NCBI RefSeq assembly: GCF_002224265.1
Contig: NZ_CP012882.1
Coordinates: 558,001 to 622,000 of the forward strand
DNA: 64,000 nt
From: Vibrio vulnificus NBRC 15645 = ATCC 27562
Lineage (GTDB): Bacteria > Pseudomonadota > Gammaproteobacteria > Enterobacterales > Vibrionaceae
Direction of reading: 5' to 3'
Shown: in pieces, positions 1-64,000 of the stretch
Layout of the letters: each line of letters opens with the position of its first letter
Position numbering within the stretch: position 1 is the stretch's first letter
Program-made: the position numbers and the translations under genes
Notes under the pieces: model-generated
Told to the model about the DNA's origin: nothing
What the model saw: the letters and a program-made list of their open reading frames with translations, nothing else
The model's database searches: none

Positions 1-1
1 G

Positions 2-199
2 CTCATCGCGATTCGCCACCTCACTCAACGTGAGTTGCCTGTGCAAGATCTGGAAGGGTTCCCAGTCACAGACAAGCCTTCGACAGGCGAGAGCAAACGG
101 GCGCCTCGCGACAAAAAAGCCAACCGCCGCACGCAAAATAAAAAGAGCGTTAAGCAGTTTCAAGGTAAGGCGAAGCGCCCAGCGCCTAAAAGTAAGTAA
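2..199 (+). CDS. DEAD-box RNA helicase, C-terminal end only
   Basis: This open frame enters from the left edge and stops at TAA 197-199, leaving 65 residues. It starts LIAIRHLTQRELPVQDLEGF, which looks like the end of the second RecA domain of a DEAD-box RNA helicase. A tail rich in Lys, Arg, Ala and Pro follows (KRAPRDKK, KRPAPKSK), as is common in RNA-binding tails of these helicases. The frame is read from base 2. An apparent ATG reading frame from base 30 in another frame is a shadow. No helicase motif lies inside the window, so the family call rests on the tail alone. Confidence 0.6.
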   Translation, partial: LIAIRHLTQRELPVQDLEGFPVTDKPSTGESKRAPRDKKANRRTQNKKSVKQFQGKAKRPAPKSK

Positions 200-224
200 A
201 CAAAAAGAACCCAATAAACAAAAA

Positions 225-259
225 GCCACGCTGGTGATTGAGTCGCGTGGCTTTGTTTT
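225..259 (+). terminator. Rho-independent terminator after the helicase gene
   Basis: GCCACGC (225-231) pairs with GCGTGGC (245-251) across a 13-nt loop, and a T-rich run TTTGTTTT follows. It lies 25 nt after the helicase stop. Confidence 0.8.
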
Positions 260-276
260 ATCTGTAGTTTTTACGA

Positions 277-450
277 CTAGCTTAGTGCTTGTTTAATTCG
301 TATCAAGGTTTCATCTAGTGTGCCTGCTGGGCAGCCTAGATTAAGGCGAACAAACCCCGCTCCCTCTTTACCAAAAGCAATGCCCATGCTTGGGACAAGC
401 CCAGCTGAGGCAAAATTTTGCTCCAGTTTAGAGTCAGTTAGGTTGAGTGT
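277..450 (-). pseudogene. MalY/PatB-type aminotransferase, C-terminal remnant
   Basis: Read on the minus strand, this segment encodes about 57 residues, including GLVPSMGIAFGKEGAGFVRL and NLGCPAGTLDETLIRIKQAL, ending at a stop at 277-279. This is the conserved C-terminus of PLP-dependent cystathionine beta-lyases of the MalY/PatB family (G-x-FG-x-x-G-x-G-x-x-R-x-N-x-x-C/G). All upstream parts, including the PLP-lysine region, are missing. The frame runs directly into the remnant of a LacI-family gene. It is a deletion remnant and no full-length product can be made. Confidence 0.75.
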
Positions 451-566
451 TCCACGCGCTCTTACATCACAGGATCAACATAACTGGTGCGATTGATAAC
501 ACGCGAGACGGTTGCCGTGGATACACCTGCTAACTCCACGACGTCTTTCATGGTTGCTTTGTCAGC
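441..566 (-). pseudogene. LacI/MalI-type repressor, N-terminal HTH remnant
   Basis: On the minus strand, from an ATG at 549-551, the frame reads MKDVVELAGVSTATVSRVIN and then RTSYVDPVM, followed by a TAA at 462-464. This is the LacI-family helix-turn-helix and hinge start. Upstream, ADKAT precedes the Met in frame, as in LacI proteins, but a TGA closes the frame before a start codon. After the internal TAA the frame continues ERVEHST, which also fits the family, so the TAA looks like a nonsense mutation. Homology ends near 445, where the MalY-like remnant begins in another frame. MalI and MalY are encoded side by side in enteric bacteria, so this is probably the collapsed remains of a mal(I)XY-type locus. 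Confidence 0.7.
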
Positions 567-792
567 TCAAAGGAAGCCGTAACGGTGCCCTTCGGAAGTT
601 ACAGACAAACCGCCTCAATGGTGGCTTTGGGTGAGTAAACTAGAGTGTTTTTGCCCCATTATCAGCTTCGTCGAACAAATTCGCATTTTCAATCAATCGT
701 AATATTCCCAAATTTTTCTCATGTGGCGTCTTTAATATCTATGCATTGAAAGTAAGTTTTTAGAAAGGAATGCTAGGTCACTTCGGGACAAA

Positions 793-811
793 AGCGAGTT
801 GGCAACTCGCT
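793..811 (-). terminator. Terminator of the unknown gene at 818-1507
   Basis: AGCGAGTT (793-800) and AACTCGCT (804-811) form an 8-bp stem with a 3-nt loop. On the minus strand it is followed by TTTTG, just past the stop of the 229-residue gene. Confidence 0.7.
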
Positions 812-817
812 TGAGTT

Positions 818-1507
818 TTAAATTTTCGGCCACTTCCAGTGGTCTTGGTACTGTTCATAATATCTATCTTTAAGCCACTGTAAGTCATCTTCCCAATCAC
901 GAATAGCTGCGCCCATACTTTGATTTTTCCGTTTAGCATTGCGAGTTAAGGCTGCTAATGTTTCAGCCATTTTTTTTAGTCTTCCAGAAGAACTAGGCTT
1001 TGCCCACTGTGCGATATATTCCTCACTTTCCACGAGAGGTAGGTACTGCGTATATACGTTTTTAAGAATCTCAATGCGTTCATTTTTTTGAATACCGTAT
1101 GATCCAACTCGATATCCCACAGCCTTTAGCATGCCAACTTTAGGCCATTGAGATTCTGGTAGGTCTCCGGTGCCATGGTTTGCAAAGGTAGTCGGCCATT
1201 TGAAGGCGTGAGGTTGCAACTCTGGTTCATCTTGATCAGAGCCAATAGCATCATGTTTTTTCTTTAACTTGATGAGTTCAACCGCAAGTTCTTCACTAAC
1301 AAATGGTGACATCCAACTGAATGGAAGATTTCGGACGTCGCCACCATTTTCCATATATAAATCACAGAGATATTTCTTCTTGTTTTTTCCTGATTTTCTT
1401 AAAAAATGGTCAAACAGATCTTTGCTTCCGCCCCATTTGGCATAAAGAGAGTCATCACTCCACTCGATTTGATGGAAAGAGTTTTTAGCTAGGGATGTTT
1501 TGTTCAT
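818..1507 (-). CDS. Hypothetical protein, 229 aa, island cargo
   Basis: I do not recognise a named family. The protein is soluble and charged, with no signal peptide or membrane segment. It has a basic N-terminal part (KSGKNKKKYL near residue 43), a Trp/Pro-rich middle (FKWPTTFANHG near 100), and a C-terminal third that looks helical (SSSGRLKKMAETLAALTRNA near 173, then a Trp/Tyr-rich tail DWEDDLQWLKDRYYEQYQDH). No catalytic signature is obvious. It stands alone between the mal scar and the toxin-antitoxin-chaperone module, 130 nt from the latter, and has its own terminator. No strong ribosome-binding site precedes the ATG. Its place in an island suggests a defence or element-related role, which is inference only. 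Confidence 0.65.
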   Translation of the reverse strand: MNKTSLAKNSFHQIEWSDDSLYAKWGGSKDLFDHFLRKSGKNKKKYLCDLYMENGGDVRNLPFSWMSPFVSEELAVELIKLKKKHDAIGSDQDEPELQPHAFKWPTTFANHGTGDLPESQWPKVGMLKAVGYRVGSYGIQKNERIEILKNVYTQYLPLVESEEYIAQWAKPSSSGRLKKMAETLAALTRNAKRKNQSMGAAIRDWEDDLQWLKDRYYEQYQDHWKWPKI

Positions 1508-1637
1508 ATCTATGTTTTTTCAGGTGCTTAATAATTGACTTACAATTAAGTTTATGAGCAATGGCGTTCAGGGACAAAAGAGACTTAGGGATGGAAAAAC
1601 CAGCGCAGGTAGCACTGGTTTGATAAGAGGTGTTTAG

Positions 1638-2102
1638 CTATTTAGTAAACTGTACGGTAGGGAGGACAACTCTTGGTAGTCTCATGCGTTCACATTGGGA
1701 ACTTAAGTATTCGCGCCAGTATGGCCAAACATGATAGCTAGCATTTTTCAATGAGAACGCATCGATGCATTCTTGTTCTAAATGAGCGTTTATTCTATAT
1801 TCCGCTATAAAATCGCTTTCAATAGCGGCTTTGATATCTGGCTCGCTTTCATCATCAGATGGTACTACCCATCGTGTACCAAGGCGCACGAAGACACGAA
1901 GTAGTTCACCGTCATCTTCAACCTGAATAGTTTCACTCTTATGAACAACGTGCATTTGTTGGATGTGTAGATGTTCCATCTCACTATATGATTTAGGATC
2001 AAAGTCATCAGCACAAAATGATCTTGAACTTTTCTGGTACACATCTTCAATTACTAGATTTTCAATGGCTTTCTGTAATTGGTTACTATTTTTAGTAGCC
2101 AT
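1638..2102 (-). CDS. SecB-like chaperone of a toxin-antitoxin-chaperone module
   Basis: The 154-residue acidic protein has the SecB fold pattern: alternating strands such as LLRVFVRLGTRWVV (residues 67-80), then a long helix with IAEYRINAHLEQECIDAF and a C-terminal helical part (VWPYWREYLSSQCERMRLPR). SecB-like proteins encoded after MqsR/MqsA pairs act as dedicated chaperones that protect the antitoxin from aggregation and proteolysis, so that toxin stays blocked (TAC systems, MqsRAC). The start ATG overlaps the end of mqsA by 11 nt, and GAGG precedes it, so it is translationally coupled. It could be confused with the housekeeping SecB, but the operon context argues for the TAC role. Confidence 0.8.
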   Translation of the reverse strand: MATKNSNQLQKAIENLVIEDVYQKSSRSFCADDFDPKSYSEMEHLHIQQMHVVHKSETIQVEDDGELLRVFVRLGTRWVVPSDDESEPDIKAAIESDFIAEYRINAHLEQECIDAFSLKNASYHVWPYWREYLSSQCERMRLPRVVLPTVQFTK

Positions 2103-2628
2103 AATTCGCCTCTAAGCCAAATTCATGTTGGTACACAACGTGAGTTCGCTTGATATTTGATTTTTCGTGGAAATTGACCACTGCTACTGTGGTCCAGTCG
2201 GCATCGATTTTGCGCTTAACGCCAGCATCAGCCATTAGTTTATCGAGAGAAGCTGGCACATCACGAGCGATTCTGATTAGTCTATCCATCGCTTCGGATT
2301 GCATTACGTCATCAGACTCGTATTTTGAAAATGCTACTGGACCACCGCCAAATACTTTAGCAGCATCTTCTTGACTGAAATTCCAGCCTTTACGTAGCTC
2401 ACGTACCTCAACTCCGGTCAAAAGGCCTTGAACTTGCTTTTTGAAAGCAATCATTGCACGTTTATTAAAACGAGCATTTGCAGGGGTTGCTTGTTCACTT
2501 CCACATACATCACAAGTTGAAAATTGACTAGTAATTGAACCTTGCTGTCCCATGTGTTCAACATGGATAACTTCTTCTTGGTCGCTCAAGTGACCTTGTT
2601 CGCAGATCGGACAAATTTTGGTTGTCAT
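2092..2628 (-). CDS. mqsA: MqsA-family antitoxin with C-terminal chaperone-addiction tail
   Basis: This 178-residue antitoxin has an N-terminal zinc-binding domain with two CxxC pairs (C6/C9 and C39/C42), a central Xre-type helix-turn-helix (GVEVRELRKGWNFSQEDAAK and the following VFGGGPVAFSKYE, about residues 72-105), and a C-terminal extension of about 40 residues ending YQHEFGLEANYGY. Solo MqsA proteins of the E. coli type are about 131 residues. The extra tail fits the chaperone-addiction region described for TAC antitoxins, which is bound by the SecB-like partner. It lies 10 nt after mqsR and overlaps the chaperone gene. It probably neutralises MqsR and represses the operon through its HTH. 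Confidence 0.88.
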   Translation of the reverse strand: MTTKICPICEQGHLSDQEEVIHVEHMGQQGSITSQFSTCDVCGSEQATPANARFNKRAMIAFKKQVQGLLTGVEVRELRKGWNFSQEDAAKVFGGGPVAFSKYESDDVMQSEAMDRLIRIARDVPASLDKLMADAGVKRKIDADWTTVAVVNFHEKSNIKRTHVVYQHEFGLEANYGY

Positions 2629-2638
2629 TGCTCAATCC

Positions 2639-3067
2639 TTATTGCGAGACGTGGCATGACACAAGTAAAAGAATTTTACCAGTCTTACCAATCGCAAATT
2701 TCACATAATAATTACAGCTCATATACTTATATGCATGCTCGCGCCACTCCTCTCTCTGTAAGCGGTAGCTATCACATGCTGCCCAAGGACCAGTTGGCTT
2801 TTGAACACACCATTCAGAATTCACGTATTGGCCTTGGGTTATGGCTTGTCTTAATAAATCTCGAATATCGTCAGTATCAAGTGCAAGTGATTCTATATCG
2901 TGTATACACTTGCGAGTCCAAGGGATAGTTGTATTCCCCTCAGATTCCAGAATTTTTAGAACGTCTCCTACCGCATACAATGGACCATCGATATGAATCC
3001 GTTTAGTCGTTGTGGCAGTGGGTGGTTCTTGTTCAAAAGCACTTACGTTGAATTGATTATTTACCAT
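2639..3067 (-). CDS. mqsR: MqsR-family mRNA interferase toxin
   Basis: The 142-residue protein ends with the MqsR core signature YVKFAIGKTGKILLLVSCHVS (strand-rich RelE-like fold). In this family that C-terminal region carries residues needed for ribosome-independent mRNA cleavage, for example at GCU sites in E. coli MqsR. About 25 extra N-terminal residues precede the conserved part (E. coli MqsR is 98 residues). The toxin gene comes first, as in mqsRA and unlike most type II systems. The start codon sits inside a perfect inverted repeat (3061-3075) that may be the operator. The toxin, zinc-HTH antitoxin and SecB-like gene together make a complete TAC module. Confidence 0.85.
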   Translation of the reverse strand: MVNNQFNVSAFEQEPPTATTTKRIHIDGPLYAVGDVLKILESEGNTTIPWTRKCIHDIESLALDTDDIRDLLRQAITQGQYVNSEWCVQKPTGPWAACDSYRLQREEWREHAYKYMSCNYYVKFAIGKTGKILLLVSCHVSQ

Positions 3068-3075
3068 TATGGTAA
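3061..3075. promoter_or_regulatory. Palindrome over the mqsR start codon, candidate MqsA operator
   Basis: TTACCAT-T-ATGGTAA is a perfect 7-bp inverted repeat around one base. The minus-strand ATG of mqsR (3065-3067) lies inside it. The core ACC-N5-GGT resembles the MqsA operator of E. coli (AACCT-N3-AGGTT) but with different spacing. Confidence 0.45.
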
Positions 3076-3212
3076 GTTTTTCCAGTTGTTTTTATGAGAT
3101 TTGCATTTCGAAATCTAAAGAATGCGTTTGTTTTGCGTCCAATCTTACATGGTATGAAGTGCATATGGCAATGAACTGACCCAGCAATATTATTGTCAAT
3201 TGACTTTGTTCC

Positions 3213-3809
3213 TCACGTCTCACAACTCTCCGAAATTCTCAGCGCATCTTCAATCTCGACACCAAGGTATTCAATCGTACTTTCGAGCTTAGCATGACCC
3301 AGAAGTAACTGAATAGCCCTAAGATTCTTGGTTTTAGCGTAGATCAAAGAAGCCTTGGTTCGGCGCAGTGAATGCGTGCCGTATTGCGTTTTGTGTAAGC
3401 CGATATCGGTCACCCAGCGGTTCACTAGCGTGGTGTAGTAATGGTATGAAATCGGCTGCCCCTCACGGCGTGGACTGGGAAAGAGGAAGTCCGTTGGTGC
3501 CAACGCATTTTGAATGATCCACTGTGACAGTGTTTGTTGTGTCTTTGGTGTGATTTCGAAGTGTACCTCTTGCTGGGTTTTCTGTTGTTTAACAATGGCT
3601 CTCGACATCACACAACCACTGCGGCTGACATCTTGTACCTTTAGGTTCCTCAGATCACAAGACCTCAGTTTGCTATCAATGGCAAGATTAAACAGTGTCA
3701 ACTCAAACAAGCGTTCTTCAAGCTCTAAGCGAATTCGAATCCGCCAAATATCTTCTAGTTTGAACGCTTTTTTCTGACCAACTCGTTTACCTTTGTTCCA
3801 AGCCACCAT
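3213..3809 (-). CDS. Stand-alone tyrosine recombinase (catalytic domain only)
   Basis: The 198 residues match the catalytic domain of phage-integrase-family tyrosine recombinases. They contain R49 in KLRSCDLR, a candidate Lys near 77, the HxxR box THSLRR (H146, R149), the second His in LLGHAKLEST (H172) and the nucleophile Y181 (IEYLG). The usual N-terminal SAM-like DNA-binding domain is missing, giving about half the length of a phage integrase. It begins 110 nt from hsdM on the opposite strand. Such short recombinases often sit beside type I restriction genes in gammaproteobacteria. It may mobilise the island or rearrange local DNA; no inverted repeat for an hsdS switch was seen. Confidence 0.85.
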   Translation of the reverse strand: MVAWNKGKRVGQKKAFKLEDIWRIRIRLELEERLFELTLFNLAIDSKLRSCDLRNLKVQDVSRSGCVMSRAIVKQQKTQQEVHFEITPKTQQTLSQWIIQNALAPTDFLFPSPRREGQPISYHYYTTLVNRWVTDIGLHKTQYGTHSLRRTKASLIYAKTKNLRAIQLLLGHAKLESTIEYLGVEIEDALRISESCET

Positions 3810-3919
3810 GATGTGCTCCTTACTTCATAAAAATCCCTATTAAGTAAGGCAGAAATCAGTGAAAACCCCATGGTTACTGGTAGAATGCACGCAATATTTT
3901 CGAATCAAAGAAAACCGAA

Positions 3920-5623
3920 ATGAACCAACAAGAACAACTATTCCTGAAAGAGCTTGAAAGCAAGCTCTGGACTGCGGCAGACAAGCTGCGCTCAACGTTA
4001 GATGCAGCACAATACAAACACGCCGTACTTGGCTTAATCTTCGTTAAATACGTTTCTGATGCGTTTAAGCTGCGTCAGGAAGAGATCAAAGCAGACCTTG
4101 CTAACCCAGATCACGAATACTATCTAGATCCAGCCGACTTCTCAGAAGAAGAGTTGGCAGCCGAGATCGCCGTTGAACTTGAGCAACGCGACTTCTACAC
4201 CGAGAAGAACGTATTCTGGCTACCAACCGAATCTCGCTGGCAGTTCTTACAAGATAACGGCCCACGAGTGATTGGTGGTGCTGATCTTGAGATCGACGGT
4301 AAGGTGAAGAAAATCACTTCGGTTGGTCACCTGATTGATAACGCACTTGAGGGCATCGAACGCGATAACCCGAAGCTGAAAGGTGTATTGAATAAGTCAT
4401 ACTCTGCTTTGAAGATTGACCAAGCTAAGCTAAATGAGCTAATCAACCTGATTGCTACCATTCCGTTCGATCACAACTCTCTAAACAGTAAAGATATTCT
4501 TGGTCACGTATACGAATACATGCTTGGTCAGTTTGCTCTGGCTGAGGGTAAAAAAGGTGGTCAGTTCTACACGCCAGCGTCCATCGTATCGCTGATTGTT
4601 GAAATGATTGAGCCGTTTGAAGGCCGTGTGTATGACCCTGCAATGGGCAGCGGCGGTTTCTTTGTGCAATCAGAAAAGTTCATTGAGCGCAGAGCGAATC
4701 AAAAAGAAATCGACCCGCTGACGCAAAAGCGAAAGATCTCTATCTACGGTCAGGAATACAACCACACCACATGGCAGCTAGCAGCGATGAACATGGCGAT
4801 CCGTGGTTTGGATTACGACTTTGGTAAAGAGCCTGCCAGTACTTACACCAACGTTCAGCACCCTGATTTACGTGCCGACTTCATCATGGCGAACCCACCG
4901 TTCAACATGAAAGAGTGGAACACAGGCGTAGATGATAACGACCCTCGCTTTAAATACGGTAAACCGCCAGCAGGTAACGCGAACTTTGCGTGGATGCAGC
5001 ACATGCTTCACCACCTAGCGCCAGATGGTTCTCAAGCGTTACTACTAGCAAATGGCTCAATGAGTTCAACCACCAACAACGAGGGTGAAATTCGTAAAGC
5101 GCTTATCGAGAACGATCTTATCGAGTGCATGGTGGCACTACCGGGTCAACTGTTTACCAATACCCAGATCCCTGCGTGTATTTGGTTCCTAACTAAGAAT
5201 AAAACCGCTCGCACTGATAAAGCGGGTCGTAAACTTCGTGATCGTAAAGGTGAAGTGCTGTTTATTGATGCGCGTAACCTTGGCTACATGAAAGACCGCG
5301 TTCTGCGTGATTTCACTCGTGATGATATTCAGAAAGTCGCTGACCTTTACCACGCTTGGAAAACTGGTGCAGAAGTGAATGGCATCACTTACCAAGAGCA
5401 AGCTGGTTTCTGTAAATCAGCAACCCTAGCAGACATCATCAAGCATGATTTTGTGTTAACTCCGGGACGTTACGTTGGAGCAACTGAAGAGCTAGATGAC
5501 GGCATTCCATTTGGTGAGAAGATGGCAGCGCTAACCGCTAAGTTGAGCGAGCAGTTCGCTGAGTCAGCAACGCTAGAAGCGGAGATCAAGAAGAACCTAG
5601 CGGGGTTAGGTTATGCAATCTAA
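3920..5623 (+). CDS. hsdM: Type I restriction-modification DNA methyltransferase (M subunit)
   Basis: This 567-residue subunit methylates adenine (N6) in the target set by HsdS, and is required for both modification and cleavage. It has the N-terminal helical HsdM domain (ESKLWTAADKLRSTLDAAQY), the AdoMet motif YDPAMGSGGFF (about 238-248) and the amino-methyltransferase motif IV NPPF (325-328). It opens an operon hsdM-hsdS-helicase-TPR/OB-hsdR. It overlaps hsdS by 11 nt, which couples their translation. No catalytic residue appears damaged. Confidence 0.97.
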   Translation: MNQQEQLFLKELESKLWTAADKLRSTLDAAQYKHAVLGLIFVKYVSDAFKLRQEEIKADLANPDHEYYLDPADFSEEELAAEIAVELEQRDFYTEKNVFWLPTESRWQFLQDNGPRVIGGADLEIDGKVKKITSVGHLIDNALEGIERDNPKLKGVLNKSYSALKIDQAKLNELINLIATIPFDHNSLNSKDILGHVYEYMLGQFALAEGKKGGQFYTPASIVSLIVEMIEPFEGRVYDPAMGSGGFFVQSEKFIERRANQKEIDPLTQKRKISIYGQEYNHTTWQLAAMNMAIRGLDYDFGKEPASTYTNVQHPDLRADFIMANPPFNMKEWNTGVDDNDPRFKYGKPPAGNANFAWMQHMLHHLAPDGSQALLLANGSMSSTTNNEGEIRKALIENDLIECMVALPGQLFTNTQIPACIWFLTKNKTARTDKAGRKLRDRKGEVLFIDARNLGYMKDRVLRDFTRDDIQKVADLYHAWKTGAEVNGITYQEQAGFCKSATLADIIKHDFVLTPGRYVGATEELDDGIPFGEKMAALTAKLSEQFAESATLEAEIKKNLAGLGYAI

Positions 5624-6908
5624 TTGGTCAATTGTCGCATTGAGCGATGTACTTGAAACCATTATTGACTACCGTGGAAAAACTCCGCCAAAATCTAAAG
5701 ACGGTATCGCCGTGCTTACCGCCGCTAGTGTGAAGGATGGCCGCGTACTGAAGGATAAAGTTTCTTATATTTCTCAGGAAACGTACGAAAAAGTCACCAC
5801 TAGAGGTTTCCCAAAAAAGGGGGATGTACTAATTACAACCGAAGCTCCCGTTGGCGAGGTGGCTCCATTTCCAGTAGATAAAACTTATCATATCACCCGT
5901 CGCATCATGGCTTTAAGAGGACAGTCTGATGTGATCGATTCTGATTTTCTTTTGTATGCTCTTTTAGGCCCTAACAATCAATCTCAACTAAAAGCATGTA
6001 TTAGAGGATCAACAGTACCTAGAGTATTGAAAACTGATATTACAGGGTTGAAATTTCCTCTCCCTCCTTTGCTTATTCAAAAGCAAATTGGTCGATTTTT
6101 AGCTTCAGTTGATGAGAAAATCCACCTAAATAATCAAACCAACCAAACTCTAGAACAAATGGCGCAAGCTATCTTTAAGTCATGGTTTGTCGACTTCGAT
6201 CCAGTCAAAGCCAAGATGAATGGTGAACAACCGGAGGGTATGGATGCGGCTACCGCCTCGCTATTCCCAGAAAAGCTAGATAGCGAAACTGGTATTCCTG
6301 TTGGCTGGAGTCAGGGCGTGATTGCAGATATTGCCAAAGTCAATGCGAAGTCATGGACAAAGAAAAACCAACCCGAACAAGTTCACTATGTTGACCTAGC
6401 AAACACAAAAAATGGTGTAATTGAAACAGTCACAAGTTATGACTTCAGTGAAGCGCCATCACGAGCGAGAAGAATCTTGAACTCTGGGGATACCATTGTT
6501 GGCACTGTTCGTCCGGGAAATCGATCTTTTGCATTTATCGGTGATACAGAACAACCACTTACAGGTAGCACAGGCTTTGCTGTTTTATCGCCAAAAGAAG
6601 AGTGTTGGACATCGTTTGTTTACCTAGCTACTACCAATGATGACTCTATTGACGAGTATGCTCGTTTAGCTGATGGTGGTGCGTACCCTGCAATTAAACC
6701 CGTAGTTGTTGCCGATACTCCATGTGTAATCCCTACAACAGATATTGCTCAAAAATTCTGGCAGCTTACAGGAGCGATGTTGAAGAAAGCTCATCAAAAT
6801 CGCCTTGAGAATGAAGAACTGGCTAAGCTACGTGACACATTGCTTCCTAAATTGCTTTCGGGCGAAATCGAGTTAGGGCTTAATGAGGCAGTGGAGCTTG
6901 AAGCATGA
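5613..6908 (+). CDS. hsdS: Type I restriction-modification specificity subunit (S subunit)
   Basis: The 431-residue protein has two variable target-recognition domains (about 1-150 and 225-375). Each is followed by a conserved helical spacer: PLPPLLIQKQIGRFLASVDE with the coiled segment to WFVDFDPVKAKM near 205, and a second near the C-terminus with LRDTLLPKLLSGEIEL. HsdS sets the bipartite DNA site recognised by the M2S and R2M2S complexes. The specificity cannot be read from sequence. It overlaps hsdM at its start and shares 4 nt (ATGA) with the helicase gene downstream, so all are co-translated. Only one hsdS copy is present. Confidence 0.95.
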   Translation: MQSNWSIVALSDVLETIIDYRGKTPPKSKDGIAVLTAASVKDGRVLKDKVSYISQETYEKVTTRGFPKKGDVLITTEAPVGEVAPFPVDKTYHITRRIMALRGQSDVIDSDFLLYALLGPNNQSQLKACIRGSTVPRVLKTDITGLKFPLPPLLIQKQIGRFLASVDEKIHLNNQTNQTLEQMAQAIFKSWFVDFDPVKAKMNGEQPEGMDAATASLFPEKLDSETGIPVGWSQGVIADIAKVNAKSWTKKNQPEQVHYVDLANTKNGVIETVTSYDFSEAPSRARRILNSGDTIVGTVRPGNRSFAFIGDTEQPLTGSTGFAVLSPKEECWTSFVYLATTNDDSIDEYARLADGGAYPAIKPVVVADTPCVIPTTDIAQKFWQLTGAMLKKAHQNRLENEELAKLRDTLLPKLLSGEIELGLNEAVELEA

Positions 6909-9673
6909 GTTTCTTCGCCTATCGTGCTGCGCCTTTTGAGTTTACCCACGAAAATAAAGTGTTCAATCGCCTTTATGATTTGTTGTATCAAGCATGGGGA
7001 AACCGAGATGAATCGCTACATTTGATCGGGAATGTTTATGTTGCAGGGCGTCCAGTAGATGCCCTTGTGATTAAGCATAATGCCATTGTTGTGATTGATT
7101 TTAAGGACTACGGCGGCGAGATTGCTTTCAGTGAAAATGGTCGTTGGATGGCTGGTGACGTTACTGTAAAAGGTGGCGGCAGTGTTAACCCGTACCAGCA
7201 AATTCGCAATAACAAGTTCTCTTTGCTGAACTACCTTCAAGAGCAAGTGACGTTTCAATCTGAGCCGAATCTTGGGCATATTGCTGGCTTGTGCCTCTTT
7301 CATCAAGACATCCATTTTGATGAGAAGCAATTGCCATCAGGAATTAGTCGATGGTTCCATGTTGCAGATGTGGCGCATTCGGTAAGAACACTAGAGTCGC
7401 TGGCAAGTCCGGCGATTAACTTGGCTCCATGGGAAATTGAACACATCATTGAAAAATTGGCAGTTTCGCGTTTTTACCCAGATGGAGAGGCAGTTAAAGT
7501 GAAGACTGGCGAGTCATTGAGAGAAAGAACCGAGCCAGTTGAGATTAATGATTGCTTTCAAGGTGTGGATTTAACCGAAGGGCAAAAGAATGCTATTGCG
7601 GGTATTGGTGCTTTTCTTTCTTCCAACGGTTTTGGAGGCTATATCCTCCATGGTTATGCAGGTACGGGTAAAACCTTTATTGCTAAAGGGATCGTTGACT
7701 TTGTTACGAGGCAAGGCAAGAGCTGCGTGCTGATGGCACCGACAGGTAAGGCAGCCAAGGTTATTGCAGAAAAAACGAACCATCATGCGTCGACAATTCA
7801 CAAAGCGATTTACGACTACTCAGATGCTTTTGATGATGACTCTGAAGCTCATGTACCTGTTGCCACCATAAAGCCAAATAATGACGGCACAGACACGGTT
7901 TATATCGTAGACGAATCCTCGATGCTGTCTGATGTGTTCTCTGGCACTGATAATATTCAGTTTGGCTCAGGCTATTTATTACGAGACTTGCTTATGTACG
8001 TCCGTGATGGTGGTCAACAAGCACAACGTAAAATTATTTTCATTGGTGATGATGCCCAGTTGCCCCCTGTTGGTATGCGTAGCTCTCCTGCATTAGATGC
8101 CAATTATTTGCGTGAGAAGTACGCATTACCATTAGCCGAATCAACCTTAGAGGAAGTCGTACGTCAAAAAGCGGGGAGCGGTGTCATGGATAACGCATTG
8201 GTATTAAGGCATGCGTTAGACACTGATACTTTCAATGAACTTGATTTTAATACGACAAAAGCGGATATCGAGTCGTTGTCTTCTGATGTATTTATCGAAC
8301 GCTACATGGCTCTGTGTGAAAAGCAGATTTCGAAAACAAAAGAGGTGGTGATAGTCGCTCACTCTAATGCACAAGTTGATTCTTATAATCGCCGTTGCAG
8401 AGAGATCTTTTTCCCTAACCACTCAACGTTATGTGCAGGAGATAAAGTCATAGCTGTAGCAAACCATTATCGAAATGATATCACTGTGACTAATGGTGAA
8501 TTTGGTTTGGTGCGCCAGTTGTTGTCAGAACCAGAATCTAGGGTTGTTACTTTTAACAAAAAGCTAGAAGACAAAAGTACTGAAAAGGTGACTGTTAACC
8601 TAACATTTCGTGATGTGGAAATTCTTTTCCGTGATGAAAGCGGCTCTCCAATTTCGGTCACAGGCAAAGTTGTTGAACACTTACTTTATAATGATAAGGC
8701 GTCGTTAACCTCAGATGAAAGCAAAGCATTATACGTCGATTTTTTGAATCGTAATCCGCATTTACAACGAAAAGGGATGAGCGATGAGCGTAAGCAAGCT
8801 CTGAAAGATGATCCTTACTTTAATGCATTTAAAGTCAAATTTGGTTATGCGATTACATGTCATAAAGCGCAGGGCAGTGAGTGGCAACATGTATTAGTGA
8901 ATTGTTATTCCCCTTATCAGAAAACGTTATCTCGTGATTATTTTCGTTGGCTGTATACCGCTATCACTCGTACTGCCCAGAAGCTGTATGTACTTAATGA
9001 GCCGACGGTTCGAATTGGTGAAAAACCTGATATTGTGGGTGACACAAGTTGGATGAACGAAAGTGACTCAATAAGACCAATAGATGTCCCCACCAATTCA
9101 GTGGAGCTTGTACTAGAAGGTTTTGATATCGATTTGGACTCTTCTCTTGGTCATCTTTACAAGAAAGTACAACTCTCTATTGGTGACAGCGGAATCAAGC
9201 TCACTGACATTCAACATTTTCCGTATAGAGAACGGTACATGTTCACGGCAGACAACCAATTTGCTGACGTTGAGTTTATCTATAACGGTAAGAATGTCGT
9301 ATCAAAGGTTAATGTTCGTGGAACGGGTTTGCTCGCAACCATGTTACAAACATTGCTAGTGCCACTCGAAGGTATGGTGATGTCTACCTATAAACAAAAT
9401 CAACATGATAAGGCATTTGATTTTTTAGATGATCATCTTGAAGTATTTCATAAGCGTGTTGTAGAAGTTTTCTCTGCTCATGAAATAGCAGTAGCCGAAC
9501 TCTCGCAGAACCAGTGGGTACAACGATATACATTTGCAAATAATGGTGAAACGGCAGTCATCGACTTCCATTACAACGGCAAAAAACAATTTAAAAAAGT
9601 GACGCCATTAGTCAATCTTAGTAGCTCTAAGTCTTTGCTGTCTCAGGCAGTACGGATTTGGAGCGAAGCGTAA
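6905..9673 (+). CDS. NERD-domain nuclease fused to an SF1 (RecD-like) helicase
   Basis: This 922-residue protein begins with a NERD-type nuclease-related domain (about 10-130: VDALVIKHNAIVVIDFKDYG has the family D...D-x-K pattern; then NPYQQIRNNK). It continues with a superfamily 1 helicase: Walker A GYAGTGKT (250-257), Walker B VDES (335-338), motif III GDDAQLPP (381-388), motif V with TCHKAQGSEW, and motif VI YTAITR (684-689). A C-terminal part of about 220 residues carries a duplicated module, with RERYMF/FIYNGK and VQRYTF/FHYNGK as matching blocks. It sits between hsdS and hsdR, starting in a 4-nt overlap with hsdS. DNA unwinding and cleavage are likely activities; a defence role is inferred from location. 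Confidence 0.9.
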   Translation: MSFFAYRAAPFEFTHENKVFNRLYDLLYQAWGNRDESLHLIGNVYVAGRPVDALVIKHNAIVVIDFKDYGGEIAFSENGRWMAGDVTVKGGGSVNPYQQIRNNKFSLLNYLQEQVTFQSEPNLGHIAGLCLFHQDIHFDEKQLPSGISRWFHVADVAHSVRTLESLASPAINLAPWEIEHIIEKLAVSRFYPDGEAVKVKTGESLRERTEPVEINDCFQGVDLTEGQKNAIAGIGAFLSSNGFGGYILHGYAGTGKTFIAKGIVDFVTRQGKSCVLMAPTGKAAKVIAEKTNHHASTIHKAIYDYSDAFDDDSEAHVPVATIKPNNDGTDTVYIVDESSMLSDVFSGTDNIQFGSGYLLRDLLMYVRDGGQQAQRKIIFIGDDAQLPPVGMRSSPALDANYLREKYALPLAESTLEEVVRQKAGSGVMDNALVLRHALDTDTFNELDFNTTKADIESLSSDVFIERYMALCEKQISKTKEVVIVAHSNAQVDSYNRRCREIFFPNHSTLCAGDKVIAVANHYRNDITVTNGEFGLVRQLLSEPESRVVTFNKKLEDKSTEKVTVNLTFRDVEILFRDESGSPISVTGKVVEHLLYNDKASLTSDESKALYVDFLNRNPHLQRKGMSDERKQALKDDPYFNAFKVKFGYAITCHKAQGSEWQHVLVNCYSPYQKTLSRDYFRWLYTAITRTAQKLYVLNEPTVRIGEKPDIVGDTSWMNESDSIRPIDVPTNSVELVLEGFDIDLDSSLGHLYKKVQLSIGDSGIKLTDIQHFPYRERYMFTADNQFADVEFIYNGKNVVSKVNVRGTGLLATMLQTLLVPLEGMVMSTYKQNQHDKAFDFLDDHLEVFHKRVVEVFSAHEIAVAELSQNQWVQRYTFANNGETAVIDFHYNGKKQFKKVTPLVNLSSSKSLLSQAVRIWSEA

Positions 9674-9702
9674 TTAAGTAAAAATATAGAGCTGAATTTT
9701 CA

Positions 9703-11157
9703 ATGTCAGAACAACCATTTCGTACTGTTACAAACTTGCGCAAAGCAGGTAATTTACAAGAAGCATGGAATGTCGGCTTTGCTGCATTAGAACACTCCCC
9801 GCAAGATGCGTATCTCAAAGGTGCATTATTTTGGGTGTGTTATGAATTTATCAAGCAGCAACAAGAAAGAATTTCGAAACGCGCAGCTTCTTCGAATAAC
9901 TTTAGACCTAGCGACTTTGAATTTGAGCGTATAGAAAACTTGCTTCAAACCATCGTGAGTTTTGATATTCCAACGGGCGGGTTGGAATATAAGATGCTGC
10001 TAGTTCAATTCAAAAAGAATCTTGAGTGGTTCCCAAGCCTAGTTAACTTGGTGCTGCACCATCAAAGCGCGTTGTTTGATGATGAAAGCAAAAAACCTTT
10101 TCAAGCCGAGAAAGGAGAAGTTCCTAGTTTAATGCTATCTACGGCTCGTCAAGTTGCTAGCGCTTGGCTACGTGCTCGTGAGTTTTGGCAACTCGATCTT
10201 AATCAGGTTTTGGGGTTTATCAATCAAACGCGTCAGCAAGTGGCAGATACGAAACACTTGATTTGGCTCGACTACGATCAATCAAAATGTTTGATTGTAT
10301 CTGGTCAATATGAACAAGCTCGCGAACTATTGTTGCCAATCCTGCGAAAAAAACAGAAAGAAGCATGGGCTTGGGGAGCATTGGCCGCAACCTATCAAAA
10401 GCAAGACCGTAGCTTAGCACTGAAGTTTTTTGCAAAGGGAATCGTCTCTGCTCATGATGTCACATTCAGTTTAAAGCTGCTTCAGGGGGCGATCCCGCTG
10501 TTGCTTGCTAATCAGCAACCTACAGAAGCGTCAATGTGCTTAAAGACAGCGTTGCAGGCATACCAAAGTAATGGCTGGAAAGTAAAGCCAGAGCTTGAAC
10601 AGTTGATGAATCAACCATGGTACGACGCCAGTGTAGATGAAAATGAACTGAAAGCGTTTTTAAAATCACTTTGTCGAGATGCCATTGAATATCTTCATGG
10701 CCCAACCGAGAAAGTCATTGGCGTTATCGAGAACATTCATAAGTCTGAAAAAGGCTTTCAAGTTTTTGTGAATAAATCCACCACATGGTCTGTCCGCATG
10801 GGCATACACAAAAGTAGTCTGAAACCTCAAGCGGGTGACTATGTTGAGTTGTCACTCTCTATGAATGGCACTGAGAAAGAGGTGATAGCGTCAGTTCCGT
10901 GCCAGTCTGTTGAACTTGCGGATGTTGGCACTATTGAAGGTGAACTTCGCATTGCTCCGAAAGGCTTTGGGTTCGTAGAAGATACGTTTGTTCCGCCTTT
11001 TGTTATTGGTGATATCGCTAATGGATCACGTGTAACGGTATTACGCATTATGGCGTGGGATAAAACGAAAGCTCGTCATAACTGGAAAGCAATCAAACTT
11101 GAACAGGTTGAGGTTGTATCAACATTAATGCCTGATTTTGATGATATTCCATTCTGA
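9703..11157 (+). CDS. Helical-repeat protein with C-terminal OB-fold/cold-shock-like domains
   Basis: The function of this 484-residue protein is not known to me. Residues 1-310 are helical and TPR-like (VTNLRKAGNLQEAWNVGFAA; ARELLLPILRKKQKEAWAWG; AATYQKQDRSLALKFFAKG). Residues about 335-400 and 405-475 look like two beta-barrel OB domains. The second, GTIEGELRIAPKGFGFVEDT followed by FVPPFVI, has the KGFGFVxD box of cold-shock/S1-type nucleic-acid-binding folds. No nuclease or ATPase motif is visible, so it may act as a nucleic-acid sensor or adaptor. It is 29 nt after the helicase gene and 14 nt before hsdR, in the same operon. The fixed embedding suggests it works with the NERD-helicase. 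Confidence 0.75.
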   Translation: MSEQPFRTVTNLRKAGNLQEAWNVGFAALEHSPQDAYLKGALFWVCYEFIKQQQERISKRAASSNNFRPSDFEFERIENLLQTIVSFDIPTGGLEYKMLLVQFKKNLEWFPSLVNLVLHHQSALFDDESKKPFQAEKGEVPSLMLSTARQVASAWLRAREFWQLDLNQVLGFINQTRQQVADTKHLIWLDYDQSKCLIVSGQYEQARELLLPILRKKQKEAWAWGALAATYQKQDRSLALKFFAKGIVSAHDVTFSLKLLQGAIPLLLANQQPTEASMCLKTALQAYQSNGWKVKPELEQLMNQPWYDASVDENELKAFLKSLCRDAIEYLHGPTEKVIGVIENIHKSEKGFQVFVNKSTTWSVRMGIHKSSLKPQAGDYVELSLSMNGTEKEVIASVPCQSVELADVGTIEGELRIAPKGFGFVEDTFVPPFVIGDIANGSRVTVLRIMAWDKTKARHNWKAIKLEQVEVVSTLMPDFDDIPF

Positions 11158-11171
11158 GTGGTATGTATTGA

Positions 11172-14100
11172 ATGAAAATTACAGAAGACCAACTAGAGCA
11201 GCTCTGCCTTGACTGGTTTACCGACCAAGGCTACCTATACAAAAATGGCTACGACATCGCCCCTGATGGCGATTCACCAGAGCGTGATGATTACCACCAA
11301 GTTGTGTTGAAACAGCGCTTACTGGAGCGTTTAGAGGTGTTGAACCCTGAATTGCCACAAGAGAGCTTGGATGTGGTGCTGAATACGGTCAGTACGCCAG
11401 ACACGCCAGTGCTGATTAAAAGCAACCGCGCTTTCCACAAGTACCTAATTGAAGGTGTGCCTGTTGAGTACACTGTGTATGAAGACGGTGAAACCAAGAC
11501 TAAGCACACTCATGCTCGCTTAATGGATTTTACCAATCCAGATAACAACGAGTTTCTGGTGGTGAATCAGTTCACCATTACAGGTAAAAAAGGCAATCGT
11601 CGCCCAGATGTGGTGGTGTTCATCAATGGTTTGCCTATTGCGGTTATCGAGCTGAAAAACCCTGCCGACGAACATGCGGACATTTGGCATGCTTACAACC
11701 AGCTTCAAACCTATAAAGATGAAATCCCAGATCTGTTCGTTTTCAACGAATCTTTGGTGGTGAGTGATGGCTGGACAGCGCGTGTTGGCTCTCTCACCGC
11801 AAACAAAGAACGTTTTTTGCCTTGGAAAACCGTCTCAGGTGAAGATGACAAACCACTTTGGGATTACCAGCTTGAAACCATGGTTAAGGGTTTCTTCAAG
11901 CCTGATTTGCTGCTTGATTACATTCGTTACTTTGTCTTGTTCGAAACCGACAACGACACCGTTATCAAGAAAATTGCTGGTTACCACCAATTCCACGCCG
12001 TGCGAGCGGCTGTCGAGGCCACCGTACGTGCAAAACAAGCCGATGGCGAACTGCCTTTAGTTGCTGAAAGCATGGGGCAGTACCAAGTTCAAGCGACAAA
12101 AGGCTTAGATAAAATCAAGCCCGGCAGTGGTAAAGCGGGTGTGGTTTGGCATACGCAAGGCAGTGGTAAAAGTATCTCTATGGTTTGCTACGCAAGTAAA
12201 CTATTGCAACAGCCTGCGATGAACAACCCAACGATTGTGGTGGTGACAGACCGCAATGATCTTGATGGTCAGCTTTTTAATACCTTTGGTATGGCGCATG
12301 AAACGCTTAAGCAAGTGCCATCGCAAGCGGACGGTCGTGATAAGCTGCGTGAATTGCTGCTCTCTCGTCAGTCTGGCGGCATCATCTTTACCACAATCCA
12401 GAAGTTTGCCCTACTTGCAGAAGAAACAGAGCACCCAGTGCTATCAACGCGTGCCAACATCGTAGTGGTATCGGATGAAGCGCACCGCAGTCAGTACGGC
12501 AACAAATCAAAGTTGGTGGACGTGAAAGACGCTAACGGCAATGTCATCTCTCAAAAGTTTGTCTATGGTTACTCCAAGTACATGCGTGATGCGCTGCCAA
12601 ATGCATCGTTCATTGGCTTTACGGGAACACCCATTGCTATGGATGACAAAGACACCCGTGGCGTATTTGGTGAGTACGTTTCTATCTATGATATTCAAGA
12701 TGCGGTCGATGATGGTGCTACGGTGCCAATCTACTATGAGTCTCGCTTAGCCAAGCTTGATATCAACCAAGCTGAAATCGAGCAGCTTAATGACCAAATC
12801 GAAGATGAGATTGGTGAGGATGAAGAGACTGCGAGCCGCGAGAAAATCAAATCTCAATGGGCAACGCTTGAAAAGCTTGTTGGCGCAGAGCCTCGAATCC
12901 AGCAAGTAGCTCAGGACTTGGTTAATCACTTTACCACGCGTACCGAAACGTTTCCCGGCAAAGCCATGATTGTGGCGATGAGTCGTGAAATCTGTGTCGA
13001 TCTCTACAATGCGATTGTTGCGATTAAACCAGAATGGCACAACGATGATCCCGCTAAAGGCGCTATCAAAATTGTCATGACAGGCAGCGCATCTGACAAA
13101 GCTAAGATGCAGCCACACATCCATGATAAGAAAACCAAGAAGCTCTTTGAAGCCCGATACAAAGATACTAGCGACGAGCTAAAGTTGGTGATTGTACGTG
13201 ATATGTGGCTAACAGGCTTTGATGCGCCGTGTTGCCATACCATGTATGTCGATAAGCCAATGAAAGGTCACAACCTGATGCAGGCTATCGCACGCGTAAA
13301 CCGCGTTTTTAAAGATAAACCGGGCGGTCTGGTAGTTGATTATATCGGGATCGCCAATGAGCTGAAAAACGCACTCAAAACCTACACCAATAGCCAAGGT
13401 AAAGGGCAACCAACAGTCGATACTGCCGAAGCCTTTTCCGTGCTGATGGAAAAGGTTGATATCGTTCGCGGCATGTTTGCGACTCCAGTTGATGGTAAGG
13501 TATTTAACTACCGTCCTGACTTCGAAACCGAGGCTTTACGCTTACTGCCCGGTGCGGTAAACCACCTATCTGGTTTGTCACATACCGATAGCAAAGGTAA
13601 AGAAGTGCGCGATGGCAAACGTCGATTCCTAGATGTGATGGCTGCGCTGGGTAAAGCGTACTCGTTGTGTAACACCATGGATGAAACGCGTGGTTACAAG
13701 AACGAAATCGCCTTCTACTCTGCGATTAAAGCTGCGTTCATGAAGCATTCTACTGTTGATAAAAAGCGTACAGATGAAGAGCGCAATACGGCTTTGAAGC
13801 AGATCCTCGATAATGCGGTGATTGCTGATGGTGTCGATGACATTTTCTCAATGGTTGGTTTAGATAAGCCTAACATCGGTTTGCTTTCTGAAGAGTTCTT
13901 AGAAGATGTAAAGAACATGAAGGAGAAAAACCTTGCTGTTGAGTTGCTTGAGAAGCTTCTGCGTGATGAAGTCAAAGCGCGGATGAAAAACGATGTGGTG
14001 CAAGAGAAAAAATACTCAGACCGCATTTTGACGACACTAAACAAGTACCACAACCGTAGCATCGAAACCGCTCAGGTCATTGAAGAACTGATCCAGTGGG

Positions 14101-14429
14101 CGAAAGAGATGCAGGAAGATGCGGAGCTACTTGATAAGCTGAACCTTTCTGTGGATGAGATGGCGTTCTACCGTGCTTTGGTTGAAAACGAGTCTTCAGT
14201 ACGTGAGCTTGGCGATGATGCTTTGCGTAACTTAGCGATTGAGTTAACAGGTCAGCTTCGTAAATCAGCCACGGTTGACTGGCAGAAGCGAGAAAGCGTC
14301 CGCGCCCGTATGCGCAACCTAGTACGCCGACTGCTGCGCCGCTGGAAGTACCCACCGGATGCGGCAGAGGAAGCTATCAAGCTTGTTCTTGAACAAGCAG
14401 AAGTGCTGGCTGACGGTTGGTATAAGTAA
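11172..14429 (+). CDS. hsdR: Type I restriction endonuclease (R subunit)
   Basis: The 1085-residue motor and nuclease subunit completes the R-M system. The N-terminal PD-(D/E)xK nuclease motif is visible as PDVVVFINGLPIAVIELKNP (E160, K162). A superfamily 2 translocase follows, with Walker A TQGSGKS (328-334), DEAH box (435-438), the FTGTP segment and the late motif QAIARVNRVF. A helical C-terminal domain binds the methyltransferase. Length is normal for HsdR and no frameshift is seen. It is the last gene of the operon and is followed by a strong terminator. It cuts unmodified DNA after ATP-driven translocation. Confidence 0.97.
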   Translation: MKITEDQLEQLCLDWFTDQGYLYKNGYDIAPDGDSPERDDYHQVVLKQRLLERLEVLNPELPQESLDVVLNTVSTPDTPVLIKSNRAFHKYLIEGVPVEYTVYEDGETKTKHTHARLMDFTNPDNNEFLVVNQFTITGKKGNRRPDVVVFINGLPIAVIELKNPADEHADIWHAYNQLQTYKDEIPDLFVFNESLVVSDGWTARVGSLTANKERFLPWKTVSGEDDKPLWDYQLETMVKGFFKPDLLLDYIRYFVLFETDNDTVIKKIAGYHQFHAVRAAVEATVRAKQADGELPLVAESMGQYQVQATKGLDKIKPGSGKAGVVWHTQGSGKSISMVCYASKLLQQPAMNNPTIVVVTDRNDLDGQLFNTFGMAHETLKQVPSQADGRDKLRELLLSRQSGGIIFTTIQKFALLAEETEHPVLSTRANIVVVSDEAHRSQYGNKSKLVDVKDANGNVISQKFVYGYSKYMRDALPNASFIGFTGTPIAMDDKDTRGVFGEYVSIYDIQDAVDDGATVPIYYESRLAKLDINQAEIEQLNDQIEDEIGEDEETASREKIKSQWATLEKLVGAEPRIQQVAQDLVNHFTTRTETFPGKAMIVAMSREICVDLYNAIVAIKPEWHNDDPAKGAIKIVMTGSASDKAKMQPHIHDKKTKKLFEARYKDTSDELKLVIVRDMWLTGFDAPCCHTMYVDKPMKGHNLMQAIARVNRVFKDKPGGLVVDYIGIANELKNALKTYTNSQGKGQPTVDTAEAFSVLMEKVDIVRGMFATPVDGKVFNYRPDFETEALRLLPGAVNHLSGLSHTDSKGKEVRDGKRRFLDVMAALGKAYSLCNTMDETRGYKNEIAFYSAIKAAFMKHSTVDKKRTDEERNTALKQILDNAVIADGVDDIFSMVGLDKPNIGLLSEEFLEDVKNMKEKNLAVELLEKLLRDEVKARMKNDVVQEKKYSDRILTTLNKYHNRSIETAQVIEELIQWAKEMQEDAELLDKLNLSVDEMAFYRALVENESSVRELGDDALRNLAIELTGQLRKSATVDWQKRESVRARMRNLVRRLLRRWKYPPDAAEEAIKLVLEQAEVLADGWYK

Positions 14430-14433
14430 ATAT

Positions 14434-14460
14434 AAAGGCAAGGTTGATACCTTGCCTTTT
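14434..14460 (+). terminator. Terminator of the hsd operon
   Basis: AAAGGCAAGG (14434-14443), loop TTGATA, CCTTGCCTTT (14450-14459): a 10-bp perfect stem just past the hsdR stop, ending in Ts. It marks the right edge of the restriction operon. Confidence 0.88.
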
Positions 14461-14605
14461 GCATATTTATGCCATCCAGACGGTTTCTTGTGATTTATGA
14501 AAGTTTCATTAGCCATATATGAGCTAATGGTTTGGGTGCTATCCGGTGCCGTAGCTCTAAATGATAAATGCCCAAAAACGTTTGCCATCTTACTATCCCT
14601 CATCA

Positions 14606-14634
14606 ATGAAGGCTCGCTTGCTTCGAGCCTTCAT
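14606..14634. terminator. Hairpin between hsdR and the MOSC gene
   Basis: ATGAAGGCTCG (14606-14616) and CGAGCCTTCAT (14624-14634) form an 11-bp perfect stem with a 7-nt loop. There is no T run on either side. It lies past the MOSC gene stop and may be a weak terminator. Confidence 0.5.
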
Positions 14635-14653
14635 CATGCGGTTATCGAGTTGG

Positions 14654-15343
14654 TTAGGCTGTTGGGCCAACTAAGCGCATTTCCCAATCTTCGACTTTGC
14701 CGGTTTCTAGGCGGCGTTCGACAAGTTTGCCCCAAGATTCAACCAATGGCAGTTCTGCCAGTTGGCTAAGCTCATTTTTATCCAGACAGCCAGTAAACAC
14801 CGCGCCCATGATGCGAGCTAGAGACCAGTCTGGATAAGGCCTTTCACACAGAATAATCTCGTCACCTGCGCCGATATCGCCTTCTTCTAACACTCGGAAA
14901 TACCAACCCGTTCGAAGCGTGTCTTGCAGCCTTCTCGCCATGTCGTTTTGCTCAAAGCGTACGTTGAGCTTCCAACAAGGCATGCGCCCTTGCGACACTT
15001 CTAGCAAGGTTGTGCCGATGCGGATTTTATCTTTCAAGCAAATTAAGGCTTCTGTTACGCCGCTTGAGCTGAGGTTCTCCCCAAACGCACCCGCAGATTG
15101 GAAAATCGCTTTGTTACCCAGTTCTTGCTGCCAAACTGGGTAGTGTTCGCTTGGGTAAATATGAAGGGCTTTTTGAATGCCGCCATGAAAGCGCGGATCG
15201 CCTTGCTCGTCATTGGTGAAACCCAGTTCAGTTGCGTGTAGACGCTGTGACATAACCTGTTTGTTAATCGCACTTTTCGTGCCATGCGCAAAGGCAACGG
15301 TTTTTCCTGCTAATACGCTGTTAACGACGCCTAACTTCTTCAT
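14654..15343 (-). CDS. MOSC-domain protein, YiiM-like
   Basis: The 229-residue protein matches stand-alone MOSC proteins of the YiiM type. It has GDPRFHGGIQKALHIYPSEH near the front, GAFGENLSSSGVTEALICLKD in the middle, the conserved Cys in VSQGRMPCWKLN (near 123), and the YPDWSLARIMG C-terminal block. Enteric YiiM binds molybdenum-type cofactor and is linked to detoxification of N-hydroxylated bases. GGGAAGA precedes the ATG. A small unknown gene lies 45 nt upstream on the same strand, and the two may be co-transcribed. Confidence 0.88.
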   Translation of the reverse strand: MKKLGVVNSVLAGKTVAFAHGTKSAINKQVMSQRLHATELGFTNDEQGDPRFHGGIQKALHIYPSEHYPVWQQELGNKAIFQSAGAFGENLSSSGVTEALICLKDKIRIGTTLLEVSQGRMPCWKLNVRFEQNDMARRLQDTLRTGWYFRVLEEGDIGAGDEIILCERPYPDWSLARIMGAVFTGCLDKNELSQLAELPLVESWGKLVERRLETGKVEDWEMRLVGPTA

Positions 15344-15388
15344 ATTCTTCCCTTATTGCGTGAAATGGATTGGTCAAAAAAACCAAGG

Positions 15389-15631
15389 TTAACGCTCGCC
15401 CAATGAGGCAAATACCGGAATCGCTGCCAGTACTTCAATGCGCTTTTCTGTGCTTTTTAAGTAGCGTGTTTCGCTATCAGAAACCAACACATGGCGTTGA
15501 TAACCTTCGGCTTTTGGAAACTTAGCCAATACGGTTTCGAGCAATTTTTCGCACTTGGCTGGGTTGATGTTATCAATCTCGACTTTGAATAAGAGTTGGT
15601 TTTCTTTGGATATTTCAACTTGATATCGCAT
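15389..15631 (-). CDS. Small hypothetical protein, 80 aa
   Basis: The ATG at 15631 is preferred over the in-frame GTG three codons earlier, because GAGGT lies 7-8 nt upstream of it. The product starts MRYQVEISKENQLLFKVEID and includes the Cys in AKCEKLLETVL. It looks like a small alpha/beta fold (strand-strand-helix-strand-helix) without a signal peptide. No family was recognised. It is upstream of the MOSC gene on the same strand and divergent from the AraC regulator. Confidence 0.6.
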   Translation of the reverse strand: MRYQVEISKENQLLFKVEIDNINPAKCEKLLETVLAKFPKAEGYQRHVLVSDSETRYLKSTEKRIEVLAAIPVFASLGER

Positions 15632-15715
15632 ACGTCGCACCTCACAGCTTCATTCACTTTGCCGAGCATGATAGCCTAGTGCACTTGTGTCAGAGTAGGG
15701 ATGTAAGGACAGTTA

Positions 15716-16534
15716 ATGATGCCAACCCGCCAAATCGATTCTCACACCGGTGTGATGACGTCTAATGAGATGATGTCCGCGAATCCCCATTCTCCTGCGC
15801 TGGTTAAAACCATCGACATGCCCAAAGGTTACATAGATGCGCTGCATCAACACACTTGGCATCAAGTCATTTTCCCGCTCAAAGGGCTTCTGCAAACCCA
15901 AACCGATCACTATCAGCACCTTGTGCCCCATACCTCTGCACTGTTTGTGCCTGCGGGCATTCAACATGAATCTATCGCGCTAAGTCATACCACGTTTGTT
16001 GGTATCTACCTCAATCCGGCTTTTGGAACCGAGTATCAGCATCAAGTGCGAACCATTACGCTAACGCCGTTTTTAAATGAGCTGCTACAGGAAATTCGCC
16101 GCCAATGCGAAGGGTTTGTGAATGATGGGGAAGTGTCGCGCTTGCTTGCGGTGCTGCATGACCAAATCATGAAAGACAACGTGCAGACGTTTCAGTTGCT
16201 GCTGCCAGAAGATCGGCGCTTAAAGCTGATATTTGAAGCGCTGACCGACACGCCAGCATTGGATTGGTCGTTAAAAGAGTGGGGTGAAAAAGTCGGCGCA
16301 TCCGAGCGAACGTTGTCGCGCTTGTTTGCCAAAGAGTTCAACACGTCGTTTCAGCTATGGCGACAGCAAATTCGGCTGATCTATTCGCTCTCTTTGTTAG
16401 ATGAAGAACTCTCTATTCAAAGCATTGCCGATCAAGTGGGTTATCAAAATGACTCTTCCTACATCAAGGCATTTAAAGCCTATTTTGACGTCACCCCACA
16501 ACAGTTCCGCGTGACTGGTCGGCGAGGGCGGTAA
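15716..16534 (+). CDS. AraC-family transcriptional regulator
   Basis: This 272-residue regulator has an N-terminal cupin-like sensing domain (HQHTWHQVIFPLKGLLQTQT, LFVPAGIQHES) and a C-terminal AraC DNA-binding domain with two HTH motifs: WGEKVGASERTLSRLFAKEF and IQSIADQVGYQNDSSYIKAF, then the VTPQQFR end. AAGGACAG lies just before the start. It is divergent from the small gene and MOSC pair, and it may control them or itself. The ligand is unknown. Confidence 0.9.
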   Translation: MMPTRQIDSHTGVMTSNEMMSANPHSPALVKTIDMPKGYIDALHQHTWHQVIFPLKGLLQTQTDHYQHLVPHTSALFVPAGIQHESIALSHTTFVGIYLNPAFGTEYQHQVRTITLTPFLNELLQEIRRQCEGFVNDGEVSRLLAVLHDQIMKDNVQTFQLLLPEDRRLKLIFEALTDTPALDWSLKEWGEKVGASERTLSRLFAKEFNTSFQLWRQQIRLIYSLSLLDEELSIQSIADQVGYQNDSSYIKAFKAYFDVTPQQFRVTGRRGR

Positions 16535-16544
16535 GAATAAAAAA

Positions 16545-16564
16545 GGGATGGTTTTCACCATCCC
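16545..16564 (-). terminator. Terminator of the VC0807-type membrane protein gene
   Basis: GGGATGG (16545-16551), loop TTTTCA, CCATCCC (16558-16564). On the minus strand a run of Ts follows, so it ends the gene at 16596-17291. It may also stop readthrough from the convergent araC-type gene. Confidence 0.8.
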
Positions 16565-16595
16565 GTTAGGTTCAGTAAACAATCCCACTTACAGA

Positions 16596-17291
16596 TCATT
16601 TCGTATGAAAAATTTGCTCGGTTTCCAGTGATGTCATAGAGCGAATCTGGCGCCAAACGTAATAAAAAATACCAAACATCATCAACATGCTCGGAATGGC
16701 AATCACAGGGTAGCTGTATAAGGTCAGCTTACCGAGTTCCTCATTGAATTCCACGGTGCCTGCCGGGCTGGTGACAATCCAAGTGGCAAGGAAATAGTTC
16801 ATCACAGAAGAAAAAGCAAAGGTACTGGCGAACAGGTAGTTGGACGACATTAAACAGCGCTCGAAGGCGTCTGTTTTGCCTCTTTCTTTGAGACGCTGGG
16901 TGATCAAATCAAGGTTCAATACGGTGTCGTTGAGCACCATCTTCTGCATTAACGGGTAGCGTGTAAAGGTCGAGCCAAATACCGCTAAGCCGATCAAACC
17001 TGGGATCAACGCTTCTTTTAGGGCGAGCCATTTTGTATCCAGTTCCAGCAAACCGATGCCGCCAGTCAGCAATACACTGACAAAGCCAAGGGCGGAGATG
17101 AAGTTGAATTTTTTATTACGGATCAGGTCCATGCCACCGTAAACAATGGGAAACAACAAGGCGACCACAAGGGCAAGCGCTGTTCCTAGGTGTTCTTCTC
17201 CGCTGAATTTCATCAAGATGAATGAAGGGACAAATACGTTAAAAAGGATCTCGACAAGGGGATTCGATTTTTTCGCCGTCGTGTTACTCAT
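16596..17291 (-). CDS. VC0807-type integral membrane protein
   Basis: The 231 residues contain about six hydrophobic membrane segments: ILFNVFVPSFILMKF, LGTALALVVALLFPIVYGG, ISALGFVSVLLTGGIGLL, ALIPGLIGLAVFGSTF, LFASTFAFSSVMNYFLATWI and VIAIPSMLMMFGIFYYVW. The overall pattern matches a small family usually labelled VC0807 and distantly like septation protein A. No transport motif identifies a substrate. It is a single gene with its own terminator, and the function is unknown. Confidence 0.7.
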   Translation of the reverse strand: MSNTTAKKSNPLVEILFNVFVPSFILMKFSGEEHLGTALALVVALLFPIVYGGMDLIRNKKFNFISALGFVSVLLTGGIGLLELDTKWLALKEALIPGLIGLAVFGSTFTRYPLMQKMVLNDTVLNLDLITQRLKERGKTDAFERCLMSSNYLFASTFAFSSVMNYFLATWIVTSPAGTVEFNEELGKLTLYSYPVIAIPSMLMMFGIFYYVWRQIRSMTSLETEQIFHTK

Positions 17292-17671
17292 ATTTTTCTG
17301 ACTCTATGTTATCGGCTGCGATTTTACGTTGAGGGGCAGTGTTCCTTCCCCAACTCCAGATGTAAAGCGTTAATGTGCCAAGTTATGTAACGACTTATGA
17401 AATAAGTGAGTGAAAGCTCATTTAATTTTACGTTTGTGTGCTCGATTTTGCTCATTCTTGCTTCGTACGTCGTCTATTCGAACAGGTTAACAAGTGGGTG
17501 TAAAGTGCTCGCCGTGCGGTCGTGAATTTGAGATTAAATATTCAGTTACATATTGAAATATCAAAGAGTTATTAGTTTTAAGTAAGTCGTATTTTTCACG
17601 TTTATCTATCTGACGGTTTAGCTAAGTTAAATATAATTTTGCTGGATTTAGTTGGATAGGATATCAGGATT
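17292..17671. other. Intergenic stretch without a gene
   Basis: This 380-nt spacer separates two divergent genes. It is AT-rich towards the lipoprotein side. A hairpin GTTG-A-GGGG / CCCC-CAAC-like (17328-17354) lies in the probable 5' leader of the VC0807-type gene. No RNA gene or convincing promoter pair could be assigned. Confidence 0.5.
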
Positions 17672-19471
17672 ATGTATAGAACGACGTTGGCGTCATTGAT
17701 CGCTTTGACATTGGTTGGTTGCGGTGGAGGAGGAGGCGGTTCTGACGCTGGCAATTCACTACGCGTGTTTACCACAACACCTTCAGTTCATGTTGAAGGG
17801 AACAGCATGAAATACACCTATGCGACCGTCGATATTGATTCTCGGGGTGTGGTAACCGATGGTAGCCAAATTTTCTTTGGTGTGATGGAGGATACGGGGG
17901 GATTATTACGCAACGCGGAACTTCAATTTGTCACAGAGCAAGCGGGTTACTATATGCTTGAATTTTACCCAGGTTACCTGTTTAAAGAGGGTGACAACAC
18001 GAGCCAAGTCAGCTTAGCGTTTTGCTATGATTATTACTGTAATCAGCATGTTGCGGGTTCTCCAATCAAGGTCAATGTGAATTACGCGAATCCCTTGGAT
18101 GAGCAGATTTCACTTTCTTCGGTTTCACCTCAAAATTTTGATAAAAGCGCGAGGTTGAATGAAACGGTATTGGATAACACGCCAGTGACGTTTTTTACGC
18201 AGTTGACGGGGCAGAATGCTGATCTCATCACCTTACGAAATCAAAATGATTACAAAGTCGCGAGCCACGTTGCAATGGAAGATCTCGGTAGCAATGTTTA
18301 TCGTTTAACCGCCGATGTTCGTTTGCCAACGTCTTTGGGGGTGGGTAGCCATAGCGGCAGTTTGACCGTCGACGCCTGTTACGATGCAGATTGCCAATAC
18401 CCAATTAAAGGCAGCCCGCTAACCATCCCGATGAACTATCAAGTGACGCCTCCGGTGTTTGCCGCAGATAGCCCTGCTGCGGTCAATGAATCTCAAGAGT
18501 TGCCATTTAAAGTGCGAGAAGCGAAACATGTTCCTGGGCTAGATATCATTGTCATGGTGTCTGATTCACCCACAAACGCAGTGTACGTATATGACATTGC
18601 CTCAAATACGACATTCAAATACCCACTGACCAGTGAGCCTAAAGATTTGTCTGTCGATTTGGTATCAACGCAAGGCCGTATAATCGTCGCGCACGACTAT
18701 CAGGTCACTCAGATTGATTACAACCCAGACTATGCGGCAACGCCTTTGATCACCGTTCACAACACCAGCGTCGCTAATCCGATAGCAGTGGTGAAGAACG
18801 ATCACGTTTATCTTGTCGATCGCCATGATGGCTTCTCTAAATATTCGCGCTTTAACCTAGAGAGTTCACACGAGACGTTTCTGCAAGATTCTATGTTACG
18901 CAGAATGTCAGTCTTTGAGTTGCACCCGAGTGGACACGGCATTTACTTCACTTCAACCGCGTTTTCACCACAAGACATTAGCCGCACCAACATCAATGAA
19001 GAGCGTGGTCTCGACTATCCTAGTGATTCGCCATATCACGGTGATTACGACATAGGGGGGAATTTCTGGTTCTCTTACGATGGCACAAAGCTGTATACCT
19101 CAACTGGTAGCATTTTTACCTTATCCAATAATCCGGAAGAAGATATGCGTTACGCAGGACGCTTACCTCTGATGGCCACTCCTGGGAATTATGGTACGGA
19201 GTATTCTTATGTCAGTTCTACCGCTCAAAACGAAACGGTGACGATCTTGGCAGATTCCTACCCAAGCTATACGGTGCGAAAGTTTGATACAGGCAGCATG
19301 ACGGTAGAAAAAACCTTCCCTAAGACGGCTCGTACTATCGACAGCCGTATCGATAAAGTGATAGACGAAGAGCCAATCTACGCGTTTATCTCGGATCGTG
19401 GCTATGTCTATACCATTAAGGAAACCAACGATTTTCCAGATATGTACTACCGTTTGGAGCGTCTAGAATAA
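17672..19471 (+). CDS. Lipoprotein with paired-cysteine repeats and beta-propeller-like C-terminus
   Basis: The signal ends in a lipobox LVGC (lipidated C17), followed by a Gly linker. Two similar segments follow: CYDYYCNQHVAGSPIKVNVN near 130 and CYDADCQYPIKGSPLTIPMN near 240. Each has a C-x4-C pair followed by GSP, as in a duplicated Ig-like or beta-sandwich domain. From about residue 270 the chain looks like a beta-propeller (repeated YVYDIASNTT- and HVYLVDRHDG-like strands). It is exported to the envelope and the ligand is unknown. The gene is single, with a strong terminator. Confidence 0.75.
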   Translation: MYRTTLASLIALTLVGCGGGGGGSDAGNSLRVFTTTPSVHVEGNSMKYTYATVDIDSRGVVTDGSQIFFGVMEDTGGLLRNAELQFVTEQAGYYMLEFYPGYLFKEGDNTSQVSLAFCYDYYCNQHVAGSPIKVNVNYANPLDEQISLSSVSPQNFDKSARLNETVLDNTPVTFFTQLTGQNADLITLRNQNDYKVASHVAMEDLGSNVYRLTADVRLPTSLGVGSHSGSLTVDACYDADCQYPIKGSPLTIPMNYQVTPPVFAADSPAAVNESQELPFKVREAKHVPGLDIIVMVSDSPTNAVYVYDIASNTTFKYPLTSEPKDLSVDLVSTQGRIIVAHDYQVTQIDYNPDYAATPLITVHNTSVANPIAVVKNDHVYLVDRHDGFSKYSRFNLESSHETFLQDSMLRRMSVFELHPSGHGIYFTSTAFSPQDISRTNINEERGLDYPSDSPYHGDYDIGGNFWFSYDGTKLYTSTGSIFTLSNNPEEDMRYAGRLPLMATPGNYGTEYSYVSSTAQNETVTILADSYPSYTVRKFDTGSMTVEKTFPKTARTIDSRIDKVIDEEPIYAFISDRGYVYTIKETNDFPDMYYRLERLE

Positions 19472-19493
19472 AAAGGTGACTTTGTGAGCTCTG

Positions 19494-19521
19494 AGCCCTC
19501 GCCTATGCGAGGGCTTTTTTT
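19494..19521 (+). terminator. Terminator after the 599-aa lipoprotein gene
   Basis: AGCCCTCGC (19494-19502), loop CTAT, GCGAGGGCT (19507-19515), then a T7 run. It lies between convergent genes. Confidence 0.92.
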
Positions 19522-19528
19522 GTCTGAA

Positions 19529-20377
19529 TTACTGAGCCCGAAAACGCTTGGGTGTGGTGCCGGTGTGTTTTTTAAACGTCAGTGTGAATGCTCGCTCAGA
19601 TTCGTACCCCACTTGTTCGGCAATCTCGTCAATCGGTAACAAGGATTCGACTAGTAATTCTTGCGCTTTTTGCATTCTCAGGTTGGTTAAATACTCAAAC
19701 ATGGGTTTACCGACCAAGCTTGAAAAGCGATTGGCAAATGCCGCGCGTGACATACCAATTTGATTGGCGACGGTTTCCAATGTCCAGCCAGTTTCCGGAT
19801 GGTCATGGAGAAGTTGCAGAGCGCGAGAGATGCGTTTGTCGTTGAGTGCTTCCAAAAAGGGACTGGTTTGCTCACGTCCAAAATTAATCCGAATCAGTTC
19901 GACCAAAATGATTTCGGTGAGCTTATTGACGATAAGCTCTGAACCCGGCCCTTGTGAAAGATACTCTGAACTTAATTGGTCGAAGGTGCTGCGTAGCCAA
20001 GGGTATTTCGCCAAATCTTGATCACGAACGATGGTGACGCGCGGAAATACATCCAGCAGCGGTGTGGTCGCTGTGCGTGTAAAGCTAAAGGAACCACATA
20101 AAAGCAGTGTCGATTCGGTTAAATCGGATTTCCCTTTTTCAGGTGATTGACTGGAGAGAAGGTGATTTTGTCCGGGGCCGAGAAAAATAAGATCGCCCGC
20201 GTTCAGCTGTTCGATACGCCCATCCACATTGGCCCAACAAGCACCACGGCGGATCATGTGAAAGCTGGCGTGATCCAAATCGTTGAAGGTTTTGGTCCAC
20301 GGTGCTTCGACCTGACTGCAAAAATACACACTGCCGACAACGCGTATTGCACGAAGAATATCGCTCATCACTTCCAT
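19529..20377 (-). CDS. AraC-family regulator, RclR-like
   Basis: The 282-residue protein has a cupin-type N-terminal domain and a C-terminal AraC domain (VANQIGMSRAAFANRFSSLV and IDEIAEQVGYESERAFTLTF, end TPKRFRAQ). C20 (SVYFCSQ) and C94 (LLLCGSF) fall close to the two redox-active cysteines, C21 and C89, of E. coli RclR, the reactive-chlorine sensor. It is divergent from a glutaredoxin and a DUF417 gene, and DUF417 is the family of RclC. AGGAGG stands 6 nt before the chosen ATG, which supports this start. A redox-sensing activator of the divergent pair is a reasonable inference. Confidence 0.85.
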   Translation of the reverse strand: MEVMSDILRAIRVVGSVYFCSQVEAPWTKTFNDLDHASFHMIRRGACWANVDGRIEQLNAGDLIFLGPGQNHLLSSQSPEKGKSDLTESTLLLCGSFSFTRTATTPLLDVFPRVTIVRDQDLAKYPWLRSTFDQLSSEYLSQGPGSELIVNKLTEIILVELIRINFGREQTSPFLEALNDKRISRALQLLHDHPETGWTLETVANQIGMSRAAFANRFSSLVGKPMFEYLTNLRMQKAQELLVESLLPIDEIAEQVGYESERAFTLTFKKHTGTTPKRFRAQ

Positions 20378-20491
20378 GTATTACCTCCTATGAATATACG
20401 ATCGATGTATTAATTCAAGATTATTGTGCATAGATAGTACGAGTGGCAAGCGCTAAATTAAACCCATAGCGAAACACACGGGAGCAAGACC

Positions 20492-20761
20492 ATGCCAAAG
20501 ATTGAAATCTACACCAAAAGCTACTGCCCACACTGCAAAGCAGCCAAACAGACCTTGGCGAGCATGGGGTTGGTTTATCGAGAAATCGAAGTCAGCGATG
20601 ACCAAGCACTGTTTAACGAGATGCTAAATCGCAGCCAACGCAGAACGGTGCCACAAATTTTTGTCGGCGATGTGCATGTTGGCGGGAATCAAGACCTTAT
20701 CACTGCAATCCGAAAAGGCCGATTTGAGAAGATTCTACGTAGCCAAGCAATCCGTCACTAA
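20492..20761 (+). CDS. grxC: Glutaredoxin 3
   Basis: The 89-residue thioredoxin-fold protein has the dithiol active site CPHC (C12, C15 region: KSYCPHCKAAK) in place of the usual CPYC. It also has TVPQIFVGDVHVGG with the cis-Pro and the glutathione-binding loop. It reduces disulfides and glutathionylated proteins using glutathione. It begins with GGGAGCAAG before the ATG, and a DUF417 gene follows 44 nt later. Opposite lies an RclR-like regulator, so induction by oxidants is likely but not shown. Confidence 0.92.
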   Translation: MPKIEIYTKSYCPHCKAAKQTLASMGLVYREIEVSDDQALFNEMLNRSQRRTVPQIFVGDVHVGGNQDLITAIRKGRFEKILRSQAIRH

Positions 20762-20805
20762 ATCATTACCTATTGAATAAAAATCAGAATTGAAAGGAGA
20801 ACATT

Positions 20806-21291
20806 ATGTCAACGCTCATCAATACTCATCAAAATCGCAGCGAATTTGCCCATTCACTCAACCAGTTTGCAGATCACGCTGTGCGCTTTTCCATCGTTAT
20901 CGTACTTGCATGGATAGGGGCGATGAAGTTTACCAGCTACGAAGCGGGTGCTATTGAAGGTTTAGTGGCTTCAAGCCCATTGACTAGCTGGTTGTATAGC
21001 GTGTTTAGCTTGCAAGGCGCATCAAACCTCATTGGTTTTGTAGAAGTGGCGACAGCGGTTGCGCTACTGTTGGCCCCGGTTCATCGTGGTTTTGCGATAC
21101 TTGGAGCTGCCAGCGCAACATTGACCTTTGCTGTGACAACCAGCTTCTTGTTTACTGCCCCAATTGCTGAAGCGAGCCTAGGTGGATTCCCTGCCATTTC
21201 CGTTGTGCCGGGACAATTCTTGCTTAAAGACATTGTGTTACTTTCGGCAGCGCTTTCTTTACTCGCAAAAGCTTTGCTGCGTGATGAGTAA
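20806..21291 (+). CDS. DUF417 (YkgB/RclC-like) inner-membrane protein
   Basis: The 161 residues contain about four membrane helices (VRFSIVIVLAWIGAMKFTSY, SNLIGFVEVATAVALLLAPV, ILGAASATLTFAVTTSFLFT, FLLKDIVLLSAALSLLAKAL) and the family marks KFTSYEAGAIEGLVASSPL and GQFLLKD. RclC of E. coli belongs here and is induced by reactive chlorine. Its biochemical role is unresolved. The ribosome-binding site is AAAGGAG. It probably forms an operon with the upstream glutaredoxin. Confidence 0.9.
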   Translation: MSTLINTHQNRSEFAHSLNQFADHAVRFSIVIVLAWIGAMKFTSYEAGAIEGLVASSPLTSWLYSVFSLQGASNLIGFVEVATAVALLLAPVHRGFAILGAASATLTFAVTTSFLFTAPIAEASLGGFPAISVVPGQFLLKDIVLLSAALSLLAKALLRDE

Positions 21292-21331
21292 TCTGTGCTT
21301 GGTGTGAAAGACAGGGTAAAGATAAGAACAT

Positions 21332-21355
21332 GAAAAGGGGCTGATGCCCCTTTTC
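21332..21355. terminator. Bidirectional terminator
   Basis: GAAAAGGGGC (21332-21341), loop TGAT, GCCCCTTTTC (21346-21355). It lies between the DUF417 gene and a convergent lipoprotein gene, with A and T runs on both sides. Confidence 0.88.
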
Positions 21356-21357
21356 GA

Positions 21358-22086
21358 TTAATAAACGGTTTGGAAAGTTGTACGATATGTCCAACGTTTT
21401 CCTTGCACAATGACGACAGCTCGGCTGTCTTCCGCCACCTTATAGATGACGCCGTGCATATTTGAGTCGATACGTGGATCGTTTGGATCATTGCAGGTTA
21501 TTGCACCATTAGAGACACGATAGAAGTTCGACATCCTCTTTACATCAGCATTTAATTGGCATGTCAGCATAAAGTCCAGTTGAGCAAACATGCGATCATC
21601 ATTAGAGAAGATGAGTGTCATACGTTCCCAATCTGCATAGCTTTGATACATCAGATCAAAATCAGCGAGTGTTGGCAGTTTGGTGTACGTGGTGTCAACA
21701 AGTGTTCTGTCACCCTCATCTTTGACTAGCGCGGACACATTACCCTTTGAAAAATGAAACTGAACGGTGGAGTTTTGGTAATGATAGTAGTCGCCAAGTT
21801 CCGATTTCACGAAATGGTTCGTATCTATATAAGGACCAATTAAACTGTTGTCGACCACAATGCTACGATTTGAGCTGCTTATATAACCATCCTTGTATCG
21901 TTGTGGTGGTCTATATAAATAGATCGCATCTTCATTCGAGCTATAAAAAAGCGACTCCCCGTTTTTATCTTTATAAACACCATCGTAACTTTCTGCTAAC
22001 TCTGATGAAGAATCAGAAGAACCATTACAGCCCGATAATGCGATTGACAATGTTATTGCCATTAACAAGCTTAAATATTTTTTCAT
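21358..22086 (-). CDS. Hypothetical lipoprotein
   Basis: From the ATG at 22086 the protein is 242 residues, with a signal peptide and lipobox LSGC (lipidated C20) followed by a Ser-rich linker. An in-frame GTG six codons earlier is less likely. The mature part is beta-rich with a Cys pair late in the chain (LTCQLNADVK and AITCNDPNDP) that may form a disulfide. No known family was recognised. It is probably attached to the envelope, and it ends against a shared bidirectional terminator. Confidence 0.7.
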   Translation of the reverse strand: MKKYLSLLMAITLSIALSGCNGSSDSSSELAESYDGVYKDKNGESLFYSSNEDAIYLYRPPQRYKDGYISSSNRSIVVDNSLIGPYIDTNHFVKSELGDYYHYQNSTVQFHFSKGNVSALVKDEGDRTLVDTTYTKLPTLADFDLMYQSYADWERMTLIFSNDDRMFAQLDFMLTCQLNADVKRMSNFYRVSNGAITCNDPNDPRIDSNMHGVIYKVAEDSRAVVIVQGKRWTYRTTFQTVY

Positions 22087-22606
22087 TTTCTTTATTAATC
22101 TCACTTAAAAAATGTCATTAAAACATGACCTTATGATTATTATGCGAATGGTTATCATCAGCAAGATAAATATGATTGAACGGGCGTATATATCTGTATT
22201 TTTCTCAGGTTTGAAAATTAGAAAAAGCTAACGTTGAATGATGTTATGAACGTGAATTTAATAACTAAAATACGAGAGGAAATTCGCTTCGCTTTTTTAT
22301 TGTCTACGAATGATGTTTTTTGAAGAGGCGGATTTTTCGTCAGCATAAAATTGCATAACTTGCTTTCTTGTTGAGCAATGATGGCTATCGTCTGATCATG
22401 AAGCGTGTTGATCATTGTCAGTATAAAATAAACAAATCATCTGAAGAGCTAGTCCACGTCCTTCTCTTACCGTGTCAGCTTTCGTTGTAATAACCCTTCT
22501 CATACCAACACTCTCAAACATCACAAATCTTGATCTTCTTCCCACCGGTTTGGCAAATCACAACTATGTTTAATTTATCTTTTCATGCATCAGTAAGGAT
22601 ATGTTC
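22087..22606. other. Intergenic AT-rich stretch
   Basis: This spacer of about 520 nt lies between two divergent genes. A 65-codon minus-strand frame at 22218-22415 has no family match, no good ribosome-binding site and low-complexity composition, so it is not called. Nothing else convincing was seen apart from AAGGA just before the chemoreceptor start. Confidence 0.5.
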
Positions 22607-24586
22607 ATGAGCTTATCTATCGTGCAGCGGATCACCGCTGGATTCGTGTTAATGCTCCTTTTGCTCATCCTGTTGGGGGTTATCAGTACCCTTAAAATTC
22701 AAGGGATTAATGACGGTTTGTCTGAAGTGTCTGATCGCGCGACACCCTTGGTGGTGGCGGTCGCGGGGTTGAAGGAAGCACTGCAAGAGAGTAACCGCTG
22801 GGTGTTGGAGTATCGAGCCAGCGAGGAGGCAGCAGAGTTACCACAGTTTTCTAGCCGTTTTAAAGCGCAGCAAGCACGCTTTCGTGAGTTAAGCCAAGAG
22901 ATGAATCAGTTCACCTCAGCATCAGAGAGCCAAGCACAGTTCCAGCAAGTGTTGCAGGCAACCAATCAGTTTTACGCCGATTCGGATAAGGTACTGGCGA
23001 AACATGGCGAGTGGGTGGATACCTTAGTCAAACGTCGTGAGCTCGAAATTGCCTTTATTCGTCTTGAAGATACCTATCAATGGGCTGCAGATTTGCTTTT
23101 GCAACAGAGCTCTAGCCAGCGATCCATGCGCAATAAAGCGGAGCTGATCACCTCTGGGATTGCGCGGGATCTAAAAAACATCCGCCGTGCCGACGCCAAG
23201 ACGGATCTCAATGAGCTGGAAAAGGTACTGAGTAAAGATATTGAAATGGCGCGCAAACGCCTTGAGCGCGTGTTAGTGCCAGAAGATGTCAAAGCGCGTT
23301 ATGTAGCCAACCTCAATCGCTTACAAGAGCTGGCGCTGGGTAAGCAAGGTCTGCTTGAAACCATGCGCCGAGCTCAGCAACTGGAAAATGATCTCGTGAT
23401 TCAAAACCAGCAAGTGGATAACAGCCTTTCCAATAGCTTGGCAAAACTGGATGAGATGGCGAGAGCGGCGGGCACCATTGCGGAGCGAAGCCGAATGGTG
23501 GCGGATGAAGCGGTGAGCAGCGCGAACTTCTGGATCATGGCGGTCTCGGCGATTTCCGCCGCCGTGGCCTTGATCATCGGCTATACCACCGCAATGAGCA
23601 TCAAAAACCCACTACAGAAGATCAACAAAGAACTCGCCTACATGGCCAAAGGGGACATGACGCGGCGCATCAATTATCAAACGGGTTGTGAGTTTGGTGA
23701 GCTTTCACGCTCCATCGACATGTTGGCGGACAAAACAGGTGAGTTGCTGTCGCAAATTACCGCGGGTTCTCGTCATTTAGTGGATGAAGCGAGCCGCTCG
23801 GCGGAAATCAGTGAGCGTGCCATGGCTCGAGTTCAAGAGCAGAAAAGCCAGACAGATCAAGTGGCTGCGGCGATTACCGAGCTAGAGGTGAGCGCAACGG
23901 AGGTGGCCCGCTCCACCGATGGGGCGAAGGATGAAGTGGATCGCGCCGATGCGGAAGCGAAAAGTGGCCGTCAGAAAGTGGCCAACACGCGCAAAATCAC
24001 CGAGCAATTGGCTCATGACATGGAATCTGCGGTGGGTATTACGCACAAGTTAGGTGAGTTCAGTAACAACATTGGCAGCATTTTGGATGTGATTCGTGGT
24101 ATCGCCGAACAAACCAACTTGCTGGCACTTAACGCGGCGATAGAAGCGGCGCGCGCAGGGGATGCAGGACGCGGTTTTGCGGTGGTGGCTGATGAAGTTC
24201 GCGCCCTCGCGACACGCACGCAGACCTCAACCGAAGAGATCCAGAAAATGATTGAGAACCTTCAACAGTCCAGTAAGGAAGTGGTTGAGGTGATGGGGCG
24301 AAGCCAAGATCAAACGCGAACTTGTGTGGAGCAAACGCGAGAGATGGATACGGCGCTGCAATCGATCGCCGAGCGAATGAGTGCGATCAAAGAGATGGCC
24401 GATCAAGTGGCGCATGCCGCGCAAGAGCAGATCATTGTGAGCCAGAGCGTTGCACACCACGTGACGGGCATTTCAGAAGTGGCGCACGAGACAGAGCGTG
24501 AAGCGAGAGAATCGGCCAGCAGCAGTGAAGTGTTGGCAGATTTAGCGGCCAAACAGCAACAACTGATCGCACATTTCAAGGTTTAG
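22607..24586 (+). CDS. Methyl-accepting chemotaxis protein
   Basis: The start at 22607 (MSLSIVQR) is preferred over 22601 because AAGGA lies 7 nt before it. The 659-residue receptor has TM1 (about 10-32), a long helical periplasmic sensor domain of about 270 residues, TM2 ([20 protein letters not shown]), a HAMP domain ([20 protein letters not shown]) and a cytoplasmic signalling hairpin with the near-invariant tip [20 protein letters not shown]. It ends QLIAHFKV, without the NWETF-type tether for CheR/CheB. The solute-binding protein gene 8 nt downstream suggests that it senses a ligand through that protein. Confidence 0.95.
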
Positions 24587-24594
24587 GAGGGCGT

Positions 24595-25947
24595 ATGATC
24601 AACAAGTGGATTGGAGCGCTGGGTCTCCTAGTGTGTAGTCAAGTCATGGCGAGTGAGTTGGTGATTGAAAGTTGGCGAGCGGACGACAAAGCGCTGTGGG
24701 AGCAGAAAATTATTCCAGCGTTTGAAGCCTCGCATCCGGGCATCAAAGTTATTTTTCGTCCGGTGAAAAACGTCAACTACATGCCGACATTGTGGGAAAA
24801 CCTCAAAGCGGGCAAAGCGGGGGATTTAATTACTTGTCGCCCGTTTGATGATTCTCTCGCGCTTTTTAAAGCGGGGCATCTGGCCGAGATTACCGAAATG
24901 GCGGGGATGGAAAACTTCCCAAGCTTTGCGCAAGCACCTTGGCAAACCGATTCCGGCGCGCAAACTTTTTGTGTGCCAATGGCATCGGTGATTCACGGTT
25001 TCTTCTACAACAAGCAGATTTTCAATCAGCTTGGTTTGAGTGTGCCAAAAACGCGTGACCAATTTTTCTCTGTCCTCGATACAGTGAAAGCCGATGGGCG
25101 CTATGTACCTTTGGCGATGAGTGGCAGCGAGAGTTGGGTTTCGTCCGAATTGGGTTTTCAAAACATCGGGCCGAACTACTGGAAAGGCGAAGATGGCCGC
25201 TTGGCGCTGATTAATGGCCAAGAACGTTTAGATGATGGGCAGTACGTGCAGGTATTTGAAGAGCTGGCGCGTTGGCGTCGCTACTTAGGTACGGGTGGGG
25301 AAAAACGAGATTATGGTGCAACCAATGATCTGTTCACCTCTGGCAAGGCGGCGTTTTATGTTGCAGGTTCGTGGGAGATCGCCCCTTTTACCGACAAACT
25401 CGACTTTGGTGTGATGCCGCCACCGGTCGCCAATCAGGGTGATGGCTGTTTTTTCACTGACCATACCGACATCGGCATGGGGATGAATCCGGCCAGTAAA
25501 AATCCGCAAGCGGCGATGGCCTTTTTGCAATGGCTGACGACGTCACAGTTTGCAGAGCTTTATACCAACTCTTTGCCGGGCTTTTTCTCGCTATCAAACC
25601 ACTTCTTTGAGGTGAGTAATCCTGCGGCGCGCGAAATGATGGAGTGGCGTGACCAATGTGATTCCACCATACGTGTGGCTACGCAAATTCTGTCGCGTGG
25701 TCAGCCTAAGTTAGGAGATGAATTGGCGGAAGTGAGCCAGGCAGTGCTGCTCGGTAAGATGGCTCCGAAAGCGGCGGCAACGCGCTTAGAAAACGGGCTG
25801 AAAGATTGGTATGCACCCCATAAAAACAGCAAAGCCAAAGGTCAGGAATGTCAATGTTCCGCGGCGACGCCATTGGCGACATCAAGCGTCAGTGTGACAG
25901 AATCCGCTGTCGTTACGGTTGAAGGAGAAGAGAGCCTTTCGGAATAA
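24595..25947 (+). CDS. Orphan extracellular solute-binding protein (family 1, sugar type)
   Basis: This 450-residue protein has a signal peptide (to about residue 19, VMA-S) and the two-lobed family 1 fold: VIESWRADDKALWEQKIIPA, FEASHPGIKV, FYNKQIFNQLGLSVPKTRDQ, and DLFTSGKAAFYVAGSWEIAP. It is therefore periplasmic and probably binds a carbohydrate. No ABC permease or ATPase gene is nearby, and AGGAGG precedes its start directly after the chemoreceptor. A non-conserved tail after residue 405 (GQECQCSAATPL and an acidic end) is unusual and contains a CxC. It may serve mainly as a ligand-presenting partner of the receptor. Confidence 0.9.
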   Translation: MINKWIGALGLLVCSQVMASELVIESWRADDKALWEQKIIPAFEASHPGIKVIFRPVKNVNYMPTLWENLKAGKAGDLITCRPFDDSLALFKAGHLAEITEMAGMENFPSFAQAPWQTDSGAQTFCVPMASVIHGFFYNKQIFNQLGLSVPKTRDQFFSVLDTVKADGRYVPLAMSGSESWVSSELGFQNIGPNYWKGEDGRLALINGQERLDDGQYVQVFEELARWRRYLGTGGEKRDYGATNDLFTSGKAAFYVAGSWEIAPFTDKLDFGVMPPPVANQGDGCFFTDHTDIGMGMNPASKNPQAAMAFLQWLTTSQFAELYTNSLPGFFSLSNHFFEVSNPAAREMMEWRDQCDSTIRVATQILSRGQPKLGDELAEVSQAVLLGKMAPKAAATRLENGLKDWYAPHKNSKAKGQECQCSAATPLATSSVSVTESAVVTVEGEESLSE

Positions 25948-25969
25948 CATCGACTCTGGGGTAAGGCAC

Positions 25970-25993
25970 AAAGCGGCTGTTTCAGGCCGCTTT
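25970..25993 (+). terminator. Terminator of the chemoreceptor operon
   Basis: AAAGCGGC (25970-25977) and GCCGCTTT (25986-25993) with an 8-nt loop, just after the binding-protein stop. Confidence 0.75.
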
Positions 25994-26037
25994 CTATTAC
26001 TCAGCAGCCTGAACAGTGATGGTCTAACAGTGGGGGT

Positions 26038-26295
26038 CTATTGAGGCTGTTGCAGTTTCGCTTTCGCCTCTTCCACTTTAGAGAAATCGAGCCCAAGTTC
26101 TTCCACGGCTTCTTTAATCAATGCCGGGTTTTGCATCACTTGTGCCATCAGCATTTGCAGTTGCTCTTGAGGTAAGCCGAGTTGTGCGATGGTCGCCATG
26201 GCGGCCAGTGGGTTCTGCGTTAGGATTTGAAATAGCTCGTTGATTTGTTCGTCGCTGATATTGTTCTCTTTCAACATTGCTAGAATCGGGTTCAT
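26038..26295 (-). CDS. DUF2999 family small protein
   Basis: The start at 26295 (MNPILAMLKENNISDEQINE) is chosen because AAAGGAACTG precedes it; the frame is open for seven more codons upstream. The 85-residue product is fully helical and Gln/Leu/Met-rich (LFQILTQNPLAAMATIAQLG). This fits a Vibrionaceae/Shewanella-type DUF of unknown role. No signal peptide or catalytic residues are seen. Confidence 0.75.
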   Translation of the reverse strand: MNPILAMLKENNISDEQINELFQILTQNPLAAMATIAQLGLPQEQLQMLMAQVMQNPALIKEAVEELGLDFSKVEEAKAKLQQPQ

Positions 26296-26425
26296 CACAG
26301 TTCCTTTTATTACCAAATGAAATAGTAGTGAATTCTAACATTGGCAATGGCTGGCGTGAACCTTGATTCGCCCGCAGCGGCAGACGTTATTTTGGATCGA
26401 CAAGTTGTTTTTGAACCACAAATAG

Positions 26426-26463
26426 AAAAGCCCAAGTTGAGAAGTCTCTCCACTTGGGCTTTT
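26426..26463 (-). terminator. Terminator of the DUF3297 gene
   Basis: AAAAGCCCAAGT (26426-26437) pairs perfectly with ACTTGGGCTTTT (26452-26463). On the minus strand it follows the DUF3297 gene and ends in Ts. Confidence 0.85.
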
Positions 26464-26499
26464 GCATTGGAACTGAGGCGTTCGCTTTAAACGTATAGC

Positions 26500-26748
26500 T
26501 TACACGTAGTACGCTTCAACCGTGCCTTTCAGTTGGATCAGCATTGGGTTGCCGTAGCGGTCTTTCGCTTTTGGAGAAGCGATTTTGATCCAACCTTCGC
26601 TAACACAGTATTCTTCAACGTCGTTACGCTCTTTGCCGTTAAAACGGATACCGATTTGGTGATCAAAGCACTCTTTTACGAAGAATGGGCTACGTGCGTT
26701 GCCCGATAGACGGTCTGGAAGTGCTGGTTTTGCAGTTGTATCGTTCAT
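26500..26748 (-). CDS. DUF3297 family protein
   Basis: The 82-residue frame starts at ATG 26748 (MNDTTAKPALPDRLSGNARS). An upstream extension of 49 codons is open but not coding-like. The sequence SPFFVKECFDHQIGIRFNGK, then VEEYCVSEGWIKI and the end KGTVEAYYV, is typical of DUF3297, a small, widespread proteobacterial family of unknown function. It is followed by a strong terminator. Confidence 0.85.
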   Translation of the reverse strand: MNDTTAKPALPDRLSGNARSPFFVKECFDHQIGIRFNGKERNDVEEYCVSEGWIKIASPKAKDRYGNPMLIQLKGTVEAYYV

Positions 26749-26856
26749 GTTCTTTAACCTGAAATCGCTAAAAAGTGCGCCATTGTAGACAGAGCCAGCG
26801 CTCTGTTCAAGCTCTCTGCTTGCGGAACGTGGCTGGGCAAGTTTGCACGAAGGAAA

Positions 26857-26888
26857 AAGCCGCCTTGCGCTAGGCACAAAGGCGGCTT
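26857..26888 (-). terminator. Terminator of the msrBA operon
   Basis: AAGCCGCCTT (26857-26866) and AAGGCGGCTT (26879-26888) form a 10-bp stem. On the minus strand a T5 run follows. It lies just past the msrA stop. Confidence 0.88.
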
Positions 26889-26900
26889 GCAACACGGAAA

Positions 26901-27428
26901 CTAGCCGAGGAGATCGGCATAGCGTTCTCTCAAGCGGCGTAACTTCGGTTCAATCACCACCGCGCAGTATTGCTTTTCAGGGTTATCGCTGTAGTAATTT
27001 TGATGGTGAGTTTCTGCTTGGTAAAACTGTTCGAAATCCACCACCTCTGTCACGATTGGCTGATCAAAATAAGGCGCGACCTCAGCAATCACTTGCTGTG
27101 CGATACGTTTTTGCTCCTCATCATGCGCCAAAATGATGCTGCGATATTGCGTGCCGCGATCCGCCCCTTGGCGATTGAGCGTGGTGGGGTTGTGTGTGGT
27201 GAGATGAACCAGCAACAGCGCTTCATAGCGGATTATTTCAGGGTCGAAACTCACTTGAATCACTTCGGCGTGGCCCGTTTTTCCACTGCACACTTCGCGG
27301 TAACAAGGGTGTTTAACATGGCCACCACTGTAGCCACTTTTCACATCCAGTACGCCTTTGAGCTGAGAAAACATCGCCTCGGTACACCAAAAGCAGCCAC
27401 CGCCAAAGGTCGCAAGTTGCGTGGTCAT
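26901..27428 (-). CDS. msrA: Peptide methionine-S-sulfoxide reductase
   Basis: The 175-residue MsrA reduces the S-epimer of methionine sulfoxide. The active site is GGGCFWC with catalytic C12, and the downstream blocks SGYSGGHVKHPCYREVCSGK-type and NPTTLNRQGADRGTQYRS are clear. It overlaps msrB by 4 nt and has AGGAGG before its start, so it is the second gene of an msrB-msrA operon. No signal peptide is present, so it acts in the cytoplasm. Confidence 0.96.
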   Translation of the reverse strand: MTTQLATFGGGCFWCTEAMFSQLKGVLDVKSGYSGGHVKHPCYREVCSGKTGHAEVIQVSFDPEIIRYEALLLVHLTTHNPTTLNRQGADRGTQYRSIILAHDEEQKRIAQQVIAEVAPYFDQPIVTEVVDFEQFYQAETHHQNYYSDNPEKQYCAVVIEPKLRRLRERYADLLG

Positions 27429-27880
27429 GATGCCTCCTGATTTACTTTTTCAATTGAAACGGCATTCACACAATAGCGAAGCCCTGATGGTGCCGGCCCA
27501 TCGGGAAATACGTGTCCAAGGTGCGATTCACATTGGTTGCAGCGTACCTCGATTCTTGGCCTGGCCAAGGTGTCATCCAGATGGTAGGAAATCGCATTGC
27601 TTTTCATCGGCTGAGCGAACGATGGCCAACCGGTTCTTGAATCGAACTTGCTGCCCGAATCAAACAGCAGGTTTTGGCAACCTGCACAGTGGTACAAACC
27701 CGGTTCAAACAGTTCGCACATTTGGTTAGAAAAAGGACGCTCAGTACCATGTTGCCTCATCACGTAGTACTGCGCTTCGCCAAGTTGTTCACGCCACTGC
27801 GCATCGCTTTTTCTCACGACGGTATCAGGCTGAGGATTTCCTTGGTGGGTGAAGGTGATGATATCTTGCCATGTCAGCAT
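27425..27880 (-). CDS. msrB: Peptide methionine-R-sulfoxide reductase
   Basis: The ATG at 27880 has GGAGG before it. The frame is open for 49 more codons upstream without homology. The 151-residue protein has the two zinc CxxC pairs (CAGC and CNQC), GWPSF, the GHVFPDGP block and the catalytic Cys in RYCVNAVS. It reduces the R-epimer of methionine sulfoxide and so complements MsrA, whose gene overlaps its 3' end by 4 nt. The two repair oxidised methionine residues after oxidant stress. Confidence 0.96.
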   Translation of the reverse strand: MLTWQDIITFTHQGNPQPDTVVRKSDAQWREQLGEAQYYVMRQHGTERPFSNQMCELFEPGLYHCAGCQNLLFDSGSKFDSRTGWPSFAQPMKSNAISYHLDDTLARPRIEVRCNQCESHLGHVFPDGPAPSGLRYCVNAVSIEKVNQEAS

Positions 27881-28009
27881 AACGCCTCCTTTGTTTATTC
27901 TTTCAATCAGACCGCACATCGCCTCGATTTCTTTCACGTTCTCTTGTACGCAGGTTGACGATAAAGTGTGCAGAATGTCACGTCCTAAGCAACCGTAGGA
28001 ATAAGTGCT

Positions 28010-28038
28010 CGGTTTGGTATTCACCAAACCGCTACAAT
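28010..28038. promoter_or_regulatory. Palindrome in the msrB/Sel1 divergent region
   Basis: CGGTTTGGT (28010-28018) and ACCAAACCG (28023-28031) form a perfect 9-bp inverted repeat with a 4-nt spacer. TACAAT, a good -10-like hexamer, follows at 28033-28038. It could be an operator or a hairpin in the leader; no family could be assigned. Confidence 0.4.
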
Positions 28039-28075
28039 GCGAGTTCTTAATACAATCATAATGGACTTATTAACT

Positions 28076-29083
28076 ATGACACGTCGTTGTACCGCGTGGT
28101 TGGCTGCGCTTCCCCTTCTTCTTTCCAGTGTTTCTCACGCGTATGATCTTACTTACGAAGATTTTGACGAAGAAACGTTAGCGGTGTTAAAGCAAGCAGA
28201 AACGTCTAAAGATGCACAACTGCTTTTCAAAGCGTCTGAAATCCTCATCGATGAATCGATGATGCAAGAAAACGTTGATCAAGGGTTGCTCTATCTCAAG
28301 CAGTCCGCCGATCTCGATAACCTAGAGGCACTGAGTGCTTTGGCGGAGCACCATTACCATGAGGAAGAATATCAACAGGCTCTACCGCTCTATCAAAAAC
28401 TGGCCGAGAAAGGCGATGCCATCGCGCTTTACTACTTGGGTGTGATGTACTTTGATGGTGAAGGTGTTGAACAAGATCAGAAAAAAGGCAACGAATACTA
28501 CCTCGCATCCGCGCAGAAAGGCGATGAAGATGCGATGTTCCAACTGGCTTTTTCATACAATGACGGCTTAGGCATTAAGCAAGATTTTGAGCAGGCGAAC
28601 CATTGGTTCGCGAGCGCCGCTGAAAAGGGACATGCATTGGCGACTTTTAATCTTGGCGTCAGTTACTTGCAAGGTGAAGGTGTGGCGCGTGACTGCCAAA
28701 AAGCCATTACGCTATTTGAGCACGCCATTGAACTTGATGACGAATCAAAGGCCTATCAGATCATGGGTAAAATCTACTCCGAGCCTAGTTACATGCGAAT
28801 TTGTGGAATCAAATCGGCAGACTACAAAAAAGCGCTGGAGTATTTCCAATATGCTGCGGAATGGGGTGAGGAGCACAGCCAGTTTATGATTGGTTCTTTC
28901 CACTTTAAAGGGCGTGGTGTGGAGCGTAATTATGTCAAAGCACTGGCTTGGTACAACATCGCTTATGACAATGGTTATGATGAAGCTGAAAAGGCGATCA
29001 AAGAAGTGAAAGGAAAAATGAACGAGAAAGAGATCGCCAAAGCAAGTGAATATCAAGAAGCGCTTGAAGAGACGATTCTGTAA
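28076..29083 (+). CDS. Sel1-repeat (SLR/TPR-like) exported protein
   Basis: From the ATG at 28076 the product is 335 residues and begins with a signal peptide (MTRRCTAWLAALPLLLSSVS, cut near SHA-Y). Earlier in-frame ATGs at 28037 and 28061 are possible; none has a clear ribosome-binding site. Residues 60-320 hold about seven Sel1 repeats of 36 residues, e.g. ALYYLGVMYFDGEGVEQDQK, AMFQLAFSYNDGLGIKQDFE and SQFMIGSFHFKGRGVERNYV. Such proteins are periplasmic scaffolds for protein-protein contacts. The partner is unknown. Confidence 0.88.
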   Translation: MTRRCTAWLAALPLLLSSVSHAYDLTYEDFDEETLAVLKQAETSKDAQLLFKASEILIDESMMQENVDQGLLYLKQSADLDNLEALSALAEHHYHEEEYQQALPLYQKLAEKGDAIALYYLGVMYFDGEGVEQDQKKGNEYYLASAQKGDEDAMFQLAFSYNDGLGIKQDFEQANHWFASAAEKGHALATFNLGVSYLQGEGVARDCQKAITLFEHAIELDDESKAYQIMGKIYSEPSYMRICGIKSADYKKALEYFQYAAEWGEEHSQFMIGSFHFKGRGVERNYVKALAWYNIAYDNGYDEAEKAIKEVKGKMNEKEIAKASEYQEALEETIL

Positions 29084-29118
29084 CGCGTGATGGTAATGAC
29101 GCTCAGGGAGGAGCAAAA

Positions 29119-29544
29119 ATGCAAGGATATCGAGTAACCACGGATCAATCTGAGATGGATTTTTCGGTGATTTTTGACTTCATTTCAAAGAGTTATTGGG
29201 CGAAAGGGATCCCCCAAGCTACGATGCACAAAGCGATCGACAATGCCTTTTGCTTTGCCGTGTTGCAAGACAATGGAGAGCTAGTGGGATTTGCGCGTTT
29301 GATCACCGATAAAGCGACCTTTGCCTATTTGGCGGACGTGTTTATTTTGCCGCAGCACCGAGGGCAAGGATTGAGTAAGTGGTTGATGGAAAAGATCATT
29401 GCTCATCCAGAGTTGCAAGGATTAAGGCGAATGATCCTCGCAACGCGGGATGCTCATGGGTTGTATAAGCAGTTCGGCTTTACACCGATTGAACCAGTCG
29501 AGAATTTTATGCAGATTTGGCAACCCAACGTTTATCAGGGCTAA
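29119..29544 (+). CDS. GNAT family N-acetyltransferase
   Basis: This 141-residue protein has the GNAT acetyl-CoA loop with LADVFILPQHRGQGLSKWLM (Q/RxxGxG/A variant HRGQG) and the C-terminal ATRDAHGLYKQFGFTPIE block. GGGAGGAG stands before the start. The type resembles small acetyltransferases of unknown amine substrate. It is 35 nt from the Sel1 gene and convergent with the DHFR-like gene. Confidence 0.9.
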   Translation: MQGYRVTTDQSEMDFSVIFDFISKSYWAKGIPQATMHKAIDNAFCFAVLQDNGELVGFARLITDKATFAYLADVFILPQHRGQGLSKWLMEKIIAHPELQGLRRMILATRDAHGLYKQFGFTPIEPVENFMQIWQPNVYQG

Positions 29545-29555
29545 CTTAGCCCTGA
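29535..29555. terminator. Palindrome between convergent genes
   Basis: TCAGGGCTAA (29535-29544), one base, TTAGCCCTGA (29546-29555): perfect 10-bp arms that include the acetyltransferase stop codon. There is no T run. It is probably a shared transcript end. Confidence 0.45.
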
Positions 29556-29566
29556 CTACGCTTCAA

Positions 29567-30100
29567 TTAACGCACTCTCACATAGTGATTTTTCACCATG
29601 TGATCCGCTAAGCGCTGCGCATGAATATGCTTAAAATTCAACGTTTTTGGTAAGCTGCCAAACAGTGGAATGCCAGCACCTAACAGTACAGGAATGGTGG
29701 TGATGATCATCTCATCAATCAAATCCTCGGCCAAAAAGCTTTGCACCGTTTTTCCGCCATCGATATAAAGGCGTTGATAGCCCTGTTGATGTAACTGTTC
29801 AACCACTGTTGGCAACGCCCCTTGCACCAAAAATACTTTGTCTTGATAGCCTTCTGGCACACTTTTCAAGGTATTACTCAGCACAAAAACTGGCTTATTG
29901 TAAGGCCATTCCACGCCAAAACTGAGCACCATTTCAAAGGTGTTTCTGCCCATCACCAACGCATCAATATTGGCCATAAAATCGGCAAAGCCAAAGTCCG
30001 AACCATCTGGATTGGGTACTTGATGCAGCCAGTCCATATCGTTGTTTGGTCCTGCGATATAGCCATCTAAGCTGGTGGCAATGTAGACAATGTTGGACAT
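29567..30100 (-). CDS. Dihydrofolate-reductase-like (RibD C-terminal domain) protein
   Basis: The 177 residues fit the YyaP/RibD-C group of dihydrofolate-reductase-fold proteins: MSNIVYIATSLDGYIAGPNN at the start, DALVMGRNTFEMVLSFG, KPVFVLSNTL, RLYIDGGKTVQSFL, and IPVLLGAGIPLFGSLP. NAD(P)H-dependent reduction is expected, but the substrate is unknown. It is not the housekeeping folate enzyme. GAGAAA precedes the start. It is divergent from the second acetyltransferase gene. Confidence 0.88.
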   Translation of the reverse strand: MSNIVYIATSLDGYIAGPNNDMDWLHQVPNPDGSDFGFADFMANIDALVMGRNTFEMVLSFGVEWPYNKPVFVLSNTLKSVPEGYQDKVFLVQGALPTVVEQLHQQGYQRLYIDGGKTVQSFLAEDLIDEMIITTIPVLLGAGIPLFGSLPKTLNFKHIHAQRLADHMVKNHYVRVR

Positions 30101-30241
30101 CGATTTTCTCCAGTAGGTGATTGAGGGCTGAGGGTGTCACAACCCACTGACAATCTCTGTCAGTATGGTGTGCAGCGTCCCAATTTGGGATGGGAAATCC
30201 GCTATAATGACGGCACGTTTGTTGTGACACAGGATCCCCCG

Positions 30242-30778
30242 ATGCACTATACCTTAGCAGATAAGAGCGCGATTGAAGCGATAAAAACACTTTTTTGCCA
30301 AACCTTTACCGATTCGGAAGGTGAAGTTGAAGGGCAGTTGATTGGGCAACTGGCGTCGGATTTGATCGAGCAAACGCACAATGACGATCTTTTTATCTAT
30401 ATCGCAGCGGAGGGTGAAGCGGTTGTGGGCGCGATTTTGTTTACTCGCTTGCATTACCCCTGTGGTACGCCCGTGTTTGTGATGGCTCCAGTTGCGGTGG
30501 CCACTTCCTATCATGGTCAAGGAATTGGACAAGCGTTAATTGCTTTCGGCTTGCAGGAGATCAAAGCGCAAGGCGTTGAAGTTGCCGTCACGTATGGGGA
30601 TCCGAATTTTTATCACAAGGCTGGTTTTGTTCCCGTCGATACCCAAACCATTGCTGCGCCGTACTCGTTGCAATTTCCCCACGGCTGGCAAGCACAGTCG
30701 CTAACAGGTGAAGCACTGCCCGTTTTAAAAGGGCCTGTGACGTGTGTGGCGGCGTTTTGCGATCCGCAATTTTGGTGA
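30242..30778 (+). CDS. GNAT family N-acetyltransferase (YhbS-like)
   Basis: The start at 30242 (MHYTLADKSAIEAIKTLFCQ) matches where family similarity begins. The frame is open upstream to 30134. The 178-residue protein has IYIAAEGEAVVGAILFTRLH, the acetyl-CoA loop SYHGQGIGQALIAFG (QGxGxG/A) and YGDPNFYHKAGF, typical of YhbS-like acetyltransferases. The substrate is unknown. Confidence 0.88.
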   Translation: MHYTLADKSAIEAIKTLFCQTFTDSEGEVEGQLIGQLASDLIEQTHNDDLFIYIAAEGEAVVGAILFTRLHYPCGTPVFVMAPVAVATSYHGQGIGQALIAFGLQEIKAQGVEVAVTYGDPNFYHKAGFVPVDTQTIAAPYSLQFPHGWQAQSLTGEALPVLKGPVTCVAAFCDPQFW

Positions 30779-30814
30779 TCGGTAATCTAGTTACTAACGC
30801 GATAAAAAGGAACA

Positions 30815-31444
30815 ATGATGAATATGCAGCGTTTGAAAGCCGCCGAGGAGGCGTTTCTTCTTCACTATCCGGGCGGGTTTGAGCATCCCGAAATGGTGAA
30901 AATCGGCAAGAAGCACCAAATGCCACAGCGTGTCCAGCAGGCGCAAGCGTTCTTTGCGCCAGAAGCGTTCAGTCAGCCTCAGTTAGTGGCCGAGAATATG
31001 GTGAAAACCATCACTCGCTCCTCCATGGTGTCGGTTTTTGAAAAACCTAAACTCCGTGATTGGGTTAAGGGAATGAGCCATGACGAGCGAGAAAGCTATG
31101 CCTATGCGCTGAAAGATATGCTGCATGGTGATAAGGAGTATGGCTTTAATATGATGCACTCTTTGCTCAAACCCGCGCAGCTAGCAAAGTGGTCACTGAT
31201 GACGATCTTGCCCAACTACTATGCCCCGATGGATGAAGTGTTTGTCAAACCGACTACAGCGAAAGGCGTGATCGGCTTCTTTGAGCTGCCAGATTTGATC
31301 TACAAACCGGATCCAAGCTATGCGTTCTATTGCCGCTATCGTGAGCAAATATTAGCGATGAGGGATTGTGTCGACCCAAGCTTGGCGATCAACAATGCCG
31401 CTTTTTGTGGTTTCTTGATGATGACGGTCAAGGGAATGGTGTAA
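30815..31444 (+). CDS. Hypothetical protein, 209 aa
   Basis: I do not recognise the family with confidence. The protein is soluble, with no signal peptide and a basic mid-part (KTITRSSMVSVFEKPKLRDW). It has LKPAQLAKWSLMTILPNYYA and KPTTAKGVIGFFELPDLIYK, followed by CRYREQILAMRDCVDPSLAI. Two Cys in the last 40 residues and many aromatic residues suggest a compact fold. AAAAGGAAC precedes the ATG. It lies 36 nt after the YhbS-like gene on the same strand and may be co-transcribed. Confidence 0.65.
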   Translation: MMNMQRLKAAEEAFLLHYPGGFEHPEMVKIGKKHQMPQRVQQAQAFFAPEAFSQPQLVAENMVKTITRSSMVSVFEKPKLRDWVKGMSHDERESYAYALKDMLHGDKEYGFNMMHSLLKPAQLAKWSLMTILPNYYAPMDEVFVKPTTAKGVIGFFELPDLIYKPDPSYAFYCRYREQILAMRDCVDPSLAINNAAFCGFLMMTVKGMV

Positions 31445-31484
31445 TGCATGATAAATGTGTATTAGCCACTGTACCTATTCACTT

Positions 31485-31506
31485 CAGCCCGCATTATAGC
31501 GGGCTG
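31485..31506. terminator. Terminator hairpin between convergent genes
   Basis: CAGCCCGC (31485-31492), loop ATTATA, GCGGGCTG (31499-31506), followed by TTTG. It lies between the 209-aa gene and the convergent marR gene. Confidence 0.7.
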
Positions 31507-31528
31507 TTTGCGTGGTGTTGGCCAGACG

Positions 31529-31957
31529 TTAAATGCCATCAACCAATTTCTGTAGCGCACTCAGTAGAGCTTCCTGTTCGCTATCAGCTAACGTTGATAA
31601 CAAGGACTCATTCACCTCAACGGGCAGATGGATCACTTCACTCTTTAATGCTTTTCCTTTGTCAGTGAGAAAAATGCGAAATGAGCGGCGACTCTCTGGA
31701 TCGGGTTGGCGTTCGACTAATCCAAGCGCTTCCAGTTTGTCGAGAGTGCGGGTGGTTGTGGAGCTTTCCACTTTGGACATTTGCGCAATTTCGCGCTGAG
31801 TCACGCCTTCTTTTTCCCACAAACACATCAATGTTGGCCATAGAGCCACAGTGAGCCCATGCTCTTTTAGACGTTTATCGAACTCTTTTGTCGCGTGATT
31901 GGCGATGACATTGATAAGCCAACCAAAACTGGACTGGCGATTAAATTCTTGATTCAT
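31529..31957 (-). CDS. MarR-family transcriptional regulator
   Basis: The 142 residues form the MarR winged helix: LKEHGLTVALWPTLMCLWEK, then EGVTQREIAQMSKVESSTTT (HTH), LDKLEALGLVERQPDPESRR (wing) and a C-terminal dimerisation helix. It overlaps the upstream cytochrome b561 gene by 4 nt (ATGA), so both are in one operon. A 46-bp palindrome at 32630-32675 in the divergent region is the obvious candidate operator. The ligand is unknown, but the neighbours point to redox, nitric oxide or phenolic stress. Confidence 0.93.
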   Translation of the reverse strand: MNQEFNRQSSFGWLINVIANHATKEFDKRLKEHGLTVALWPTLMCLWEKEGVTQREIAQMSKVESSTTTRTLDKLEALGLVERQPDPESRRSFRIFLTDKGKALKSEVIHLPVEVNESLLSTLADSEQEALLSALQKLVDGI

Positions 31958-32595
31958 GATGACACCATTGAAGTAGCAACTATTGCCATGGTAACTAATA
32001 TTGCACTGATAAGCACTAGTATGGCTTTGAAGTTGCTCGACAAAACGGGTTGAGAGGTCGTGTCAGAGTGCTGCTTCCCAGTCAGCATCACCAGTAACAT
32101 CGGTTTCCCCATTAGCTTGTACACCATGATGGCTGCCACATGCACAGCAATGAGCAGAGGCAAAAGGTTTGCTAATTGGTGATGAATCAGCGCTGCTATG
32201 TCGTAAATGTTTTCTGGCAGAGTAAGTCCAATTACCGTAAACCCATCGATTAGGCCACTCATGATCATTCCTGTCAGGCATTGAATCATCAGTATTGAAA
32301 GCAAAGAGATCACCATCAACGCGCCCAGTGGGTTATGGCCAATGGTACTTTCGTGTTTGCCAAGCAAATAGAGAATTACCTTGCGTGGACGGGTAACAAA
32401 ATGACTGAATCGGCTGGTATCACTGCCCACAAATCCCCAGCAGATTCGCCACAGCAACAGCGTAAAGAGAATTAGCCCAAGTTGAAGATGAGGTCCTTCT
32501 CCGCGAGTTCCTGTGGCCATAAGTCCAATGAAAATGGCCGCTTGAAGCCAATGGTATAGGCGTGTTCCAAGATCCCAAACTGTAACTTTTTTCAT
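31954..32595 (-). CDS. Cytochrome b561-type membrane protein
   Basis: The start at 32595 (MKKVTVWDLGTRLYHWLQAA) is the point where family similarity begins. The 213-residue inner-membrane protein has four to five helices and the di-heme His pattern (H16 in LYHW, the His pair in ALIHHQLANLLPLLIAVHVA, and others). It matches bacterial cytochrome b561 / Ni-hydrogenase b-type cytochromes that pass electrons between quinone and a soluble c-type cytochrome. The divergent cytochrome c' gene is the likely partner. The 3' end overlaps marR. Confidence 0.9.
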   Translation of the reverse strand: MKKVTVWDLGTRLYHWLQAAIFIGLMATGTRGEGPHLQLGLILFTLLLWRICWGFVGSDTSRFSHFVTRPRKVILYLLGKHESTIGHNPLGALMVISLLSILMIQCLTGMIMSGLIDGFTVIGLTLPENIYDIAALIHHQLANLLPLLIAVHVAAIMVYKLMGKPMLLVMLTGKQHSDTTSQPVLSSNFKAILVLISAILVTMAIVATSMVSS

Positions 32596-32629
32596 CGTGT
32601 TGATTTCCGCTGTGATTGATATTGACGTT

Positions 32630-32675
32630 AATTTACACAACAACTGTTGCGCATGCAACAGTTGTTGTGTAAATT
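32630..32675. promoter_or_regulatory. 46-bp near-perfect palindrome, candidate MarR operator
   Basis: Two 21-nt arms (32630-32650 and 32655-32675) are perfect inverted copies with a GCAT centre. Each arm carries CAAC-N-GTTG, itself a half-palindrome, so two MarR dimers could bind side by side. It lies in the divergent promoter region between the b561-marR operon and the cytochrome c' gene. MarR operators are usually single 16-20 bp palindromes, so this is unusually long. Confidence 0.65.
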
Positions 32676-32716
32676 AAGTTTCATCGAATGTATTGAGGAT
32701 CATCAAGGAGAAGAAC

Positions 32717-33184
32717 GTGAGTTTTAAAAATGTGAAAAAAACCGTTGGTATTGCACTCACTCTGACACTGACCGCTGTCACCGTCAGTGCCGAGCAAAGC
32801 AGTGTTGGAGATGTGGAATCATCTATCGAAATGAGACAACAGGCTTTCAAAACGATCGAAAACGACACCAAAGCGGCCAAAAGACAACTCAATGAGCGAG
32901 ATGTCGATTGGCAAGGATTATTGGCAGTGAGCGAGCGTTTGGTGGCTAACAGCGAGTTGTTGCCAGCCACTTTTGTGGCGAATAGTCATCAAGGCAGTAA
33001 GGCAAAAGAGAGCATTTGGCGTAATCCAGGGAAGTTTGAACAGCTGCTCTCTGAGATGCGCGAAGGTTATGCCATCGTGCTGAAAGCCAGCCAGAGCCAC
33101 GATGTTGACTTGGCCGAAAAAGGACTAAAAACGGCGCAAGCAACATGTCAAAGCTGCCACCGAACGTATCGTTCGCGTTGGTAA
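32717..33184 (+). CDS. Cytochrome c' family protein
   Basis: The start is GTG 32717, with AAGGAGAAG before it. The frame is open upstream but lacks a signal there. The 155-residue product has a signal peptide (to about VSA-E) and a helical bundle with the heme site CQSCH (C144, C147, H148) close to the C-terminus, as in cytochrome c'. These periplasmic proteins bind NO and take part in electron transfer. It faces the b561-marR operon across a long palindrome, and a second exported protein follows 27 nt later. Confidence 0.9.
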   Translation: MSFKNVKKTVGIALTLTLTAVTVSAEQSSVGDVESSIEMRQQAFKTIENDTKAAKRQLNERDVDWQGLLAVSERLVANSELLPATFVANSHQGSKAKESIWRNPGKFEQLLSEMREGYAIVLKASQSHDVDLAEKGLKTAQATCQSCHRTYRSRW

Positions 33185-33211
33185 TAACAATATAAAATAG
33201 AGAGTAAAGTT

Positions 33212-33886
33212 ATGAAAATTATCACTAAATTTGTTTTGCTAACCACCATGCTATTGGCAGGATTAAACAGCGCTTACGCGTATGATTATGGCGTTGAACT
33301 CAAATGGAATACGCAAGATTTCTCACAAGTTCTATCCCAATTTCCGGAACAACGAGCTGCGTTTAGCCGTTTCATTGAAGAGGGAAAAATAAAAGATATG
33401 TTTGTACGTGATTCAGCAATTGGCGAACAAAAAGTTCAGATACTGCAATTTGTTATGCAAGGTGAGAGCGAACAGGCTGTGCGTGATGAATTGGCGACGT
33501 TACCTTTCTTTGAACAAGAGCTAGTGAAAATTAATGCTATCCAACTGTTAGGGGCGAAGTGGTTAGACAATACGCCAGAGCACAATAATTATGGTTTGAC
33601 TTTCACTTGGAAGGAAGGGATTGAGCCGTTGGAAATAGACAGAGTTTTGGGTATCGATCTCCAGCGTGTAATAACATTCAATCAAGTGGGTACGGTGACG
33701 TCGTCTTATATTAATACGCAAGCGATAAACACGGACGTGATTCGTCCGACCTACTTGGTGGCCGTCTTAGCACAAGATGCAGAGCATGCCCTGAAGATGA
33801 GCCAACAGTTTGAAGCCGTTCGACTGGGCTATGCCGATGTAGACGTTGTGTATCTTGGAAAAAAGATCAACATGAGCAAGCTGTAA
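33212..33886 (+). CDS. Hypothetical exported protein, 224 aa
   Basis: An N-terminal signal peptide (MKIITKFVLLTTMLLAGLNS, cut after AYA) directs it to the periplasm. No heme or catalytic motif is visible. The mature part has mixed alpha/beta composition (YGVELKWNTQDFSQVLSQFP; FFEQELVKINAIQLLGAKWL; RPTYLVAVLAQDAEHALKMS). It is 27 nt downstream of the cytochrome c' gene and is probably co-transcribed, so it may serve the same redox function. The family was not recognised. Confidence 0.65.
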   Translation: MKIITKFVLLTTMLLAGLNSAYAYDYGVELKWNTQDFSQVLSQFPEQRAAFSRFIEEGKIKDMFVRDSAIGEQKVQILQFVMQGESEQAVRDELATLPFFEQELVKINAIQLLGAKWLDNTPEHNNYGLTFTWKEGIEPLEIDRVLGIDLQRVITFNQVGTVTSSYINTQAINTDVIRPTYLVAVLAQDAEHALKMSQQFEAVRLGYADVDVVYLGKKINMSKL

Positions 33887-33934
33887 ATCCGTGGTGAGAC
33901 TCCTTGCCGAAGGATGACTAAGAACAACAAAAAA

Positions 33935-33959
33935 GCCCACGATGTGACTCGCGGGCTTT
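33935..33959. terminator. Bidirectional terminator
   Basis: GCCC-A-CG (33935-33941) and CG-C-GGGC (33950-33956) form an imperfect stem. T runs flank it on both strands, TTTTTT for the minus strand. It lies between the cytochrome c' operon and the convergent sulfatase gene. Confidence 0.75.
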
Positions 33960-33980
33960 GTCGGTAGGGTGGGGATACCT

Positions 33981-35948
33981 TTATGGTGTTACCACACCGA
34001 ACCACATGTCGAACTTATCAAAGACCGACATCAGCGTTTGGAACTGTGCCTGGTCAGAGACCTTGAATGAGCCTGCTTTGACCTGATCTTGCAGTGTCGC
34101 TTGCTTGGTCAGCATTTTCTCAAACGCTTGGCGGGTTAAGGTGATGGTTAAATCGGCCTTTTCGAACTGCGTGCCAGAGTAGGATTTCAATACCGAATTG
34201 CTCAGTTCCATCGAGTATTGACCATCACCTTTGACATTGATGTTCACTTTGATATTGAGGCCATTCGCCGCGTCAGGTTTTACCGTCACGCCGAGGTACT
34301 TCATGAACTGATCAAACGGCATGTTCTTGGCAATCGCGGCCGTGTCTGGCGTTGCGACTGGTTTGATGCCTTGGCGCAGCTCTTTCGCGCCACCAAGATA
34401 GTAGTTACGCCAAGGGCCAGATTCTGCCTGATAACCCAACTGCTCCATCGCGTCCGCTTCTAAGTAGCGTGCGTCCATATTGTCTGGGTTGGAGAAGGTC
34501 ACGTTGTTAAGCAGTGTCACCGCCCAGCGGTATTCACCGTTTTTCACTGCTTGCTCAGCCAGTTCTATCACTTTCTCTTCCCCGCCCATCGCTTCAACGT
34601 ATTTTGCGCCTTGTTCACTTGGTGTCAGCGGGTTCAAGTTCGCTGGGTTGCCATCCCACCATGCACCAAAGTAGAAGTCGTACGTCGCGCGAGCATTGTG
34701 CGAGACCGTGCCGTAGTAACCGCGGTTGTACCACTCTTTGCCCAGCGAATCTGGCAGGGTAATTTCTGCTGAAATCTCATTTGGCGTATAGCCTTTATTG
34801 GCAAGACGCAGAGTTTGGTCATGGACAAACTTGTACATGTCGCGGGTTTTCTCAAGCTGAGTTTGGATCTTCTCTTTGCCAAAGGTTGGCCAGTGGTGAG
34901 AGGCGATCATGGTATCGGCCTTATCACCGTAGGTTTTTAGCGCTTGGTCAACGTACTCAGCCCAAGAAGAAGCATCACGCGTTTTCGCCCCACGCAGTGT
35001 CGAGATGTTGTGGATAGTGTGCGTCATCACTTCCGCCGCCATCATGGTTTTGTATTGTGGGAAGTAGAACATAAATTCCGAGGGAGCTTCGGATTCTTGC
35101 GCCATGATCACTTCCAGCTCCACGCCATCGACCGCCATTTTTTGCCCGGTGATATTGGCAATGTGCGTTGGTTTCACGATGCCTGGCGCACCGGATGAGG
35201 TGGTTTTACCCAAACCGCCGTCCACTTGCCCTTGGCTACTCGCTTCAAGCAAGTTGCCATACATGTAAGAAGCGCGACGCGACATGGTGTTGCCTGCCAT
35301 TAAGTTCTCGGCAATCGAGTGAGAGAAGAAGCCCTCTGGTGCAAGAATATCGACTTTACCAGCATCAATATCTTCTTGGCTGGTGATGCCAAGGATGCCA
35401 CCAAAGTGGTCAACGTGTGAGTGGGTGAAAATCACACCGGTTACTGGCGCATCTTCCACTTTGTCACGCAGCAATTTCAGGCCAGCCGCTGCGGTTTCTG
35501 GTGAAATGAGTGGGTCGATCACGACCCAACCTTTGTCACCACGGATAAAGGTCATCACCGAGAGATCAAAACCGCGCACTTGGTAAATGCCCTCTTTCAC
35601 TTTAAACAAGCCATCGATGTTGTTCAGTTTTGCTTGGCGCAGCAGTGAAGGGTTGACGGTTTGAATGTTCTTCTCTTGTTCAACAAAGTCGTATTTGCTG
35701 AAGTCCCAAATCACATTGCCTTTGGCGTCTTTGATGGTTTTTTCTGGCCACGTGGCAATGTAGCCGCGCGAGGCATCTTCAAAATCACTTTGATTGGCGA
35801 AGTCGAGGTAGCTTTTGAGTTGGTTATTTTTCTCGATGGTGAATGAAGACGCTTGTTTAGGCTCACTGCTGGTTGGGGCTGCGAACGTCAGCGCTGGGGA
35901 TAGAGTGGCGATAATCGCTAGCGATACAATCGATTTTTGAAGTTTCAT
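33981..35948 (-). CDS. Alkyl (linear primary) sulfatase, SdsA-like metallo-beta-lactamase fold
   Basis: The 655-residue protein has a signal peptide (to about TFA-A) and a metallo-beta-lactamase-type zinc motif THSHVDHFGG near residue 175. It also has further metal ligands in AAEVMTHTIHN and ASHHWPTFG, and a C-terminal SCP2-like domain (NVKGDGQYSMELSNSVLKSY) that binds aliphatic chains. It hydrolyses alkyl sulfates such as dodecyl sulfate to alcohol and sulfate in the periplasm. GAGAGAG precedes the start. A LysR-type regulator is encoded just upstream on the same strand. Confidence 0.93.
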   Translation of the reverse strand: MKLQKSIVSLAIIATLSPALTFAAPTSSEPKQASSFTIEKNNQLKSYLDFANQSDFEDASRGYIATWPEKTIKDAKGNVIWDFSKYDFVEQEKNIQTVNPSLLRQAKLNNIDGLFKVKEGIYQVRGFDLSVMTFIRGDKGWVVIDPLISPETAAAGLKLLRDKVEDAPVTGVIFTHSHVDHFGGILGITSQEDIDAGKVDILAPEGFFSHSIAENLMAGNTMSRRASYMYGNLLEASSQGQVDGGLGKTTSSGAPGIVKPTHIANITGQKMAVDGVELEVIMAQESEAPSEFMFYFPQYKTMMAAEVMTHTIHNISTLRGAKTRDASSWAEYVDQALKTYGDKADTMIASHHWPTFGKEKIQTQLEKTRDMYKFVHDQTLRLANKGYTPNEISAEITLPDSLGKEWYNRGYYGTVSHNARATYDFYFGAWWDGNPANLNPLTPSEQGAKYVEAMGGEEKVIELAEQAVKNGEYRWAVTLLNNVTFSNPDNMDARYLEADAMEQLGYQAESGPWRNYYLGGAKELRQGIKPVATPDTAAIAKNMPFDQFMKYLGVTVKPDAANGLNIKVNINVKGDGQYSMELSNSVLKSYSGTQFEKADLTITLTRQAFEKMLTKQATLQDQVKAGSFKVSDQAQFQTLMSVFDKFDMWFGVVTP

Positions 35949-36082
35949 TGTTTATCTCTCTCTTATAGCGGCGCGTTGAGCGACCGTCGTTAAGGAGAGA
36001 TTAATGAGTGCGGATTAAACAATCGATAGACTAAACCTGAAAAGTAAATTTAGTTTTATTTAATCCATTTTGGCTTTAGCCT

Positions 36083-36991
36083 TCAGTTTCGTTCACGAAA
36101 TGTCGCGGTTACTTGCATCAGGGCGCTCTTAAGCCATTGATGTCCCGAATCTTGTTGTTGGCTATGGTGCCATGTCATGTAGATAGGCAACTTATTTAGC
36201 TTAAAGGGCAGCGGCATTACCTGCAGTTGGTGCGCTTTGGCCATCAAATCGGCATGCCATTGGCCAGTAACGCAGATCCAATCGGTTTGTGCTGCCATCA
36301 TGATGGCGTTGCAGCTGGAACCCGTTTTATAGGCGATGTTTCTCTGTGGTTGTGGCTCCAGCGCCAGTGAGTCCACGATGTCTTGGTTTTGCCTTTTGGT
36401 TTCCCACAATAAGTGCTGCTCGGCAAAAAACTGTTGATGAGTGATGGCGTTTTGAATGCGTGGATGATCTTGTCGGCACACCATCACCAAAGGCAGTTCG
36501 AACAACAACTCGTTGTGATACCCGTGTTCATCAAACGGCACTGTGGCGAGAATCATGTCCACTTTGCGGGTACGCAAATCCGCTTGGCGATCGCGCTCGT
36601 CTAAATGTTCGACATCGGTACAGAGCTTGACGTTTGGAGCGTGCTGCGTGAGGTGATCGATCAAGGGAGGCAGCAGCATTAAATCGATGTCTTTATGACT
36701 GGAGAGACGAAAAGTGCGATGGCTGGTGTCAGGATTAAACTGCTGACGGGATTTCGCGCCGTTAAGCAGCAGGCTAAGTGGCTCTTGGATTTCAGCATGC
36801 AGCTCAATAGCAAAATTCGTTGGCGTAATGCCCCTACCTTGGCGAATAAAGAGCGGATCTTGGTACTGCTCGCGCAAGCGATTCAGGGCGTGGCTGACCG
36901 CTGGTGCGGTAATGCCAAGCGTCTCTGCCGCTTCGTTTACGCTGCGCGTTTTCATCACCACATCAAAGGTTTTCAGTAAGTTTAGATCCAT
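36083..36991 (-). CDS. LysR-family transcriptional regulator
   Basis: The start MDLNLLKTFDVVMKTRSVNE at 36991 has AACGAG 6 nt before it. In-frame ATGs upstream at 36997 and 37033 are less likely. The 302-residue protein has the LysR HTH (EAAETLGITAPAVSHALNRL) and the NodD/SyrM-like effector domain (SSHKDIDLMLLPPLIDHLTQ; WICVTGQWHADLMAK). It lies 134 nt upstream of the alkylsulfatase gene in the same direction and may control it. Confidence 0.92.
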   Translation of the reverse strand: MDLNLLKTFDVVMKTRSVNEAAETLGITAPAVSHALNRLREQYQDPLFIRQGRGITPTNFAIELHAEIQEPLSLLLNGAKSRQQFNPDTSHRTFRLSSHKDIDLMLLPPLIDHLTQHAPNVKLCTDVEHLDERDRQADLRTRKVDMILATVPFDEHGYHNELLFELPLVMVCRQDHPRIQNAITHQQFFAEQHLLWETKRQNQDIVDSLALEPQPQRNIAYKTGSSCNAIMMAAQTDWICVTGQWHADLMAKAHQLQVMPLPFKLNKLPIYMTWHHSQQQDSGHQWLKSALMQVTATFRERN

Positions 36992-37243
36992 TGTCATCTC
37001 GTTAGGTGCCCATCTTGTGCATCGACCAAACACTGATTTTTACCGATTCACCCGTTTGGCTCAAGTGATGTTCGGTGAGCACAAAACCTATTTCTAAAGT
37101 TGGTGGGCCACTTCAATTCCTCTAAACACGCCAAATTAAATATATAAGCAAATTATATAAATATTTATCCATTGCAAGATGTAATCCTGACAACAAAAAA
37201 TTGTTACCTTTCTCAGGGCATTTTTTATTGCGCTGAGTAAATT

Positions 37244-37339
37244 ATGACCTTACTATCGCATCGCTTCTTGATGATAGCCAATCCGAGTACATCACAGCTG
37301 TTTATGTGGCAAGGCGATAGAGCAACTATCCAAGAGTGA
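37244..37339 (+). CDS. Possible leader peptide upstream of the decarboxylase
   Basis: A short ORF of 31 codons begins MTLLSHRFLMIANPSTSQLF and ends at TGA 37337-37339, about 97 nt before the decarboxylase start. The ribosome-binding site is weak (TGAG). In enteric bacteria a translated leader (SpeFL) senses ornithine upstream of speF. This peptide is not obviously similar to SpeFL, so the role is inferred from position and from the hairpins that follow. Confidence 0.3.
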   Translation: MTLLSHRFLMIANPSTSQLFMWQGDRATIQE

Positions 37340-37373
37340 CTTTGACGGCGCACCAGCGCTTTTATTGACGCTC

Positions 37374-37412
37374 CACTTTTCATACCCACTCATCTCTTAT
37401 GTATGAAAAGTG
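37374..37412 (+). promoter_or_regulatory. 12-bp hairpin before the decarboxylase gene
   Basis: CACTTTTCATAC (37374-37385) and GTATGAAAAGTG (37401-37412) are perfectly complementary with a 15-nt loop. It ends about 15 nt before the GGAGG ribosome-binding site and has no T run, so it is more likely a translational or processing element than a terminator. Confidence 0.55.
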
Positions 37413-37435
37413 CCCCATTACTTTGGAGGTTTGCT

Positions 37436-38635
37436 ATGGCACATTCACAATCTATTTCTGATATTCATTCACTAACTTCACCAGTGCTAAGCGCAGAAGA
37501 AATCCATTTGATCGAAGCGTCGGTTGAGCAATTTGGTGCGCCACTATTGTTATTGGACTGCGATGTGATTCGTCAGCAGTACCGCGCTTTGAAAAACGCT
37601 CTGCCAAATGTGACCCTGCACTACGCATTGAAACCGCTGCCACACCCTGTGGTGGTTCGTACTCTGTTGGCGGAAGGCGCCAGTTTTGACCTTGCAACAA
37701 CAGGTGAAGTTGAGTTGGTCGCCTCTGAAGGCGTGCCAGCAGAACTCACTATCCATACTCACCCAATCAAGCGTGATGCCGACATCCGCGATGCACTGGC
37801 TTACGGCTGCAACGTGTTTGTGGTGGATAACTTGAATGAGCTAGAGAAATTCAAAGCTTATCGCGATGAAGTGGAATTGCTGGTGCGTTTGAGCTTCCGT
37901 AACTCTGAAGCGTTTGCCGATTTGTCGAAGAAGTTTGGTTGTTCACCAGAGCAGGCATTAGTGATCATCGAAACGGCGAAAGAGTGGAATATTCGCATCA
38001 AAGGTTTGTCGTTCCATGTGGGCTCACAAACCACTAACCCAAACAAGTATGTTGAAGCGATCCACACTTGTCGTCATGTGATGGAACAGGTGGTTGAACG
38101 CGGCTTACCAGCGTTGAGCACACTCGATATTGGTGGTGGCTTCCCTGTGAACTACACTCAGCAAGTGATGCCGATTGATCAGTTCTGCGCGCCAATTAAT
38201 GAAGCGCTAAGCTTGTTGCCAGAAACGGTCCACGTTTTGGCTGAACCGGGTCGCTTTATCTGTGCACCTGCGGTGACCAGTGTGGCTTCAGTGATGGGTC
38301 AAGCAGAGCGTGAAGGGCAAATCTGGTACTACTTGGATGACGGTATTTATGGCTCGTTCAGTGGCTTGATGTTTGACGATGCGCGTTATCCGCTCACCAC
38401 CATCAAACAAGGTGGCGAGCTGATCCCAAGTGTGCTTTCTGGCCCAACGTGCGACAGCGTGGATGTGATTGCAGAAAACATTCTGCTGCCAAAATTGAAC
38501 AACGGTGATTTGGTGATTGGCCGTACCATGGGTGCCTACACCAGTGCAACGGCGACCGATTTTAACTTCTTTAAACGCGCTCAAACCATTGCGTTGAATG
38601 AAATTGTTGCAAGCAGCGAACGCATGATTGGCTAA
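37436..38635 (+). CDS. Lysine/ornithine decarboxylase (alpha/beta-barrel, fold type III)
   Basis: The start at 37436 (MAHSQSISDIHSLTSPVLSA) follows GGAGGTTTGCT. The 399-residue PLP enzyme has LHYALKPLPHP with PLP-binding K66, the glycine loop LDIGGGFPVNY, HVLAEPGRFIC, and the second-subunit active-site motif GPTCDSVDVI near 340. These mark eukaryotic-ornithine-decarboxylase-like enzymes. V. vulnificus has a structurally characterised member that uses both lysine and ornithine, making cadaverine and putrescine. The gene stands alone with a terminator and a long, structured leader. Confidence 0.93.
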   Translation: MAHSQSISDIHSLTSPVLSAEEIHLIEASVEQFGAPLLLLDCDVIRQQYRALKNALPNVTLHYALKPLPHPVVVRTLLAEGASFDLATTGEVELVASEGVPAELTIHTHPIKRDADIRDALAYGCNVFVVDNLNELEKFKAYRDEVELLVRLSFRNSEAFADLSKKFGCSPEQALVIIETAKEWNIRIKGLSFHVGSQTTNPNKYVEAIHTCRHVMEQVVERGLPALSTLDIGGGFPVNYTQQVMPIDQFCAPINEALSLLPETVHVLAEPGRFICAPAVTSVASVMGQAEREGQIWYYLDDGIYGSFSGLMFDDARYPLTTIKQGGELIPSVLSGPTCDSVDVIAENILLPKLNNGDLVIGRTMGAYTSATATDFNFFKRAQTIALNEIVASSERMIG

Positions 38636-38659
38636 GCCAAACACACTCGAATATCAAAG

Positions 38660-38684
38660 ACGCTCACTTCGGTGGGCGTTTTTA
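38660..38684 (+). terminator. Terminator of the decarboxylase gene
   Basis: ACGCTCAC (38660-38667), tetraloop TTCG, GTGGGCGT (38672-38679) with one G-T pair, then a T run. Confidence 0.88.
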
Positions 38685-38949
38685 CTTTTGAGTGGATTCA
38701 ATGCTACTTGCTTGACCTGTTCCAAGCGTGCGTAAAAACAGTTTGGAAAATTCACAGAAAATGTGGCCTCTGCTGTTGGCCACGCCAAAGGGGTTTCTAC
38801 ATGGTGCGGTTGCCGATGTGCGTAGGGCATTTATTGTTTGGTGATACAAAGTGCAGCAAAAAGTGACTGAACGCAAACCCAGATGGTATGCATTCTTTTG
38901 ACCATGACCAACAACTGCTAAACTGCGGCCATATTTACAAAATTGCCAA

Positions 38950-39729
38950 ATGAAACGTATGACATCCAACGAGCGCCGCGACGCGATTCTTAAACATATT
39001 CAGCAACATCAAAGTGGTTCGGTGAACGACTTTGCGGTGAAGTATCAGGTTTCTGAAGTGACGATTCGTAATGATCTCAATATCTTAGAGAAAAAAGGTT
39101 GTGTTACGCGCTGCTATGGTGGGGCGATGATCAACGCCCAATTCGCCTTTGATAAGCCGCTTCAGGATAAAAAACAGATCAATCAAGACATCAAAAGCTT
39201 GTTAGGCCAATACGCCGCTTCTCTGGTGGAAGATGGCGATACCTTGATTTTGGATTCCGGTTCAACCACGGAGCAAATCGCTTTCCATTTAACGGAAAAA
39301 CAGCACCTAAAAGTGATGACCAATGCCATCAACATTGCCTACCACTTAGCTAACCGTGACAACATCGAAGTGATTGTCACGGGCGGTTTAATGCGCAAAA
39401 ACTCCTATTCCTTGCATGGCGAATCGGGTGAGGCATTGCTGGGGCAATTTCGCTTCAACAAACTGTTCTTAGGGGTTGATGGTTTTGACAAACTGGCGGG
39501 GGTGACAACGCCGCATTCTGGCGAAGCCAGCATTAACCGCAGAATGGTTGAGGCTGCACAAATGGTTATTGCGGTTACCGATTCAAGCAAATTTGATCGG
39601 CAAAGTTTTTGTCTCATTGCTCGCCCAGAGCAACTGGATATGCTGATCACCGACAGTGGCATCCCCGAAGATTACCACCGAGAACTCACCGAAATGGGGG
39701 TGGATGTTCGCCTTGTAGACCTGCTGTAA
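38950..39729 (+). CDS. DeoR-family regulator, AgaR-like (first copy)
   Basis: The 259-residue regulator has an N-terminal DeoR HTH (VNDFAVKYQVSEVTIRNDLN) and the sugar-phosphate-binding domain with DGDTLILDSGSTTEQIAFHL, GVDGFDKLAGVTTP and VTDSSKFDRQSFCLIA. It is similar throughout to the second DeoR gene 330 nt downstream, indicating a tandem duplication. It has its own terminator overlapping its stop. It probably represses the amino-sugar operon or its paralogue in response to a sugar phosphate. The start could also be the Met nine bases later (MTSNERR), which matches the paralogue. Confidence 0.88.
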   Translation: MKRMTSNERRDAILKHIQQHQSGSVNDFAVKYQVSEVTIRNDLNILEKKGCVTRCYGGAMINAQFAFDKPLQDKKQINQDIKSLLGQYAASLVEDGDTLILDSGSTTEQIAFHLTEKQHLKVMTNAINIAYHLANRDNIEVIVTGGLMRKNSYSLHGESGEALLGQFRFNKLFLGVDGFDKLAGVTTPHSGEASINRRMVEAAQMVIAVTDSSKFDRQSFCLIARPEQLDMLITDSGIPEDYHRELTEMGVDVRLVDLL

Positions 39730-39744
39730 AGCAGGTTTATTTTT
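39719..39744 (+). terminator. Terminator overlapping the first AgaR-like stop codon
   Basis: ACCTGCT (39719-39725), loop GTAA, AGCAGGT (39730-39736), then TTATTTTT. The stop codon TAA (39727-39729) lies in the loop. Confidence 0.75.
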
Positions 39745-39819
39745 CTCTCAATTTCACAAAGTGTGATCTTACGCAGGTCGCGATGTGAAATCCTGCTGCT
39801 ATTTTGACCAACCCTCTCT

Positions 39820-40051
39820 CTTTCACTTTCATTTCTCCGTTTTTCTTATTTTCCTTACGTTTGGTGGGTTTTTCTGCCGTTTGAGTGAAAGTAAAGTCTT
39901 TCACTTTGTGTGAATCGAAAGGTTTTTTGACTTGAAAACGAAAGGTTATCCACTGTGATCTCCCTTTCACTTTTCATTTTTTAGCCCTGTTTTAATAACA
40001 ACGAAAAGAGAGCGAAAGCTTTCTGATGGCAAATGAAAGGTAACGAAAGGC
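39820..40051 (+). promoter_or_regulatory. Array of CTTTC/GAAAG motifs, candidate AgaR operators
   Basis: Between the two regulator genes CTTTC or GAAAG occurs at least eight times. Examples are CTTTCACTTTCATTTC (39820-39835), a perfect inverted repeat AGTGAAAG-N6-CTTTCACT (39884-39905), direct repeats CGAAAGGTT (39916 and 39939), and GAAAGG-TAA-CGAAAGG just before the second regulator. AgaR-type regulators in enteric bacteria bind clusters of CTTTC-like repeats. Confidence 0.6.
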
Positions 40052-40060
40052 GAGTAAGTG

Positions 40061-40849
40061 ATGACCAGTGCAGAGCGTAGACAACGAATTATGTCTCACA
40101 TCCGACAACACGGCAGTGGCAAAGTCGACGATTTTGCTTTGGCGTTTAATGTGTCGGCGGTCACCATTCGTCATGATCTCAATCTCTTGGAAAAAGAGGG
40201 ATGCGTTTTCCGCTGTTATGGTGGTGCCAACCTCAATCCCAACTTTGCTTTCGACCAGCCGCTTTATCGCAAAGATCAAATCAATCGCGATATCAAACAG
40301 ATGATTGCTTATGCCGCCGCGCAACTGATTGGGGATGGCGAGGCGATCATTTTGGACTCCGGCTCCACCATCGCTTTGATGCCTCAGCACCTTACCCAGA
40401 AAAAATTGGTGGTGATGACCAACGCCCTCAACACCGCCTACCAACTGAGTCACAACGACAATGTGGAATTGCACGTCATTGGCGGCAGTCTGCGCCGTGC
40501 TTCATGCTCGCTGACAGGGCATCACGGTGAGCAGCAGATCCGCACTTACCTGTTCGACAAATTGTTTTTAGGCGTGGATGGCTTTGATTTGCAAGCGGGC
40601 ATTACCACGCCGGACAACCACGAAGCGCAAGTGAACCGCGCGATGTGCGATGTGGCGAGACAAGTTATTGCGGTGACCGACTCGAGCAAATTTGGCCGCA
40701 AAAGCTTTTGCATGATCCGCGCTGCCAACCAAATCGATGTGTTGGTGACGGACAGCCACATTCCTCATGCCACCCATGAAGCGCTTCTTGCGATGGGGGT
40801 TGCAGTGATTCTCGCCGACCAAATGGCGCCAAACCGTAAGTTGAACTAG
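40061..40849 (+). CDS. agaR: DeoR-family regulator, AgaR-like (second copy)
   Basis: The ATG at 40061 (MTSAERRQRIMSHIRQHGSG) is preferred over the GTG three bases earlier. The 262-residue protein has the DeoR HTH (VDDFALAFNVSAVTIRHDLN) and effector domain (IILDSGSTIALMPQHL, GVDGFDLQAGITTPDNHEAQ). It lies 8 nt before agaZ and is the first gene of the catabolic operon, preceded by the CTTTC/GAAAG array. It is the likely local repressor, relieved by an amino-sugar phosphate. It is closely similar to the gene at 38950. Confidence 0.9.
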   Translation: MTSAERRQRIMSHIRQHGSGKVDDFALAFNVSAVTIRHDLNLLEKEGCVFRCYGGANLNPNFAFDQPLYRKDQINRDIKQMIAYAAAQLIGDGEAIILDSGSTIALMPQHLTQKKLVVMTNALNTAYQLSHNDNVELHVIGGSLRRASCSLTGHHGEQQIRTYLFDKLFLGVDGFDLQAGITTPDNHEAQVNRAMCDVARQVIAVTDSSKFGRKSFCMIRAANQIDVLVTDSHIPHATHEALLAMGVAVILADQMAPNRKLN

Positions 40850-40857
40850 GACCAAAC

Positions 40858-42165
40858 ATGAAAACGCTACTTTCTTTAATTCAGCAACACAAACAAGGCC
40901 ACGCGAAGGGAATTTACTCGGTGTGTTCCGCGCATCCTTTGGTGTTGGAAGCGGCGATAAAACAAGCGGCGCGTGATGGTCAGTTGGTGCTGATTGAAGC
41001 AACCTCAAACCAAGTAAACCAGTTTGGCGGCTACACCGGGATGACACCACAAGTGTTTGCCGACTACGTAATGACCTTAGCGGAGCGTTTGAATTTTCCG
41101 AAAACGCGTTTGGTGCTGGGGGGAGACCACCTTGGCCCAAACTGTTGGCAGCATCTACCTGCAAGACAAGCGATGGAGTACTCCACGCAACTGATTCACG
41201 ATTACGTGATGGCGGGTTTTAACAAAATTCATCTCGATTGCTCCATGGCGTGTGAAGGCGATGCCATTCCCCTCAGTGAGCAAGTGATGGCCGAGCGCGC
41301 TGCGCAGCTCTGTTTAGTTGCTGAGCAAGCATGGCAAGCGCGTGGTGGCGAAGCGCCTTTGTATGTCGTGGGGACGGAAGTGCCAACCCCGGGCGGCGCG
41401 TTGGAATCGCTGCAAGAACACGAGTTGCAAGTGACCAAACCAGGGCAAGCTTTGGCGACGCTGGACGCGCATCACCAAGCGTTCAGTGATTTAGGCTTGG
41501 GTTACGTGTGGCCTCGCGTGATTGGTTTGGTGGTGCAGCCAGGGGTGGAGTTTGATCACCACCATGTGCATCACTACCAAAGTGATAAAGCACAAGCCCT
41601 GAGCCAGCTTATCGACACTCAGCCGCATTTGGTGTTTGAAGCGCACTCAACCGATTACCAAAATCCGGTGGCTTATCATGAGCTTGTTCGTGATCACTTT
41701 GCGATTTTGAAAGTGGGCCCAGCATTAACGTTTGCGTTGCGTGAAGCGCTATTTGCGCTCGATCGCGCTGAAAAAGAGTGGCTGGGTGTTCATCAAGCCT
41801 CACACCTACGTGACACCATTGAACAAGTAATGCATGAGCAGCCCAACTATTGGCGTTCTCATTATCAAAGCCAAGGCCATCAACAGTTTCTTGATTGCAA
41901 TTACAGCTTGAGCGACCGCATTCGCTACTACTGGACACACCCAGCTGTGCAAGCGGCGCAACAAGCGATGTTTACGCACCTTATTTCCCAGCCTCTGCCA
42001 ACAACGCTGCTGAGCCAATATTTGCCAGCGCAGGCACGAGCGATTGCCCAGAACCAGATTTGTAACCATCCCGCTGACATCATCATTCACAAAATTATGG
42101 AGGTCACGCAGCTCTATTCCGACGCGTGTTACCACAATGCAGCGGTATGCAAGGAGACCATCTAA
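40858..42165 (+). CDS. agaZ: Tagatose-bisphosphate aldolase subunit, GatZ/KbaZ family
   Basis: The 435-residue protein matches the non-catalytic KbaZ/GatZ subunit that stabilises the class II aldolase KbaY: GHAKGIYSVCSAHPLVLEAA at the front, RLVLGGDHLGPNCW, HLDCSMACEGDAIPLSE, VVGTEVPTPGGA and VFEAHSTDYQN. The KbaY partner is the last gene of the operon. Starts after AGGACC. It shares one base with the next start (TAATG). Confidence 0.93.
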   Translation: MKTLLSLIQQHKQGHAKGIYSVCSAHPLVLEAAIKQAARDGQLVLIEATSNQVNQFGGYTGMTPQVFADYVMTLAERLNFPKTRLVLGGDHLGPNCWQHLPARQAMEYSTQLIHDYVMAGFNKIHLDCSMACEGDAIPLSEQVMAERAAQLCLVAEQAWQARGGEAPLYVVGTEVPTPGGALESLQEHELQVTKPGQALATLDAHHQAFSDLGLGYVWPRVIGLVVQPGVEFDHHHVHHYQSDKAQALSQLIDTQPHLVFEAHSTDYQNPVAYHELVRDHFAILKVGPALTFALREALFALDRAEKEWLGVHQASHLRDTIEQVMHEQPNYWRSHYQSQGHQQFLDCNYSLSDRIRYYWTHPAVQAAQQAMFTHLISQPLPTTLLSQYLPAQARAIAQNQICNHPADIIIHKIMEVTQLYSDACYHNAAVCKETI

Positions 42166-43340
42166 TGACGACTTTTTTAGGCTATTCATCCACTTGGCTT
42201 GAAGCGCACAACGGCATTCATACCGCGCAAGAGATCAGCCATCAGCCCGCGCTTTGGCGTGCATTGGCGGAGATTCTGCAGCAGCAAGCGCCAAGCATTG
42301 AAGCGTTTCTTGCACCGCTGCTGGCACGCCAGGATCTACGCATTATTTTGACGGGCGCGGGCACGTCTGCGTTCGTCGGGGATGCGGCGCTGCCGTTTAT
42401 TCAAGCCGATCTGCGTTTTCAAGTGGCGTCGATCCCAACGACGGATTTGGTTTCCAACCCTGAACAATATTTGGATCCCACTCGCCCGACGTTACTAGTG
42501 TCTTATGCACGCTCTGGTAACAGCCCAGAGAGCGTGGCGGCCGTTGAGCTGGTTGATCAGTTAGTCGACGAGGCTTACCACCTGTTTTTGACCTGCAACG
42601 GCGAAGGCGCACTCTCTCGCTATGCTCAGCAAGCCAGCAATGCGTTGTGTGTGTTGATGCCTGAGGGCTCAAATGACAAGAGCTTTGCCATGACATCGAG
42701 CTTTAGCTGCATGTTGATGTCGACGTTCGCCCTGCTTGGTGAATTCTCAGCAGAGGCCATTTTCGCCACGGCGGCGTTGTGCGAAAGCAAATTGACGCAA
42801 TGGCCAGAAGCGGTCAAACAGCTGGCCACGCTGCCTTATGAAAGGCTCATCGTACTTGGCAGTGGCGGTTTTGCGGGTTTGGCGCGCGAAGCATCGCTCA
42901 AATCTCTCGAATTGAGCGCAGGCAAAGTGATGACCGCATTTGATTCCTCACTGGGTTTCCGCCATGGGCCAAAATTCACCATTAACGACAAAGCGCTGGT
43001 GGTTCAACTGCTGTCCAGTGATGACTACACCCGCCAGTACGACTTGGATCTGCTGCGCGAAATTCGCCGCGACAACCAAGCCCTGCGCCACGTGGCCTTA
43101 ACGGAAAAACCGTTGAGTGAGGAACACGTCTTCGAGTTAGGGCAGATCGGCCTTGGCGACCGCTGGCTCTGTTTCCCATACATCCTATTTTGCCAAATGT
43201 TGGCGTTTGAAAAATCGCTCCAGCTTGGCTTTGGCCCTGACAACCCATGCCCGACAGGGGAAGTGAACCGCGTGGTTCAAGGGGTCACCATTTACCCGTT
43301 TCACACCAATCGTCCACAACCATTCACCTCGAATCTATAA
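42165..43340 (+). CDS. agaS: AgaS, galactosamine-6-phosphate deaminase/isomerase (SIS domains)
   Basis: The start is ATG 42165, in the stop of agaZ (TAATG), with AAGGAG just upstream. The 391-residue protein has two SIS sugar-isomerase domains: IILTGAGTSAFVGDAALPFI and LVSYARSGNSPESVAAVELV in the first, VLGSGGFAGLAREASLKSLE and FDSSLGFRHGPKFTINDKAL in the second. AgaS converts galactosamine-6-phosphate to tagatose-6-phosphate plus ammonia. Confidence 0.93.
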   Translation: MTTFLGYSSTWLEAHNGIHTAQEISHQPALWRALAEILQQQAPSIEAFLAPLLARQDLRIILTGAGTSAFVGDAALPFIQADLRFQVASIPTTDLVSNPEQYLDPTRPTLLVSYARSGNSPESVAAVELVDQLVDEAYHLFLTCNGEGALSRYAQQASNALCVLMPEGSNDKSFAMTSSFSCMLMSTFALLGEFSAEAIFATAALCESKLTQWPEAVKQLATLPYERLIVLGSGGFAGLAREASLKSLELSAGKVMTAFDSSLGFRHGPKFTINDKALVVQLLSSDDYTRQYDLDLLREIRRDNQALRHVALTEKPLSEEHVFELGQIGLGDRWLCFPYILFCQMLAFEKSLQLGFGPDNPCPTGEVNRVVQGVTIYPFHTNRPQPFTSNL

Positions 43341-43351
43341 GGAAATTGAAC

Positions 43352-43825
43352 ATGCCAAATATCGTACTCAGTCGTATTGATGAACGTTTAGTCCACGGCC
43401 AAGTCGGCGTGCAATGGGTCGGGTTCGCTGATGCCAATATCGTAGTGGTGGTGAACGATGACGTTGCTCAAGACACCATTCAACAGAACCTGATGGAGAT
43501 GGTGTTAGCCGATGGCATTGCCATCCGTTTTTGGACGGTGCAGAAAACCATCGACACCATCCACAAAGCGGCCGATCGCCAACGTATTTTGTTGGTGTGC
43601 CGTACGCCGAAAGATTTTCGCCAGTTGGTGGAAGGAGGCGTGCCGATCCAAAACATCAACGTTGGCAACATGCATTACGCCGACGGTAAAAAACAGATTT
43701 CTAAAACGGTTTCGGTCGATGCCGAAGACGTGGCGGATTTTCAACAACTAAAAGCACTAGGCGTGCGCTGCTCTATTCAGGGCGTCCCAACAGAAAGTGC
43801 GACCGATCTCTTTACTCTACTCTGA
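43352..43825 (+). CDS. agaV: PTS system mannose-family IIB component (GalNAc/GalN type)
   Basis: The start at 43352 (MPNIVLSRIDERLVHGQVGV) follows AAGGAAATT. The phosphorylated His of mannose-family IIB proteins is the one in RLVHGQ (H15). The 157-residue cytoplasmic domain ends VPTESATDLFTLL. It receives phosphate from the separate IIA (45573) and hands it to the sugar carried by IIC/IID. Substrate choice between GalNAc and galactosamine cannot be read from sequence; the deacetylase gene favours GalNAc. Confidence 0.92.
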   Translation: MPNIVLSRIDERLVHGQVGVQWVGFADANIVVVVNDDVAQDTIQQNLMEMVLADGIAIRFWTVQKTIDTIHKAADRQRILLVCRTPKDFRQLVEGGVPIQNINVGNMHYADGKKQISKTVSVDAEDVADFQQLKALGVRCSIQGVPTESATDLFTLL

Positions 43826-43841
43826 TAAAAGGACATCTATC

Positions 43842-44618
43842 ATGGAAATAGGACTCTTACAGGCATTGTTGCTAGGCATACTTGCCTTTTTGGCCGGTCT
43901 TGACCTCTTCAATGGCTTGACTCACTTCCACCGACCTGTGGTTTTGGGTCCTCTCGTTGGTCTGATCTTGGGTGATCTGCAAACCGGTATTTTGGTGGGC
44001 GGTACGCTAGAACTGATCTGGATGGGCTTGGCGCCTTTAGCGGGTGCTCAGCCACCAAACGTGATCATCGGTACGATTGTGGGCACCACTTTTGCCATCA
44101 CCACCAAAGTGGAACCGAACGTGGCTGTTGGCGTGGCGGTACCGTTCGCCGTTGCGGTGCAAATGGGCATCACGTTGCTCTTCTCTGCGATGTCGGCCGT
44201 GATGTCGAAGTGTGACGAATACGCACAAAACGCCGACACCGATGGCATTGAACGTGTTAACTACTTCGCGCTTGCTGTGCTTGGCACCTTCTACTTCCTG
44301 TGCGCGTTTCTACCTATCTATCTTGGTGCAGAACACGCAGGCACCATGGTTTCTGCCCTACCAAAAGAGCTGATTGATGGCTTGGGTGTGGCAGGTGGCA
44401 TCATGCCCGCTATCGGTTTTGCGGTACTGATGAAAATCATGATGAAGAATGCCTACATCCCTTACTTCATCTTAGGTTTTGTTGCTGCCGCTTGGCTTGA
44501 GCTGCCTATCTTGGCGATCGCTTCTGCGGCCACGGCCATGGCGATTATCGACTTTATGCGCAAATCAGAACCGACTCCTGTGACTGCCCCTGCTGAGGAT
44601 CTTGAAGATGGAATCTAA
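43842..44618 (+). CDS. agaW: PTS system mannose-family IIC component
   Basis: The start at 43842 (MEIGLLQALLLGILAFLAGL) follows AAAAGGACA. The 258-residue membrane protein has the EIIC-sorbose/mannose motif LVGLILGDLQTGILVGGTLE and WMGLAPLAGAQPPNVIIGTI, plus about seven hydrophobic helices. It forms the sugar channel with IID. It overlaps the IID start by 11 nt. Confidence 0.92.
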   Translation: MEIGLLQALLLGILAFLAGLDLFNGLTHFHRPVVLGPLVGLILGDLQTGILVGGTLELIWMGLAPLAGAQPPNVIIGTIVGTTFAITTKVEPNVAVGVAVPFAVAVQMGITLLFSAMSAVMSKCDEYAQNADTDGIERVNYFALAVLGTFYFLCAFLPIYLGAEHAGTMVSALPKELIDGLGVAGGIMPAIGFAVLMKIMMKNAYIPYFILGFVAAAWLELPILAIASAATAMAIIDFMRKSEPTPVTAPAEDLEDGI

Positions 44619-45492
44619 CGTAATCAAACAAATGGATCTGGACAACGTTAATCCAGACGTAAGACCGGCTCCCGGTGTGGCGGCGGACGAATATGAGAAC
44701 AAAGAGATTGGCGCTGAGTTGACGAAAGCAGACATCAACCGCATGGCGTGGCGCTCTTTGCTACTGCAAGCCTCGTTCAACTTTGAACGTATGCAAGCGT
44801 CTGGTTGGCTTTACGGCTTGTTGCCAGCGTTGAAGAAAATTCACACCAACAAGGCCGATCTCTCCAAAGCGATGCAAGGGCACATGGGCTTCTTTAACAC
44901 CCACCCATTCCTCGTCACCTTCGTGATGGGCATCGTACTGGCGATGGAGCGTTCAAAACAAAACATCAACAGTATCCAGAGCACCAAAATTGCCGTGGGT
45001 GCGCCAATGGGCGGGATCGGCGATGCGATGTTCTGGTTAACCCTGCTGCCGATTTGTGGCGGTATCGGCGCGGACCTTGCGCTACAAGGCTCCATCATGG
45101 GTGCGGTGTTCTTCTTCGTCTTGTTTAACGTGGTGCATTTTGGTTTGCGCTTCGGTTTGGCGCACTACGCCTACCGCATGGGTGTGGCGGCGATTCCGAT
45201 GATCAAAGCCAACACCAAGAAGGTGGGGCATGCCGCTTCCGTGGTCGGTATGACGGTGATTGGTGCGCTGGTGGCCACTTATGTTCGCCTCTCTACCACC
45301 GCAGAAATTACCGCCGGTGACGCAGTGGTGAAACTGCAAGCCGATGTGATCGACAAGCTAATGCCGGCCTTCTTACCACTACTTTACACCTTGGCAATGT
45401 ACGCATTGGTGAAACGTGGTTGGAGCCCACTCAAACTGATTGCCATCACGGTGACATTGGGTGTCGTGGGCCGCTTTATGGGCTTCCTATAA
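44608..45492 (+). CDS. agaE: PTS system mannose-family IID component
   Basis: The ATG at 44608 (MESNVIKQMDLDNVNPDVRP) lies inside the end of the IIC gene, with GAGGATCTTG before it. The 294-residue subunit has NFERMQASGWLYGLLPALKK, HMGFFNTHPFLVTFVMGIVL, GAPMGGIGDAMFWLTLLPIC and a membrane end, all typical of IID(Man). An N-terminal extension of about 35 residues is acidic. It is the second membrane subunit of the transporter. Confidence 0.92.
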   Translation: MESNVIKQMDLDNVNPDVRPAPGVAADEYENKEIGAELTKADINRMAWRSLLLQASFNFERMQASGWLYGLLPALKKIHTNKADLSKAMQGHMGFFNTHPFLVTFVMGIVLAMERSKQNINSIQSTKIAVGAPMGGIGDAMFWLTLLPICGGIGADLALQGSIMGAVFFFVLFNVVHFGLRFGLAHYAYRMGVAAIPMIKANTKKVGHAASVVGMTVIGALVATYVRLSTTAEITAGDAVVKLQADVIDKLMPAFLPLLYTLAMYALVKRGWSPLKLIAITVTLGVVGRFMGFL

Positions 45493-45537
45493 GCGCGGAT
45501 ACATCGCAACAACAACGAAAGATAACGCAGTAAAAAC

Positions 45538-45557
45538 GGGGCTGGTACGCCAGCCCC
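45538..45557 (+). promoter_or_regulatory. Intercistronic hairpin between IID and IIA
   Basis: GGGGCTGG (45538-45545), loop TACG, CCAGCCCC (45550-45557): a perfect 8-bp GC-rich stem without a T run, immediately before the IIA ribosome-binding site (AAGGAACC). It may stabilise the upstream message or tune IIA translation. Confidence 0.6.
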
Positions 45558-45572
45558 AAGAAGGAACCAAAT

Positions 45573-46017
45573 ATGATAGCGGTAATTTTATCGGGTCACG
45601 GCGGGTTTGCCTCTGGCATCGCTCAAGCCATTGCACAAGTGATTGGCGAGCAAGAGCAGTTTCGATTCCTCGATTTCCCAGAGCAGATGACCACGCCTCA
45701 GTTGGAAGTGGCTATGCGCCAAGCGATTGAGGAAATCGACAGCGGTGATGGCATTGTTTTTCTCACCGATTTATTGGGCGGCACACCATTTCGTACCGCT
45801 TCCTTGCTGAGCCAAGAGCGCGATGACATCGAAGTCGTGACGGGCACCAACATGCAAATGGCCGCCGAAATGTTGCTTGAGCGCGACGAACTGACCTTAA
45901 CCGCGTTTCGTGAGATGGCGGTGGAATGTGGTCATCGTGGCATCACCTCTTTAGCCGCGGAAATGGCGCTCAAAGCGCAACAAGCCGCCACACAACCGAG
46001 TGCAGTGGTAGAAGAAG

Positions 46018-46028
<11 letters not shown>
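45573..46028 (+). CDS. agaF: PTS system mannose-family IIA component
   Basis: The 151-residue cytoplasmic protein has the IIA(Man) phosphorylation site ILSGHGGFASG (His9 takes phosphate from HPr) and VFLTDLLGGTPFRTA and TGTNMQMAAEMLL, as in ManX-type IIA. It has a tail rich in Ala and acidic residues. It overlaps the deacetylase gene by 11 nt, so expression is coupled. Confidence 0.92.
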
Positions 46029-48056
<2,028 letters not shown>

Positions 48057-48102
48057 TTACCGTTTCACTTTACTAATACTTCCCCCTAATTTGGTATTAG
48101 TC

Positions 48103-48128
48103 GGGCACTGGAAACAGTGCCCTTTTTT
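48103..48128 (+). terminator. Terminator of the aga operon
   Basis: GGGCACTG (48103-48110), tetraloop GAAA, CAGTGCCC (48115-48122), then T6. Confidence 0.93.
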
Positions 48129-48273
48129 ACACTGTAAATTTTGTGAGGGGAGAGGGATTTTTGAACAACGTCGAAGCATCAAGGTTCTTGGCATTTCTGA
48201 ACAAGCGTTGAGTTAAGCGTAATCTGTTTCGGTAGGTTAATCCTGCAGATATTTCGCGGCGGCGGAGACAAAA

Positions 48274-48294
48274 AACCGCCCATCGAGAGCGGTT
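48274..48294 (-). terminator. Terminator of iutA
   Basis: AACCGC (48274-48279) and GCGGTT (48289-48294). On the minus strand a T6 run follows. It lies after the iutA stop. Confidence 0.8.
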
Positions 48295-48322
48295 CCATCT
48301 TTAAACCTAAAACCGACATGTC

Positions 48323-50479
48323 TTAGAACTTCACTTGGTAGTTGAGCGTGTATGTACGGCCACGGCCTTTGTAGTCGTAAGCGGCGGACTCATAGTGCGC
48401 TGAGTAAATCAGCTGCGCGCGTTGACCCCAAGCGGTGGTGTACTCTTTATCCAACAGGTTCTGAATGCCGAAACCTAAGCTACCGACCGGAAGCTGATAG
48501 CTGCCCACAAGATCAAACAGGGTGTAGCCGTTGAGCTTGTTGTTGGAGGCATCTTCGTAGTCAAACATGGTTTGGCTTTGCAGTTTAATGTTGAGGTCGG
48601 CATCGCTCCAGCCTGCCCAAGCATTGGCTTTCGACGTGCTGGCGTAACCCGCATCGTAATCTTCCCAGCCCTTGTCCCCTTTCACTTCAGAAACCACATA
48701 GTGACCAGAAGCACCCAACTGAATGTTGTCATGAACCCAGTAAGAGAGCATCGCTTCTAAACCGTAGACTCGTTTCTTGTCTTCGATTTCTTCAATCAGC
48801 AAGGTGCTCTTGTTGTACTTAATGTTCTTATCGGATTGCGAGTAGTACGCCGCAGTTTGCAGATTCACATCGCCACTCTCTAGGCGGTAACCCAACTCGA
48901 CGCTGTTGGTCTTAATCCCTGACATTTTTGATTGATTGACATTGATGCTATCGTTCAGTTGCCAATGATCACCAACCAGCGTGTAATTCCCCTGACCGTA
49001 GTACTTGGCTGGATCGGCAAGATCAAAACCTTGCGAGAAGTTTGCCCAAACTTGCGAGTCGCGGTTGAGGTGGTAGATCGTCCCCAAGTTGAACAGCGCA
49101 ACGCTGTAATCCGTTTCTCCACCGGGTACCGCATCGGCTGAGGTGCCATTGCCTGCGGCGATCTTCTTCTGTTGGTTGTAACCCACGAAGTCATCGATCT
49201 TGTTCAACATGTATTGATAGCGAACACCACCTTCAACGCGCCAATCGTCGGTGATGGCGTAATCGACTTGAGCAAAAGCCGCCACCGAACTTACTTCCAC
49301 GCCTGGGTAACGGCCCACTTGGGCGTAAGTTTTGTTCACCAAATTGCCAGAGTTGTTCGCGATGGTAGAGTCGTAAAGCGCTTGGTTGCTGTCGAGCTTG
49401 TCTTGGTAGGCATCGATGCCATAGACAATATTTAGCTTGTCGAAGCTTTTCGCCAGTGCCGCTTTTAGCGAGATCACATCGGTAATCTGTTGGCCAGAAG
49501 ATTGGTAATAAGGCGTGTAAGTTTGGTCTTCTTTGCGGTATGAGGCTTCTGCGATGAGCTGCTGGCCAAGAAATTGTTCATCAGCATAAGAGGCGCTCAG
49601 CATCATGCGCTTGGTGCCGTGTTCACGGTCAGATTCAAAGCCTTTGCGCACATCCACAAAGTCTCTGCCGACAATGTACAAGCCATATGGCGAGTCTTGC
49701 TGGCTATCATAGTATTGCGCTAGAAAGTTCAGCTTTTGCGTCTCAGATACATCAACGCTAACCGTGGTTAAGAAATCGACCGTCTGGTTAAACTGCAGTG
49801 AGCCTTGTGAGATATCCGGTGTCACAATGGTACCGCTGGCATCGAAGAAACCTTGTGTTTCGGTGTAAACCACAGAGGTGCGTGCTTGAACTTTTTCATT
49901 GCCACCAGAGACAGACTGAGCCACTTTGTAGTCAAAATCTTCGCTGGAGTTAAAGCCAGAAGTCCCGCCCACATACGATTCAAACTCAAGCTCTTCGCTG
50001 CGCGCTTTTTTGGTGATGATGTTGATGACACCACCCGATGCGCCAGCGCCATAGATGGATGTGGACCCCGACAACACTTCGATACGATCAACGTTGAACG
50101 GATCAATGGAATCAAGATGACGACTGATCGAACGTGAAGATTGCAGAGAAACGCCATCTATCATTACCAGCATCTTACGCCCACGGAGGTTTTGGCCTAG
50201 GTTGGTGCGAGCGCCACTGCTAACGTCCAGAGATGGAATTGCCGAAGCCAGAATATCGCCAAGGGTCTTGCCACCGCGGTATTCCTGTTCAATTTTGTCG
50301 GACTCGATATACCAAACCGTACCAGGAATGTCGCTGATCGCTTTTGGAGTGCGGCTTGAAACCACCACCATTTTGTCGTTGGTTGAGGTTTCTTGTGCTT
50401 GGGCAGTCAATGCAGTACTTGCGGCGATAATCGCAAGTGCCATGGTTGATAGAGGGAACTTCCCTTTACTTGCTGTCAT
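48323..50479 (-). CDS. iutA: TonB-dependent ferric-aerobactin receptor
   Basis: The 718-residue outer-membrane receptor has a signal peptide (to about TAQA-Q), a TonB-box-like DKMVVVSSR, a plug domain (RGRKMLVMIDGVSLQSSRSI, IEVLSGSTSIYGAGASGGVI) and a 22-strand barrel ending in Phe (NYQVKF). It imports the siderophore-iron complex using TonB energy. Aerobactin is inferred from similarity of pattern to IutA and from the vatCDB-iutR neighbours, which in V. vulnificus belong to aerobactin uptake. No aerobactin synthesis genes are in the window. Fur-like and IutR-like sites lie upstream (50554-50619). Confidence 0.9.
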   Translation of the reverse strand: MTASKGKFPLSTMALAIIAASTALTAQAQETSTNDKMVVVSSRTPKAISDIPGTVWYIESDKIEQEYRGGKTLGDILASAIPSLDVSSGARTNLGQNLRGRKMLVMIDGVSLQSSRSISRHLDSIDPFNVDRIEVLSGSTSIYGAGASGGVINIITKKARSEELEFESYVGGTSGFNSSEDFDYKVAQSVSGGNEKVQARTSVVYTETQGFFDASGTIVTPDISQGSLQFNQTVDFLTTVSVDVSETQKLNFLAQYYDSQQDSPYGLYIVGRDFVDVRKGFESDREHGTKRMMLSASYADEQFLGQQLIAEASYRKEDQTYTPYYQSSGQQITDVISLKAALAKSFDKLNIVYGIDAYQDKLDSNQALYDSTIANNSGNLVNKTYAQVGRYPGVEVSSVAAFAQVDYAITDDWRVEGGVRYQYMLNKIDDFVGYNQQKKIAAGNGTSADAVPGGETDYSVALFNLGTIYHLNRDSQVWANFSQGFDLADPAKYYGQGNYTLVGDHWQLNDSINVNQSKMSGIKTNSVELGYRLESGDVNLQTAAYYSQSDKNIKYNKSTLLIEEIEDKKRVYGLEAMLSYWVHDNIQLGASGHYVVSEVKGDKGWEDYDAGYASTSKANAWAGWSDADLNIKLQSQTMFDYEDASNNKLNGYTLFDLVGSYQLPVGSLGFGIQNLLDKEYTTAWGQRAQLIYSAHYESAAYDYKGRGRTYTLNYQVKF

Positions 50480-50819
50480 TATTTTCTCTAAGTTTATCCA
50501 TTATAAAGCGGCACAAATCCACGGTTTGAGCGCGCGAAGGCTTGTTATTGATCGTAAATGAGAATTGTTATTATTGTATTTTTGTTGTGAAAATACAATA
50601 TGCAAATGCGAATTATTTTCTTTTAACTCAATAACGCTGATGACGATGGGGTTTTTTAGGGAGAGGAGAGAGCGACGAAGAACGAGGGATTAGGTGAGAG
50701 GGACAAGGGGCGAGTAGGGAGGAACTAGAAGGGGAGCCTCGTGTTAAGACATTATCCCCTCAGCTAAGTGACTTAAGCTAAGGGGCATGCAGGTTTAAGT
50801 TGGCGCACGACCAAACGAG
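50480..50819. promoter_or_regulatory. iutA promoter region with Fur and IutR sites
   Basis: A Fur-box-like stretch at 50554-50572 matches 13 of 19 positions of the classic consensus by eye. A 10-bp inverted repeat lies at 50573-50599 and a second AT-rich Fur-like stretch (AAATGCGAATTATTTTC) at 50604-50620. From about 50650 to 50745 the plus strand is almost all purine. A hairpin at 50756-50785 (CCCCT...AGGGG) follows the iutR stop and may act as a weak terminator. Confidence 0.6.
50573..50599. promoter_or_regulatory. Candidate IutR operator upstream of iutA
   Basis: ATTGTATTTT (50573-50582), 7-nt spacer, AAAATACAAT (50590-50599): a perfect 10-bp inverted repeat. The same half-site and spacing recur upstream of iutR at 51835-51861. 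It touches the Fur-like box. Confidence 0.65.
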
Positions 50820-51782
50820 TTAGATGGTGTTGGCGATGCTATTGACCAGCTTTTCCCGCTCCGACAGAGAGAGATGGATAACATTGCTGTAGGTGCGCTG
50901 CATGACGCGAATATCATTTTCTAGCAGCTGAGTGAGTTTTTTTGCCGCCTCTTTGTTTTTGCTCTCAAGCACCAGATCGAGGATCTCAATCCGGCGTTGG
51001 CAAGATTTAATGACCGACGATTGGATGTGCATAGAGACGAGGTCGGTGGCTTTGCGCATGCGATTATGCTGCTGCATATTGCCCAGTAAAAAACGGTTGC
51101 CTGAACAGGCGGCGAGCAGCTCATGAAAGTCCGCGCTTAGGTTGAACAAATCGCTGGCATTGACGGTGTCTGGCTGTTGAATCGCTTGCAGATGGCGCTC
51201 GCGACACTGCTGTAACGCATTGAGATCGGCTGACCAACTTGGCTCGAGCAAGCCTGCGGGTTCGAAAATCAGCCGACATCGGTAGCTTTCGGTGTGCCTT
51301 TCCAGCGTATTGAGAACGCCGTCGAGGTGCCACTTATAGCCGGGGCTTCGGCGCAAAATGCCATCATTTTCGAGCAAGCGGAGTACGCATTGTATCTCGC
51401 CTCGATTGGCGTTGTAGCGCTCTTGAAGCTCCTTTTCTGAAAACGCCGTGGCGATCTCCCCAAAGAAGAGATCCATCAGCAACCTAAGATACAGTTTCTC
51501 CTGACGAGATGCTTTATTGTCGGCATTCTCGTTGGTTTGAATGGAGTGAGCATCGATCTGCAACGTGAATCCCTTATTGGGCACAGCTTTAGCGATGCCT
51601 AAGGCAGACATGTAGCTGAGTACGGCGCGCATCGGAGTTCTCGATACTTGGAACTGGTTGGCTAATGACGATTCATTCAGGCTGGCGCCGATTTTTGCGT
51701 CGTCGGCTTTGAGCTTGCTGACCACTTGATTGAACAAATCTTGCTGAAGTTTGGTGATGGGGGCTTTTTCCATGAGTGACAT
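50820..51782 (-). CDS. iutR: GntR-family regulator of aerobactin uptake
   Basis: The start at 51782 (MSLMEKAPITKLQQDLFNQV) is the first ATG; the frame is open to a TTG at 51815. The 320-residue protein has an N-terminal winged HTH (LNESSLANQFQVSRTPMRAV), a second segment with a GntR-like repeat (FSEKELQERYNANRGEIQCV), and a helical C-terminal effector domain of FCD type. In V. vulnificus the regulator beside iutA and vatCDB is a GntR-type repressor named IutR, and position supports that name. A probable operator lies 53-79 nt upstream of this start. Confidence 0.85.
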   Translation of the reverse strand: MSLMEKAPITKLQQDLFNQVVSKLKADDAKIGASLNESSLANQFQVSRTPMRAVLSYMSALGIAKAVPNKGFTLQIDAHSIQTNENADNKASRQEKLYLRLLMDLFFGEIATAFSEKELQERYNANRGEIQCVLRLLENDGILRRSPGYKWHLDGVLNTLERHTESYRCRLIFEPAGLLEPSWSADLNALQQCRERHLQAIQQPDTVNASDLFNLSADFHELLAACSGNRFLLGNMQQHNRMRKATDLVSMHIQSSVIKSCQRRIEILDLVLESKNKEAAKKLTQLLENDIRVMQRTYSNVIHLSLSEREKLVNSIANTI

Positions 51783-51834
51783 AGGCTTAGTGTTTTCCCC
51801 ACATGGTAAACACAAATTTATCTTATGGCCATTT

Positions 51835-51861
51835 ATTGCTTTTTAGTTCCCAAAATACAAT
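51835..51861. promoter_or_regulatory. Candidate IutR operator upstream of iutR
   Basis: ATTGCTTTTT (51835-51844), 7-nt spacer AGTTCCC, AAAATACAAT (51852-51861). The right half is identical to that upstream of iutA and the left half differs at two or three positions. This suggests autoregulation. Confidence 0.6.
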
Positions 51862-51868
51862 TTAAAAA

Positions 51869-51915
51869 GTCACGCTACAGTGACCGTAGAAGGCGAACGT
51901 TAAGCCTTCTACGGT
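51869..51915 (-). terminator. Two overlapping hairpins between vatB and iutR
   Basis: ACCGTAGAAGGC (51883-51894) and GCCTTCTACGGT (51904-51915) form a perfect 12-bp stem. A second stem, GTCAC/GTGAC (51869-51873, 51880-51884), overlaps it by two bases and on the minus strand is followed by T5. They end the vatCDB message, so iutR probably has its own promoter. Confidence 0.65.
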
Positions 51916-51941
51916 GAGCGATTTTTTTCATTTGAGGAAGA

Positions 51942-53939
51942 TTAACGCCTCATCAGATAAAGGAAGTAGCCACCTCCAATCAAAGAGGCCAAGAGACCAG
52001 CGGGGAATTGCCATGGGAACCAAAGGGTTCGCCCAATCCAGTCCGCCGAGACCATAATGGTCGCCCCCAATAGTGCTGCGGTGAGCATCTGTGGTCTTGC
52101 TTGGTATTGATGCAGTGAGCGCGCCATATGCGGAGCCAATAGGCCAACAAAGCTTAGTGGGCCAATCACAATGGTGCACAACGTGGTGAGTGCGGCCACC
52201 AGTAGTAACAGCACCAACCTGACCAGCGTGGCATTCATGCCGATGCTGTTGGCGGTGATTTCTCCTAGGCCGATTAACGCTATCCAGCGGCTTAGTGACA
52301 AGGCGATGCCACCCACCAAAGCTACGCCAATGGCGAGCAACACAACGTCACTGCTGGCCACTAAGTAGGTGGAACCCGACAACCAAGTGAGCAGAGCGGA
52401 GGCATTGTCGTGTCCTGAGCTCATGGCGACTCTGAGCAGGGCATCCAAACCGGCGCTTAAGGCAATGCCGGTCAACAAGGTTTGTGTCGGAGCGAAGTGA
52501 TGCTTTCTCCCCATGAACCACACCACTGCTGCCACCGAGACCGCACCCAGCGTACCCAACAACATTTGCTGCTCTCTACCCACGGCAATACCAAATAGCG
52601 AACCGAGTACAAGGGCGAGCGCCGCGCCAGAGCTGATTCCCAATACTTCTGGGCTAGCCATGGGGTTGCCGGAGATGCGCTGGATAATGGTGCCAGCAAA
52701 GGCCAGCCCTATCCCGGCGATCAGCGCAACCAGCAGACGTGGTGCACGCAGCTCAAAGAGCGATTGAGTGAGGCCAAAGCTCCAGCCAAATTGGTTTTTA
52801 CCCAACAAGAGCGCGAATAGAGAAACGATGGAAAGCACCAATGCCAGCGCGGTTAGCACGTATCGAGCGTTAACCCGTTTATAGTGTTCGATGTGTTCAG
52901 AGCGTGCTTTCAGATCGGACTGGAGTTTACTTCGTTGCAACAGCCACAACAAAAATGGTGCACCGATTAAGGCCGTCATGGCGCCGGTAGGTAGCAGTTC
53001 ACCCCCCACACCAGAGAAAGGTTGGATCAGCAAATCGACGATAAGCAGAATCGCGCTGCCAATCACGCCGCTGGTAAGAATTTGCTTCGCCAGCGTTCGA
53101 GCGCCGAGCATTCTCGCTATTGCGGGCGCAACGATGCCGACAAACCCTATCAAACCGACTTCGCTGACCACCGCAGCAGTAATGAAGATGGCGAATGATA
53201 AGCACAACAGTTTAATTTGCTTGATGTTAACGCCTAACGAAGTGGCGACATGGTCACCAAACTGCAGTGCAGACAATGGCCGTTGCAGCAGTAAAAGCAA
53301 CATCGTCGGGATCAAAACCAAAGGCAACAGCATTTGCGTGCTCGACCAGTCGTTTTGGTTGAGCACACCCGCTCCCCACACAAAAATGCTGGTCAGGCGC
53401 TGCTCATTGAGCATCAAGAGCATGGTGTTGAGTGAGCCCAAAAACAGACTCACCACCATGCCCGCAAGCACCATGTGTAAGGGCGAAAACCCTCTAGCCG
53501 CGCTCAAGACAAACACCAGCCCAGTGGCTAGGCAACCGCCGATAAACGCGGGTACAAAACCAGGTATCGCCAAGTTCGCCGGGAGCAATAAAATTCCCAA
53601 TACCATCCCCAGTTCAGCGCCCGCCGCGACGCCTAATGTGGTTGGTGAGGCAATCGGGTTACGTAACACAAATTGCATCACACACCCAGCCACCGCCAAA
53701 GCAAACCCGCAAATAATGGCAACGCTCAGCCTCGGCAAATAGGTTAAATGCGTAATGAGATGCTGATAATTCGACGCATCAAAATGGAAGAGAGTGTTCC
53801 AAATCAGGCCAATACCTTGGGAATAGGGTGCGGTGAGTTGCAGCAGTAAACCAATAAGTAAAACCGCCGCGCTCAATAACGCTGCGGTTTTAAAAGGAAA
53901 TCGCCCTTTGGCCGGGGCTGTGATGTTTAAGGTATTCAT
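51942..53939 (-). CDS. vatB: Ferric-siderophore ABC transporter permease, FhuB-like (double length)
   Basis: The 665-residue protein consists of two FecCD-type permease halves, each with about ten helices (half 1 about 15-335, half 2 about 350-665). Repeated marks include NPIASPTTLGVAAGAELGMV in half 1 and NPMASPEVLGISSGAALALV in half 2, and GLIGFVGIVAPAIARMLGAR / GPLSFVGLLAPHMARSLHQY. This is the FhuB architecture for hydroxamate siderophores. It overlaps vatD by 4 nt (ATGA). Confidence 0.92.
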   Translation of the reverse strand: MNTLNITAPAKGRFPFKTAALLSAAVLLIGLLLQLTAPYSQGIGLIWNTLFHFDASNYQHLITHLTYLPRLSVAIICGFALAVAGCVMQFVLRNPIASPTTLGVAAGAELGMVLGILLLPANLAIPGFVPAFIGGCLATGLVFVLSAARGFSPLHMVLAGMVVSLFLGSLNTMLLMLNEQRLTSIFVWGAGVLNQNDWSSTQMLLPLVLIPTMLLLLLQRPLSALQFGDHVATSLGVNIKQIKLLCLSFAIFITAAVVSEVGLIGFVGIVAPAIARMLGARTLAKQILTSGVIGSAILLIVDLLIQPFSGVGGELLPTGAMTALIGAPFLLWLLQRSKLQSDLKARSEHIEHYKRVNARYVLTALALVLSIVSLFALLLGKNQFGWSFGLTQSLFELRAPRLLVALIAGIGLAFAGTIIQRISGNPMASPEVLGISSGAALALVLGSLFGIAVGREQQMLLGTLGAVSVAAVVWFMGRKHHFAPTQTLLTGIALSAGLDALLRVAMSSGHDNASALLTWLSGSTYLVASSDVVLLAIGVALVGGIALSLSRWIALIGLGEITANSIGMNATLVRLVLLLLVAALTTLCTIVIGPLSFVGLLAPHMARSLHQYQARPQMLTAALLGATIMVSADWIGRTLWFPWQFPAGLLASLIGGGYFLYLMRR

Positions 53940-54832
53940 TTTGGCTGGGTGAGTTGTCCAGTCATGTGATCACTCAATCGTTGCGCGGCCAGCAATCCAC
54001 CAAAGGTCCAAATGGCAGGAAGTTCGTAAACAGAATCGGTGCGGCTAAATTCCATGGCTTGCCAAAGCGGAGACTGCGTCAGCTGCTGGCGTTCTTCCTG
54101 GCTCAAAGGGCCAAAAATCATCACATTTGCTTTTTGATGTTCCGCCAGTTTTTCTGTTCCGGTGGTGGTGAAACCCCAAAGATTGGTGGGTTCCTGCCAA
54201 TCGTTTTTGAGCCCCATCGCATTGAGGGTGTCTTGAGCCAAAGAGCCTTCACTGTGAATACGCAGGGTTTTGTTGTTAATAAAACGAGCAAACAGCAAGG
54301 GCTTGTCGGCTTTTCCGGCTGAGGTGATTTTTGCCCCGTTGGCCGCAAGACGCTGGTCAGTTTGCGCAATCACTTGCTCCGCTTGCTGCTCTTTATCGAA
54401 CAGCTTGCCGAGTGAGCGAGTAATGCGTTTGGCCGATTCCAACGGTTGCTTTTCTTCGCTGTAGACGCTGTAAACCAGAACCGGCGCAATCTTACTGAGT
54501 GGCTCATAAGCGGCCGCGAGATGCTTGCTGATTAAGATCACATCGGGCTGGATGTTGCTCAGTAGCTCTAAGTTAGGCTCTCGGCGTGAACCGACATCAA
54601 TCGCATCGGCGTTTAGATGGGGTTCGGCCACCCATTGTTGGTAGCCGCTAATGTTTGCCACGCCTTCAAGTTCAACGCCTAAGCTGAGTACGGTTTCGGT
54701 GAGCACCCAATCGAGTGCCACCACTTTCTTTGGCGTGGTTTCAAAAGAAGCGGTGCCCATTTCATGGGGGATGTCGAGAGCATAGCTGTTGAATGCCAAG
54801 GCTGCAGAGAGCATCAAGATGATTTTTTTCAC
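53936..54832 (-). CDS. vatD: Periplasmic siderophore-binding protein, FhuD-like
   Basis: This starts at GTG 54832 with AAGGAATC before it. The 298-residue protein has a signal peptide (cut near SYA-L) and the helical-backbone binding fold: VVALDWVLTETVLSLGVELE, GSRREPNLELLSNIQPDVIL and LPAIWTFGGLLAAQRLSDHM. It delivers ferric siderophore to the inner-membrane complex. It lies 17 nt after vatC and overlaps vatB. Confidence 0.9.
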   Translation of the reverse strand: MKKIILMLSAALAFNSYALDIPHEMGTASFETTPKKVVALDWVLTETVLSLGVELEGVANISGYQQWVAEPHLNADAIDVGSRREPNLELLSNIQPDVILISKHLAAAYEPLSKIAPVLVYSVYSEEKQPLESAKRITRSLGKLFDKEQQAEQVIAQTDQRLAANGAKITSAGKADKPLLFARFINNKTLRIHSEGSLAQDTLNAMGLKNDWQEPTNLWGFTTTGTEKLAEHQKANVMIFGPLSQEERQQLTQSPLWQAMEFSRTDSVYELPAIWTFGGLLAAQRLSDHMTGQLTQPK

Positions 54833-54849
54833 AACAGATTCCTTCTGAT

Positions 54850-55617
54850 TTAAGGGATGTAACTGATCGGTTTGCCCGTTTTGGGGTGAGCGAATAACGC
54901 GAGCTCCATACCATAGATTTTCATCAATGTTTCTGGCGTCATTAACGCTTGAGGGGCGCCTTCTGCAATCACTTTTCCGGAGTGGAGAGCAACAAGGTGA
55001 TCGCTAAACTTGGCCGCCATATTGACGTCGTGTAGCACCATGATCACGGTTAAGCCCATGGATTGATTGAGCTCGCGGATCAACGCTAACAGCTCATGTT
55101 GATGCGCCACATCCAAGGCGGAAGTCGGTTCGTCGAGCAAAATGCACTGGCTTTGTTGTGCGAGCAGCATCGCGACCCAAGCGCGTTGTCGTTCCCCGCC
55201 GGACAAGGTGGCAACGAAGCGTTGAGCAAACGCCGTTAAGCCCACTTTTTCAATGGCTTCATCGACAATCGCATAGTCTTCTTTGCCATAACGACCAAAG
55301 GCCCCTTTCCACGGATAGCGCCCAAAGCAGACCAGCTCACGAACCGTCACTCCGTCTGTGATGGGGGGATGTTGGGGAAGGTAGGCCACTTGATGGGCAA
55401 ACGCTAAGCTGGTGAGCGAAGCGATTGGCTGTTGGTTAAACAGAACTTGCCCCTGCGTTGGCGCGTTTTGCCGACTCAGCAATTTAATTAAGGTCGATTT
55501 ACCACACCCATTGTGACCAAGCAGTGTAGTGACTTTCCCCGATGCAAACGTGAGATTGGTCGGAGAGAGGATCACCTTATCGTCGATTTCGAACGACGCA
55601 TCGACAAGTTGATACAT
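54850..55617 (-). CDS. vatC: Ferric-siderophore ABC transporter ATPase, FhuC-like
   Basis: The 255-residue ATPase has Walker A GHNGCGKST, the signature LSGGERQRAW, Walker B ILLDEPTSALD and the switch His in VLHDVNMAAKF. It powers uptake by vatB/vatD. It is the first gene of vatCDB, with a Fur-like box 58-76 nt upstream. Confidence 0.94.
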   Translation of the reverse strand: MYQLVDASFEIDDKVILSPTNLTFASGKVTTLLGHNGCGKSTLIKLLSRQNAPTQGQVLFNQQPIASLTSLAFAHQVAYLPQHPPITDGVTVRELVCFGRYPWKGAFGRYGKEDYAIVDEAIEKVGLTAFAQRFVATLSGGERQRAWVAMLLAQQSQCILLDEPTSALDVAHQHELLALIRELNQSMGLTVIMVLHDVNMAAKFSDHLVALHSGKVIAEGAPQALMTPETLMKIYGMELALFAHPKTGKPISYIP

Positions 55618-55674
55618 AAGCGAAATAGGAAGTTAGTTATTGGCTACGAGCCGTTCACTTTAGCATGTGGAAAT

Positions 55675-55693
55675 TGCAATGAGAATTATTTTC
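55675..55693 (-). promoter_or_regulatory. Fur-box-like site upstream of vatC
   Basis: The stretch with AATGAGAATTATTTTC at 55678-55693 matches 13 of 19 positions of the GATAATGATAATCATTATC consensus by eye. It stands just before vatCDB. Confidence 0.6.
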
Positions 55694-55756
55694 ACAATCA
55701 ATCTCTCTATCATTGGATATGTAACGCACCGTTGATGCGGATGATCGCGCTTCACG

Positions 55757-56491
55757 TTATTCGCGTTTGTTATCTGGATGTCTCGGGCAGTCACGACACA
55801 GCTTTCGCCCTTGGCATTTGTAGACTAAACAGCAACTGGTGCGCACCAAGCAAAGCTGTCGTGATGTTTCATCGTAGCGAAGAGAGTGGATAAGCTTTTC
55901 AGGCAACTGGCAGGCTGCAAGCCACAGCCGCGCGTGTTCAAGGAAATAGTCGCCCGAAAGGGCGGGATAAAACTGGCTAAGTTTCACCAAACAGCCGAAT
56001 ACGCCATCCGCAAACAAGTGTTGGGTAAAACCGGGGCGGATGCGGGTCCAGAGACTCATCTCCTGGCGGAAGTAGTCGAAGAGCGCGCAGAGTTCTTTGC
56101 CTGCATGGGCAATCAATTCTTGCTCGCTGCCTTGACGATATTCATGGTCGTCAAATTGATAGCCACTGACGAACCGTGGTTGAACGTGTTGGCCTATGGA
56201 TGAAAGCTTTGGCAACCCTTGGCAAGAGTAGATGGCAATAAACGCCACATACAGCGGTTGCCAGCAGAGCAGCGTCCAAGTGCGCGTCAGCCAATAGGCC
56301 GCCCCAGCTTCGGGATGCGCGAGTTTGAGGCTTTCATACAGCGCGCGGATAGGCTCGGAACTCGCGTGATCGATATGGATAAACCCATGCTCGGCGCAGA
56401 CTTCTGGCGGCGGTTTGATCGCGCCATGCAGATAAGGGGTGACGTGTTGTGAGTGTTCGAACAGATGCTCAAAAAACGAATGGCCACTCAT
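55757..56491 (-). CDS. fhuF: Siderophore-iron reductase FhuF
   Basis: The 244-residue protein ends with the FhuF [2Fe-2S] cysteine pattern CC-x10-C-x2-C (TSCCLVYKCQGRKLCRDCPR). The N-terminal part (PLYVAFIAIYSCQGLPKL, SLWTRIRPGFTQHLF) also fits. It removes iron from imported hydroxamate siderophores in the cytoplasm by reduction. It lies 139 nt upstream of vatC on the same strand, with its own Fur-like site. Confidence 0.92.
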   Translation of the reverse strand: MSGHSFFEHLFEHSQHVTPYLHGAIKPPPEVCAEHGFIHIDHASSEPIRALYESLKLAHPEAGAAYWLTRTWTLLCWQPLYVAFIAIYSCQGLPKLSSIGQHVQPRFVSGYQFDDHEYRQGSEQELIAHAGKELCALFDYFRQEMSLWTRIRPGFTQHLFADGVFGCLVKLSQFYPALSGDYFLEHARLWLAACQLPEKLIHSLRYDETSRQLCLVRTSCCLVYKCQGRKLCRDCPRHPDNKRE

Positions 56492-56549
56492 GTTGTTGTG
56501 CTTATGCCGTGAAAGGGTGAGGCAAGAATAAAGAAACTGTGCCGTTATT

Positions 56550-56568
56550 ACAATTGATTCTCATTTAA
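56550..56568 (-). promoter_or_regulatory. Fur-box-like site upstream of fhuF
   Basis: Read on the minus strand, AAATGAGAATCAATTG lies here, matching 11 of 19 consensus positions by eye, 59-77 nt before the fhuF start. Confidence 0.5.
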
Positions 56569-56617
56569 ATAATTGATTGGGATGTCTGATGCGAAACCGC
56601 CAACCTTTGACGACAAA

Positions 56618-56650
56618 AAAGCGCTAGCCACGCAAGGGGGCTAACGCTTT
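56618..56650 (-). terminator. Terminator of the 125-aa CxxC protein gene
   Basis: AAAGCG-C-TAGCC (56618-56629) pairs with GGCTA-A-CGCTTT (56639-56650), with opposed single bases. On the minus strand TTTTTT follows. Confidence 0.8.
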
Positions 56651-56694
56651 CAATCAAACTGAGCACGATGAACCATCATGCACTGCGTGTTGAG

Positions 56695-57072
56695 TTATTC
56701 GTCAATTTCGCAATCGGTGCAGCTTTGCAGTGCGATTTCGTGTTCGAAAACCACCATCTCTTTGCCATCGGCGAGTAGCTCAGCGATTTCATCCGCGACT
56801 TCTTGCTCGTCTTCTGCTTCCACTTGGTCTGCCAGTTCTTCGTCTGAATAGCCGTAGAAGTTCAGCAATAAGTAGTCACGCGCTTCTTCTTTTGTGCACG
56901 TTACGTTCACAGAAAGATCCGCTTCAACGTTTTCTTGCGCGATGATTTCAGCCATTTGAGCAATAACATCTTCTTTCATTGCTGCCGTTAACCAACCCAG
57001 ATCCGTGCTTACTGTGGTCTTTTTGCAGTCAAAACAAGGAAGTTGATGAAAGTAGTATTGAAAATCAGTCAT
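56695..57072 (-). CDS. Hypothetical acidic protein with CxxC at both ends
   Basis: The 125-residue protein begins MTDFQYYFHQLPCFDCKKTT and ends LQSCTDCEIDE, so one CxxC pair lies near each end and could join in a metal site. The middle is strongly acidic (DEELADQVEAEDEQEVADEI). A central block VNVTCTKEEARDYLLLNFYG may be the folded core. The family was not recognised. It is a single gene with its own terminator. Confidence 0.7.
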   Translation of the reverse strand: MTDFQYYFHQLPCFDCKKTTVSTDLGWLTAAMKEDVIAQMAEIIAQENVEADLSVNVTCTKEEARDYLLLNFYGYSDEELADQVEAEDEQEVADEIAELLADGKEMVVFEHEIALQSCTDCEIDE

Positions 57073-57383
57073 AGGTCATTTCTTCTTTGAGTGTTGATAG
57101 CAAGATTATGCGTGTTTTTTGACAAATTACTATCTCAATCAATGTGGGCGGGGATATTACCGATGTCGATCGGCCAAGCTGAATGTTGCTACTGCGTCCA
57201 TAACTTGCTTTTTTATCCGAAGTTACAATGAATTTCGTAATTTTTCTGCATAAGTTTTTGTCAATTCCCTCTGACATAGCAATACCAAATCTGACAATGT
57301 CCAGACATTAAAGCCGATATGATTCCTGCAACTTTGTGTATGAGGTGTAGTCATTCGACTACCTAATAATGGCTGGAATCATA
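57073..57383. other. Intergenic region before the efflux operon
   Basis: This divergent spacer of about 310 nt contains CTGACA twice (57271 and 57291), CAGACA at 57302, and the palindrome AATGTC-CA-GACATT (57296-57309), all just before the efflux operon. A regulator could bind here, but none is encoded nearby and no known motif was matched. Confidence 0.4.
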
Positions 57384-58520
57384 ATGACGAAACGTTGGCT
57401 TGTCTCTGCTGTGAGCGTAGCGCTGCTCGGCGGTGGTGCGTATTTCTATCTGCAATCTTCGGCGGAGCCGGACGCTTTTCCCACGCTTGTGGTGACAACG
57501 GGCACCATTGAAAAACAGGCGGTGGCGGTCGGCAAAATTGTTCCAGCGCATTCCGTGTCAATTAAGTCGCAAATTGATGGTATCGTCGGGGAAATTTACG
57601 CGAAAGTGGGTGAAAAGGTCACGCAAGGTCAACCGCTGATCAAAGTGCGTCCAAACCCGACCCCTCAAGCCCTAACGGATGCCTCGGCGGCGTTAATGCG
57701 CAGCGAAGCTGATCTCGAATCCGCCAAGCAAAAACTCACCAACCTAGAAAGTTTGGTGAAGCAAAATATCATCCCGAAAAACTACGATGAGTATGTCAGT
57801 GCGCGCTCGACGGTCAAATCCGCCCAAGCGGATGTGCTGCAAAAACGGCAAAATCTCGAACTGATCCGCAGCGGTGAGGCCTCTATTGGTGATGCGCGCT
57901 TAACCTCCACGATCTACGCGCCCATTGATGGCACGGTGCTCAACCAAAAAGTGGAAGTTGGCGAGCCGATCATTTCCACGCAATCGAGTCAGGCCGCGAC
58001 CGAAATGATGTCGTTAGCCGACATGAACAATTTGATCTTTAAAGGCAGCGTCAGTGAGCATGATGCGGCGCAGCTCTCCCCGGGGATGCCCGTTATGCTC
58101 ACCGTTGCTCCCTATCCAGATGTGGCGATTTCTGGTGTGCTCACCAAAGTGGCGATTCAATCAGAGAATCTTAACTCGCCAGAAGGTAATGCCTCTGCCA
58201 AGAGTTTTGATAACGGTTTTGAAGTTGAAGTAGGGCAGCTCAACATTCCAAGCGAAGTCTTGTTGCGCTCGGGGTTCTCGTCAACGGCGAAAATCACGCT
58301 GAAGAAATCTGAAAACGTCTTAACGCTGCCAGAGCGCGCATTGCAGTTTGAAGGCGATGCACCTCATGTGCTGATCCCAGATAGCTCCGAACAAGGTTTC
58401 CACGCGCAGCCTGTGCAGTTGGGGCTCTCTGATGGCATTCACGTTGAAGTGCTGGATGGCGTGGCGTTGGATGAAGAAATCATCGACAACAGCATGATGA
58501 TGGGAGGCGCGCATGGTTAA
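57384..58520 (+). CDS. Periplasmic adaptor (membrane fusion) protein, MacA-like
   Basis: This starts at ATG 57384 (MTKRWLVSAVSVALLGGGAY) with GGAATC before it. The 378-residue protein has an N-terminal membrane anchor, a lipoyl/barrel-sandwich domain (VPAHSVSIKSQIDGIVGEIY), a helical hairpin (about 95-160), and beta-barrel domains (STIYAPIDGTVLNQKVEVGE). It links inner-membrane ABC permeases to the TolC-like channel encoded next. It overlaps that gene by 8 nt. Confidence 0.9.
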   Translation: MTKRWLVSAVSVALLGGGAYFYLQSSAEPDAFPTLVVTTGTIEKQAVAVGKIVPAHSVSIKSQIDGIVGEIYAKVGEKVTQGQPLIKVRPNPTPQALTDASAALMRSEADLESAKQKLTNLESLVKQNIIPKNYDEYVSARSTVKSAQADVLQKRQNLELIRSGEASIGDARLTSTIYAPIDGTVLNQKVEVGEPIISTQSSQAATEMMSLADMNNLIFKGSVSEHDAAQLSPGMPVMLTVAPYPDVAISGVLTKVAIQSENLNSPEGNASAKSFDNGFEVEVGQLNIPSEVLLRSGFSSTAKITLKKSENVLTLPERALQFEGDAPHVLIPDSSEQGFHAQPVQLGLSDGIHVEVLDGVALDEEIIDNSMMMGGAHG

Positions 58521-59784
58521 CAAGCAACTATCGAAAATCGGCTTGGCCGTGCTGGCGGCGACGCTGAGTGTACCCAGCCATGCCATCTCCATTGAGCAAG
58601 CCTGGCAGCAAGCTAAGCAAAACGATCCGAATTACGAAAAAGCCAAGATTGGCGTGCAACTGGGCCAAGCGGGCGTGGACAGCAGCCGCAGTGCGTTGTT
58701 GCCGGATCTCAGCGCCAGCGCCTCACTCAATTGGAGTGAATCGGCTAACAGCTCCAACAGTTATGGTGCAACCTTATCGCAAACCATTTGGGACAGCAGT
58801 TTGTGGTCGAGCTTAGATCAAGCAAAAGCCAACTACCTGAAATCGGAGCTGGAATTGTCTCAAGCGCACAATGAACTCGCGCAGAAACTGCTCGCTGCCT
58901 ATTTGGATCTCGCCAGTGCGCAAGGCGACTTGGTGTTGGCGCAAACCAAGCTGGATGAGGGCAACAAACTGTTGCAAATCATCGAGAAGCGCTATCAAGC
59001 GGGTAAGGTCAAATCGGTGGACGTGGAAGAGATGCGCGCGACGCAAGTCTCTGAGCAAGCGACGATTCTCAATGCCCAAGCGGATCTTGAAGTGAAAAGA
59101 GCGGAACTGGCGGCACTGATCAACCAAGTGCCAGAGAGCGTGGATCAAATTCGCACCGACACTCTGATTCAACCGCCGATGCTGGTGACCTCTCAGGCGC
59201 AGTGGCTCAAGTTAGCCAAAGACAGTAGCCCAGAGCTGCTGGTGGCGGCGCAAATGGTCAAAGCCAGTGAGTTCGCAAAGCAGTCCGCCAAAGGGGGCTA
59301 TTACCCGACCCTCAGAGGCAGTGTGGGTTACAGCGATGGTGATCAACGCTCCAACGGCGAGTTTAATGCGGGCCTGACGTTGAGTGTGCCGATTGATCTC
59401 AACGGCTCGGTGAGGAGCAAAGTTGATGAAGCGTCGTTGAACATATTGAGCGCCAAACAAGAGATGCGCCGAGTCGAAATCGACATCCAAAAGCGCGTGA
59501 TTCAGCAATTTACTCAGGTTGAGATCAACTGGAACCAAGTGTTGATTGCCAACGAGCTGGTGGCCTCTCGCGGTAACGTATTGGCCAGCAAAGAGAAACT
59601 CTATGATGCAGGTTTGTTGGAAGTCTCCGATGTGATCAGCGCGCACAATAGCTTGTTTGAGGCTAAACACAGCCTGCAAACCAATTTGTACAACTACTGG
59701 CGCCAGCGAATCGCGTTGCTGCAAACCGCGGGTAAGCTCGATGACGATATCATGGCCCTCATCTCCCGAGCTTTTCATTCATGA
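58513..59784 (+). CDS. TolC-family outer-membrane efflux protein
   Basis: The 423-residue protein has a signal peptide (cut near SHA-I) and two similar halves with long coiled helices (AQKLLAAYLDLASAQGDLVL; EIDIQKRVIQQFTQVEINWN) and QAGKVKSVDVEEMRATQVSE. This is the trimeric export channel fold. GGGAGG precedes the start. It overlaps the permease gene by 4 nt. Confidence 0.92.
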   Translation: MVNKQLSKIGLAVLAATLSVPSHAISIEQAWQQAKQNDPNYEKAKIGVQLGQAGVDSSRSALLPDLSASASLNWSESANSSNSYGATLSQTIWDSSLWSSLDQAKANYLKSELELSQAHNELAQKLLAAYLDLASAQGDLVLAQTKLDEGNKLLQIIEKRYQAGKVKSVDVEEMRATQVSEQATILNAQADLEVKRAELAALINQVPESVDQIRTDTLIQPPMLVTSQAQWLKLAKDSSPELLVAAQMVKASEFAKQSAKGGYYPTLRGSVGYSDGDQRSNGEFNAGLTLSVPIDLNGSVRSKVDEASLNILSAKQEMRRVEIDIQKRVIQQFTQVEINWNQVLIANELVASRGNVLASKEKLYDAGLLEVSDVISAHNSLFEAKHSLQTNLYNYWRQRIALLQTAGKLDDDIMALISRAFHS

Positions 59785-60995
59785 GCGCGTTATTGCAACA
59801 AACATGGCAAACGTTGATGGCGCACCGCATGAAAAGCGTGTTGGCCATGATTGCCATTGCTTGGGGGGTGATCTCCGTGGTGGTGCTGATCGCCCTCGGT
59901 GAGGGATTTTATCGTCACCAAACTCAGCAGTTGTCGTTTTTGGTGAACAACGTGCAAGTCGCTTTTCCATCCAGCACCAGCAAGCCGTGGCATGGCCTTC
60001 CTTCGCGACGCCAAGTTCAGCTCTCGCAAGATCACGTCGATATGATCACACAATCGGGCTTTGTGAAAGCGGCCTCAAGTGTGTACGCCAAATCGGACGC
60101 CAGAGTCACCAATCAGCGCGGGCAAAACTTGATGAGTAACGTCAGCGGGATAGATTCCTCTTACTTGTCTCTATTGCAACTCAAATTGATGCCCGGCTCT
60201 CGCTATTTGTCGCCCAGCGATATTCGCAACCATAGCCGTGTGGCAGTGCTGGGGAATCAAATCGCGCAAATGGGAGGAATCCAAATCGGTGACACGCTCA
60301 ACGTGAATGGCATTCCTTTTTTGATCATTGGCATCACCGCCAGTGAGGATATGGGCATTTCATTTGGTGAAAGCCGCAGTGTACTTATTCCGCAAACCAC
60401 CTTCCGCGATTTGTGGAATGCCAAACCGGAGATGATCATGCTCAAGCCGATGGATGGCATGGATGGCGCGTCATTTCGACAAGCGATTGTTCAATTTTAC
60501 GCTAAGCAACTGCATTTTGACCCGAGCGATAAAGAGGCGATCAACTTGCCCGATTTCAGCGAAGGCGCAGCACTGATCACCGCGATTTTCCGTGGCATTC
60601 AGATCTTCCTTGGTGCAAGTGGTGCCATGACCATGGCGGTGGGCGCCTTGGGAGTGGCCAACATCATGTTCCTTTCAGTGACGGAACGTACGCGAGAAAT
60701 TGGGGTGCGTTTGGCCATTGGCGCGACGCAAAAATCGATACTCAGCCAGTTTATTCTGGAAGGATTGTTCTTAGTGGCGGTGGGGACGGCGCTTGGATTG
60801 CTGGTGGCCTATTTGGTGGTGGGGTTACTGAGATCCATCGCGCTACCTGATTGGTTAGGTTTTCCGGTGATAACGGGCGATTCCATTGTCTGGTCTTTGC
60901 TTGTGACCTTGATTTTGGCGCTGTTGGCGTCGTATTTCCCCGCAAGACGAGCTTCACGCCTCACGCCCGTGATTGCGTTAAGTGCGAGGGCGTAA
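59781..60995 (+). CDS. MacB-like ABC transporter permease, first copy
   Basis: The 404-residue permease has an N-terminal helix (MKSVLAMIAIAWGVISVVVL), a large periplasmic domain of about 230 residues, and three C-terminal helices with the FtsX/MacB signature TERTREIGVRLAIGATQKSI and an end SYFPARRASRLTPVIALSA. There is no fused ATPase domain, unlike MacB proper. It is followed 2 nt later by a second permease of the same family. Confidence 0.92.
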   Translation: MSALLQQTWQTLMAHRMKSVLAMIAIAWGVISVVVLIALGEGFYRHQTQQLSFLVNNVQVAFPSSTSKPWHGLPSRRQVQLSQDHVDMITQSGFVKAASSVYAKSDARVTNQRGQNLMSNVSGIDSSYLSLLQLKLMPGSRYLSPSDIRNHSRVAVLGNQIAQMGGIQIGDTLNVNGIPFLIIGITASEDMGISFGESRSVLIPQTTFRDLWNAKPEMIMLKPMDGMDGASFRQAIVQFYAKQLHFDPSDKEAINLPDFSEGAALITAIFRGIQIFLGASGAMTMAVGALGVANIMFLSVTERTREIGVRLAIGATQKSILSQFILEGLFLVAVGTALGLLVAYLVVGLLRSIALPDWLGFPVITGDSIVWSLLVTLILALLASYFPARRASRLTPVIALSARA

Positions 60996-60997
60996 CC

Positions 60998-62281
60998 ATG
61001 CTGCTACCGATGAGACAAATCTTTCAAGAAATGGCCGCAGAGAAGCTGCGACTGGGCTTGACCATTCTTGCCGTGGCATGGGCAACGCTGTGTATTGCGG
61101 CGATGTTGGCGGTGGGGGAAGGCATTCGTCAGGGCGTGTTGAGAACTGCGCAAAATGGCAACGGCAACCTGATTTATTTAACAGGCGGGATGGCCAGTAT
61201 CGATCACGGCGCATTCCATCAAGGCAAATTTCTGACTCTGAAAATCGAGGATGTGGGTGTGGTTCAAGCCTTGCCAGAGGTGAAAAGCGTTGCGCCAACC
61301 GCGCGATGGAATGAGCCGATTACCGTGGGTGACCGCGGTTCATGGCAACAGCCGTTAGCCGTGACTACCGAATTCGCCGCAATGACCAAACTTGCGCCTA
61401 GAGAGGGTGGGCGCTGGTTCAATCCACTCGATCAAAAACAGATGCGCAAAGTGGTGGTGCTGGGTTACTCCTTGGCGGCGGATCTGTTCAACCCTGTGGA
61501 AGATTTCAGTTGGTTCGCGCCAGTGACCTTACAAGTCGACCCTGTCGGCCAAAAAGTCAAAATTGGCAGTGAAGTGTTCACCGTGATTGGGGTGTTGAAA
61601 AAGAACAGTGCCGAGATCGAACAAGGCGATTTGATCAACTACTCAAGCTTTGTCCCGCTGGCGACTTGGAAGCGATTCCATGCCAATGGCGAGATTGGCG
61701 GCATTAATGTCGAGCCACAAGCACACGCCAACCGCATTCAACTGGCGCAGACCATTCGCCAAGTGATTGCACGCAAACACGGCGCGAGCGTCAGTGATGA
61801 GCAAGTGGTGCAAGTGGATGACATGTTCCTCAAACAAAAAAGCATGCAGCAGTTCTTGATTGGCCTGCAAAGCTTCCTTGGCATTATTGGTTTCGTCACC
61901 CTAGCGGTGGCGGGTGTCGGCATTGCCAACGTGATGTACGCCACGGTGAAGCGCTCGACGCGAGACATTGGCGTGCGCATGGCCGTTGGTGCCACGCCCA
62001 CCGCGATTCGTTTGCATTATTTGGTGCAATCGTTAATGACCATGATGCTCGGCGGTGTTCTGGGCTTGAGCGTGACGTACGCGCTGGTTTCGGCCATCAG
62101 CGCCATCAATCTCGATGGCAACGTCTTTTATGAAGATCTTGGCAAGCCTGTGCCAGAGCTGTCATGGATGGTGGTGACGATTGTGATCACCACCTTGGTG
62201 ATCATCGGTGTGGCCTCGGCTTGGTTGCCAGCCAACCGAGCGGCCAAAGTGAGCCCATTGGAGGCGTTACAAAGTGAATAA
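60998..62281 (+). CDS. MacB-like ABC transporter permease, second copy
   Basis: The start at 60998 (MLLPMRQIFQEMAAEKLRLG) is chosen over an open but shadow-like extension back to 60851. The 427-residue protein has the same four-helix plan as its neighbour: LTILAVAWATLCIAAMLAVG, a periplasmic domain, VKRSTRDIGVRMAVGATPTA and an end LPANRAAKVSPLEALQSE. The two probably form a heterodimer. Confidence 0.92.
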   Translation: MLLPMRQIFQEMAAEKLRLGLTILAVAWATLCIAAMLAVGEGIRQGVLRTAQNGNGNLIYLTGGMASIDHGAFHQGKFLTLKIEDVGVVQALPEVKSVAPTARWNEPITVGDRGSWQQPLAVTTEFAAMTKLAPREGGRWFNPLDQKQMRKVVVLGYSLAADLFNPVEDFSWFAPVTLQVDPVGQKVKIGSEVFTVIGVLKKNSAEIEQGDLINYSSFVPLATWKRFHANGEIGGINVEPQAHANRIQLAQTIRQVIARKHGASVSDEQVVQVDDMFLKQKSMQQFLIGLQSFLGIIGFVTLAVAGVGIANVMYATVKRSTRDIGVRMAVGATPTAIRLHYLVQSLMTMMLGGVLGLSVTYALVSAISAINLDGNVFYEDLGKPVPELSWMVVTIVITTLVIIGVASAWLPANRAAKVSPLEALQSE

Positions 62282-62303
62282 TAAGCAAGATTGTGGAGAG
62301 AAA

Positions 62304-62996
62304 ATGTCGAACACGCCGCTGGTTGAACTAACCAACATCTGCAAATTTTACGCCAGTGGCGAGGCGGAAGTGCGTGCGCTAGACGGCGTTGACCTCACCA
62401 TTCACCAAGGCGAGTTTTTGTCCATTTTGGGGCCGTCGGGCTCTGGCAAATCAACGCTAATGAACATGCTCGGCTGCCTCGACAAACCCACCGAGGGCGA
62501 ATATCAACTCGGTGGCCAGAACGTTGCGAGTTTAAGTGCCAACGAGCTGGCAAGTATTCGCAATCAGAAGATCGGTTTTGTCTTTCAAAGCTTCAACCTG
62601 CTGGAATACGCCACTGCGCTAGATAACGTGGCCTTGCCGCTGGTGTACTCTGGCATCAAAGCCAAAGAGCGCCGCCAGCGCGCGGCCAAATTGTTAGAGC
62701 AGGTGGGGCTGGGGGATAGGCTAGACCACAAACCAAACCAGCTTTCCGGCGGCCAAAAACAGAGGGTGGCGATTGCCAGAGCCTTGGTGAACGATCCGCA
62801 AATCATTCTTGCCGATGAACCGACCGGCGCGCTGGATTCGAAATCGGGCGCGGAGATTGAAGCGCTGTTTAATCAACTCCACGCCGAAGGCAGAACGCTC
62901 ATCATTGTGACGCACGACAACGCTTTAGCCGAGCGCACCAAACGTATCATCACCATTAAAGATGGCAAGGTAATCTCAGACAGAGCGCCGAGCTAG
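62304..62996 (+). CDS. ABC transporter ATPase, LolD/MacB type
   Basis: The ATG at 62304 has TGGAGAG before it; a GTG at 62274 in the same frame is less likely. The 230-residue ATPase has Walker [10 protein letters not shown], the Q-loop [18 protein letters not shown], signature [10 protein letters not shown], Walker [16 protein letters not shown] and the H-loop IVTHDN. It powers the permease pair and completes the five-gene efflux operon, which ends at a terminator shared with the exonuclease gene. Confidence 0.94.
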
Positions 62997-63027
62997 CACC
63001 GGGATCTCGGAAAGGAAAGCTTGAATC

Positions 63028-63051
63028 GCCGCGCGTTATGCGCGGCTTTTT
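63028..63051 (+). terminator. Terminator of the efflux operon, overlapping the exonuclease 3' end
   Basis: GCCGCGC (63028-63034), loop GTTAT, GCGCGGC (63040-63046), then T5. The stop codon of the convergent exonuclease gene (63036-63038) lies in its loop. Confidence 0.88.
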
Positions 63052-63650
63052 GCCAGTAGCTGAGCCACTTTGCCTTTGGTGGTTTTACTCACGGTTTGCA
63101 TAAATTGAAAGCTTGGGTTGGCGATACCTGAGTGCTGTAACTCTTCCACCATCAGTAGCCACAATTTGGCCGTCATTTGAGCATCGGCTAACGCTCGGTG
63201 AAATACGCCGTCGTTGTCGATGTTTTTATAACGAACCAACTCACCAAGCTTGTGTGATGGCGCGTCTTGGATAAGCCGCCTTGCCACTAATAAAGAACAC
63301 GCGAACTCGCCAGAATAGCCACAGTGGATTCGTTCAAGCTCTGCATCCAGAAAGCGTTTATCGAATGAGGCGTTGTGCGCAATCAGGTTTTCACCCGCGA
63401 TAAACTCACTAAATGATGCCATTACCTCATCGCAACTGGGCGCGCTGCGCAGCATGTTATTGGTAATGCCGGTGTAGCTTTCAATAAAGGAACTGACCCG
63501 AAAGCCAGGGTTCATCAACTGCTGGAACGTCTCCACCACCTCGCCATTCACCAGTTTTACCGCACCAATTTCTATCGCGCGATCCCCCAAGTTCGGTGAG
63601 AGACCAGTGGTTTCAAAGTCGAGTACGACAACGGAATTGGCTTGAGGCAT
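63036..63650 (-). CDS. DnaQ-like DEDDh 3'-5' exonuclease
   Basis: The start [20 protein letters not shown] at 63650 has GGAAA before it; a TTG at 63662 is less likely. The 204-residue protein has ExoI DFETTG, ExoII with [12 protein letters not shown] and Exo[16 protein letters not shown], the DEDDh set of the DNA polymerase III epsilon family. It is a stand-alone exonuclease, probably acting in repair or RNA/DNA trimming. It is not the replicative DnaQ by length alone (DnaQ is about 240 residues). Confidence 0.9.
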
Positions 63651-64000
63651 AAGGATTTCCAACTAAACAATAACGCGCAGAGTATCTGCGAAAGTGGTGA
63701 AAAAGGGAAGGAGGGGGGCGAAGTGAGGGGATTGGTAAGTTGGGATTGGCCCATTATTGGCTAGACTTTTTACTTAGTCACAACCTGTCTGTGAGCTTTT
63801 CCTCACCAACAATTATCCATTTTGTATTGAATTCGTGGTGAAGCCTGTGTTGTATATCGGGGTAAATTCCAACATGATGCGTGACATAACTGATTACTAA
63901 CAAATAGACGTGCTATGGTTCAATCTAGCGTTAGTATGGATATTTCTATATAATCGGACGAATTTTTTTTGCTGCCTCTAATGCAGCATTTTAGTTTCAC
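63651..64000. other. Right-edge non-coding stretch
   Basis: No gene was recognised in these 350 nt. A TATAAT hexamer lies at 63949-63954 without a clear -35. A small stem TGCTGC/GCAGCA (63970-63975, 63983-63988) follows a T8 run at the edge. It may be the start of a leader of a gene outside the window. Confidence 0.35.

Follow-up and report, generated by a model that had tools for sequence, protein, structure and literature searches.

The 64,000-nucleotide stretch of Vibrio vulnificus DNA analysed here (the window) contains a type I restriction-modification (R-M) operon with two further genes lodged between hsdS and hsdR. This arrangement raises the question of whether the two genes work for the restriction enzyme or make up a defence system of their own for which the operon is a carrier.

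The type I operon and its borders

The five-gene operon at 3920-14429, consisting of hsdM, hsdS, a NERD/SF1 helicase gene, a TPR/OB-fold gene and hsdR, is intact. The initial annotation had described five same-strand genes with overlaps or gaps of 29 nt or less, and an ORF check bore this out, each frame starting with ATG at its annotated position. On the plus strand, hsdM (3920-5623, 567 aa; Pfam N6_Mtase 6.4e-107 and HsdM_N 1.5e-21) overlaps by 11 nt with hsdS (5613-6908, 431 aa; Methylase_S 1e-23; PADLOC Specificity_I, 310 bits), which in turn shares 4 nt (ATGA) with the helicase gene; the TPR/OB gene follows after a 29-nt gap and hsdR (11172-14429, 1085 aa) after a further 14 nt. The hsdR product displays the Pfam domains HSDR_N, SWI2_SNF2 and T1RH-like_C and is recognized by NCBIfam TIGR00348 (630 bits, above cut-off) and PADLOC REase_I (1161 bits). 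With open frames for hsdM, hsdS and hsdR the gene set is complete, and its earlier assignment to a type I system agrees with the families matched by Pfam, NCBIfam and PADLOC. The operon encodes a predicted type I R-M system.

Directly 3' of hsdR lies a perfect 11-bp hairpin (14434-14459). It is the probable terminator of the operon, and the strong terminator previously placed there is plausible. The pattern scan reported the hairpin solely for the minus strand, and because terminator-like sites in the region occur at chance level (10 found versus 9.9 expected) it is distinguished by stem length alone.

A 198-aa tyrosine recombinase (Phage_integrase, Pfam 1.9e-17) is encoded on the minus strand at 3213-3809, divergently from hsdM. 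It is full-length in 12 of 24 loci of the window's hsd family (window counted) and partial in three, the copies outside the window being 77-99% identical to the window's. Borders of blastn similarity to eight relatives of the operon delimit an apparent transfer unit at 3208-14472, which runs from the recombinase through hsdM, hsdS, the hsdS-hsdR slot and hsdR to the hairpin. The left border falls at 3208-3217 in seven of the eight relatives and at 3811 in one, while the right border falls at 14460-14472 in all seven relatives that reach that far; the match to locus L141 begins earlier, from 1571.

Domains of the embedded pair

The first embedded gene (6905-9673, plus strand) encodes a 922-aa protein matched over residues 1-921 by the PADLOC profile for PDC-M16A, the TOTE helicase-effector (PDLC04474, 1153.2 bits). 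It combines a NERD domain (about residues 1-205; Pfam 3.7e-8, 34.3 bits versus a cut-off of 22.1), a RecD2-like SF1B helicase core (about 214-720) and TBP-TOTE domains (about 736-922), the latter in two stretches (Pfam 1.2e-33, 114.9 bits versus a cut-off of 27); AAA_30 and UvrD_C_2 are further Pfam families in this protein. The resemblance of the core to RecD2 is given by TIGR01448 at 147.9 bits, under the 500-bit cut-off of that model, and a search of solved structures with the helicase returned four sequences, 9kwf ('putative deoxyribonuclease'), 3e1s (RecD), 8jx6 (Deep-Sea Helicase 9) and 3upu (Dda), with the best match covering residues 221-515. The initial annotation had overlooked these terminal TBP-like domains.

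Walker A (with lysine K256 in the window), Walker B and motifs III, V and VI are found in 16 of 17 helicase homologues (window counted). The N-terminus is NERD in the window, while it is a DUF4145-like (HEPN) domain in 15 of the 17 homologues compared. The D...DxK motif of NERD (D52, D65 and K67 in the window) is kept in the window, in Vibrio hibernica (L013) and in a stand-alone Acinetobacter NERD protein. The NERD domain of PDC-M16A may be an active nuclease, and nucleic acid is the putative target of the system. In the V. hibernica homologue the helicase core looks ATPase-dead, which fits poorly with a helicase required in every member.

The second gene (9703-11157, plus strand) encodes a 484-aa TPR-OB protein matched over residues 1-469 by the PDC-M16B profile (PDLC04480, 816.8 bits). 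It contains DUF7017 (Pfam 5.9e-42, 143.4 bits) and a C-terminal S1/CSD-like OB fold, S1CSD-TOTE-2 (2.2e-17, 63.2 bits), both over cut-off, as well as TPR_19 at 24.4 bits, slightly under its cut-off of 25; a search of solved structures gave no relative of the TPR/OB profile. For the helicase and partner genes dN/dS was 0.06-0.14, as calculated from two pairs of relatives; both pairs belong to the DUF4145 type and one is close to saturation, the window's own dS being saturated. Given the near full-length PADLOC matches and the TOTE domains of Pfam, the pair can no longer be called the best candidate here for an undescribed system, as had been suggested.

A phage-borne origin of the pair, though possible, is not supported. 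Among 50,697 phage records a single one matched the partner (22.7% identity over 95%), an unverified faecal scaffold (L008) in which a helicase ORF of the same family adjoins it. The window's helicase, used by itself as query in a scan of viral_contigs that detects close relatives only, returned none.

Exchange of cargo between hsdS and hsdR

The two genes occupy a slot (6880-11177, plus strand, blastn borders) that extends from the 3' end of hsdS to codon 3 of hsdR and holds other genes in relatives. Of six relatives with other cargo, three lose upstream similarity at 6876-6877 and three already within hsdS, at 6277-6309; downstream it restarts at 11178 in five and at 11194 in one. We surveyed the slot in 24 loci of the window's hsd family, comprising 13 of 20 plasmid records (hsdR at least 80% identical; H95, H106, H107 and four unlisted records lie outside the sample), nine other genomes (at least 81%), V. 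hibernica and the window. The pair is present in three loci and missing from 21; the others hold HrgA (seven), DUF4268 with or without another gene (six), SIR2 with or without another gene (two), PD-(D/E)XK (two), a mixed set (one), an ankyrin pair (one), Fic/RhuM (one) or nothing (one), the ankyrin (L085/L146) and AAA (L156/L159) labels having been assigned by eye from first residues. One locus, L136, is degraded, with no hsdM found and hsdR in pieces. Seven different genes or gene sets, mostly defence-like, alternate in the slot, and the earlier proposal that extra, often defence-related genes recur in this gap is borne out. Pairs of hsdR that are 98-99% identical with different cargo are natural matched comparisons, and such matched operons would let the contribution of each cargo, and its dependence on the restriction enzyme, be measured.

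At a probability of roughly 0.75, we read the inner genes as a NERD-type TOTE/PDC-M16 conflict system that travels as exchangeable cargo between hsdS and hsdR of a mobile type I operon. Most likely the pair would be a defence module that targets nucleic acid, either autonomously or as a back-up, with the slot as its cargo site. The second defence layer proposed in the initial annotation is probable; the other option given there, a modification of the restriction complex, is possible. Recognition of the invader, as nucleic acid or as a nucleoprotein intermediate, would fall to the TPR-OB partner together with the TBP-like domains. The RecD2-like helicase would load and then translocate, and the N-terminal NERD, or the HEPN-type domain in its place in most relatives compared, would cut, which would provide a second line of defence when phages evade type I restriction. 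Through co-transcription with hsdM, hsdS and hsdR the pair would be expressed and transferred together with them, but need not be physically coupled to them.

Genomic contexts of the pair and rival readings

At eleven of 16 other homologous loci the pair has no intact hsd neighbour, two of these eleven being BREX-like and one carrying an HsdS fragment; this speaks against the pair as an obligate subunit. The hsd search at these loci used window-family proteins as queries, so that divergent hsd genes may escape in loci scored as alone, and the view is cut by the edges of L096 (a contig of only 6.3 kb) and L005 (ending with the record). Copies of the pair that lack annotated hsd genes occur on plasmids (IncR, IncY) and also on chromosomes, and a role as an obligate type I subunit was rejected on these grounds. 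Further weak matches (L087-L095 and L098) were inspected and none had hsd; L091, L093, L095 and L098 gave no match to reference proteins. DUF7017 was dropped as a survey marker since 57 of 369 class genomes matched but only 13 over cut-off, which we read as mostly TPR noise; PF22721 took its place. In E. coli genomes the pair gave no match at megablast sensitivity, and a distant hsdR search there yielded 760 records, none of them at 80% coverage.

The pair is also found in two further type I settings, three with that of the window, and next to PglX/PglZ genes of BREX-like type. In the order sample, five of nine strong loci are part of a type I or BREX-like operon or adjoin one (binomial 1.1e-6 if the background is taken as 2.5%; 2.5e-5 for 4/8 without the window). 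This context exceeds the expectation for a neutral passenger, the backgrounds of 1-5% being assumptions, and a real coupling of the pair to the restriction enzyme is possible. The embedding itself could be functional, with intact HsdMSR holding the pair inactive until a phage anti-restriction protein disables the complex and releases it, as has a precedent in PrrC of a type Ic operon; HEPN domains near R-M genes have been proposed to act alike (available part of PMC3710099). We regard this as unlikely, although it is the strongest of the rivals. Besides the 11 loci without intact hsd, unrelated cargoes occupy the same slot, defence genes cluster anyway, and the enrichment weakens over all 22 matching genomes, including four unopened (G541, G660, G717, G787): five counted, with 1.8e-4 at 2.5% and 0.02 at 5%, and 1.7e-3 for 4/21 without the window. 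On the two trees the embedded label is not strongly clustered (values as low in 37 and in 80 out of 500 shuffles). In favour of the cargo reading, either tree needs at least four changes of the embedded state, three of them forced by starred branches; the partner tree leaves out L086, where the partner gene is in two frames, the L014 frame was found without its first 37 residues, and L013 sits on a very long branch of the helicase tree.

A modular version of the same idea carries similarly low odds: the TPR-OB protein would be a fixed sensor and the nuclease arm would be swapped, failed methylation-based restriction releasing the nuclease, with NERD or HEPN as arms, the helicase live or apparently ATPase-dead (V. 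hibernica), and the whole recurrently inserted into BREX-like as well as type I operons. If true, it would represent a PrrC-like principle with different, exchangeable machinery. Considerably less probable is an accessory processing factor, a helicase-nuclease that degrades HsdR-cut DNA or otherwise alters restriction; a RecD2-like core, albeit below the model cut-off, with NERD beside an endonuclease and the gene overlaps in the operon would suit it, but the same family is found without hsd, its N-terminus switches to a HEPN-type domain, and most loci of the hsd family lack the pair. Least credible is that the pair is a mere passenger which stabilizes a plasmid or island, or that it serves some purpose other than defence. 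Stand-alone copies close to stbA on the two plasmids examined would suit this, but the restriction-operon context recurs and PADLOC catalogues the pair as a defence candidate.

The reading as an exchangeable conflict system places TOTE/PDC-M16, a functionally unproven candidate family, in a well-defined setting of one conserved hsd operon, and the exchange of NERD and HEPN on a conserved partner, together with a dead-looking helicase homologue, hints at which parts may be essential. TOTE conflict systems are reportedly due to Aravind, Iyer and Burroughs in 2022; the literature searched gave no experimental proof of function for the pair.

Comparable systems differ in their domains or control. 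An RptR-type control region was considered and rejected: TAGCTA is absent from the 319 bp upstream of hsdM and occurs seven times in the window versus 6.6 expected. The 110-bp recombinase-hsdM interval is too short for the 79-aa rptR, the listing of small ORFs having covered the stretches 5' of the helicase genes. In the RptR island of EPEC, DarTG2 occupies the same hsdS-hsdR slot, yet its domains are unlike those of our pair (available part of PMC12255303). TgvAB, likewise a two-gene defence system inside a vibrio type I operon, that of V. cholerae VPI-2, is a GmrSD-like type IV enzyme with unlike domains; tgvAB protects by itself, though for several phages not as well as the complete cluster does, according to the part of PMC11411939 available to us. 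TALON shares the NERD nuclease and the TPR-CSD and TBP components, but its helicase is of the YprA type and it is described as largely confined to Chloroflexota (PMC12458937, in part), whereas the window helicase is RecD2-like, and neither YprA nor DUF1998 is among the Pfam, PADLOC and NCBIfam matches listed for the window proteins. TOTE stands for TPR, OB, TBP and Effector (PMC12458937, in part, and Pfam names), and the pair carries DUF7017/TPR-like, S1/CSD OB-fold, TBP-like and effector domains, its effector being NERD fused to an SF1B helicase. The closest match is PADLOC PDC-M16 (phage defence candidate), with adjacent PDC-M16A and PDC-M16B, the same domains and near full-length matches; as judged from these features, all of which agree, the pair is a PDC-M16 member in its NERD form. 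This candidate system, which PADLOC had already catalogued, is carried here as an exchangeable insert in an ordinary type I operon.

Organization of the operon and identity of the embedded pair

The window is part of the smaller of the two contigs of a 5.0-Mb genome and holds, as proposed in the initial annotation, a five-gene operon on the plus strand, comprising hsdM (3920–5623), hsdS (5613–6908), a NERD/SF1 helicase gene (6905–9673), a TPR/OB partner gene (9703–11157) and hsdR (11172–14429). ORF positions, overlaps (11 and 4 nt), gaps (29 and 14 nt) and the hsd families, the latter identified with Pfam, NCBIfam and PADLOC, all agree with this organization, and a perfect 11-bp hairpin (14434–14459) is found 3' of hsdR. 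According to Pfam, the helicase protein displays a NERD domain at the N terminus (34–114 aa), followed by an SF1B RecD2-like core and by TBP-TOTE domains at its end; the partner protein consists of DUF7017 and an S1CSD-TOTE-2 domain. PADLOC assigned the two proteins to PDC-M16A (1153 bits over 1–921) and PDC-M16B (817 bits over 1–469), respectively. The family is therefore already catalogued, and the earlier proposal of an undescribed system does not hold.

TOTE stands for TPR, OB, TBP, Effector (PMC12458937, citing Aravind, Iyer and Burroughs 2022), and the PDCs of PADLOC originate from 'guilt-by-embedding' (PMC10855318, PMC12988326), whose source is a preprint cited in PMC12255303. No experimental test of PDC-M16, TOTE or the NERD-TPR pair was found in the accessible text of one open-access library, which is weak evidence of absence. 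The pair belongs to a catalogued family of candidates, apparently still unproven.

Distribution and genomic settings of the pair

Low counts in every sample indicate that the pair is sporadic. The partner gene was detected in 4/61 relatives searched, one by a weak partial match, and in 1/37 own-genus genomes, which is the window's genome; the order-sample search revealed TBP-TOTE in two further own-genus genomes. With the window's genome counted each time, TBP-TOTE matches occurred in 3/369 class, 22/394 order and 5/398 phylum genomes. The pair has close relatives in Vibrio, Aliivibrio, Shewanella and Psychromonas, and also on enterobacterial plasmids; for the hsd operon, close relatives were detected in Vibrio, Photobacterium, Shewanella and Proteus. 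An IncR plasmid of Klebsiella (L002) and an IncY plasmid of E. coli (L003) carry a stand-alone DUF4145-type pair near stbA, and a 60–80% identical partner gene is present in 54/68 matching plasmid records. An unverified faecal phage scaffold (MT835724.1, L008:6948–10380) also bears a pair of the TOTE/PDC-M16 family, with divergent helicase and TPR/OB genes.

The comparison covered 17 homologous loci, window included. Type I genes surround the pair in six (window, L004, L013, L012, L015 and L083), the setting is BREX-like in two (L084 and L086), and no recognised hsd genes were found in eight (L002, L005, L006, L014, L017, L085, L096 and L102; L003, outside the 17, resembles L002). The remaining locus, L016, has an HsdS-like fragment and HrgA only. 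In L012, which was scanned, the type I operon is EcoEI-like and McrB- and McrC-like genes come after it; L015 shows the same gene order. The type I operon of L083 is of a third kind and comes with an ankyrin gene. In L084 the pair directly adjoins a PglX-like methylase and PglZ, and in L086 it lies directly beside PglZ and an unscanned 1136-aa gene resembling the L084 PglX, together with GmrSD, whose gene sits between the two.

Nine order-sample genomes have strong loci, defined by two TBP-TOTE matches of about 60 bits or higher; in five of them the pair lies within or next to a type I or BREX-like operon, with a binomial probability of 1e-8 to 3e-5 at assumed backgrounds of 1–5%. At the same assumed backgrounds, the values are 2e-6 to 4e-3 over all 22 matching order genomes, four of them unopened, and 5e-5 to 0.02 for 4/21, the window being left out. 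The embedded state requires at least four changes on both the helicase and the partner tree; label shuffles gave values as low as observed in 37/500 and 80/500 cases, respectively, and embedding is therefore scattered, not strongly clustered.

The NERD domain of the helicase is shared among the 17 homologues only with V. hibernica (L013), at 73% identity, and the other 15 have a DUF4145-like N terminus, with DUF4145 over the Pfam cut-off in the one such protein scanned (P0007). DUF4145 is a HEPN family also described as fused to RecD-type helicases (PMC3710099). One more NERD-helicase match, a weaker one at 50 bits, comes from the phylum sample; it lies, together with the beginning of a partner gene, on a 3-kb truncated contig (L103, genome G913) that is too short to reveal any hsd genes nearby. 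The V. hibernica pair sits in the same hsd operon as that of the window; its partner protein is 70% identical, and its helicase (L013:7264–10005) has a core only 23% identical, in which the threonine of Walker A, the DE of Walker B and the arginine of motif VI are missing, with NERD conserved. L084 is the reverse case, with a 48% identical core and a partner match of 22% over 193 residues. These comparisons are most simply explained by independent exchange of the two genes, and of domains inside the helicase gene. The window, V. hibernica and a stand-alone Acinetobacter protein all retain NERD residues D52 and D65-x-K67, which we take to be catalytic.

An exchangeable slot between hsdS and hsdR

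Five plasmids of Shewanella and Vibrio carry the same operon, with hsdR 98–99% identical to that of the window and different cargo. Across 24 loci of this hsd family, window counted, the slot holds the pair in three (window; Shewanella sp. LC6, then HrgA; V. hibernica, then RhuM/Fic), HrgA in seven (the L134 copy being broken, and the L136 locus degraded), DUF4268 in six (accompanied by a hypothetical gene in one and by a Fic gene in another), SIR2 in two (again beside a hypothetical gene in one), PD-(D/E)XK in two, and a mixed set, Fic/RhuM, an ankyrin gene with a 193-aa partner, or nothing in one each. In PADLOC, DUF4268 corresponds to PDC-S11 and the L014 ankyrin gene to PDC-M72A; HrgA gave no Pfam or PADLOC match and the ankyrin partner no Pfam match. 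Nine more distant relatives (L155–L163; L160 lacks hsdM and hsdS) have SIR2-like, AAA-like (by eye), Fic, DUF4268, other genes or none in the slot.

An ankyrin and ~195-aa gene pair also follows the TOTE pair in L014 (11473–13277), L085 (11621–13412) and L083 (11777–13583), and stands alone in the slot of L146, the ankyrin assignment resting on the PDC-M72A match in L014 and made by eye in L085 and L146. One same-genus genome (G497) has both a stand-alone DUF4145-type TOTE pair (L085) and, on a separate contig, a window-type hsd operon with DUF4268 cargo (L149).

In six relatives with other cargo, DNA similarity to the window ends inside hsdS, at 6876–6877 in three and 6277–6309 in three. Close to codon 3 of hsdR it is back, from 11178 in five and from 11194 in one. 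The left edge of the block falls at 3208–3217 in 7/8 operon relatives and at 3811 in L140, and the right edge at 14460–14472 in all seven that reach that far. A V. crassostreae plasmid (L141) extends the similarity to the left, from 1571; it carries (L141:2281–3710), in the same order, the three minus-strand genes located left of the recombinase in the window (1641–3067), one encoding an MqsA-type antitoxin. In a same-genus genome, 1.8 kb separate the equivalent of window positions 2–186 from a yiiM-like gene, when compared to 14.5 kb in the window; the block is therefore an insertion or variable region.

The best supported reading, in line with the second defence layer initially suggested, is that the pair forms a second line of defence, directed at nucleic acids, and travels as cargo. 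Judging by their families, the OB and TBP-like domains would bind, the helicase would translocate and NERD would cut. The main rival is a PrrC-like release of the pair when restriction fails. As for the site that carries this putative second line, the exchangeable slot extends the earlier description, in PMC12255303, of the hsdS-hsdR site as a potential recombination hotspot.
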